Positions 1 to 42,320 of a stretch of 42,320 bases of DNA are shown here, one piece after another. A program made the translations under genes and the position numbers. The notes below the pieces were generated by a model. That model saw only the letters and a program-made list of their open reading frames with translations. It was not told the DNA's origin and made no database searches. Origin of the DNA: Desulfobacterales bacterium (GTDB lineage Bacteria > Desulfobacterota > Desulfobacteria > Desulfobacterales > SURF-7); NCBI GenBank assembly GCA_018693105.1, contig JABHLN010000022.1:1-42320 (forward strand), written 5' to 3'. Position 1 is the first letter of the stretch, and every line of letters begins with the position of its first letter.

Positions 1-141
1 AAAAGTCCCCATCTACTGCGTTATAGCGGTTGATCATAAGTTCGACATACTGCATGTATGCCTTCACTCCTGATCAACCACTATGCCTTGTATATGAAGA
101 TATTTACTTAGCCATCGGTTATACTTTTTACGAGTTCATCA
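1..141 (-). repeat. Palindromic repeat element, copy 1 (truncated by window start)
   Basis: Reverse complement reads TGATGAACTCGTAAAAAGTATAACCGATGGCTAAGTAAATATCTTCATATACAAGGCATAG...GAAGGCATACATGCAGTATGTCGA...CGCTATAACGCAGTAGATGGGGACTTTT; matches copies at 5869-6022 and 33595-33748. Confidence 0.85.
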
Positions 142-176
142 AGTTTGATGCATACTTAAATTATATACTCTTAATC

Positions 177-1238
177 CTAGTCTGAAGGGTATTCAAACAT
201 TTTCCCTTCATAGTTTTTAACCTGAATTTTTCCGTTTTTACAGTCTTTAATATACTCAGGAAGAAGCGGTACTTTACCACCTCCACCAGGTAGATCTATC
301 ATATATTGAGGGACTCCGGTTCCGGAAATAAATCCGCGCAATTTTTCAAGAATATCAAGGCCTGTTTTTATTGGAGGGCGAAAATGCCGAGTCCCTTTTA
401 CAGGATCTATATGATGAAGGTAATATGGCTTAACCCTTATCATCAACAATTTTCTCATTAATTTTTTTATCACTTCGGGGCTGTCATTTATACCTTTTAA
501 CAATACTGTCTGACACCCCAAGGGAATTCCGACATCAGCAAGTCTTGCGCATGCTTCCGAAGCTTCCTGTGTAATCTCATCAGGATGATTGAAATGTGTA
601 TTTACATATACAGGCTGGTACTTTTTCAATATTTCAGACAGATTTTTAGTTATTCTTTGTGGTAGTGTACAAAGTACCCTGGTATGAATTCTTACGACTT
701 GAATATGTGGTATTCTCCTTATCTCAGAAAGCAAATTATTTATTGCATCATCTTCAAGAAGAAGGGGGTCCCCTCCGGATAGAATGACTTCACTTATATT
801 TTTGTGTTTTCTAATATATTTTATTCCATCATCAATAAGCTTACCTGAAATATCAAAATCATGGCCTACATTTCGTTTTCGCAGGCAGAACCTGCAATAC
901 ATTGCACAGCGGTTTGACACGATGAATAAAACCCTATCGGGATAACGGTGTATTATAGTATTTGGAACTGGAGATTGCATTTTTTCCTTAAGAGGATCAT
1001 TAAGAAAAATATCATTATCAATTTCCCTTATATCAGGAACAGACTGTCTCCATATAGGATCTCCAATATTTTTTATCAGGGAAAGATAATACCTGTTAAT
1101 CCTCATCGGGAAATTCATAACGACTTTGTCAATTTCATCAACATCTATCGGAAAATATGATACTAATTCTTTAGAATCTTCAATACTATTTTCAAGAATG
1201 TCTTGCCAGTCTGAACTATATTTTATATTTGAATTCAT
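177..1238 (-). CDS. KamA-family radical SAM aminomutase (lysine 2,3-aminomutase / EpmB-like)
   Basis: 353 aa; radical SAM CxxxCxxC motif (SNRCAMYCRFC), SGGDPLLL, NTHFNHPDE, HLHH/QTVLLKGIND-type motifs of the KamA family. Confidence 0.9.
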   Translation of the reverse strand: MNSNIKYSSDWQDILENSIEDSKELVSYFPIDVDEIDKVVMNFPMRINRYYLSLIKNIGDPIWRQSVPDIREIDNDIFLNDPLKEKMQSPVPNTIIHRYPDRVLFIVSNRCAMYCRFCLRKRNVGHDFDISGKLIDDGIKYIRKHKNISEVILSGGDPLLLEDDAINNLLSEIRRIPHIQVVRIHTRVLCTLPQRITKNLSEILKKYQPVYVNTHFNHPDEITQEASEACARLADVGIPLGCQTVLLKGINDSPEVIKKLMRKLLMIRVKPYYLHHIDPVKGTRHFRPPIKTGLDILEKLRGFISGTGVPQYMIDLPGGGGKVPLLPEYIKDCKNGKIQVKNYEGKMFEYPSD

Positions 1239-1619
1239 TTTAACCTTAATTACAATTTAATATGGTAAATTTTATCAGTGCAAATTCAGCTGTTCAAATA
1301 GTCGACTACCATAAAAACGTATCAGCAATCTTTTACTTTTTTCATTCTGTCCATTTTATGTCTCTTCAAAATATTTATAATAAAGAGATATAAGAAAAAC
1401 AAAAGAAATAAAAATAGAAATCAATTTCCCATTCACAAGTGAACTTTTCACTTTATGAATTTTGTCAAAAATTCTATTACCTTGACTCTTTTATACCTTT
1501 CGAGCATACTGCCTACATTATAAATTACAAAACAAATATTGATCCTTTGGTTATTATCTAAGCTGACGAACATAAATCCTTAAAACTGTTTTTTACTCAA
1601 ATAAATCAATAGAGGATAC

Positions 1620-2321
1620 ATGAACGCATCACAGAATGAAACCATATCAATATCTGATTCATCACCATTAATTCTTGTTGTTGATGATGACCAGATTACT
1701 GTCAAATTATTACAAAAATTAATTACAAATGAAGATTATAGAGCTGAAACAGGAAGAAATGGTGAAGATTGCCTGAAAATGGCGAAAGAATTATCTCCGG
1801 ATATCATACTTCTAGATATCAGCATGCCGGTAATGGACGGCATTGAGGCATGTAAAATTTTAAAAAAAGAAGACTCTACAAAAGACATACCTGTTATTTT
1901 TATAACTTCATACACAGATAATGATACATTAAATGCTGCATTCAGTGCAGGAGGCACAGATTATATAAGAAAACCTGTGAACAGTGTTGAATTGATGGTA
2001 AGAATAAAATCAGTTTTAACCCAGCAAAAACTAAAAAGCGAACTCATAGAAAAAGAAAAGTTAGAAGGGGTTCTTGAAATGGCTGGTGCCATCTGCCATG
2101 AAGTACGACAGCCGCTTCAAATTCTTTATGCATATATTGAAATTATTAAAGATGCTGCAGCGGAAAATAAGCTTTCAAATGATGATATTGAAAAAATCAA
2201 GGGCCAGCTCCAGCGATTAAATGAAATAACAATAAAAATCAGCAGAATTAGAAAATATGAAAGTTTTGACTACCTCGAAGGTGTAAAAATCATCGATATT
2301 GACAAAGCTTCACTAACATAG
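1620..2321 (+). CDS. Response regulator receiver domain fused to a short HisKA-like (DHp) helix pair; no ATPase domain
   Basis: Receiver motifs VVDDDQ, LLDISMPVMDG, KPVN; then H-box-like GAICHEVRQPLQ; ORF ends before any N/G1/G2 boxes. Confidence 0.8.
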   Translation: MNASQNETISISDSSPLILVVDDDQITVKLLQKLITNEDYRAETGRNGEDCLKMAKELSPDIILLDISMPVMDGIEACKILKKEDSTKDIPVIFITSYTDNDTLNAAFSAGGTDYIRKPVNSVELMVRIKSVLTQQKLKSELIEKEKLEGVLEMAGAICHEVRQPLQILYAYIEIIKDAAAENKLSNDDIEKIKGQLQRLNEITIKISRIRKYESFDYLEGVKIIDIDKASLT

Positions 2322-2376
2322 AAGTAATAAAACCACTATTAATGTAAGTCACGCCACAAAAAAACATCAATATTTC

Positions 2377-3054
2377 TTACCCGGAAGTCGTCTGGTCAAC
2401 ACGTTTCATCCAGGACAAAAGATTTGGTAAACGATTAATAATTTCAGCCCCCTGCGGCGCGAAATTAATTGCATAAACCTGGACAAATACTGCTATATCG
2501 GCAAGAGTTATTTTATCTCCAACCAGCCAGTCAGAATCATTTCCAAGGTAATCTGATATAGAAGTGAGATGTCTTTCAATATCTTCCAAAAGCATTTCAC
2601 GGGGCTTAAGCCCAACTCCTTGCGCATTAATCTGTTTCCTCGCAAAAGTCGGCCCCATCTTTTGCATAAACTTCTTTTTCCAGCCTTTTTCATGTTCCGC
2701 AATAGCATTTATACGAGATTCGTTCTCACGAAGACTGAAATGAATAGCTATATCATAATTATAAAGGCTCTCATCAGCCCAGTCTTCAAAAAAATGACAA
2801 AGGGCTCTATGTTTTAAGTTTTCCGGAATCAATGCCGGTTCAGGAAATTTTTCTTCAAGATAATAAAAAATCTGCGTAGAATCCTGAATAAGTGTTTCAT
2901 TATGTTTTAGAGCCGGTACTTTCCCGATACTGGCAACCTTTTTTATGGCAAAAGCGGAAAGCTCTTCCACTTCATAAGTCTGTTTCTTGAAGTTTAAAAC
3001 TCTCCTGATTTTGTCACAATACGGTGATACCTCCATCTGGTAAATTTTGATCAT
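2377..3054 (-). CDS. Glutathione S-transferase family protein
   Basis: N-terminal thioredoxin fold MEVSPYCDKIRRVLNFKKQTYEVEE, KVPALKHNETLIQDSTQIFYYLEEKFP; C-terminal LVGDKITLADIAVF. Confidence 0.88.
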   Translation of the reverse strand: MIKIYQMEVSPYCDKIRRVLNFKKQTYEVEELSAFAIKKVASIGKVPALKHNETLIQDSTQIFYYLEEKFPEPALIPENLKHRALCHFFEDWADESLYNYDIAIHFSLRENESRINAIAEHEKGWKKKFMQKMGPTFARKQINAQGVGLKPREMLLEDIERHLTSISDYLGNDSDWLVGDKITLADIAVFVQVYAINFAPQGAEIINRLPNLLSWMKRVDQTTSG

Positions 3055-3286
3055 TTTCTCCTCCCATATTTTTTTGTGTTTATTCAGGATCTCTTAAGAA
3101 TATAATAAAATTAATTTTACCGCACAACAACTTTTTTTCTGTCTGTTTAATTTAAAATTCTTGGGTTTGAATAAAAAATATTTACTGGTTCTTATTGTTA
3201 TAAAAGAATTTGAAAGATATTTTAATTTAACCCCCAAAATTATGTTTTTTATGCTTGACTTATAATTTTATTATCCATAATGTGCT

Positions 3287-3302
3287 TCCATCATATGATG
3301 GA
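3287..3302. promoter_or_regulatory. 16-bp perfect palindrome TCCATCATATGATGGA in the divergent GST / flavoprotein intergenic region (possible operator)
   Basis: Perfect dyad read directly; sits between divergent genes. Confidence 0.3.
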
Positions 3303-3453
3303 TGTTTTTGCCATATATATGAGATAGAAAGATATATAAAAGCTTCTTGCTAAAATTTTTTTATATTATTCTTCAGTTCTACTGAGGTTCCCATAATGTT
3401 ATTACTTTTCTAAAACCGGGTAATATTTCCCCGGAATATTAAAGAGAGAAACT

Positions 3454-4188
3454 ATGAAAATCCTTGCTTTTAATGGAAGTCCCCGAATGACAAACGGAGT
3501 AACCGATCGTGTTCTTCAGAAATTTATGGACGGTGCCAAAGAGGCAGGAGCTGAAACAGAAATTATATATCCCGCTAAAGAAAATATAAAATTTTGTGCT
3601 GGATGTTTCAGCTGCTGGATTATTCATCCAGGGAAATGTATCCACAAGGATGATATGCCAATAATTATTAAAAAATTTAAGGAAGCAGATACCATAGTTT
3701 TTGCCTCACCTGTTTATGTTGACGGTATTACAGCCCAGCTGAAAAAGTTAATTGATCGTCTTATAACCGCTTCATCACCATTTATAGAAGAACGTGACGG
3801 GCATCAACGACATCCTAACAGTGATGACAATAATGCTACAAAAATTGCTTTTATTTCAACCAGCGGCTTTGGAGAAAAAGATAATTTTGACCCTCTAATC
3901 CATCATATTCAAGCTATGGCTAGCAATATGGAATCAGAATTTGTAGGATCACTTCTCAGGCCTATGGCCCCTGGCATGGAAGACTATTACAATCCGGACC
4001 CGGAAATAGTAGAATTAATATTAAATTCTTTCAGGCAGGCAGGACATGAGCTTGTAACAAAAGGAAAGATATCCGAAGATATTCAGGAGGCATGTTCTAC
4101 TCCGCTTTTTACTATGGAAGAGTTTCAAAGAAGAGCAAACGATATGTTTGAACGGTTCATTAAAAAAGCAGATACGAAAAAAGAATAA
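3454..4188 (+). CDS. Flavodoxin-fold NADPH-dependent FMN reductase / iron-sulfur flavoprotein (Isf)-like
   Basis: MKILAFNGSPR, FASPVYVDGITAQLKKLIDR; compact cysteine motif C-x2-C-x2-C-x7-C (CAGCFSCWIIHPGKC). Confidence 0.85.
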   Translation: MKILAFNGSPRMTNGVTDRVLQKFMDGAKEAGAETEIIYPAKENIKFCAGCFSCWIIHPGKCIHKDDMPIIIKKFKEADTIVFASPVYVDGITAQLKKLIDRLITASSPFIEERDGHQRHPNSDDNNATKIAFISTSGFGEKDNFDPLIHHIQAMASNMESEFVGSLLRPMAPGMEDYYNPDPEIVELILNSFRQAGHELVTKGKISEDIQEACSTPLFTMEEFQRRANDMFERFIKKADTKKE

Positions 4189-4269
4189 TAGTATACAGAT
4201 AGTTGTCTTTTCCCTCATGCGATGGAAGTTAATATACAGTTGATGTTAACCAGTTTAATAATTAATAAT

Positions 4270-4422
4270 TGATGAACTCGTAAAAAGTCAACTCGGGATG
4301 GCAAAGTAAAAAGTTCAAAATCAAGGCGCCGCAAATCCTGAGGAATGAGGCATACTTATCGTACGCCGCAGTGACGAGGGATGCAGCGCAACGCAGATAT
4401 TGGACTTTTTACGAAGCCATCA
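4270..4422 (+). repeat. Palindromic repeat element, copy 4 (divergent subfamily), flanked by 11-bp direct repeats AATAATTGATG (4264-4274, 4422-4432)
   Basis: Ends TGATGAACTCGTAAAAAGT / ACTTTTTACGAAGCCATCA; internal GGCATACTTATCGTACGCC hairpin tip; CAACGCAGATATTGGACTTTTTACGA. Confidence 0.85.
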
Positions 4423-4443
4423 ATAATTGATGGGTTTACAAAA

Positions 4444-4524
4444 GCCATAACTTGTTGCAAAACAACCTACCCTGACGGGGCATAAGTACATTACTCCGTG
4501 CTTATAGTAAAAAAAGTTATGTGC
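4444..4524. repeat. Imperfect palindrome (possible second hairpin element)
   Basis: GCCATAACTT ... AAGTTATGTGC outer arms and CATAAGTAC ... GTGCTTATAG inner arms. Confidence 0.4.
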
Positions 4525-5022
4525 CGGCAGTCCATATATAGCTGGAGTTACAACACCAAAATATAATTAATTCTCTTACCTCATATCAGGAATTAAAATA
4601 AAATATCATCAATTTACCTGTTAATTTTTCATGTGTTAAAATTTGTTGTGATATCCTCAGGATCATGTTATTTTATAGGAAACAATAAGACTTGTCAGTA
4701 TCTAAGTCTCAGGTGTAATTCCTCTTGAATTGATTTAGGATTATAATCTATTGATATCTTCCTAAACAAACCTTAAACCACGATTTTTGTTTCAGTGCCG
4801 AGCTTAACAGCTGTTATTGAATAGAGGGTTTTATAAACCCTGACAACTACAAACAAATATATTTCATCAAATTTTAACACCGGAAAACACTGTCATTGAA
4901 TTGTTGATAATTTGATTCGTCTCATATTTTCAAAATTCAAGCTCGAAACTACTGATTAATAGTCGCAAAATAAATTAGGTAAAAAAAACTTATGAAAAAA
5001 ATACTTAAATACCCGGAACAAA

Positions 5023-5056
5023 GCCTCCGGAGAATCTATGTTCTATACCCGGAGGC
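5023..5056. promoter_or_regulatory. GC-rich hairpin upstream of the GAF protein
   Basis: GCCTCCGG(18-nt loop)CCGGAGGC, about 115 bp upstream of the 5171 start; no long T-tract. Confidence 0.35.
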
Positions 5057-5170
5057 ATTAAATGTTTCTCCTTTTACAGCATAGAAGTTTATTTGAATGC
5101 TTTCACATCAATGATGCCGTGGAGTAAATTATTCTTGAATTTATGAATAATTCAAAAAAAGGAGGGTAAT

Positions 5171-5788
5171 ATGGAAAAACATGCTTTACATTATGAGACT
5201 TTTATAAAGGTTTCAAGGGCTATCTCTGAGAGCAAGGACCCTGAAGAAGTTGTCCTTATGACAGCTGAAAGTATCAAAACAGCAATGAATGTGAAAGGAT
5301 GTTCCATCTTTCTTATTAATAAAAAAACAAATGAACTTGAGCTGGCAGCGTCTCATGGGTTGAGCGGTGAATATATTCAGAAAGGTCCTATAAATTATAT
5401 GCATTCCATACGGGAATCAATGGAAGAGGGACCTGTGGCAATCTTTAATGTTCATGACGATCCTAGAATCCAATATCCTGAAGAGGCTAAAAAAGAAGGA
5501 ATTTCTTCAATTCTGGGTGTACCTATCATTATCCGCGGGAAAGTTACCGGTGCACTTCGGGTTTATACTGAGGAGCCTTGGGATTTTACACTAAGGGATG
5601 TGGATCTTATTCAGGCAGTTGCTCAAATCTGCGGAATGGCAATAGATGTCTGCCGTCTGCACAGGGGGTATATGACAAGCATCGAGGTCCTGAAGAATAT
5701 GCGTGATCCCAAGGAATTCAAATCCAACAAGTGGACACCTTATGAAGGAGTGCCGAAAAGTGTTTCGCCTTCTATATGTGATTATTAA
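5171..5788 (+). CDS. GAF domain-containing protein
   Basis: VKGCSIFLINKKTNELELAASHGLSGEYIQKGPI...SILGVPIIIRGKVTGALRVYTEEPWDFTLRDVDLIQAVAQICGMAI; RBS aaggaggg upstream. Confidence 0.88.
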   Translation: MEKHALHYETFIKVSRAISESKDPEEVVLMTAESIKTAMNVKGCSIFLINKKTNELELAASHGLSGEYIQKGPINYMHSIRESMEEGPVAIFNVHDDPRIQYPEEAKKEGISSILGVPIIIRGKVTGALRVYTEEPWDFTLRDVDLIQAVAQICGMAIDVCRLHRGYMTSIEVLKNMRDPKEFKSNKWTPYEGVPKSVSPSICDY

Positions 5789-5796
5789 CTCGAAAA

Positions 5797-5845
5797 AGTT
5801 AAATTATACTGGTTCATATTTGTTATGGTCCAGTATAATTTAACT
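5797..5845. terminator. Long AT-rich hairpin downstream of the GAF gene (possible terminator)
   Basis: 16-bp perfect stem AGTTAAATTATACTGG / CCAGTATAATTTAACT, 17-nt loop; lacks a canonical T-tract. Confidence 0.45.
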
Positions 5846-5868
5846 AAAAGTTTAGCATTGATTAAATA

Positions 5869-6022
5869 TGATGAGCTCGTAAAAAGTATAACCGATGGCT
5901 AAGTAAAAATCTTCATATACGAGGCATAGCGGTTGGATAGATGTGAAGGCATACATGTAGTATGTCGAGTGTCTGGCTAAACGCTATAACGCAGTAGATG
6001 GAGACTTTTTACGACGTCATCA
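5869..6022 (+). repeat. Palindromic repeat element, copy 2, flanked by 9-bp direct repeats AAATATGAT (5864-5872, 6022-6030)
   Basis: TGATGAGCTCGTAAAAAGT ... GAAGGCATACATGTAGTATGTCGAG ... AACGCAGTAGATGGAGACTTTTTACGACGTCATCA; arms pair over about 50 bp around loop ATGTA. Confidence 0.9.
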
Positions 6023-6035
6023 AATATGATATTTT

Positions 6036-6446
6036 CTAATTACCTATAACAGCAATTGCCTCGATTTCTATAAGGATACCTTCAGCCGCAAGAGATGTAA
6101 CACCCACCCAGGTACTTGCCGAAGGTGGATTGTCACCAAAAAAGTCAGAAAGCGGGCCTGACAATATTTCGCCATGCTCGGGTTTAAGATTTACGATGTT
6201 TGCACGCATCATAGTTACATCAGAATGTGACGCTCCCGCTGCCTTCAATGCATAACTAACATTTCTCAAAGCTTGCTCTGCCTGTAATTTAAGGTCAGAT
6301 TCACCGACAAGTTCAAATTTACTATTATAAGCAACCTGACCCGATATAAAAACAAGTTTCCCGGGTTGAGACGTGACAACCTGTGAAAAACCAAACGACT
6401 GGCCATCAAATAATTCTTTTGGCTGAATATACTCTTTTCCTGACAT
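6036..6446 (-). CDS. RidA / YjgF-family protein
   Basis: SQVVTSQPGKLVFISGQVAYN, QAEQALRNVSYALKAAGA, STWVGVTSLAAEGILIEIEAIAV. Confidence 0.9.
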   Translation of the reverse strand: MSGKEYIQPKELFDGQSFGFSQVVTSQPGKLVFISGQVAYNSKFELVGESDLKLQAEQALRNVSYALKAAGASHSDVTMMRANIVNLKPEHGEILSGPLSDFFGDNPPSASTWVGVTSLAAEGILIEIEAIAVIGN

Positions 6447-6598
6447 TACATACCTCCCTTTCTTACGCTATTTTAAATTCACGATATTGAACTACTTTCT
6501 TACTCTTTCAGATATAAAATCCAATAAAAAATCGTAATCTTTTGATTTTTGTAATAACTAAATATGATACAAAATGTTCACCTGCAATTCATTTTGAT

Positions 6599-7216
6599 TT
6601 AACCCATCAAACTGTTAAGGTCAAATAACGTTCCTTTATCTTTTACCGTTATCCCGTCAAGATGATCCATTTCATGCTGAACAACCCATTCATTATAATA
6701 GTATGATGATAATACCGGTTCTTCACCTCCATCAAAATCTTTTGACCCATACTCCAGTTCAAGATACTTCTTTTCTAAAGTATATCCTGAGATAGATACA
6801 TATGGTTTTCTTTTGACCATATAGTTGTTTTCGGGAACTGAACCACAAGCTTCAATGCTGTTGAAATATTTCCCTTCCAGCTTGAGAACTTTCGGGTTTA
6901 CTATTGTAGAATATCTTCCTTCACTTATCGGGATATGTATCACCCTGATCGGGTTCTGAGTCAAATTCCAGAACATGTTGTTAGAACTAACACCTGCAAA
7001 TGAATATAATTTTTTGAAATGTTTCATTATTATATCAAGTTCCCTGGCTAAAAAGAGTTCATTATCTAAATCAATTTCTCTTGCCCTGGTTATCACCCAA
7101 TCAATATTGTTAACAATAGTAGCAATCGTGACATTGTGTTTTTTTATCATTTGACTAATACCCATAATCTTGTATTTTATTATTAAGTACTTAAATAAGC
7201 AAAGAGTTTTTCCCAC
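6599..7216 (-). CDS. Divergent peptide deformylase-like metalloenzyme
   Basis: Motif III VQHEMDHLDGITV intact; motif II EACGS (vs EGCLS); motif I degenerate (FAGVSSNNMFW vs GxGLAAxQ). The true start may be an internal Met. Confidence 0.75.
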   Translation of the reverse strand: MGKTLCLFKYLIIKYKIMGISQMIKKHNVTIATIVNNIDWVITRAREIDLDNELFLARELDIIMKHFKKLYSFAGVSSNNMFWNLTQNPIRVIHIPISEGRYSTIVNPKVLKLEGKYFNSIEACGSVPENNYMVKRKPYVSISGYTLEKKYLELEYGSKDFDGGEEPVLSSYYYNEWVVQHEMDHLDGITVKDKGTLFDLNSLMG

Positions 7217-7492
7217 TAAGTAGAAATGGATACTATAAAATTATTACTTGAATAAAAACCGATAGAAGAGTATGTTTCCCTTTAGCACTTCCTAAGTACA
7301 ATAAACCTGATATTATACTAATTATGATAAACCAAGCCACATCACATCTGGATTTAAGGTTAAATAGCAGATGCCGCCTTAGAAATAGGAATACATTAGG
7401 TATCTGAAGTATTTAACGCTTCAGGAAGTTTTGCCAGCTTAAAACAGGTAAAGATTTAAAATGTCGCAAGAATTACTAAACAAGGAGCTTAC

Positions 7493-9073
7493 ATGAAAGA
7501 ATTAATTTTTCAAAATCCGTTCATGGGAGCAGTAGAGAGATATCCCGATAACACAATAGTGAAGTACGGTGATTATTCGGCAACATACACACAGCATCTT
7601 GAAAGGATTTACAGGCTTACAGGTATGCTTCGTAACGAACTTGGTGTCGGAAAATCCGACCGTTTCGGAATTCTTTCCAACAACAATCATCAATACCTCG
7701 AATTGTGGCATGCAGGCCTTTTTGGAGCTGCAGTTATAAACCCGCTCAATATAAGACTTAATGCAAGCGAAATAAAATATATTTTAAACGATTCAGGAGC
7801 AAAGGTAATCTTTGTTGACTCAACATTTGCACCTGTTATCGACTCCATAAGATCTGAATTAAATCATATCCGCCATGTTGTACTCATTGATAATGATAAT
7901 GAAAATAAAGATGTGCCCCATGATCTGAGTTATGAACAACTGATTGAGAGAACAACGCCTGTTATGCCGGAAGAACCTGAGGAGGAGGATCCCTGCCTTC
8001 TCATGTACACTGGCGGCACAACAGGATTACCAAAGGGAGTTCTTGTTGATCATAGGGCTATCACTCTTGGTATTTTCCACTTTTCTATCGAATACGAATT
8101 TCTAAACATGCATAAATCAGACAATCCATGTCACTTCCTGCTTTTCATGCCGATGTTCCATGTAGGAGCCCTGGTTGGAATGCTTGCCCCGTCTATTTCC
8201 GGTGGGAAGGTTATAATTATTCAGGGTTTTGATGATAAGACAGTAATTGAAACAATTGAAAAAGAACGTGTGACAGTTACAGGCCTGGTTCCTACAATGC
8301 TGTCCTTGATTATCAACCACCCTGAATTCCATCCGGACAGGCTCTCATCTCTTGAAACTATTGGATACGGTGCAGCACCAATGCCCGAAGGCTTACTAAA
8401 ACGCTGCACGGAAATATTGCCACACTTAAAATTATATCAGGGCTATGGTTTAACAGAATCCGGTGGCGCTGTAAGTTACCTCTCTCCTGAAGATCATCGC
8501 AAAGGAGGCAAGCGCCTTCGTTCTGTTGGACGACCGATGTTTGGTATCCGTTTCAGTATCAAGGACTTTGACGGGAATGCGCTTCCATCAGGCGAAATTG
8601 GCGAGGTATGCATAAAATCTGGCACGGTGATGCAATGCTACTGGAAACAACCTGAGGCAACCGTTGAAGTGATAAAAGACGGCTGGTATCATACCGGCGA
8701 CATGGGTTACCTTGATGAGAATGGATACCTGTATCTTGTTGATCGTGCAAAAGATATGATAATTTCAGGGGGCGAGAATGTTTACAGCATAGAAATTGAG
8801 AGTGTTGTTTCAATGCATCCTGCAGTAGCCGAAGTTGCTGTGATCGGTATCCCTCACGAAGTCTGGGGTGAAGCCATCCACGCAATTGTGATAGCAAGAG
8901 CAAATATGTCTGTCACAGCTGAAGAAATAAAAGAACATGCACGTAAAACCCTGTCTGGCTATAAAGTGCCAAAAACAGTAGAAATACGGAAAGAACCTTT
9001 CCCGCTCTCCGCAGCAGGAAAAATCCTCAAGCGTGAATTAAGGAAAAAATACTGGGAAGAAAGTGATGAATGA
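7493..9073 (+). CDS. Class I adenylate-forming acyl-CoA synthetase/ligase
   Basis: AMP-binding motif MYTGGTTGLPKGV, YGLTESGG, GWYHTGDMGYLDENGYLYLVDRAKDMIISGGENVYSIEIE, C-terminal GKILKRELRKKYW. Confidence 0.93.
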   Translation: MKELIFQNPFMGAVERYPDNTIVKYGDYSATYTQHLERIYRLTGMLRNELGVGKSDRFGILSNNNHQYLELWHAGLFGAAVINPLNIRLNASEIKYILNDSGAKVIFVDSTFAPVIDSIRSELNHIRHVVLIDNDNENKDVPHDLSYEQLIERTTPVMPEEPEEEDPCLLMYTGGTTGLPKGVLVDHRAITLGIFHFSIEYEFLNMHKSDNPCHFLLFMPMFHVGALVGMLAPSISGGKVIIIQGFDDKTVIETIEKERVTVTGLVPTMLSLIINHPEFHPDRLSSLETIGYGAAPMPEGLLKRCTEILPHLKLYQGYGLTESGGAVSYLSPEDHRKGGKRLRSVGRPMFGIRFSIKDFDGNALPSGEIGEVCIKSGTVMQCYWKQPEATVEVIKDGWYHTGDMGYLDENGYLYLVDRAKDMIISGGENVYSIEIESVVSMHPAVAEVAVIGIPHEVWGEAIHAIVIARANMSVTAEEIKEHARKTLSGYKVPKTVEIRKEPFPLSAAGKILKRELRKKYWEESDE

Positions 9074-9190
9074 TTTGGATTTCATGCATCTGAATCAAAC
9101 ACAATTTTTATAGACGGTAAGTTAAAAATAATTACATAAATATGAAAAAGAGGCCCGAAAAGAAGCCCATAGTTTAGGAGGTTTATTACA

Positions 9191-9964
9191 ATGGATTATA
9201 AGACAATAAAATATGAGACTGAAGGAATGATCGGCATACTTACCTACAACAGGCCGGGAACAGTAAATGCCTTAAACACCCAAATGGTAAATGAACTGAT
9301 CGATTTTTGGCGGGAAAGAAATGAGGATCACGCAGTACGGGTGATCATAACCAGAGGAGCCGGCGAAAAAGGTTTCAGCTCCGGTGTGGATTTAAAAGAG
9401 GTCGTTGAAAAGTCCCAAAAGGAAGGAGGGACACCCCCTGACAGAGTCTATTACGATCAGACAAAATTTGCCTTACTTTATCGTTTAATGCGCGCATGCC
9501 CCCAGCCGATAATTGCAGCAGTCCATGGTCCTGCAATGGGCGCCGGACTTTCTTTTGCTCTTGCTTCAGACATACGCCTTGCAAGCGAAGATGCAATGTT
9601 TTGTGCACAATATATTAATATAGGCCTTGGTGGCGCAGACCTTGGTTCCAGTTATTTTTTATGGCGCATTGTCGGCTGGGGGAAAGCGGCGGAAATGTGT
9701 CTCACAGGAAAAAGATTTTATGCCGAAGAAGCCTTACGCATCGGACTTGTGAATTATGTATATCCAAAAGAAAAACTCATGCATGAGGCTATGGAAATTG
9801 CAACGACTATGGCATCGAAAAGCAAGATGGCATTGCATCTTACAAAAGAAGCATTGAACTCTTCACTTAACGGGATCAGCCTTGAAGATGCAATGCGAAT
9901 TGAAGATCGTAACCAGGCACTAATGGCCATGATGGGTGAGGTTGATACGGAAATAAAACGATAA
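9191..9964 (+). CDS. Enoyl-CoA hydratase/isomerase (crotonase) family
   Basis: GIGILTYNRPGTVNALN-like N-terminus, GEKGFSSGVDLKEV, IIAAVHGPAMGAGLSFALASDIRLASEDAMF. Confidence 0.92.
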   Translation: MDYKTIKYETEGMIGILTYNRPGTVNALNTQMVNELIDFWRERNEDHAVRVIITRGAGEKGFSSGVDLKEVVEKSQKEGGTPPDRVYYDQTKFALLYRLMRACPQPIIAAVHGPAMGAGLSFALASDIRLASEDAMFCAQYINIGLGGADLGSSYFLWRIVGWGKAAEMCLTGKRFYAEEALRIGLVNYVYPKEKLMHEAMEIATTMASKSKMALHLTKEALNSSLNGISLEDAMRIEDRNQALMAMMGEVDTEIKR

Positions 9965-10024
9965 TACAGCCAGAGTTGAAAATATTGAATAGTTTAATAA
10001 TATAAACAATCTTGGGGAATAATT

Positions 10025-11938
10025 ATGAGAGGATACAAGGGATATACTGGAAAAGTTTTACGTGTCGACTTGTCAACCGGCAGCTTTGTTGAACTCGAAA
10101 CAGATTTATATTCCAATCGTTTCATAGGCGGTCGGGGAATAGCAGCTAAGGTGCATTTTGATGAAGTGTCAATAGATACTGATGCTTTTGATCCTGAAAA
10201 TCGCTTGTGCATTATGACCGGCCCTTTGTGCGGAGTCCCCGGAATTGCAGCTTCCCGATGGCAGGTTTCAGGAAAATCACCTCTTCATAATACTTTCTCC
10301 TATTGTAATCTGGGCGGTTCCTGGGGTGCACACCTTAAATTCACCGGTTACGACGGTCTCATCATTCAGGGAAAATCGGATGAACTTGTTTATCTGATTA
10401 TCGATAATGGAAAAGTAGAACTCAAGAATGCTGCTTTTCTTAAAGGTTCTGGTGCTATAAAAACCCGAATGAAACTCAAGCAGGAATACGGTAAATCTTT
10501 ACGAGTTGCTGCGATAGGTGCAGCCGGGGAAAACATGGTTCATTTTGCCACCCTGACGGCAGACTCAGATTCAAGTGGTTCATCAGGTATGGGTGCTGTT
10601 TTTGGTTCAAAAAACTTGAAAGCCATCGCTGTAAGGGGGTCAGATAAAATAGAGGTTGCAGACCCGGACCGACTTTCACAGTTGCGAAAAACCATTCGAA
10701 AAATTAAGGTCGGAGCATTTAGCTGGCCGACAATTTTACCCCGGCAGCAAATCAAAAAACAGCTTTGCTTCGGCTGTATCAACGGCTGTGGACGACAGAC
10801 CTTTTCTACAGAGAAAGGTGAATCAGGAAAATACATGTGTCAGTCTGCTGCATTCTATGAAACCCGGGCTCAACGCTATCACGGTAAAATTACCGATGTG
10901 TCATATTATGCTGCAAAGCTATGTGACGATTTAGGCATAGATACTAAAGCTATTGAAACTATGAACATGTGGCTTAGCCGATGCTATAAAGAAAATATTC
11001 TTACAGACGAAAACACCGGCATCCCTTTATCCAAAATAGGTAGCCTCGAATTTATTGAAACCCTGCTTCACAAAATTGCATTAAGGGAAGGAATCGGTGA
11101 CACCCTTGCCCAGGGCGTATTCAAAGCTGCAGAAATTATAGGCCAGGATTCCGCCAGTCTTATAAAAGATTACATGATCGCCACAGGAGAAAACGAAGTA
11201 TACGGTCCAAGGCTCTATATAACAACCGGCATTCTTTATGCCATGGAGCCACGTCAGCCAATTCAGCAGCTTCACGAAATCAGTGTACCGTTAATGTTTT
11301 GGGCTTCGAGAGAATCGGGTTATATGGAAAATTTTATGACTACAAAAGTAATAAGAAGCATTGGTGAGCGGTTCTGGGGTTCGGAGATAGCGGCTGACTT
11401 TTCCACATATGAAGGTAAGGCTCTGGCAGCATCGATGATACAGGATAGACAATATGCCAAAGAGGCTTTAATCTTTTGTGATTTTTCATGGCCCATCATC
11501 TTCAGCCCTGTAACACAGGGTAATGTGGGAGATCCTACATTTGAGTCCAGGATTTTTGAAACCGTAACCGGGCGGGAAATGGATGAAACCGGCCTGTATC
11601 ATATTGGAAAACGTCTTTTTAACTTGCAGAGATCAATTTTAGTCCGTGAAGGCTACGGAGGACGTAAATATGATGGGTTGCCTGAATTTTGTTTTACTAC
11701 ACCCCTTAAAGGCGACTTCGGCAATCCCGAATGTCTGGTTCCCGGTGAGGATGGAGAAACTATTTCCCGTAAAGGTATGATAGTCGAACGTCATGAATTT
11801 GAAAAAATGAGAGATGAGTTTTATGAAATTCGTGACTGGGATGTAACTACCGGTTTGCAAACCGGCACACAGCTTGAGGCTCTGGATTTATCCGATGTAG
11901 CCGATTTAATGGATAAAGATGGTCTGTTGTCAGTTTAA
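10025..11938 (+). CDS. Aldehyde ferredoxin oxidoreductase (AOR) family tungsten/molybdopterin enzyme
   Basis: GYTGKVLRVDLSTGSFVELE, FIGGRGIAAK, GGSWGAHLKFTGYDGLIIQGKS; [4Fe-4S] ligands CFGCINGC plus distal LCDDLGIDT. Confidence 0.92.
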   Translation: MRGYKGYTGKVLRVDLSTGSFVELETDLYSNRFIGGRGIAAKVHFDEVSIDTDAFDPENRLCIMTGPLCGVPGIAASRWQVSGKSPLHNTFSYCNLGGSWGAHLKFTGYDGLIIQGKSDELVYLIIDNGKVELKNAAFLKGSGAIKTRMKLKQEYGKSLRVAAIGAAGENMVHFATLTADSDSSGSSGMGAVFGSKNLKAIAVRGSDKIEVADPDRLSQLRKTIRKIKVGAFSWPTILPRQQIKKQLCFGCINGCGRQTFSTEKGESGKYMCQSAAFYETRAQRYHGKITDVSYYAAKLCDDLGIDTKAIETMNMWLSRCYKENILTDENTGIPLSKIGSLEFIETLLHKIALREGIGDTLAQGVFKAAEIIGQDSASLIKDYMIATGENEVYGPRLYITTGILYAMEPRQPIQQLHEISVPLMFWASRESGYMENFMTTKVIRSIGERFWGSEIAADFSTYEGKALAASMIQDRQYAKEALIFCDFSWPIIFSPVTQGNVGDPTFESRIFETVTGREMDETGLYHIGKRLFNLQRSILVREGYGGRKYDGLPEFCFTTPLKGDFGNPECLVPGEDGETISRKGMIVERHEFEKMRDEFYEIRDWDVTTGLQTGTQLEALDLSDVADLMDKDGLLSV

Positions 11939-11976
11939 CTTAGTAACCTTTTTGTTTCATGTAAATGCCGAACCTT

Positions 11977-12795
11977 CTATGTTTCTTTTTTTGCTTTCCC
12001 CCACAGCTGATCGAGTTTTTCTCTTGATGTGGTATCAACAGTTTTCCGATTCACAGCAACACATTTTTCAAGATGCCTGTATCTTTTTTCAAATTTCGCT
12101 GTTGAATCTTTTAGGGCTGTTTCAGGATGTAAACCGGCAAAACGGGCTACATTTACTAGGGTAAAAAAGACATCTCCCAGTTCCATGGAAATAGATTCCT
12201 TGTCACCTTTACCAAGTTCCGATTTGAGCTCCCCCCACTCTTCATCCACCTTTTTTATTACACCATGAATATCATCCCAATCGAACCCTGCCCTGCCTAC
12301 TTGAGAAGAAACTCTGTAAGCACGCATCAAAGCCGGAAGACCGGAAGGCACCGAATCAAGAATTGACTCTTTTACAGCATGACTTTTTTCTTTCATCTTG
12401 ATCTCATGCCATCTTTTTTTTATATCGTCCACATTATCGGAATCAACCTCCCCAAATACATGCGGATGTCTTCTAATCATCTTTTCATGAATGCCCGATA
12501 CAGCATCATTTATGCTAAAATGTCCTTTTTCATTATAAATTGAAACAAGAAACATGATTTGAAAAAGCACATCCCCAAGTTCTTCACAAACCTCGTCAGG
12601 TGTTCCTGACTCGATAGCTTCTACAAGTTCGAACATTTCCTCAATAAGGTATAAGGACATGGTTTTAGGGGTTTGCTTCCTGTCCCATGGGCATCCGTCT
12701 TTACCCCTCAATGTTTCTATTATACCTGTTAAGGATTCTATTTTTTTTGAATTACCTTGTTCAGGTTTTCTTTGATCTTGTCGCTTTTTTCCCAA
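11977..12795 (-). CDS. mazG: Nucleoside triphosphate pyrophosphohydrolase MazG
   Basis: LRGKDGCPWDRKQTPKTMSLYLIEEMFELVEAIE, EELGDVLFQIMF, duplicated EEWGELKSEL...ELGDVFFTLVNVAR. Confidence 0.93.
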   Translation of the reverse strand: MGKKRQDQRKPEQGNSKKIESLTGIIETLRGKDGCPWDRKQTPKTMSLYLIEEMFELVEAIESGTPDEVCEELGDVLFQIMFLVSIYNEKGHFSINDAVSGIHEKMIRRHPHVFGEVDSDNVDDIKKRWHEIKMKEKSHAVKESILDSVPSGLPALMRAYRVSSQVGRAGFDWDDIHGVIKKVDEEWGELKSELGKGDKESISMELGDVFFTLVNVARFAGLHPETALKDSTAKFEKRYRHLEKCVAVNRKTVDTTSREKLDQLWGKAKKET

Positions 12796-13304
12796 ACCTT
12801 TTTTAATTCCTTAATTTTTAAATCAAATTGTTTTTTCATATCATCCGGCACAACAGCAATCATCTGCTCAGATATACTTATAGCATATGGGGAAAGCTTG
12901 GAATTTTTTATAACAGGTGATCCTTTACTAAGAAATGTTGTAAGCGGAATAAGAAGAACCGATATTATCATAACCGCTTTAATAACACCAAAACCAACTC
13001 CGAGCGTTTTATCAACCCAACCAAGGAATACAATTTTCAACAAATACCTGATCAGCACGCCAAGAAGGCTGATAATAATAAAAACACCACCAAAAACCGC
13101 AACGAAACTGAGGATATTCAGATATGCTGAATCTGAAATCCATCTTTCAAGATAATTAGCAGCTTCAATATAATATGTATATGCTGCATAAAATCCCCCA
13201 AGCACGCCGACAATTGAAGACAATTCCTTAATAAATCCCCTGAAAAACCCTCTTATCAGGCAATAAGCAAGAATAACCACAATTACCATATCAATAGGAT
13301 TCAT
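12738..13304 (-). CDS. CvpA family membrane protein
   Basis: MNPIDMVIVVILAYCLIRGFFRGFIKELSSIVGVLGGFYAAY with four hydrophobic helices; overlaps mazG. Confidence 0.88.
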   Translation of the reverse strand: MNPIDMVIVVILAYCLIRGFFRGFIKELSSIVGVLGGFYAAYTYYIEAANYLERWISDSAYLNILSFVAVFGGVFIIISLLGVLIRYLLKIVFLGWVDKTLGVGFGVIKAVMIISVLLIPLTTFLSKGSPVIKNSKLSPYAISISEQMIAVVPDDMKKQFDLKIKELKKVWEKSDKIKENLNKVIQKK

Positions 13305-13711
13305 AATACTCCTGCTCCTGTAAAATAATTGAATATATTATAAAAAACTAATTTCTTATTATTCCATTCAAAATATTTCAACAAACTAACAAAGCGGTTT
13401 TTTTGAGTCAAGTTAATATACAACAAATAATATTAGCCGGTTTGCAAATGTATGTTAACTTCGATAAAATTAAACAATAACAATCATATATATTCTCATT
13501 CATGACTTTCAAAAAGTCGGTACAAACTAATCACTCCTTATTTCTACATCATAATTTGCAAATATTTTTCATTCTATGATATATGTTGGGGTATGTATTG
13601 GGATATTTGTTGGAAAAAAATAAACCGATTTTCTTTAAAATTTAACATACAGGGAAGAAGTTTTACTCTGTGATTTTTTTATTTTGAATAATATATGAAA
13701 CGAAATACTTT

Positions 13712-14689
13712 ATGAAAAAACAAAACAATAATAATCAGAACCAGTTAATATTCTCGAACAACGATCTTGCAAAACAACTTTTCGGTGAACATAATAAAAA
13801 CCTGAAGCGAATAGGTAATAGACTTGATGTTTCAATAAATGCAAGAGGTAGTAAGGTAGATATCCGTGGTGATAAAATCGCAACGAATCTTGCAAAAAAT
13901 ATTCTTAATCAACTTTATGAATTATTGGAAGAAAAATACCCGGTTTATCCCAAAGATGTTGACTACGCACTAAGCGTATTGAGCAGTAATGACAGGATCA
14001 AACTGAAAGATATCTTCCTTGATACTGTTTATATTACATCAAAAAAAAGATCTATTACACCTAAAAATCCTGCTCAGAAAGAATATATAGACGCCATAAG
14101 AAACCATGACATTGTATTCGGCATTGGACCGGCAGGAACCGGCAAGACATACCTTGCCATGGCTATGGCTATTTCAGCACTTACAAAAGGAGTAGTTGAC
14201 AGAATTATTCTCACCCGCCCGGCTGTTGAAGCAGGTGAGGCTTTAGGTTTTCTACCAGGTGACCTTGCAGAAAAGATTGATCCGTATCTAAGACCTCTCT
14301 ATGATGCATTACATGATATGATGCAATTTGAAAAAGCTTCCGGCCTTATACAGCAGGGAGTAATTGAAGTTGCTCCTCTTGCATTTATGCGAGGCAGGAC
14401 CCTTAATGATTCTTTTGTAATTCTTGATGAAGCACAAAATACAACATCCGAACAGATGAAAATGTTTTTAACACGAATAGGATTCAGTTCAAAAGCTGTC
14501 ATTACCGGTGATATTACCCAAATAGACCTTCCTTCAGGAAGACCATCAGGTCTTATCGAGGCAAAGAATATTCTTCAGGATATAGAAGGGATTAATTTTT
14601 CGTTTTTTTCAAAAAAGGATGTTGTACGCCATCATCTTGTTCAGGAAATCATAAGAGCTTATGAAGAAATAGAACAAAATAATCATTGA
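13712..14689 (+). CDS. PhoH family ATPase
   Basis: GPAGTGKTYLAMAMA Walker A, RPAVEAGEALGFLPGDLAEKIDPYLRPLYDAL, FVILDEAQNTTSEQMKMFLTRIG, TGDITQIDLP. Confidence 0.94.
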   Translation: MKKQNNNNQNQLIFSNNDLAKQLFGEHNKNLKRIGNRLDVSINARGSKVDIRGDKIATNLAKNILNQLYELLEEKYPVYPKDVDYALSVLSSNDRIKLKDIFLDTVYITSKKRSITPKNPAQKEYIDAIRNHDIVFGIGPAGTGKTYLAMAMAISALTKGVVDRIILTRPAVEAGEALGFLPGDLAEKIDPYLRPLYDALHDMMQFEKASGLIQQGVIEVAPLAFMRGRTLNDSFVILDEAQNTTSEQMKMFLTRIGFSSKAVITGDITQIDLPSGRPSGLIEAKNILQDIEGINFSFFSKKDVVRHHLVQEIIRAYEEIEQNNH

Positions 14690-14942
14690 TTTTTGGTTCA
14701 ACTTATCTTTATATTACGCTGTTTTTTTCAACCAACGCACAACTCACTGCAAATTGGCTTATTTTACAGGTATTTACACGTATACCACGGTTTGTAAAAT
14801 TCATTTTTACAACAGCCGGTTTTGGCTTGCTAAATATTTAATGGATTGATAAATGTATGCGCTAGGTTTTCATGTGCATGGTATAAATGAAAAACGTTTT
14901 TATTTTAAAAGCAGTTAAAGATAGAAATATATTATCAAAACT

Positions 14943-17354
14943 ATGAGTACCGATAAGAATAAAGAGTCAGCCTTTAATATATCCTTTTCTAAAGATATTT
15001 TTCTTTGGGGGATTCTTATAGCTGCTACAATCATATCCACTATAATACTTCACCCGGACCTTATAGTATCAAAACGTTCTTATGAGTTAGGCGATGTAGC
15101 CGAACATGACGTAAAAGCACCAAAGAATTTCTTCATTGAAGACAGGGAAGCAACCGAGAGCAACCGCAGAAAATCTATAGAAAATGTTCTTACTGTATAT
15201 GACCATGACAAAACACTTTCATCGAGCATCACCAATAATATAAACGAAGCGTTTGCCGAACTTCAGAAAATAATAGAAACTGAAAAAGATATTGAGGATG
15301 AATTTACTGCAGAAGCAATTGAAAAGTCTCAAACAAATGAAACTAATCCCATCAAGATAAAAAAAACTTCAGTACAAAAAAAGAAGATTTTTGAAGAAAA
15401 AATAGGCACTATATTAAGTTCCGGCGCTTACAACATTCTTGACAATGAAAATTTTTCTCAGGAAATTGCAAATATTATTAACAAAATATTAGTTGATATT
15501 CTTAAAAACGGTGTTGTAGGAAACAAGGAAATTCTTCTCAGAGAACAAGATAAGGGAATAATACTTAGAACCGTTGGAGAAAAAACGGAAACTTTTGTTA
15601 ACTCACTAAAAAAATTTTACGGGCCTGATCAGGCAAAAACCATGGTCAGAATTATCGGCCAACCTCTCCTCAAAGATAAAAACTATACATTGCGGAACCT
15701 TATAGTTGATTTTTCACAACAACTTATATCACCTAATATAACTTTGAACAGGAGCGAAACCGAAAAAAGAAAGGAAACCGCATCAAAAAAAATCAAACCT
15801 GTCATGTACCAGATTAAGACTGGTGAAATGATTTTACGCGAAGGAGAAAGAGTCAATACAAATATACAACTCCTGAAACTCAAAGAAATGGAGGTGCAGA
15901 CAAAAACGGGCCGATTATTAACAAGGAGCATAGGTACCACTATGATGCTTCTATGTCTTCTGACAACAATCTATGTCCTTTATATAAGACATCCAAATCT
16001 TATAAAGTATGATGTTAATAAAAATGTTCTGTTTATACTCACAGTGTTTTTATTCTTCATTATTATTGCAAAGATTTCAGGACCTCTTTCTCAATCCCTT
16101 TCTCCAAACACATCATTTTCAATACCTCCCGTATCCATGTTATACGGAATACCTGTTGCAGCAGGTGCTATGATCATATGCCTTTTTATGGGCCTTAATG
16201 TCGCCCTACCCTTTGCCCTTGTAATATCAGTTTGTACAGCCATTATTTTTAAAAACAGGTTGGATGTTTTTATATTCTTCCTTCTAAGCAGTTCTATGGC
16301 GGCATTCTGGATTCAGAATTGTAATGAACGTAAAGTTTTCATCAAAGCAGGTCTAAAGCTTGGTCTTTTCAATATTCTTGCCGTAACTGCAACAGATATT
16401 TTCACGGTGGACTTTTCAGGAATGAAATTATTCTGGGACTGGACATTCGCATTTTCTGGTGGAATAGTTTCGGGCATTGTTGCTGCAGGGCTTGCACCTC
16501 TTGTAGAACTGGCATTTAATTTTACAACAGACATTAAACTTCTAGAACTTGCTAATCTTGACCAGCCTATTCTACGAAAACTGATTATGGAGGCACCAGG
16601 TACATATCATCATTCAATAATAGTCGGGAATATGGTTGAAGCAGCAGCATCAGAAATTGATGCAAACCCGCAACTTGCAAGAGTATGCGGATACTACCAT
16701 GATATTGGAAAAGTAAAAAAACCACTGTATTTTATTGAAAACCAGGCAAAAGGCAGGAATAGACACGACAAGCTCGCACCATCAATGTCAAGCCTTATAC
16801 TTATAGAACATATAAAAGGGGGCGTAGAAATAGCTAAAGAAAACAAACTCGGCCAGCCTATAATTGACACAATAAGGCAGCACCACGGTACAAGTTTGAT
16901 CAGTTTCTTTCACAACAAGGCTATTCAGCTTAAGGGTGAGGATAATATCAATATTGATGATTTCAGATATCCCGGCCCCAAACCCCAGACAAAAGAGGTT
17001 GCACTTGTTATGCTTGCAGACGTAATTGAAGCTGCTGCAAAAACAATTGATAACCCGACACCTTCAAAAATCCAGGGACTTGTTCAGAATCTTACAAACA
17101 AGATTTTTTCTGAAGGCCAGTTGGAGGATTGTGAACTTACACTGAAAGATCTTAACCGCATTGCGAAAAGTTTTACGTCCCTGCTCATAGGAATATATCA
17201 TCACCGCATTGAATATCCTGACAAGCTTATCACAACTAATGGTAAACCAAAAAATGGCAATCCTGATAGACAACAGACAAAACATTCAAAAGATACATCT
17301 GAAGAAGGTTCAGCAAAAGGCACAAGTCATCTTAAACGCCTTGGACAATCCTGA
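14943..17354 (+). CDS. 7TM-HD family HDIG phosphohydrolase (PgpH-like)
   Basis: Extracytoplasmic N-terminal region, multiple TM helices, HD domain APGTYHHSIIVGNMVEAAASEI...GYYHDIGKVKKPLYFIENQ. Confidence 0.92.
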   Translation: MSTDKNKESAFNISFSKDIFLWGILIAATIISTIILHPDLIVSKRSYELGDVAEHDVKAPKNFFIEDREATESNRRKSIENVLTVYDHDKTLSSSITNNINEAFAELQKIIETEKDIEDEFTAEAIEKSQTNETNPIKIKKTSVQKKKIFEEKIGTILSSGAYNILDNENFSQEIANIINKILVDILKNGVVGNKEILLREQDKGIILRTVGEKTETFVNSLKKFYGPDQAKTMVRIIGQPLLKDKNYTLRNLIVDFSQQLISPNITLNRSETEKRKETASKKIKPVMYQIKTGEMILREGERVNTNIQLLKLKEMEVQTKTGRLLTRSIGTTMMLLCLLTTIYVLYIRHPNLIKYDVNKNVLFILTVFLFFIIIAKISGPLSQSLSPNTSFSIPPVSMLYGIPVAAGAMIICLFMGLNVALPFALVISVCTAIIFKNRLDVFIFFLLSSSMAAFWIQNCNERKVFIKAGLKLGLFNILAVTATDIFTVDFSGMKLFWDWTFAFSGGIVSGIVAAGLAPLVELAFNFTTDIKLLELANLDQPILRKLIMEAPGTYHHSIIVGNMVEAAASEIDANPQLARVCGYYHDIGKVKKPLYFIENQAKGRNRHDKLAPSMSSLILIEHIKGGVEIAKENKLGQPIIDTIRQHHGTSLISFFHNKAIQLKGEDNINIDDFRYPGPKPQTKEVALVMLADVIEAAAKTIDNPTPSKIQGLVQNLTNKIFSEGQLEDCELTLKDLNRIAKSFTSLLIGIYHHRIEYPDKLITTNGKPKNGNPDRQQTKHSKDTSEEGSAKGTSHLKRLGQS

Positions 17355-17697
17355 TGCCGAACTTTCCATCTTGATAGTTGATGACCCTCAAATCGAGATA
17401 TTAAACAGAAAATACCTCAACAGAGAAGGTCCAACCAATGTTATAGCCTTTCCGATGCTGGAAGGTGACTTTTCACAAATATCACCACAACTTCTTGGAG
17501 ATGTTGTAGTGTCAATAGAAACAGCTGAAAGAGAGAGAATAAATTCCGGTCTCAGTTTGGAAGAACGTTTTACGCAACTCATTATTCATGGTATTCTACA
17601 TCTTTTCGGCTATGATCATGAAGAAGATGAGAATGAAGCAGAACTTATGGAACGAAAAAGTAATGATTTATTAAAATTTATAGAATCCGGAGGATAA
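17254..17697 (+). CDS. ybeY: Endoribonuclease YbeY (16S rRNA maturation)
   Basis: HGILHLFGYDHEED zinc motif (H-x3-H-x5-H), TNVIAFPM; start set at internal ATG (MAILIDNRQ) rather than the 17209 ORF start. Confidence 0.92.
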   Translation: MAILIDNRQNIQKIHLKKVQQKAQVILNALDNPDAELSILIVDDPQIEILNRKYLNREGPTNVIAFPMLEGDFSQISPQLLGDVVVSIETAERERINSGLSLEERFTQLIIHGILHLFGYDHEEDENEAELMERKSNDLLKFIESGG

Positions 17698-17699
17698 CA

Positions 17700-18422
17700 A
17701 TGGCTCATTTGTCGGTAAATATTGATCATGTTGCAACCCTAAGACAAGCCAGAGAAAATGTACAATACCCTGAACCGGTATCTGCTGCAATGATTGCAGA
17801 GATTGCCGGTGCAGAGGGCATCGTTGTCCACCTCCGTGAAGACAGGCGTCATATACAGGATCGTGATGTAAAATTACTGAAACAGGTTATTCAGGGAAAA
17901 CTTATTCTTGAAATGGCCGGTACAAGTGAAATGATTGGTGTAGCACTTGATATTCAGCCTGATGTGGTAACTCTTGTACCCGAAAAAAGGAATGAACTTA
18001 CTACAGAAGGCGGGTTGGATCTAATATTAAACAAGGCTTCAGTGTCAAAAGCAGTAAGCACTTTACACGATAGTGGTATTAGCGTATGTATTTTTATTGA
18101 CCCAGAACCGGAACAGATCAAGATAGCTCATCATATAAATGCTGATATGGTTGAAATCCATACAGGCACATTTTGTGATGCTTCTACTTCCTCAAAAAAA
18201 GAACGGGCATTTTCAAGAATTGTTGATGCAGTAAAATTTGCCCACAAATTGAAACTTGTTGTCAATGCCGGCCATGGAATCTGCTACAATACAATCAAAG
18301 CATTCAAAGGTCTTAAAGAAATTGAGGAATTCAGCATTGGCCACAGCATTATTTCAAGAGCCGTACTTGTAGGTATGGATAAGGCGGTTAGAGAAATGCA
18401 CAAACTTGTTAAAGAGTTATAA
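17700..18422 (+). CDS. pdxJ: Pyridoxine 5'-phosphate synthase
   Basis: LSVNIDHVATLRQAR, GAEGIVVHLREDRRHIQDRD, VNAGHGICYNTI, EFSIGHSIISRAVLVGMDKAV. Confidence 0.96.
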   Translation: MAHLSVNIDHVATLRQARENVQYPEPVSAAMIAEIAGAEGIVVHLREDRRHIQDRDVKLLKQVIQGKLILEMAGTSEMIGVALDIQPDVVTLVPEKRNELTTEGGLDLILNKASVSKAVSTLHDSGISVCIFIDPEPEQIKIAHHINADMVEIHTGTFCDASTSSKKERAFSRIVDAVKFAHKLKLVVNAGHGICYNTIKAFKGLKEIEEFSIGHSIISRAVLVGMDKAVREMHKLVKEL

Positions 18423-18468
18423 AACAAATCAATTTTTTTGGTGAAATAAAAAAATATAACTGATAAAT

Positions 18469-18611
18469 AGTGTCCATCTGGAAATGAGGATGTTTATTCA
18501 AGATCAAGGCATGCGAAAAAAATAACCACCGGCATATGTATGATATTCCGAGGATTATTTTTTGAGCATAACGGAGATATTGGGCAAAAAGACCATTTCC
18601 GGATGGGCACT
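18469..18611. repeat. Palindromic repeat element, copy 5 (related subfamily, different ends)
   Basis: Ends AGTGTCCATCTGGAAATG / CATTTCCGGATGGGCACT; centre GGCATATGTATGATATTCC; shares ATCAAGGC and AACGGAGATATTGGGC with copy 4. Confidence 0.75.
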
Positions 18612-18707
18612 AACTAAGCACCCCGGGATTGGTGGGCATGTACAAGTAGTAGATTCGCTATAGTGGGACTTACCAAACCATCATTTTCATTCATCCAGGA
18701 GAAAATC

Positions 18708-20267
18708 ATGTATATTGTCACTGCAGATGAAATGCAGGAAATGGACAGGCAGACAATTGAAGACTTCGGCATTCCTGGTAGAGTACTTATGGAAAATGCC
18801 GGCCGTGCAGCAGCACAAGTTTTTTTAGACAAATTTTCTCCTTTTGATAAGAATGTAGGAATTATTGCAGGAAGAGGCAATAACGGCGGCGATGGTTTTG
18901 TGATTGCCCGTTACCTTTATGAAAATAATATAAATGTCACAGTATATCTTTTATCCAGAAAAGAACTTGTAAGCGGTGATGCAGAAGCAAACCTAAATCT
19001 TCTCTCAGGTCTGGATATAGAAGTACTTGAAATACCTGACAATGAATCATTTATAGAAAACAGGATGTCAATAATACATCAGCATATCCTTATAGACTCA
19101 ATATTTGGAACAGGCCTTAATTCTGATGTAAAAGGCTTTTATCGTGAATTCATTGAATTTATTAATAGTCTTAAAAGACGTGTCTTTGCAGTTGATATTC
19201 CTTCAGGCCTTAATTCAGACACAGGACAGCCTTGCGGCACATGTATCAAGGCAGAGGCTACTGTAACTTTCGGACATCCCAAAATCGGTCACTTTCTTCT
19301 TCCGGGAGCTGAATATTCCGGAGAACTTGAAATAATTGATATTGGTATTCCAGGGCATATAACTAAAAATGCTAAACCCTCACATCATCTTTTAACCCCT
19401 GAAGTTATTAACTCATATTTTAAACCAAGACCTCTTGAATCCCATAAGGGAACTACCGGTCACCTTTTTGTAATTGCAGGCTCTCCTGGAAAAACAGGAG
19501 CGGCCTCACTCACAGCCATGTCGGCAATGCATGTCGGTGCAGGTCTTGTTACACTTGGAATACCAAAAAGTCTGAATTCTGTTCTGGAAACACAAGTCCT
19601 GGAAGTAATGACCTGCCCTCTTCCTGAAACCAAAACCGGAGAACTATCAAAACAGGCTTTTGAAGATATAAATAAAAAGTTAATAGACAAGAAATGTCTT
19701 GCTATAGGGCCAGGAATAGGAACATCAGAAGAGACAAAACAACTAATACTTAAAGTTATTAACAATATAAATATCCCCATTATAATTGACGCAGATGGTC
19801 TCAACTGTCTTGCCGGAAACACCAGAATTCTGAAAAAAATGAATACACCTGCGATATTAACGCCCCATCCAGGTGAAATGGCTCGTATGATAGATTGCAG
19901 CACAAAAGCAGTTCAGCAGGACAGAATAAAACATGCAAGATCTTTTGCCGTTGAGTTTAATTCAATTATTGTTCTGAAAGGAGCAAGGACATTAATTGCT
20001 CATCCTGACGGCAGGGTCTTTATAAATACAACAGGTAATCCAGGTATGGCATCAGGAGGAATGGGTGATGTTCTAACAGGCATCATTGCCGGTCTGCTAA
20101 CACAGGGTTTCACCCCTGAAAACGCATGTCATGCAGGTGTTTACCTTCATGGTAAAGCAGCTGATACTCTTGTACTTTCAAAAGGTCCTTTCGGGTTTAT
20201 AGCTTCAGAAGTTATGAAAGCTGCACCTGAACAGATAAGTAACTTTTTTACAAATTCTTTTATTTAA
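18708..20267 (+). CDS. nnr: Bifunctional NAD(P)H-hydrate epimerase / ADP-dependent dehydratase
   Basis: YjeF_N: MQEMDRQTIEDFGIPGRVLMENAGRAAA, GRGNNGGDGFVIAR; C-terminal kinase-like GTTGHLFVIAGSPGKTGAA, AILTPHPGEMARM, GNPGMASGGMGDVLTGIIAGLL. Start set to MYIVTADEM. Confidence 0.94.
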   Translation: MYIVTADEMQEMDRQTIEDFGIPGRVLMENAGRAAAQVFLDKFSPFDKNVGIIAGRGNNGGDGFVIARYLYENNINVTVYLLSRKELVSGDAEANLNLLSGLDIEVLEIPDNESFIENRMSIIHQHILIDSIFGTGLNSDVKGFYREFIEFINSLKRRVFAVDIPSGLNSDTGQPCGTCIKAEATVTFGHPKIGHFLLPGAEYSGELEIIDIGIPGHITKNAKPSHHLLTPEVINSYFKPRPLESHKGTTGHLFVIAGSPGKTGAASLTAMSAMHVGAGLVTLGIPKSLNSVLETQVLEVMTCPLPETKTGELSKQAFEDINKKLIDKKCLAIGPGIGTSEETKQLILKVINNINIPIIIDADGLNCLAGNTRILKKMNTPAILTPHPGEMARMIDCSTKAVQQDRIKHARSFAVEFNSIIVLKGARTLIAHPDGRVFINTTGNPGMASGGMGDVLTGIIAGLLTQGFTPENACHAGVYLHGKAADTLVLSKGPFGFIASEVMKAAPEQISNFFTNSFI

Positions 20268-20277
20268 CAAAATCCTA

Positions 20278-20751
20278 ATGAAAAACTTCACCAAAAGTAT
20301 AATTACAAATTCACCTGAAGAAACTCAAAACCTTGGTATAAAAATTGGGAAGCTTGTCGAGTGCGGAACTGTTATTGCACTGACAGGTGATCTCGGTAGT
20401 GGGAAGACAGCCTTTGTTCAAGGACTTGCGCGTGGTCTTGAAATTTCTGAGGATTATTATATAACAAGTCCTACCTTTACAATAATAAATGAATACCCGG
20501 GAAGATGCAGGCTTTTCCATGTTGATCTTTACAGGGTGAACGATCCTGAAGAACTCGAAAATATTGGCTTGATTGACATAGTAAACGGTATTGGTGTTAC
20601 TGCTATCGAATGGGCTGATTTGCTGCCTGATAATTTCATCCAAAATCACCTTACTTTGAGAATAGTCCGGGTTGACGACACATCAAGGGAATTATCTTTT
20701 TTTTCATATGGACATAAGATAGAAGAACTGATAAACAAAATCGTTTTATAG
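20278..20751 (+). CDS. tsaE: tRNA threonylcarbamoyladenosine biosynthesis ATPase TsaE
   Basis: ALTGDLGSGKTAFVQGLARGL, TSPTFTIINEYPG, FHVDLYRV. Confidence 0.95.
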   Translation: MKNFTKSIITNSPEETQNLGIKIGKLVECGTVIALTGDLGSGKTAFVQGLARGLEISEDYYITSPTFTIINEYPGRCRLFHVDLYRVNDPEELENIGLIDIVNGIGVTAIEWADLLPDNFIQNHLTLRIVRVDDTSRELSFFSYGHKIEELINKIVL

Positions 20752-20779
20752 GAAAAAATCACAAAACTGGGGTGAGATA

Positions 20780-21997
20780 ATGGGTTTAATAGTACAAAAA
20801 TATGGCGGAACTTCTGTTAAAGATGTTAAACATATACAAAATGTTGCTCAAAGGGTAGCTAATTCACGTGATCGGGGCAATGATGTCATAGTTGTTCTTT
20901 CCGCAATGGCGGGCGTTACGGACAACCTGATAAAGCTTGCAGAGGAGGCTTCGGAATCCCCTGACGAAAGAGAGATGGATACTCTCCTTGCCACAGGTGA
21001 ACAGACAACTATTGCCCTTTTATCAATAATTCTTAATTCAATGGGTTATCCTGCCAAGTCGTTACTAGGTTTTCAGGCAGGTATTACGACAAACTCCAGT
21101 TTCAGCAGGGCGCGTATTGTTAATATTAACGGACAAGTAATCAAGGACCTTCTAAATGACGGCAACATCGTTGTTATAGCCGGTTTTCAGGGTTGGGACG
21201 ACAACAGAAATATTACAACTCTTGGTCGTGGAGGTTCTGATACATCGGCAGTTGCAATTGCCGCATCAGTTAATGCTGATGCTTGTGAAATATATACAGA
21301 CGTTGACGGTATATATACTGCTGATCCAAATGTGTGTGATAAATCAAGAAAATTAAAAAAAATATCCTACGACGAAATGCTCGAAATGTCGAGCCTCGGG
21401 GCAAAAGTACTGCAAATACGCTCAGTTGAATTTGCCAAAAAATATAATGTACCGATTCACGTAAGATCATCATTTAATGAGGAGGAGGGAACCATGGTTG
21501 TTAACGAAGATGCTGACATGGAACAACTGGTAGTATCAGGAGTAACATGCAATAAAAATGAAACCAGGATTACCCTTAAAAAAGTTCCTGATCAGCCCGG
21601 AATTTCTGCAAAAATTTTTACACCTATTTCAAAAGCCGGAATCGTTGTAGATATGATTATTCAGAACACTCGATCAGGTGGTGATACTGATCTGACATTC
21701 ACTGTTCAGAAAACTGATTTTAAAAAAGCTGTTGAAATATCGGAAAAGATTGCAAAAGAGGTTAATGCTGCTGAAGTTGTAACTGCTGAAAACATTGCAA
21801 AAGTTTCCGTAACAGGTGTCGGGATGAAAAGCCATGCAGGTGTTGCAGCAACAATGTTCACGGCTCTTGCAAATGAAAATATCAATATAAGGCTGATAAG
21901 CACATCTGAAATAAGGATATCCTGCATGATAGAAGAAAAATATTCCGAACTTGCTGTTCGCGTCCTTCATTCAGCATTCGGCCTTGACAAAGAATAG
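20780..21997 (+). CDS. lysC: Aspartate kinase with ACT domains
   Basis: LIVQKYGGTSVKDVKHIQNVAQRV, TLGRGGSDTSAVAIAASVNADACEIYTDVDGIYTADP, C-terminal VTGVGMKSHAGVAATMFTALANENINIRLISTSEIRISCMIE. Confidence 0.96.
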   Translation: MGLIVQKYGGTSVKDVKHIQNVAQRVANSRDRGNDVIVVLSAMAGVTDNLIKLAEEASESPDEREMDTLLATGEQTTIALLSIILNSMGYPAKSLLGFQAGITTNSSFSRARIVNINGQVIKDLLNDGNIVVIAGFQGWDDNRNITTLGRGGSDTSAVAIAASVNADACEIYTDVDGIYTADPNVCDKSRKLKKISYDEMLEMSSLGAKVLQIRSVEFAKKYNVPIHVRSSFNEEEGTMVVNEDADMEQLVVSGVTCNKNETRITLKKVPDQPGISAKIFTPISKAGIVVDMIIQNTRSGGDTDLTFTVQKTDFKKAVEISEKIAKEVNAAEVVTAENIAKVSVTGVGMKSHAGVAATMFTALANENINIRLISTSEIRISCMIEEKYSELAVRVLHSAFGLDKE

Positions 21998-22012
21998 GAA
22001 TAAAAATTCAGA

Positions 22013-22038
22013 GATACTATAAAAAATATTATAGTATC
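22013..22038. terminator. Hairpin downstream of lysC (possible terminator)
   Basis: GATACTATAA-AAAATA-TTATAGTATC, 10-bp perfect stem. Confidence 0.45.
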
Positions 22039-22056
22039 ATTTAGTTTATACAATTA

Positions 22057-22097
22057 ATGGGGTCGTAATCCCTTTATAAAGGGATTTTCAACCCCAT
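22057..22097. other. Second hairpin downstream of lysC
   Basis: ATGGGGT ... ACCCCAT with internal AATCCCTTTATAAAGGGATT palindrome. Confidence 0.5.
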
Positions 22098-22532
22098 CAT
22101 CGCTTAAATTATTAAATCAGATAAATATGTTTTCAAATGATCAACTGATATTTTCCATTATTCTTTGCATCTTCGCTATTATAGTTATTTTTTGCAAAAA
22201 ATTTCATATATTCTAAATCTAAATTCATTGATCAAAACCTTTGCAAAATATTTACTTTATTTTAAGTCCCAAAAAGACTTTTTCCAAGAATCTATGCTCA
22301 GGACAATTACATTTACCTGAAGGAATGTTGTAAGATATTAACTGAATATTATTTTAATATTATACATACTATATTTAACTCCTTCCTGGTTGACACATTT
22401 ATTACTTTCTTTTATATTTTTCGGTTTTTTTTAATTTATATTTTATGAAATCGTAAAAATATAACTAATGACTCGGCTTCAATATAACAGGCTTCTAATA
22501 CTGATCCAGCCTTAAAATTACAGGACATTTGA

Positions 22533-24404
22533 ATGATAAGTGTAGAAAATATTACAAAAGGCTTCGGTGATGAAATACTTTTAAAGGGTATTACATTCAG
22601 GGTGAATTCTCGTGAAAAGATCGGTCTTGTTGGAAGAAACGGACACGGGAAAACAACCTTAATTCGTATGATCACCGGAGAAGAAAAACCTGACAGCGGT
22701 TCAATTATCAAACCAAAAAATTATCGCATAGCCTCTGTAAGTCAACATATTGATTTTACAGAAGATACAGTTATGAAAGAAGGAGTGAAAGGGCTTCCTG
22801 AAAATGAAAAGGACCATTACTGGAAAGTAGAAAAAATTTTATCAGGGCTTGGTTTTACTGAAAATGATATGAAACGTCATCCTGAAGAATTCTCAGGGGG
22901 TTACCAGGTAAGATTAAATCTTGCAAAGGTTCTCGTTTCAGACCCCGACCTTCTCTTACTTGACGAACCGACTAACTATCTTGACATAACCTCAATACGC
23001 TGGATTCAAAATTTTCTCAAAAAGTGGCCCCATGAACTCATTCTTATTACTCATGACAGAAGCTTTATAGATAATGTTGTTACGCACATTGTCGGGATAC
23101 ACAGGAAAGATATTCGAAAAATTCCTGGAGAAACCGGAAAATACTATTCTCAGATTGCGTTAGATGAAGAGGTTTATGAAAAAACACGTTTAAATGAAGA
23201 ACGCCGGCGAAAGGATATGGATCTTTTTATCAATAGATTCAGGGCTAAAGCAAGACTTGCAAATATGGTCCAGTCCCGAATTAAAACACTTAACAAGCTT
23301 GATAACAAGGAAAAGCTCGAAGCCATTAGTAATCTGGACTTTTCATTTCGAAACAAACCATACAGCGGTAAATACTCAATGAAAGTTCAGGATCTCTCGT
23401 TTTCATATGAACCTGAAAAGCCATTAATACAGGACATGAATATCACTGTAGGGGCTCATGACAGGATCTGTGTTATTGGAAAAAACGGCAAAGGAAAAAC
23501 AACACTGTTAAAGCTGTTAGCTGGAGTATTAAAGCCGCAAAAAGGCGAAGTTGTATATAACCCGGGAATTGTTAAAGGATTTTTTGAACAGACAAATGTT
23601 AAAACACTTGTAGATTCAAGAACCATTTTGGAAGAAATCCTTTATTCGGATTCAGGTGTAGATCAACAAATGTCTAGGAATATAAGCGGGGCAATGATGT
23701 TTGAGGGAGATAACGCTCTTAAAAAAATCAAAGTTCTCTCAGGTGGGGAAAAAAGCAGAGTCATGTTGGGAAAACTACTTGTAACTCCTGTAAACCTCTT
23801 GATTCTTGATGAACCTACAAACCATCTAGATATGGATTCCTGCGACGCCTTACTTGCAGCAATAGATAACTTTGATGGTACAGTTATAATGGTAACTCAT
23901 AACGAAATGTTTCTTCATGCACTTGCTCAGAGGCTTATCGTTTTTCAAAACGATAAAACATTTATTTTTGAAGGGAATTACCAGTACTTTCTTGAGAAAC
24001 AAGGCTGGAATGAAGAAGAAGCTAAACGAAAGCCTTTTCAAAGTGAACCCGACAAAAAAGTTTCCGGGGAAAAATTTTCCAAAAAGAAACTTAGAAAGAA
24101 AAGATCTGCAATTATATCAGAAAAGTCCAAGGTTCTGAATCCCATTAAGAAACGTATCGAAAAAATTGAAAATAACATTGAAAATAATGAGATAAAGTTA
24201 GAGCATTTAAATAATGAAATTGAAGAAGCTTCAAAGTTGCAGGATAGTAAAAAAATTGTCAGTTTGTCACAAGAAATCCACAACTCACATTCTGAAATAG
24301 AAAAACTTTTTGAAGAACTTGATATATTAACAACCAAATTTGAAGAACAGGACAAGATATATAAAAAGGATCTTGAAATACTCGAAAAAATGGATAATAC
24401 TTAG
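22533..24404 (+). CDS. ABC-F family ATP-binding cassette protein (Uup-like)
   Basis: Two ATPase domains (GRNGHGKTTLIRM; GKNGKGKTTLLKLL), signatures FSGGYQVRLNLAK and LSGGEKSRVMLGK, LLDEPTNYLDI/LILDEPTNHLDM, coiled-coil C-terminus, no TM helices. Confidence 0.93.
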   Translation: MISVENITKGFGDEILLKGITFRVNSREKIGLVGRNGHGKTTLIRMITGEEKPDSGSIIKPKNYRIASVSQHIDFTEDTVMKEGVKGLPENEKDHYWKVEKILSGLGFTENDMKRHPEEFSGGYQVRLNLAKVLVSDPDLLLLDEPTNYLDITSIRWIQNFLKKWPHELILITHDRSFIDNVVTHIVGIHRKDIRKIPGETGKYYSQIALDEEVYEKTRLNEERRRKDMDLFINRFRAKARLANMVQSRIKTLNKLDNKEKLEAISNLDFSFRNKPYSGKYSMKVQDLSFSYEPEKPLIQDMNITVGAHDRICVIGKNGKGKTTLLKLLAGVLKPQKGEVVYNPGIVKGFFEQTNVKTLVDSRTILEEILYSDSGVDQQMSRNISGAMMFEGDNALKKIKVLSGGEKSRVMLGKLLVTPVNLLILDEPTNHLDMDSCDALLAAIDNFDGTVIMVTHNEMFLHALAQRLIVFQNDKTFIFEGNYQYFLEKQGWNEEEAKRKPFQSEPDKKVSGEKFSKKKLRKKRSAIISEKSKVLNPIKKRIEKIENNIENNEIKLEHLNNEIEEASKLQDSKKIVSLSQEIHNSHSEIEKLFEELDILTTKFEEQDKIYKKDLEILEKMDNT

Positions 24405-24692
24405 TAAATTTATTATTCCATCAGATATGTTTTTCACAAAACAAATACATTTACTGACCTGACATGAAGGCATATATTTAACAAGCCAAACTTATTACAT
24501 GACTATAACTCAATTATATAATTATGGTGTGTTTTACAACCCTATCAAATTTATAAAGCTGCATATTTTTATAAAAAAAATCATTTTTATAATGTTTTTG
24601 TTGTCATATTGATATTAATTTGACACAAACAGTTGATAGAGTTATAAAAATCAGATAATAATAAATAAAATCTAAAGCAAAAATTGTTTTTT

Positions 24693-24941
24693 ATGGATAA
24701 CAATAATAGATCGGTTCAACTTGTATGGGGAATTGCAATTCTTGTAGTCGGTTTAATGATGTTCTTAAATATTCCGGCAAAAATGAACCAGATATCAAAC
24801 CAGTTGCAGGGATTATCATCTTCTAAACTTAATCTCATACGTTTTTCTTTCTACATGATTAGTACAATACTTATTGGTGGTGGAACGAAAAAATTATATA
24901 AAAATATAAATTATAAAAAAACTGACGATGGCAATAGTTGA
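24693..24941 (+). CDS. Small membrane protein of unknown function
   Basis: About 82 aa from internal ATG (MDNNNRSVQLVWG); two hydrophobic segments IAILVVGLMMFLNI and FYMISTILIGGG. Confidence 0.55.
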   Translation: MDNNNRSVQLVWGIAILVVGLMMFLNIPAKMNQISNQLQGLSSSKLNLIRFSFYMISTILIGGGTKKLYKNINYKKTDDGNS

Positions 24942-25065
24942 TATTTTTTATGATAATTTTAGATAAAATCAATGCACCTTAAAATTCTTATTTTAAAAAT
25001 CGGCATTATTTAAAATAACCACACAGGTTTTTTAAATTCTGCTGATACATTTTTGAGGATTTATT

Positions 25066-27372
25066 ATGGCTACAGCAACCGCAAAAAAACAAGACAATCA
25101 GGCCGTAAAACCAGACCTGGATTATAAGACCAGATCACAGAATCTTAATAAGAAAATATTTGCAGCATCAAATCTTGATGAGATCCTGATTGACCTAAAA
25201 GAAGAAATCGCTCAACTTTTTGAAGCTGAAAGAATAACAATTTATTATGTAGACGGTGTTAAACGTGAGCTTGTTTCCAGGTTTAAATCAGGAGCAGAGA
25301 TATCTGAAATTCGAGTCCCTCTCTCAGGGAGCAGTATTTCCGGATATGCTTCATTTAAACAACAACTAGTAAATATAAAAGATGTCTACGACAAAAAGGA
25401 ACTCGCTTCCATAGACCCGGGTTTAAAATTTGATAGCAGCTGGGATCTGAAAACCGGCTTTCAAACAAAACAGGTACTTGTCGTACCGATAATTTTTAAA
25501 AGGCTTTTGCTTGGTGCAATTCAGTTAATCAACCGTAAAGACGGATCATCCTTTTCAAAAAACGATGAAAAAAATGTCCTTGAACTTGCTGAAAACATGG
25601 GCATCGGCCTCTATAACCAGAAAAGGATGGCAAAAGCAACCAAGTCAAAGAGAAACAAGTATGACCATCTTCTTGAGAATCATATTCTGACCCAGAAAGA
25701 ACTCAAAAAAGCCATAATGGATGCCAGGGAAAAAAATGTAACTACCGAAAGCATACTTATGGAGGATTATAAAATCCCCAAAAGTGATGTGGGCGAATCC
25801 CTGAGTAAATATTTTAATGTGCCATTCATTGAGTTCAACAAGCAGATGCCCATTCCAACAGACCTTCTTGAAGGGATAAAAGTTCCCTTCATGAAAAAAA
25901 ACAAATGGGTCCCCCTGCGATCAGAAGATGATGATGTTATTATAGCAGTGGACAATCCTCATGATCTACAAAAGATAGGTGAAATAAAATCACTATTCAC
26001 CGGCAGAAATGTCAAATTCTACATATCTTTCACGGAAGAAATCATGAGTTACATCGAAATGTTTACTACCGATGAAAAAGAAATGGCTTCCATGGATGAA
26101 ATCCTGGGCCAGCTCGCAGCTGAAGAAGATGAAGTTGAAGAGGCTGCAGGCTCAATGGATGAAGAAAGCAGTGCGGTTGTACAGGTTGTAAACAAAATTA
26201 TTATTGATGCCTATAACAGAGGGGCTTCGGATATTCATATAGAACCCTATCCCGGGAAAAACAATACCCAGGTTCGTATCAGGATTGACGGTTCCTGTAC
26301 TTTATACCAGAACATACCTTATCAATACAGGGCTGCTGTTGCATCTCGTTTAAAGATAATGGCAGACCTTGATATTGCTGAACGGCGCAAACCCCAGGAT
26401 GGTAAGATCAAGTTCAAAAAATACGGGGGTCTGGATATAGAACTCAGGGTCGCCACCATACCGTCCCAGGGTGCTCTTGAAGATATTGTAATGCGTATTC
26501 TTGCAGCAGGCGAACCTATTCCTCTTCCGAATATGGGGCTGGCAAAAAGAAATTACGATGAATTCGTAGAATGCATTACTAAACCTTACGGCATTTGTTT
26601 TGTATGCGGACCCACCGGTTCAGGTAAAACAACAACACTGCATTCAGCCTTAGGTTATATAAACACACCTGAAAAAAAAATATGGACAGCAGAGGATCCG
26701 GTAGAAATAACTCAAAAAGGATTAAGGCAGGTTCAGGTTCAAGCTAAAATTGGTTTTGACTTTGCTGCTGCCATGCGTGCCTTCCTCAGGGCTGACCCTG
26801 ATGTCATAATGGTCGGTGAAATGCGTGACAAGGAAACAACCTCAATTGGTATTGAGGCATCACTTACAGGCCATCTTGTTTTCTCCACACTTCATACAAA
26901 CAGTGCGCCTGAAAGTATCACGAGGCTTCTTGATATGGGTATGGACCCATTCAATTTTGCCGATGCTATTTTATGCATCCTTGCTCAACGACTTGTACGA
27001 ACACTATGCAAAAAATGCAAAACACCTTTTCATCCAACACAGGAGCAGTATGATGAACTTATAAGAGAATACGAAGATATGGCCATGTTTGAAAAACATG
27101 TAAATATTCCTTATACTGATGACCTGGAATTAAATCAACCTGCCGGTTGTGATAAATGCAACCAAACAGGATATTCTGGTCGTATGGGACTCCATGAGCT
27201 GCTTCTTGGCACGGATGAAATGAAAAAAAAGATACAGATTAACGAAAAAATGGAAGTTCTCAGGGCACAGGCTGTTGCTGACGACATGACATCACTTAAA
27301 CAGGATGGTATAGCCAAGATATTTGGAGGCAACTGCGACCTTGTCGAGGTAAGAAAGGTTTGTATTAAATAA
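25066..27372 (+). CDS. GspE/PilB-family secretion/pilus assembly ATPase with N-terminal GAF domain
   Basis: GAF region ITIYYVDGVKRELVSRFKSG...VPIIFKRLLLGAIQLINRKDG; MshEN-like region; ATPase GPTGSGKTTTLHSAL, RADPDVIMVGEMRDKETTSIGIEASLTGHLVFSTLHTNSAP; CKKCK...CDKCN zinc motif. Confidence 0.93.
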   Translation: MATATAKKQDNQAVKPDLDYKTRSQNLNKKIFAASNLDEILIDLKEEIAQLFEAERITIYYVDGVKRELVSRFKSGAEISEIRVPLSGSSISGYASFKQQLVNIKDVYDKKELASIDPGLKFDSSWDLKTGFQTKQVLVVPIIFKRLLLGAIQLINRKDGSSFSKNDEKNVLELAENMGIGLYNQKRMAKATKSKRNKYDHLLENHILTQKELKKAIMDAREKNVTTESILMEDYKIPKSDVGESLSKYFNVPFIEFNKQMPIPTDLLEGIKVPFMKKNKWVPLRSEDDDVIIAVDNPHDLQKIGEIKSLFTGRNVKFYISFTEEIMSYIEMFTTDEKEMASMDEILGQLAAEEDEVEEAAGSMDEESSAVVQVVNKIIIDAYNRGASDIHIEPYPGKNNTQVRIRIDGSCTLYQNIPYQYRAAVASRLKIMADLDIAERRKPQDGKIKFKKYGGLDIELRVATIPSQGALEDIVMRILAAGEPIPLPNMGLAKRNYDEFVECITKPYGICFVCGPTGSGKTTTLHSALGYINTPEKKIWTAEDPVEITQKGLRQVQVQAKIGFDFAAAMRAFLRADPDVIMVGEMRDKETTSIGIEASLTGHLVFSTLHTNSAPESITRLLDMGMDPFNFADAILCILAQRLVRTLCKKCKTPFHPTQEQYDELIREYEDMAMFEKHVNIPYTDDLELNQPAGCDKCNQTGYSGRMGLHELLLGTDEMKKKIQINEKMEVLRAQAVADDMTSLKQDGIAKIFGGNCDLVEVRKVCIK

Positions 27373-27391
27373 CTGAAGTAATAAAAAAGTC

Positions 27392-27432
27392 AAAAACTCC
27401 CGTGTAATTATAACTTATCCCCGGGAGTTTTT
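27392..27432. terminator. Bidirectional rho-independent terminator between convergent genes
   Basis: AAAAACTCCCG ... CGGGAGTTTTTTTTT; overlaps the 3' end of the M48 gene. Confidence 0.8.
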
Positions 27433-29301
27433 TTTTGCTGCAATAAATTTATCCAACTGTTTTCTGAAATAATCCTTCTTTGAAACAGCTTTCTCAAACG
27501 CCATTCTACCTGTTTCAATAGCCTTGTCGTACATTCCGTTTACATAGTATGCTTCCGAAAGTGTATCAAGAACCTGGGGTGAATTTTCAAGCCTTACAGC
27601 TTTTTCTGCATTGAGAACTGCCTCTTCAGGGTTGCGTAATTTTTCATCTTTGCATGTTGCATAAAGCCATGCAAGGTTATTTAATGCATAAAGGTTATCG
27701 GGATTAAGCATTATTGCTGACCGATAAGCTTCAATTGCTCTTTCATAATTTTCATCACTTATATATATATCACCAAGAAGACTGAAAAGACGTTCATCAC
27801 CTTCTCCCTTCTCAATTCTTTTTAATATTGTTTTTTTATAAATGAAACCTGACAGGTTACTTCCTTTTTCTCCAAAGTAAAGATTATAACCAGCAGCTCC
27901 CGCAAAAAGTACAATGAAAATATATATCGACATTATTTTTTTTATCTTTTTGTTATGCAGGGCAATCCATTTCTTGTCATTTTCACATTTTTCAAGATAA
28001 TTAATCCGTTCATTTATGCTGAAATGATGCCAGTTAGGTGTATCCGACGATAGGCCACTTACAGAAACTATTTTATGAAAAGTTGAAATAAGCGGTTTTG
28101 CATTATCCATTAGCCTATACACATAAATATCAGCCTGCCTTTCAAAATTACGCATATAATATCCGAAAACAAAACGGAAAAAAATTATGAAAAGCATAAC
28201 AATGACAATACAATCAAAAGCAGAAGTGATAGAAGCAATGTAGTTTTCTATGAACGAATCACTTATGTTCAGGTAATCAGAATAGATTAAGGATAAATAT
28301 AAAAGTTTTATGGGGGTGTAAACCAGATAAAGTAAAATCATGAAGCTTAAAATAAAAAAAATATAATAAAAAAGGTGACGTTTTTTAACATGACCTATTT
28401 CATGAGAAATGACAGCCCTTATCTCATCCGGTTCAAGGAATCTGAGCATGGCCGGGGTTACCATTATATATCTGAATTTCTTCACAAGTCCCATAACACC
28501 GGCAGTAATCATAGAACCACCAAACATTGGCCAGTATAGAATATCTGCAAACCCTACCCCGCTTTTTCGACATAATTTATCAATTATTTCACGGTCTGAG
28601 CCCTCTTCAATAGATCGGCACCCCCAGATAAATCTAATAATGGCCGGCCCCATTATTACTATTCCAAAAAGACAAACCATTGAATAAATAATCTGTCCCA
28701 TTTCACTTGAAATAAATAGTTTGACCATTTCAAAAGGCTGAACAGAAATTATATCATCCAATATAGAAAATATAAACCATGGAAGAAACACAGGAAACGG
28801 AAACAATATATTTGACAAAACATATGCCTTACGAGACATGTCAGTCATAAAAATTCTGTTATATGGCGTGTATGCACATGCCCATATTACTAAAAAATAA
28901 AGAATAAATATCCCAAGAAAAACAATACCCCGAATAGTGGAAATTCTATGAAAAAAGGAAATATTTTCAACGAGATTGATAAAATAAATATCAAAGAAGT
29001 AAAAAATAAGTGCCAGAAAAGCCAGCCTTGTTATCGAACTATTAATCCTTTTGTCTATATCAGTTAAAGATACTATACCAGAACCCTTCATATCTTCGCG
29101 TGTTGCAAACTTTTCAATATTTCTGAAAGATAAATATGTATATAAAATAAAGAGGAAAAGAAGAGTCAGATAAAACAATATGGATTCAATGGGGGAGAAA
29201 ATGTTTTCCTTCGAAGGCTGATAGGTTGCGAATATAAGTAAACCAACTGCAAAATATAAAAAATTGCTAAACATGTTACTCCCAAAAAAAAGTATGACCA
29301 A
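27415..29301 (-). CDS. M48-family membrane metallopeptidase with C-terminal TPR repeats
   Basis: Zn motif VISHEIGHVKKRH, multiple TM helices, TPR-like YERAIEAYRSAIMLNPDNLYALNNLAWLYA. Confidence 0.88.
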   Translation of the reverse strand: MVILFFGSNMFSNFLYFAVGLLIFATYQPSKENIFSPIESILFYLTLLFLFILYTYLSFRNIEKFATREDMKGSGIVSLTDIDKRINSSITRLAFLALIFYFFDIYFINLVENISFFHRISTIRGIVFLGIFILYFLVIWACAYTPYNRIFMTDMSRKAYVLSNILFPFPVFLPWFIFSILDDIISVQPFEMVKLFISSEMGQIIYSMVCLFGIVIMGPAIIRFIWGCRSIEEGSDREIIDKLCRKSGVGFADILYWPMFGGSMITAGVMGLVKKFRYIMVTPAMLRFLEPDEIRAVISHEIGHVKKRHLFYYIFFILSFMILLYLVYTPIKLLYLSLIYSDYLNISDSFIENYIASITSAFDCIVIVMLFIIFFRFVFGYYMRNFERQADIYVYRLMDNAKPLISTFHKIVSVSGLSSDTPNWHHFSINERINYLEKCENDKKWIALHNKKIKKIMSIYIFIVLFAGAAGYNLYFGEKGSNLSGFIYKKTILKRIEKGEGDERLFSLLGDIYISDENYERAIEAYRSAIMLNPDNLYALNNLAWLYATCKDEKLRNPEEAVLNAEKAVRLENSPQVLDTLSEAYYVNGMYDKAIETGRMAFEKAVSKKDYFRKQLDKFIAAKKNSRG

Positions 29302-29555
29302 TAACTGTAAAGTAATATAAACAGGAAATTATACCCCTTACAGAATTTATATCCCGAATCAGGATAATATAGGTCATACGCAAAAAACGGTCAAATTAAT
29401 CATTTCTTGACGGGCACCATCCCCATCTCAAAAATACAGATTGAGTTTAAGAACTAAGTGCCTAAAAATGAAAAGTACAGCATGCGGGTAGTAGTAAGCA
29501 TTATAATAGGGTGATAACACAGCAGTCAGACTATAGATGTTTTTTCCGAAAAGTT

Positions 29556-30083
29556 CTAACCTAAATACCTTTCCTTTTCACTATATATACAACCGCAGTA
29601 CTGCTGACGATAAAGACCAATGCGTTTTGATTCTTCAACACCCTCTTTCCATCCCTTACGGAAATCGGCATAATAAAAAGGTACACCTATTGACTTTCCT
29701 ATTGACTCTCCTAAAGACCTGAGCATTTCATGCTTCTGGAATTTACTATACAAAAGTGTTGTTGAAAAAAAGTCAAATTTACCTTTTTTTGCGTAAAGAG
29801 CTGTTGATTTCAGACGTTCTTCATAACACAGAAAACATCTATTTGATTCCCTGAATGCTATATTCTGCAGGAAACCTTCTATATCATACCCTTCCGGATA
29901 AATAACTTTAAGATCAATGATCCCGGAATATTTTTCAAGGGATTCCTGTCGCCTTAAACATTCAGTATAGGGATGGATGTTATTTCTGTAATAATACCCC
30001 ATGACATCCATCCCCTCGTTTCGAAGTAATTTAACCGGATAAATCGAACAAGGTGCACAACAAATATGTAGAAGAATTTTCAC
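29556..30083 (-). CDS. queH: Epoxyqueuosine reductase QueH
   Basis: [54 protein letters not shown]; short overlap with the upstream gene. Confidence 0.9.
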
Positions 30084-30763
30084 TTTCTTTTCCCAAAAAT
30101 TGCGGTTCCGATGCGAACAATTGTTGCACCTTCTTTTATTGCAACTTCAAAATCCCCTGTCATTCCCATTGATAATTCATCCATATATACATTTGATATG
30201 TTTTCAGATTTTATACTATCCCTTAATTCACGAAGCATTGAAAAATAAGGAGCAACCCTTTCGGGTTCATTATATAATGGAGGAATGGTCATCAGCCCAT
30301 CAATTCTGAGATTGGTAAAAACGGAGATCTTCTTTACAAGATCCAATGTTTCATCAGAAAGAGTACCGGATTTTGATGACTCCATACCAGTATTTACCTG
30401 TATCAGTATATCCTGAACCTTGCCTATTTTCACAGCCTCCCTGTTTATAATTGCCGCAAGTTTTAAAGAATCCACAGTATGGATAACATCAAAATATTTT
30501 ACCGCATATTTTGCCTTGTTTGACTGCAGATGTCCGATAAAATGCCATGAGACCGGATATGCCGAAAGCTCGGTTATTTTTTCACGTGATTCCTGAATAT
30601 AATTTTCACCAAAAATAACTGCTCCGGCATTTATGGCTTCCTTAACCTTTTCTATAGGCATAGTCTTGCTCACAGCCACAACTTTTATCTCTTCAGGATT
30701 TCGTCCACATGATAAAGCCGCATTAATAATCCGTTTTTTTATATCATTAAGTCTTTCTATCAA
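30080..30763 (-). CDS. YggS/PLPBP-family PLP homeostasis protein
   Basis: [78 protein letters not shown]. Confidence 0.94.
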
Positions 30764-30781
30764 TTAAATTTCCTTTGAGTT

Positions 30782-31405
30782 TTACTTATAGTTTTCCGAA
30801 TCAACATCCTCATTAATATTGATTACTTTTTCCTTAATAAGATGCTCAATGACCTCACATACAGGTAACCCGACTACATTTGTATACGACCCGGTAATAT
30901 TCTTTACAATAAAAGTACCGAGCCCCTGTATTGCGTAAGCACCTGCTTTGTCAAACGGTTCCCTGGTATGAATATACCATTCTATCTCCTCTTGGGAAAG
31001 TTTCTTGAATAAAACATCAGTTTTTACAAATTCTGAATAAAAATGTTTTTTATTCATACAGAAAATCGCAAAACCTGTATATACATGATGAACTTTACCG
31101 CTAAGGCTGTTTAACATACTCCTGGCATCATCAACAGAATCAGGTTTCCCCAATATTTCGCCGTTTATCAGCACTATCGTATCCGCACCAATAACCCACT
31201 TATCAGGATATTTTCCGGAAATGCCTCTGGCTTTTGCCTCAGCAAGAATTTTTACATAATCACTCGGGATCGTAACAGGTATTAAATCTTCGTCGACATC
31301 ACTGGGAATAATAGAAAATTTCAGACCTGCCTGCTTTAACAGGTATTCACGTCTTGGTGATTGAGACGCCAGAATTATTATAGGATCTTTATTTGAATTT
31401 TGCAT
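30782..31405 (-). CDS. maf: Maf-family nucleotide pyrophosphatase
   Basis: IILASQSPRREYLLKQAGLKFSIIPSDVDE, WVIGADTIVLINGEILGKP, GAYAIQGLGTFIVKNITGSYTNVVGLP. Confidence 0.94.
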   Translation of the reverse strand: MQNSNKDPIIILASQSPRREYLLKQAGLKFSIIPSDVDEDLIPVTIPSDYVKILAEAKARGISGKYPDKWVIGADTIVLINGEILGKPDSVDDARSMLNSLSGKVHHVYTGFAIFCMNKKHFYSEFVKTDVLFKKLSQEEIEWYIHTREPFDKAGAYAIQGLGTFIVKNITGSYTNVVGLPVCEVIEHLIKEKVININEDVDSENYK

Positions 31406-31533
31406 GGCGAATCCATATCAAATGGGCTGGGGTTTTACAAGAAACAAGAAAGAAAAAAGCCCAAACGCTTATAAATCATCGTTCATACTATTGACAATTT
31501 TTTAAATAAAATGTAGAAAATACTTCTGTAAAC

Positions 31534-31621
31534 GCCTGGGTGGCGGAAATGGTAGACGCAAGGGACTTAAAATCCCTCGGAGATATTCTCCGTGCCGGTT
31601 CGATTCCGGCCCTAGGTACCA
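31534..31621 (+). tRNA. tRNA-Leu (anticodon UAA), CCA encoded
   Basis: GCCTGGGTGGCGGAAATGGTAGACGC, anticodon arm AGGGA-CTTAAAA-TCCCT, long class II variable arm, T-arm GCCGG-TTCGATT-CCGGC, acceptor CCTAGGT-A-CCA. Confidence 0.95.
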
Positions 31622-31630
31622 TATGAAATC

Positions 31631-31666
31631 AAGGGGTTGTGCTTAAAAGCATAACCCCCTTTTTTC
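31631..31666 (+). terminator. Rho-independent terminator after tRNA-Leu
   Basis: GGGGTTGTGCTTAAAAGCATAACCCCC followed by TTTTTT. Confidence 0.85.
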
Positions 31667-32075
31667 ATGTATTAAAAAACAATATACTACACAAAATATA
31701 TAAGTCTTCAGTAAAAAAACGAGTTTGTTTCAATTTATACATCTTGCCACATCACGAAAAAGAGAAATCAACCAGATCCTCAACAGTATACATTTGAAAA
31801 GTTTCGTGGTTTAACATTTTCGCAATTTTAGTTTGACAATATGTTATTAATACAATATTAATAAAACTATTCTACCTTTATCTCAGATAAAATAAATCTA
31901 TTTCTTATGATATTTGATCTTAATTACGATATATAAATTTATAAACGCCATATAATCATACTAAATAAAACCTTTAAACGGCATATAGTCTATTAACGGG
32001 GAAATACAGCCATCGCATGGTGAGATATACCAAAAGAAAATTCTCCTGCCTTACAACTTATAATAAAGTCAAGCT

Positions 32076-32095
32076 ATACAATGAGTAAATTGTAT
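32076..32095. promoter_or_regulatory. Inverted repeat ATACAAT-N6-ATTGTAT just upstream of the 32114 CDS (possible operator)
   Basis: Perfect 7-bp arms read directly; ends 18 bp before the ATG. Confidence 0.35.
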
Positions 32096-32113
32096 TATTC
32101 TCCTGGAGATTAA

Positions 32114-32659
32114 ATGAAGAAATACAACTACAAAAATCAGATAAATCCTTTCCATATAAAGGATTACAAATACTACAAGAAACCTAAAAAAATATCAGTC
32201 GATGAAAGAGCAGGAAGACATAATTCTGTCCAGAACCGGAGTTCAGCAAAGATTCAAGAGGGGCTTACGCTTTTAATAAAGGAATTCATCACTGAATCTA
32301 TAGAGAACCAGAAACAGCTGGCTAAAGCTCAAGAACTCAGGGCAAATGCACAAAAACGTATGATTGAGGTAAAAGAAACATTCTTAACATTTATTAATAA
32401 TTATCTGGAAAACTTCAACGATCCTCAACCAATATCGCTTGCGATAAAAGGAAAAAGAATAGAAAATAAATCAAAATATGAAAAAAATGAAATCGTTTAT
32501 GAAATTATTGGGGAAATGAGAGAACTGAACATGACATATAAGGAAATTGCTGAATACCTTGAAAAGGAAAAAGTCCCCACCCTTTCAGGTAATGGCAAAT
32601 GGCACGCACAGTCAATTTGCAGGTTCTACCAGGAGTTTACTTACAAAGATACTTACTAA
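32114..32659 (+). CDS. Hypothetical protein with C-terminal helix-turn-helix resembling the serine-recombinase 'Recombinase' domain motif
   Basis: IGEMRELNMTYKEIAEYLEKEKVPTLSGNGKWHAQSICRFYQ resembles the IA..LN..GIPT..G.GKWHA.TV.RI pattern; no resolvase catalytic domain. RBS-like tctcctggag upstream. Confidence 0.6.
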   Translation: MKKYNYKNQINPFHIKDYKYYKKPKKISVDERAGRHNSVQNRSSAKIQEGLTLLIKEFITESIENQKQLAKAQELRANAQKRMIEVKETFLTFINNYLENFNDPQPISLAIKGKRIENKSKYEKNEIVYEIIGEMRELNMTYKEIAEYLEKEKVPTLSGNGKWHAQSICRFYQEFTYKDTY

Positions 32660-32728
32660 CTCATGATAAAACTGTTAAAATTATTTTTACTATAATCATG
32701 TATACTATAAAAGTATTTGCTTTTTTAG

Positions 32729-33400
32729 TTAATTCTCTAAAATTTCCTGCTCTACGTCATGATCAAAATCAGCCTCATTTGAAGTTAAATCCAGAGAATA
32801 TAGTTTCTTAAAGTCTTCTTCCATTTTCTCTAATGGAACGTCCTGATACTCTCCACGATGCCTTATATATTCCATATGTTTCTTGCCATCAAGATCAAAC
32901 GGATGATAAATTGAGTCTCTTAGCCCGTCAAAATCAAGTGTTTTTAATCTAAACTTCTCACAAAGCTCTATGTTGAATGCAGGTGTTGCCTTAACCCAAA
33001 TCTTATTCAAATATATTGAAGTATACCCGTGCCAATAAAATACATCATCTGTCATTTGTTTTCGCATTCTTTCCGTTGTGAGATGATTACGCACATCGGC
33101 AAACCCCAGGCGGGAAGGTATTCCAATTGCTCTGCAGCAACTAGCAAGAAGGATGGCTTTAGATACACACCAGCCATGTCCATCCTGCAATGTAGTACTG
33201 GATTTAAGTCCTTCAGCAGATAAATTATATTTATAAGGGTCATAGCGAATACTGTCTCGAACAGCATAATAAAGACTTATTGATTGTTCTATATGGTCGG
33301 TTGTCGAACCTGCATTTTCTTGAGCAAATTTCAAAACAATGGAGTTGTCTGAATCTATAATCAATGTTGGTTGTGTATATTGCATCATATCAGAACTCAT
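32729..33400 (-). CDS. Transglutaminase-like domain protein
   Basis: LKSSTTLQDGHGWCVSKAILLASCCRAIGIPSRLGFADVRNHL (Cys), YWHGYTSIYLNKIWVKATPAFN (His/Asp-like). Confidence 0.88.
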   Translation of the reverse strand: MSSDMMQYTQPTLIIDSDNSIVLKFAQENAGSTTDHIEQSISLYYAVRDSIRYDPYKYNLSAEGLKSSTTLQDGHGWCVSKAILLASCCRAIGIPSRLGFADVRNHLTTERMRKQMTDDVFYWHGYTSIYLNKIWVKATPAFNIELCEKFRLKTLDFDGLRDSIYHPFDLDGKKHMEYIRHRGEYQDVPLEKMEEDFKKLYSLDLTSNEADFDHDVEQEILEN

Positions 33401-33594
33401 TATGTTTCCCCTTCCCCCAATTGACCTGAATAATATTTATCGACACTAATATTTCTATTATATTATAGATCTTATCGATTTCACTATTTATTTTTTTAAA
33501 TGGCAATTTTTAAGATAGAATATACATTTTTTAATAATTCCCACTCAATATAAAAATTATTTTTACATTAACAAAAAATTCAATGATTCAATTA

Positions 33595-33748
33595 TGATAA
33601 TCTCGTAAAAAATACAACTGATGGCTAAGTATAAATCTTCATATACAAGGCATAGTTATTGATCTGGAGTGAAGGCATACATGTAATATGTCGAATTTCT
33701 GATCAATCGCTATAACGCAGTAGATGGAGACTTTTTAAGACGCCATCA
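33595..33748 (+). repeat. Palindromic repeat element, copy 3, flanked by 11-bp direct repeats TCAATTATGAT (33588-33598, 33746-33756)
   Basis: TGATAATCTCGTAAAAAAT ... GAAGGCATACATGTAATATGTCGAA ... CGCTATAACGCAGTAGATGGAGACTTTTTAAGACGCCATCA. Confidence 0.9.
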
Positions 33749-34138
33749 ATTATGATGGTATATGATACATTTATTACAGAGCTTCTTCCTGATTATAGGA
33801 TATCAATCTTAAGTTATATAAAGTCAATGCCAATATAGTTTAAATATCTTAGCACGGTCAATATATTTCAATGTCCATAAGGGTTAAATAAAATTTAACT
33901 ACAAAATCTAATTTCAAATGGACAAGTAATGTTTATACGATATTTAAAAAAACCTATTCATAATAATTTTTTCATTATCAGCTTGATTTTTCCATATAAT
34001 ATGATAAAGGTTTATAAATTAATAAGGACCAGCCGTATTTGGCGGTTCAGTTTCGTTCTGAAGGAAAGATTTATTTGTCAAAGTGACAACCTACAGTTTG
34101 GAACTATGAGAATTTTTTTCGAAAAGGAGGATGTCACA

Positions 34139-34339
34139 ATGGCTGACGGAATTGTAAAATGGTTTAATAGTAGTAAAGGTTATGGGTTTATTGAACAAGA
34201 AGATGGTCCGGATGTATTCGTTCATCATTCAGGAATCAATGCAAGCGGTTTCAAATCTCTTGAAGAAGGCGACCGTGTAACATTTGACATCGAACAGGGA
34301 CCAAAAGGTCCGGCTGCAGTTAATGTCACTGTGACTTAG
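34139..34339 (+). CDS. Cold-shock domain protein (CspA family)
   Basis: 66 aa [69 protein letters not shown] aaaaggagg; start set downstream of the ORF-track start. Confidence 0.96.
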
Positions 34340-34362
34340 TTTATCATCTGATTTAAAAAAAA

Positions 34363-34410
34363 GGGCATTCCTTCGAATTTAAAAAAAGAGGAATGCCCTT
34401 TTATTTTTTT
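34363..34410 (+). terminator. Rho-independent terminator after the csp gene
   Basis: GGGCATTCCTT ... GAGGAATGCCC followed by TTTTATTTTTTT. Confidence 0.88.
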
Positions 34411-34562
34411 AAGTGTTTATTGAATTTAAACCTTCATCTTCACCGCTATTTATTTTTCATATAATACACTTCAGACTTCATCCACTTAACTGTATATACC
34501 GTTATTTTTTTTGGTCGTAATTTTTAATTAAACAACAAAATTAATATAAGCTTTATCACTTT

Positions 34563-34889
34563 ATGGAGGAGCTCATGCTTCAAAGATACGATATAGTAAT
34601 AGAAAGAGAAAACAATAGCCTGTCAATTGATGAATTTGCAGCACTTGGTAGAACATCAAGAAAAAACGAAAACACCGATCCTCTTAAAGAAGAATTTGTT
34701 TTTATTCAAAAAGTTATCTATGACGGTGATAAAATTCAAGCAGCTATTAATGAAGGAACAGATAGTTTAATTTCGGAACTTAGATCCGACGATTTTTTCC
34801 CAATTCGTCCATGCGCGGAACTTATTGCCAAAAAAGTGACCGATTTATTAGGTGACAAATCAGTAAATTCTTCTGAACTCTTTTTTTAA
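34563..34889 (+). CDS. Hypothetical protein (108 aa)
   Basis: Good RBS (tggaggagctc near start), full ORF; no family recognised. Confidence 0.5.
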   Translation: MEELMLQRYDIVIERENNSLSIDEFAALGRTSRKNENTDPLKEEFVFIQKVIYDGDKIQAAINEGTDSLISELRSDDFFPIRPCAELIAKKVTDLLGDKSVNSSELFF

Positions 34890-34944
34890 ATTTCAACCCT
34901 TCCATACTACGGATGATTATTATAACCAATCTCAAATAATTCAT

Positions 34945-35237
34945 CTATAGCCCTATAGTTGTGTTCTCTTCCGTTCCAAAAGGTTCAATGCTAAGAGTAT
35001 AATACGCTTTGTTATCGTCAGATGCCTTGTCCGCAAATCCAATCTGTATTTTTGAGATAGTTTGTGTAAAATTTTTAAAAATATTGAGACTTTGCCAACT
35101 TCAGTTTTTAAATATCTCCCTGCTCTTACAACATATATCCTGATAAACTGATTATGATTATGATACATAATAAAAGGGACTAATGATTCATTTGTTATCT
35201 TGACATCCACCCTTTTTTGATTATACATATTTACCAA
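34945..35237 (-). CDS. Small gene split across two frames (frameshifted gene or -1 frameshift candidate)
   Basis: Frame A (34953-35237) MYNQKRVDVKITNESLVPFIMYHNHNQFIRIYVVRAGRYLKTEVGKVSIF; -1 frame continues NFTQTISKIQIGFADKASDDNKAYYTLSIEPFGTEENTTIGL* to 34945; frames meet at T TTA AAA (35073-35079, minus strand). Confidence 0.5.
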
Positions 35238-35348
35238 ATAAATTAGTTTTTACTTAAAAACTTCTGTAGCTTCCCTTTTTCTTTTCACTTGCCGTTGATT
35301 TTTACGGCATAAGCGGTATTTTTTTTATTCTATTTAAGGAGAATCGCC

Positions 35349-37436
35349 ATGAAACCAGTTAAAGAAAGTGATCAAGACTATAACCTTAATGTTATTCCTG
35401 AATTTCCCATTAAAATCCAAGATATAAAAATCGATGGTGAAGCAGGTACCAAAACCGGAACAACATCAAAACCGGGTAATGCGGATTTGTTAAAAACCAT
35501 GCATATTATCCGCTTTTTTGAGCTGCACCTGTCAGAGGCGATTTTAACAGGCGTTCTTCCTACTTTTGCCATTCATCTTTCAATTGGCCAGGAAGCAGTT
35601 GCCACCGGTGTATGTATGAACCTTAGAAACACGGATTATCTCAATACAACTCACAGGGGTCATGGCCATATTATTGCAAAAGGTGCGGATCTGAATAGGA
35701 TGATGGCAGAAATTTATGGTAGAAAAGATGGCCAATGCATGGGGCGGGGAGGATCAATGCACGTGACTGATGGCAACCGCGGGATTCTGGGTGCCAACGG
35801 GATAGTTGGTGCAGGATACCTTCTTGCAATGGGTGCCGGATATACTATTAAAAATAAAGGAAGAGATGATGTTTCGGTTGTTATTGCAGGGGATGGCTCT
35901 GTAAACCAGGGCATGTTCCATGAATCAATGAACATGATCTCACTGTTTGATCTGCCTGTTCTTATTGTAGTGGAAAACAATCTTTATGGAGAATTTACTC
36001 CTATAGATAAGCATTCTGCAGTAACAGAAATGTACAAACGAGCACAAGCATATGGAATTGAATCATGCAGGCTTAACGGAAATGATGTAAAAGAAGTATT
36101 TACCGAAACAGGAAAAATAATTGAAAAAATCCGCACTGACAGCAAACCGCGCTTGGTGGAGCTTATGACCTATCGCTGGCATGGCCATATGGAAGGTGAT
36201 GGTGAATTATACCGAACGGAAGAAGAAAAGGAAAGATACAAGAAAGAAGATCCGATATTGCGAATTGAAAATCAGATGCTGCAGGACAAAGAGCTAAACC
36301 AAGAAGAAATTCAAAAGATAAAATCTGATGCTGAAAAACAGGTAAAAGATGCGATTGCTTTTGCAGAGCAGTCTGAAGAACCAAAACCATCAGAACTCTT
36401 ATCAAATTCATATTCCCCGGAACAGGAATTTATTTTTCAGGGCGAAATTTCAATACCTGATAAACAAACAAAAGAAATTACCACTTCAGAAGCAATCAGG
36501 GAAGCCATTTTAGAGGAAATGGAACGTGATGAGAATGTTTTTTTGTGGGGAGAGGATGTAACTCTCGGAGGGTATTTCAATGTTACTGACGGCCTGGTTG
36601 ACCAATTCGGTAAAAATCGAATCATTGATACACCGATTAGTGAAAACGCCATTATCGGTGGTGCTGTAGGTGCAGCCATGACAGGGATGCGGCCTGTTGC
36701 GGAAATTCTTTTTTCCGATTTTTTAACATGCTGTATGGATCCAATTATGAATCAGGCCGCAAAACTAAGGTACATGACAGGAGGACAGGTTTCTATTCCA
36801 TTAACAATAAGAACTCCTGCGGGAAGCGCTTTCGGAATGGCTGCCCAGCATTCACAATCAATTGAAAGAATGTTTGCAGGCATACCGGGGCTCATAGTAG
36901 CTGCCCCTTCAGATGCTGCCACAGCCAAAGGGTTACTGAAAACTGCCATTCGCTCCAACAACCCTGTTCTCTTTTTTGAACACAAACTTCTTTATTTGGA
37001 AACAGCGATGGTTCCTGTTGAAGAGTACACACTTCCTCTGGGGAAAGCCAGAGTGTTAAAAACCGGTAAAGATGTCACAATCGTTACACATCTTTTTGGA
37101 GTTGGTGTTGCACGTGAAGTTGCTAACATTCTTGAAGCATCCGGTATCAGTGCCGAAGTAATTGACCTTATCACTCTTTATCCCATGGACACGGAAACAA
37201 TTCTCAAATCAGTTGCAAAAACAGGCCGCCTTGTCACAATTGAAGAAGGACACGCAACACTGGGTATAGGCTCAGAAGTTATAACACGTATAGTTACTGC
37301 CGGGTTTAACCTTCTAAAATCTGCTCCATTACGTATAGCAGCACAGGAATGCCCGATTCCATATGCAAAAGACCTTGAAAACTCAATGATGCCAGGTCCT
37401 GAGGAAATTGCTGAAAAAATCAAAAAACTTACTTGA
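35349..37436 (+). CDS. 2-oxoacid / acetoin-type dehydrogenase E1, alpha and beta subunits fused in one polypeptide
   Basis: Alpha: THRGHGHIIAKG, MGRGGSMH, VIAGDGSVNQGMFHESMNMISLFDLPVLIVVENN; beta from about residue 375: TTSEAIREAILEEMERDENVFLWGEDV, DTPISENAIIGGAVGAAMTGMRPVAEILFSDF. Confidence 0.93.
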   Translation: MKPVKESDQDYNLNVIPEFPIKIQDIKIDGEAGTKTGTTSKPGNADLLKTMHIIRFFELHLSEAILTGVLPTFAIHLSIGQEAVATGVCMNLRNTDYLNTTHRGHGHIIAKGADLNRMMAEIYGRKDGQCMGRGGSMHVTDGNRGILGANGIVGAGYLLAMGAGYTIKNKGRDDVSVVIAGDGSVNQGMFHESMNMISLFDLPVLIVVENNLYGEFTPIDKHSAVTEMYKRAQAYGIESCRLNGNDVKEVFTETGKIIEKIRTDSKPRLVELMTYRWHGHMEGDGELYRTEEEKERYKKEDPILRIENQMLQDKELNQEEIQKIKSDAEKQVKDAIAFAEQSEEPKPSELLSNSYSPEQEFIFQGEISIPDKQTKEITTSEAIREAILEEMERDENVFLWGEDVTLGGYFNVTDGLVDQFGKNRIIDTPISENAIIGGAVGAAMTGMRPVAEILFSDFLTCCMDPIMNQAAKLRYMTGGQVSIPLTIRTPAGSAFGMAAQHSQSIERMFAGIPGLIVAAPSDAATAKGLLKTAIRSNNPVLFFEHKLLYLETAMVPVEEYTLPLGKARVLKTGKDVTIVTHLFGVGVAREVANILEASGISAEVIDLITLYPMDTETILKSVAKTGRLVTIEEGHATLGIGSEVITRIVTAGFNLLKSAPLRIAAQECPIPYAKDLENSMMPGPEEIAEKIKKLT

Positions 37437-37487
37437 GCCTGTAATGTGAACATTTAGATTTCCACAACATAATTAAAGGGGATTAGA

Positions 37488-38249
37488 ATGAAAATTTTAG
37501 CATTTAACGGAAGCCCAAGGGCAAAAGATAGCCATACTGATTACATTCTTCAGCCATTTCTTGAAGGAGCCAGAGAAGCCGGCGCCACTACTGAAACGCT
37601 ATACCTTAAAGATCATAGAATCAAACCATGCACAGGATGTAACAGCTGCTGGCTGCAGACACCCGGAGTGTGTATAATTAAAGATGACATGGCAGGAATA
37701 CTTGAAAAAATCCTTGAAGCAAATGCTCTTATCTTTGCCACGCCTCTTTATAATTGTACTATGACAGCGCATATGAAAGCGCTTCTTGAACGAGAACATC
37801 CTTTGGCTTGCCCTCAACTTCTAATAAATGAAGACGGTGAAATGGCACACCCCCCCCGCTATCCTGATAAAATGAAAAAAAAATGGATACTTATTTCGAA
37901 TGCAGGATTACCTGAAGCCAAACATTTTGATCTTCTTTTGGAAAATATCAAGAGGATGACAATTCTTTCGGGTGGTGGTGGTTATGCCACATTGGTTGGT
38001 ACTATTCTTAAGGGAATGGGAGGCGCTTTTTCCAAAGCCCCCGAAGACCCGGGATCATTAGAATGGTTTTTTGATGCTTGTAGAAAAGCCGGCGCAGAAC
38101 TTGTAAAAGAAGGAAAAATCACTACGGAAACACAGGAAATACTTGATCGCCCCCTGTTCAACTATACAAATCAGGAGTATGTGGACAAACTTAACATATT
38201 TGCTGACAATGTATTGGAAATGTTTGCAGCTGCAAAGAATGACAGCTGA
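37488..38249 (+). CDS. Flavodoxin-fold iron-sulfur flavoprotein-like reductase (paralog of 3454-4188)
   Basis: MKILAFNGSPRAKDSHTDYILQPFLEGAREAGA; CTGCNSCWLQTPGVC (C-x2-C-x2-C-x7-C). Confidence 0.85.
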   Translation: MKILAFNGSPRAKDSHTDYILQPFLEGAREAGATTETLYLKDHRIKPCTGCNSCWLQTPGVCIIKDDMAGILEKILEANALIFATPLYNCTMTAHMKALLEREHPLACPQLLINEDGEMAHPPRYPDKMKKKWILISNAGLPEAKHFDLLLENIKRMTILSGGGGYATLVGTILKGMGGAFSKAPEDPGSLEWFFDACRKAGAELVKEGKITTETQEILDRPLFNYTNQEYVDKLNIFADNVLEMFAAAKNDS

Positions 38250-38340
38250 CACTTACATAACTTACAGACTTCAAAGCATAGCAATATCTTTGAAAAACGT
38301 TTCCAGCCATCTGTCAGAAGGACTGGGAGTAGAAGGTCTG

Positions 38341-39477
38341 CTATTCAAGTTGTCCGGTTATCAGTTGAACAAGTATAAGTGAAAAGAGACTTAGAACAGC
38401 ACCTACAACGAACGTAATCCTGTAATCTACCAGCCATAGAAATCCTCCTATGGCTGGTAAAAAAACTGCGGCAATATGATTTATCGTAAATCCCACAGCC
38501 ATACTTGGTGCAATATCTTTCGGGTCGGCAATTTTTTGAAAAAAGGTTCTTATTGCGATAGCAAAGTTGAAAAAAATATGATCCGCAATATATAAAAATG
38601 CCACAATTATTTTTGACTCAACAAAAGCATAGGAAAGAAAAATTATAATCAGGCTGAAATATTCAAGGGACAGAACCTTTCTCTCTCCGAATATGACTAT
38701 GCATTTTCCTATAAAAGGACTTAGAAAAAAGTTAATAACATTATTTACAATGAAAAGTGCGGCTATTTCCTGAACTGAAAAATGGAATTTCTTAACAAGA
38801 AGAAAAACCGCAAAAGCAACAAAAATCTGGCGTCTTGCTCCAGCCATAAAAGTCAGAAAATAAAAGAGCCAGTACCTTTTCTTCAAGATCATTTTTTTGC
38901 GCTGAGGGATAAGATTCTTATCACAGGGGTCCTGGGAAAGCGCCCATAAGCTTGCGACAACAATAAGGCCTCCAAATAAAAGATACAACTGCAGGTAGTT
39001 CAGTATGGGTGCAAGGACAAAAATAATAATTCCTGCACATATATTGCTGGCAGATGCAAAACTTCTAAGTTTTCCAAAAACAAGAGGTGATGTTTTATTA
39101 TCAAAATACTGAAGTGTCAGAGACTGATTAGTTGTCTCGAAATAATGAAAACCGAAACTCATAATAAGAGTAGTAACAAGGATACCATAAAAACTCGGTA
39201 AAAAACCTGTTGCCGCAACTCCGGCACCAAGTATCAAAACTGATAATGCAGACAAACGGTGTTCTTTTATGATAAGGAGTACATAAACGACAAGCAATGC
39301 AAGAAAACCCGGGATTTCACGGACCGATTGTAATATTCCGACATGACTCCCGTTTAAGCCTATTTCATTTACAACAAAATTATCAAAAAGGCTTCGCCAT
39401 ACATATAGCCCTGCTGTTGCGCAAATGGTTAAAACCAGTAAATAACGATACATTTGATTTTTTTTTAATTCAGTCAT
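38341..39477 (-). CDS. MFS transporter
   Basis: 378 aa with about 12 hydrophobic segments; GLYVWRSLFDNFVVNEIGLNGSHVGILQSVREIPGFLALL; MFS-type organisation. Confidence 0.83.
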   Translation of the reverse strand: MTELKKNQMYRYLLVLTICATAGLYVWRSLFDNFVVNEIGLNGSHVGILQSVREIPGFLALLVVYVLLIIKEHRLSALSVLILGAGVAATGFLPSFYGILVTTLIMSFGFHYFETTNQSLTLQYFDNKTSPLVFGKLRSFASASNICAGIIIFVLAPILNYLQLYLLFGGLIVVASLWALSQDPCDKNLIPQRKKMILKKRYWLFYFLTFMAGARRQIFVAFAVFLLVKKFHFSVQEIAALFIVNNVINFFLSPFIGKCIVIFGERKVLSLEYFSLIIIFLSYAFVESKIIVAFLYIADHIFFNFAIAIRTFFQKIADPKDIAPSMAVGFTINHIAAVFLPAIGGFLWLVDYRITFVVGAVLSLFSLILVQLITGQLE

Positions 39478-39576
39478 GATAATTCCGTACTACTTACTTG
39501 AATATCTACATAACAATATCATGCCATGTTGGCCTGGATATTATTATTCTTGCATAAAAAAAACAAGGAGTTTGAT

Positions 39577-40035
39577 ATGAAAATAAAAGTGTCACCTCTG
39601 GTGCATATTGAAATAGTCGTACATGATGCTGAAGAGACTTATCAATTACTTAATCGTGTTTTTGGAGCTGAGAAGGTCGAGGAAGATCTTTCATCATATG
39701 CTGAAACCCTATCACCATTTAAAAGGATAATTCATGTCGACCTGGGAGGGACCGTATTACAGCTCATTGAACCGGCAGAATCCGGCACATGGCAAAAGCA
39801 GCTGAAAGAAAAAGGACCGGGTGTACATAATATTACTTTTAAAGTTGATAATATTCAGGATGCGATAAAAGCTCTTCAAAAAGAAGGATGTGAACCCCTT
39901 TGGCAAACATCTTTGGATGCTATTCTTGGCTCTGACCCTTCAAAGCCTGCTGAGCCAAACACCTGTATGATAGATACTATGGAAAAAGTCGGGTTCAGGC
40001 TGGAACTGTTTCAAAAACCGGAAGGCAATACATAA
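39577..40035 (+). CDS. VOC superfamily protein (methylmalonyl-CoA epimerase/glyoxalase-like)
   Basis: LVHIEIVVHDAEETYQLLNRVFGAEKV, GPGVHNITFKVDNIQDAIKALQKEGCEPL, RLELFQ; start at MKIKVSPL with RBS aaggag. Confidence 0.82.
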   Translation: MKIKVSPLVHIEIVVHDAEETYQLLNRVFGAEKVEEDLSSYAETLSPFKRIIHVDLGGTVLQLIEPAESGTWQKQLKEKGPGVHNITFKVDNIQDAIKALQKEGCEPLWQTSLDAILGSDPSKPAEPNTCMIDTMEKVGFRLELFQKPEGNT

Positions 40036-40036
40036 A

Positions 40037-40846
40037 TCAACCCTTCCTCACCTTAATAAAGGTACTGATATCTTCATTTTCGATGGAATAAAGTGCATCA
40101 AGAAAAGCAACCGAAAAGCTTCCGGGATTGTCACTTGTTATTACCGCTTTTTCAGCACAGAGACCGTAAAAAGCAAAGGCCGATGTGGTGGCCTCGAGAA
40201 GTTTCTCTCCTGCAACAGCGCAGAATGCAGCAGTAACGGCTGTAAGACCGCACCCTGTACCGGTAACCCTTGTCATTAATGGATGACCGTTAGCCACACG
40301 TAAAACCTGGTTACCATCAGTTATAAGATCTTCTTCACCGGAAATTGCAATAATACATTTAAAATCATTTGCGATTTCCTTTGCTATGTCAATATGATCA
40401 GATGTTATTAAAAGTGAAGAGTCAACTCCCCTGGTTTTTACTTCTGAAGAGGCTAATGAAAAAATTTCTGAAGCATTACCACGAAGAACAGAGATTTTGG
40501 TTTCTTTCAAAATTCGCTCTACAGTTTCTGACCTGAGCTTTGTTGCCCCTGCTCCTACAGGATCCAGTATTACAGGAATTCCTTTAGAATTAGCCGTTTT
40601 TGCTGCACATATCATCGATTCAGTCCAGTCTTCCTGAACCGTTCCTATATTAAGCACCAGAGCGCCTGCAATTGAAGTCATTTCTTCAACTTCACTCCGG
40701 CAATGCGCCATAACCGGTGAGGCTCCGATAGCCAAAAGTATATTGGCAGAAGAATTCATTACAACAAAATTTGTTATATTATGAATTAAGGGGGATTTTT
40801 CCCTGATCATATTGATGAGCTCAATCGTGTATGATTTTATCTCCAT
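40037..40846 (-). CDS. thiM: Hydroxyethylthiazole kinase
   Basis: REKSPLIHNITNFVVMNSSANILLAIGASPVMAH, NIGTV, PVILDPVGAGATKLR, VTGTGCGLTAVTAAF. Confidence 0.95.
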   Translation of the reverse strand: MEIKSYTIELINMIREKSPLIHNITNFVVMNSSANILLAIGASPVMAHCRSEVEEMTSIAGALVLNIGTVQEDWTESMICAAKTANSKGIPVILDPVGAGATKLRSETVERILKETKISVLRGNASEIFSLASSEVKTRGVDSSLLITSDHIDIAKEIANDFKCIIAISGEEDLITDGNQVLRVANGHPLMTRVTGTGCGLTAVTAAFCAVAGEKLLEATTSAFAFYGLCAEKAVITSDNPGSFSVAFLDALYSIENEDISTFIKVRKG

Positions 40847-40994
40847 TATTTCATAATCCTTTTATATGTCCAGCAGCCTGCTCCCATAATGACTATGCGC
40901 CCGCACAGGAACACGAGTGCTTTGCCGGTATGAATTCAACTATTCAAATTTATAGTATAAATTTTTAATATTTGACCAGATTTATGCAAAAGGA

Positions 40995-41315
40995 TTATTC
41001 TTCCATCCTCTCTAACTTGAATATGACAGGCCTGAAATAATCGGTGCAGCCGGTAATCATTGTCCCCTTGCTCTTCATCCATGGCAGGGAACTTCCCGTA
41101 GCAATAGACATTACATCTCCCCGAATATCACCCCAGGCCCAGCTACAGAAACCTTCAGGCATACTGAAGGGATCTTCAACAATAATTTCCTGACCATCGC
41201 TTAGCACCTCACATTCACAAAGATCTCCACCACCTTTAAGATACTCCTCTGCTAAATCACGATTGATCGTTCTCTTTAATACAGTTATTTTGCATTTCGA
41301 GATATTATTCGACAT
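40995..41315 (-). CDS. TIGR04076-family-like small protein
   Basis: CKITVLKRTINRDLAEEYL, CEVLSDGQEIIVEDPFSMPEGFCSWAWGDIRGDVMSIATG, MITGCTDYFRPVIFKLERME pattern. Confidence 0.75.
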   Translation of the reverse strand: MSNNISKCKITVLKRTINRDLAEEYLKGGGDLCECEVLSDGQEIIVEDPFSMPEGFCSWAWGDIRGDVMSIATGSSLPWMKSKGTMITGCTDYFRPVIFKLERMEE

Positions 41316-41736
41316 ATTGATACCTCCTTAAATTTTTCTCATTACTGCTAAACGCGTAAAAAGTTATATGACCGTACACTTTAATTTTATTAATGGCTGA
41401 CAAATACTTTTCGTTTTGGATAGCCATTTATTATTCTAATATTTCCACAGCTACTTTCAAGCACAGCAATTTAAAAGCTTCTATTTGCATAATTTTTTAA
41501 CTCAGTATAATTCTGAACTAAATATCATAATGTAAGATTAAGCACCAGAGATAATCGGATGGCTGTAACCATTGATATTGACATGCACATAAGTTCACTT
41601 TTCAGGAAGATAAAAAACTGTAGATGCACCTCCCCCCAATAGACGAATATATAAAACTTCAAACTAAAGATTATTTTACTTCAAGTCTAATATTAATAAT
41701 ATTGAAACTATACAAAAATGATGGGGTTCCTGACAA

Positions 41737-41804
41737 GGTACAAAGGGGCTAAAAAGCAGAACATGCAAGTAGAATGTGAGCCTTTTGAGCCTCTTTGTAT
41801 TACC
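41737..41804. repeat. Isolated imperfect palindrome (hairpin) upstream of nothing obvious, between convergent/tandem minus genes
   Basis: GGTACAAAGGGGCT ... AGCCTCTTTGTATTACC with inner AACATgcaagtagaATGTG. Confidence 0.5.
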
Positions 41805-41840
41805 AATGAGGGGCGCTTAAATTTTATTTAGGGAAAGATT

Positions 41841-42230
41841 TTATAGTGTTCTAATCAATTTATCTATTTTTTTTAAAAGCAATTCCTTATCAACAGGTTT
41901 TTCCAGAAAATCATCCGGGCTGAAATATTCTGCATCCCTTGCAGGATCGAATTTAACATCGATCTCATCACTCATACCGGAAATTCCTATAATTGGAATT
42001 GTATTTAGTTCAGAATCTAATTTAACCTGCCTATATACTTCAAAACCGGAATACAAAGTTTCCATCATGACATCAAGTAAAATAAGATCGGGTTTGTCTT
42101 TTTTAATCATATCCATTCCCAGTTTACCGTCAATAGCATTAGTTGTGGTATATCCATTATTTTCTAAAAATTTTTTTAGATATTTTGCAATAACTTCATC
42201 ATCATCTATAATTAAAATTTTTTTTCCCAT
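41841..42230 (-). CDS. Single-domain response regulator (receiver only)
   Basis: ILIIDDDEVIAKYLKKFLENNGY, DLILLDVMMETLYSGFEVYRQ, DDFLEKPVDKELLLKKI. Confidence 0.9.
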   Translation of the reverse strand: MGKKILIIDDDEVIAKYLKKFLENNGYTTTNAIDGKLGMDMIKKDKPDLILLDVMMETLYSGFEVYRQVKLDSELNTIPIIGISGMSDEIDVKFDPARDAEYFSPDDFLEKPVDKELLLKKIDKLIRTL

Positions 42231-42320
42231 AACAATCTCCTTTTATTATTCAATCTATTAAATTAATGGCCCGGTTTTCGCGTTCAGTTTTAAAAAAACA
42301 AATAAATTTTTAATATTGCA

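Follow-up and report, generated by a model that had tools for sequence, protein, structure and literature searches.

The window, a stretch of 42,320 nucleotides, corresponds to contig 87 in a genome of 3.24 Mb and 171 contigs whose host is described as a sulfate-reducer-like bacterium. It carries three copies of a repeat family, F1, one element of a sister family, F2, and a degenerate left-end remnant (Table 1). The copy under study has inverted ends GATGRNNTCGTAAAAAGT and a long, imperfect hairpin. A distance of 13 bp separates its end from the stop of a RidA-family gene, so that it lies near a stop codon and not exactly at one.

Table 1. Positions of the F1 element, its parts and related repeats in the window.
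Feature	Position	Strand	Description
F1 element, copy 2	5870..6021	+	152 bp, non-coding, between target duplications
Left target duplication	5864..5869	strandless	AAATAT, 6 bp
Right target duplication	6022..6027	strandless	AAATAT, 6 bp
Outer left inverted end, L1	5870..5887	+	GATGAGCTCGTAAAAAGT
Inner left end-like repeat, L2	5894..5909	+	GATGGCTAAGTAAAAA; hairpin partner of the right end
Right inverted end, R	6004..6021	-	minus strand reads GATGACGTCGTAAAAAGT
Covarying hairpin	5894..6021	+ (folds better)	46 conserved pairs and a fixed mismatch zone
F1 copy 1	1..140	-	right end truncated by the contig start; AAACTT at 141-146 is the left duplication
F1 copy 3	33596..33747	+	duplications AATTAT at 33590-33595 and 33748-33753
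F2 element	4271..4421	+	same ends as F1, GC-richer hairpin, 7-bp duplication
F2 duplication	4264-4270 and 4422-4428		AATAATT
Degenerate left-end remnant	22436..22473	+	82% over 33 bp

The initial annotation had described a hairpin element with its flanking repeats at 5864-6030, and its ends, arms, loop and coordinates were found as stated when the sequence was rechecked. The 154-bp element proposed there, at 5869-6022, exists as described; however, the duplication flanking it is 6 bp long, the commonest length among all copies, which leaves a mobile unit of 152 bp from 5870 to 6021. The 9-bp flanking repeat AAATATGAT is present on both sides, but only its 6-bp AAATAT is a target duplication; the repeat reads as 9 bp because AAATAT is joined by a chance GAT that is shared with the end of the element itself. 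The further copies reported at 33595-33748 and, in reverse, at 1-141 each aligned end to end with the element, with an identity of 84-89%, and so are not near-identical as had been claimed. No open reading frame of 80 or more amino acids was found inside the element, in agreement with the statement that none fits. Overlooked there were the duplication length of 6 bp, the sister family, the variety of interiors and the location of copies at stop codons.

The contig starts inside an F1 copy (window 1-141), and assembly probably broke at this repeat to give the window edge. At 24451-24495 there is a short, degenerate stretch similar to the interior of F1 (77% over 31 bp), possibly an old remnant.

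Copy number, insertion sites and interiors

The element is repeated far above chance. An internal 18-mer of F1 had 100 exact matches in the 3.24 Mb of its own genome, and the end motif TGATGNNNTCGTAAAAAGT, one mismatch being allowed, had 491, while the reversed control of each had none; the F1 family therein comprises at least 100 copies. This was the copy count that the initial annotation had called for. About 40 scored matches to F2 were recovered outside its window copy. F1 DNA was matched in 17 of 59 relatives, and a 19-base end motif was present in 109 of 396 genomes of the phylum, with a maximum of 571 in one genome (G179) and a control of 0. The named genomes among the matches listed were nearly all Desulfobacterota MAGs, with a few others, for example from Aminicenantes, Nitrospirae and Neomarinimicrobiota. 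The repeat is thus high in copy number and dispersed both in its own genome and in the phylum scan, as is expected of a miniature inverted-repeat transposable element (MITE). It also has the other attributes of this class, with terminal inverted repeats GATGRNNTCGTAAAAAGTC at both ends and a modal length of 152 bp, below the roughly 300-600 bp that bounds MITE size.

Thirteen copies sampled from the relative G028 were near-identical and all had exact duplications; these copies have moved recently. At six G028 loci (L368, L370, L371, L373, L377 and L378) the copies lie within arrays of AACGTTC/AACATCC-like heptamers, and such arrays border most contig-end copies in that genome too. Complete elements of the F1/F2 class were also found on three contigs of a virus collection (L170, L171 and L172), which are possible vehicles of spread; in L170 and L171 the right end is at a stop codon position. 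The element was unmatched in the plasmid and phage collections.

For analysis of the duplications, 701 kb of the own genome was sampled besides the window. Facing end pairs in this sample clustered about 154 bp apart, and an exact inner-flank match extended over 4 bp in 28/105 own copies and over 5 bp in 12/105. The last base of the element equalled the matching flank base in all 28 copies with an exact inner match, including 3 in which that base was not A, and the first base did so in 25 of the 28. Since the flank bases match outward as well, the duplication is 6 bp, sometimes 7 bp, and the mobile unit runs GATG...CATC; lengths of 4 bp and 9 bp had been considered and were replaced by 6 bp. 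In other genomes, exact duplications measured 6 bp in 45/57 cases and 7 bp in 10/57, a fixed length of the kind that MITEs leave, and most had the form A....T. Those of G028, which include AACATC, GATGTT and AATTAA, also place the element edges at GATG...CATC. The comparison of flanks that the initial annotation had suggested returned a 6-bp mode across copies.

The empty targets inferred from these duplications read TYAANNTTRA. This sequence resembles the junction of the element itself, which explains three cases of tandem copies with one common target sequence (L140, L148 and L122). No copies inside conserved genes were detected when these were sought by restoration of the open reading frame on excision.

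Unrelated palindromes were present within these same ends (among them GTCATTCC...GGAATCCAG, GATTGCTTCG...CGCAATGAC and CTTCGACAAGCTCAGG), and the element is a member of a MITE superfamily. The occurrence of one end type on unrelated palindromes suggests that interiors are exchanged or captured. Palindromes of the GTCATTCCCG/GGAATCCAG, GATTGCTTCG and CTTCGACAAGCTCAGG types, inside this one end set and with target duplications, were seen at L175, L188, L193, L225, L236, L237 and L241.

Loci encoding rve, DDE_Tnp_1, IS1634 and Y1_Tnp proteins in the MITE-rich genomes were without these ends, and no transposase was found among them. A search for an autonomous element, as pairs of terminal inverted repeats 300-4500 bp apart with matching duplications, returned only host genes or two-copy composites. 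In G028, another repeat shares the outer end (GATGGACTCGTAAAAAGTAGAATTTCATAACAACATG...) but has an AT-rich interior. It stops at least 10 contigs (L478-L488) within about 55 bp of the end, and the continuation of the repeat is not in the bin; this may be the autonomous element that is missing. Probably a longer element with these ends (GATGGACTCGTAAAAAGTAGAATTTCATAAC) exists in multiple copies and was lost in assembly or binning, and the absence of a transposase from the MAGs is therefore weak evidence. Repeated Y1 fragments in G197 turned out to belong to a small repeat of the IS200 type that is unrelated to F1. At L458, L464, L465 and L468, in G197 and G270, a small repeat GCCCAGCTCTGCTGGGC...CCCCGCAGCTCTGCTGCGGGG includes a decayed Y1 transposase fragment, and it recurs at many contig ends.

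Stop codons and the hairpin

Stop codons facing the right end of the element were concentrated at -3 to +6, whereas those facing the left end were spread, mostly over 10-660 bp. Positions were then scored in a strict window, in which the stop ended -6 to +3 from the element boundary and closed an open frame 100 or more codons long; genes in these counts are simple open frames and not curated annotation. In the discovery sample the right end lay at a stop in 31/101 copies and the left end in 3/101, and in a hold-out sample fetched afterwards the values were 12/33 and 2/33 (p=0.013). Random positions lay at a stop in 0.5% of cases. As the left end is rarely at a stop, the enrichment is specific to the right end, which in F1/F2-class elements is located exactly at stop codons about 10 times as often as the left. 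An ordinary orientation bias of 3' untranslated regions was considered and rejected, since genes facing left and right were similar in number and only the distance to the stop differed.

Among 18 testable right-end-at-stop copies with intact duplications, in-silico excision of the element with one duplication brought the stop codon back to its position in 17 (14 TAA and 3 TGA). Placement at the stop leaves the encoded protein unchanged. The genes concerned are genuine: of 10 ending at copies that were checked, 9 had well-known domains and 1 had TPR-type matches only; the domains included SSB, thiolase, homoserine dehydrogenase and cysteinyl-type tRNA synthetase. In the SSB gene the C-terminal DDDIPF was kept, and TAA was replaced by a TGA formed with the first bases of the element. 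The trend was weaker in other genomes (about 11 right versus 5 left of 46 in the strict window); in G027 and G028 it was 6 right versus 1 left of 21, among the recent G028 copies 2 versus 1 of 13, and other interior classes displayed little stop-codon bias. Copies at stops and copies elsewhere did not differ in age or fold quality.

In the F1/F2 class, L2 lies about 26 bp inside the left end, and a hairpin of 46 pairs arises from its pairing with the right end. A mismatch zone within the stem (AAGGC versus AACGC) is kept in both F1 and F2 across the phylum. Among 19 F1-type sequences, 95% of cells paired, compared with 33-47% for slid versions. In counts that are non-independent through shared ancestry, both sides had changed in 18 of the 46 pairs, a compensatory pattern as expected of a structured RNA that was reached in 0 of 500 shuffles (mean 9.0), and, with the structure predicted on the plus strand, G.U outnumbered A.C by 42 to 6 across genomes and by 51 to 13 among own copies. 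The plus strand gave the better fold in 30/31 sequences and in 37/37 of the own-genome set. Own copies had a fold energy of about -57 kcal/mol, against about -43 kcal/mol expected for an equal number of random substitutions. The initial annotation had read the locus as either a non-autonomous mobile hairpin or a structured RNA. Both descriptions were supported, the former through the inverted ends, the 6-bp target duplication, the hundreds of copies and the lack of a gene, and the latter through the compensatory changes and strand preference in the arms; given these last two features, the readings are therefore not mutually exclusive.

Mechanism and alternative explanations

Collectively, the ends, the target duplications, the number of copies, the tandem copies on one common target sequence, the near-identity of copies in a relative and the spread across the phylum identify the element as a MITE. 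On the favoured account (confidence about 0.92), its movement would depend on a DDE-type transposase acting in trans, with recognition of GATGRNNTCGTAAAAAGTC and use of AT-rich palindromic targets with a 6/7-bp duplication. The element would be a small gene-less transposon whose ends are bound by an enzyme supplied from elsewhere, and insertion into TYAANNTTRA would duplicate 6 or sometimes 7 bp; the fixed length of the target duplication is what points to a DDE enzyme acting in trans. Movement of a REP/BIME-like palindrome by a RAYT tyrosine transposase is highly improbable. Y1 enzymes are not known to make fixed 6-bp target duplications, and of 30 Y1 loci examined none was bracketed by these ends, although Y1_Tnp proteins are encoded in 14/14 genomes tested, with 33 in the MITE-rich G179, and RAYT genes with long flanking terminal inverted repeats have been described (PMC3733652). 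The 152-bp length, the terminal inverted repeats with target duplications and the hairpin of about 120 nt likewise bear out the earlier statement that this is not a classical REP.

Two features, the covarying hairpin and the stop-codon placement, exceed what an ordinary MITE shows. Selection on the hairpin exceeds what a simple MITE needs, which counts against an account in terms of a MITE only. That the repeat is mainly a structured RNA that spreads, serving as a regulatory RNA or as an mRNA 3' end or terminator, with stop-codon copies retained as co-opted 3' ends, is suggested by the covariation, the G.U excess and strand preference, the fold energies and the adjacency of about one-third of right ends to stop codons. 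We consider it rather unlikely, as a gene that stops at the right end transcribes the less stable of the two strands, the minus one, the stop-codon copies are neither older nor better folded, no covariance model in Rfam matched the element and no promoter was evident. The paired arm changes might instead reflect templated quasi-palindrome repair or strand-biased deamination and not selection on folding. Palindromes can correct one arm from the other, and mutation on one exposed strand could yield the excess of G.T over A.C; such processes could contribute to the paired changes. As their sole cause they are unlikely, since arm-to-arm correction should have erased the stem mismatch zone that persists phylum-wide. 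Placement at stops may be due to transposition machinery that picks gene ends directionally, in zones of translation or transcription termination, with the right end on the gene side. The right-end excess in both samples over the random rate and the original stops retained on reconstruction favour such a choice, but the core target is palindromic and so without direction, and the bias is weaker elsewhere, slight among recent G028 copies and small in other interior classes; we regard it as a serious possibility that falls short of even odds. Our uncertain inference is that the right end comes to lie at stops through an oriented choice of target and not through selection afterwards.

The MITE reading can be extended, tentatively and with a little less assurance than directional choice itself, to a phylum-wide superfamily whose F1/F2 class inserts directionally at stops, through the transposase or a host process, and whose hairpin is kept for mobility or as RNA. 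In this equally tentative extension the right end would be joined to the gene side, and copies would accumulate without change to proteins. If placement at stop codons is a true target choice, it would be a safe-site strategy rarely seen in elements of the DDE type, in which DNA is added at the gene end and the protein is unaltered, and it raises the testable question of how a transposon senses gene direction at a stop codon.

Comparison with known systems

No description of an F1-type repeat, or its sequence printed in a bacterial context, was found in the open-access literature; as genomes of a dominant anaerobe group each contain several hundred copies, it is a major and apparently undescribed repeat. 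Correia/NEMIS, RUP, ERIC/YPAL and Nezha MITEs are non-coding, 70-300 bp long, with terminal inverted repeats of 15-30 bp, and their hairpins affect neighbouring mRNAs (PMC3733652). Unlike these, F1 has a 6-bp duplication at TYAANNTTRA, a tandem L2 at the left, several interiors per end type and a right end enriched at stops. The GTAG/CGTC REPs and TIRYT repeats are palindromic, mostly extragenic and downstream of genes (PMC3733652); REPs are 20-40 bp long and tagged at one end, the GTAG kind being linked to Y1 transposases, whereas F1 has terminal inverted repeats and a target duplication. The Chunjie MITE of Geobacter uraniireducens has terminal inverted repeats, direct repeats and many partial copies (PMC10969869). 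Compared by description and not by sequence, Chunjie and F1 are both MITEs of former deltaproteobacteria, Chunjie being longer at 178-235 bp. The portions of the reports at hand on bcr1-bcr3 of the Bacillus cereus group describe mobile, interspersed MITE-like repeats that reach about 130 copies in a genome, are often transcribed in UTRs and have a repeated AT-rich motif, TTTAT, that is linked to their mobility (PMC6542083, PMC3446304). On that account both bcr1-bcr3 and F1 are interspersed, mobile and present in many copies, but sequence, host phylum and target motif differ, and the strict stop-codon placement of F1 is not reported in those portions. The kind of element is already known, as a MITE, and the stop-codon orientation, dual left end and interchangeable interiors make F1 a distinct variant of it.
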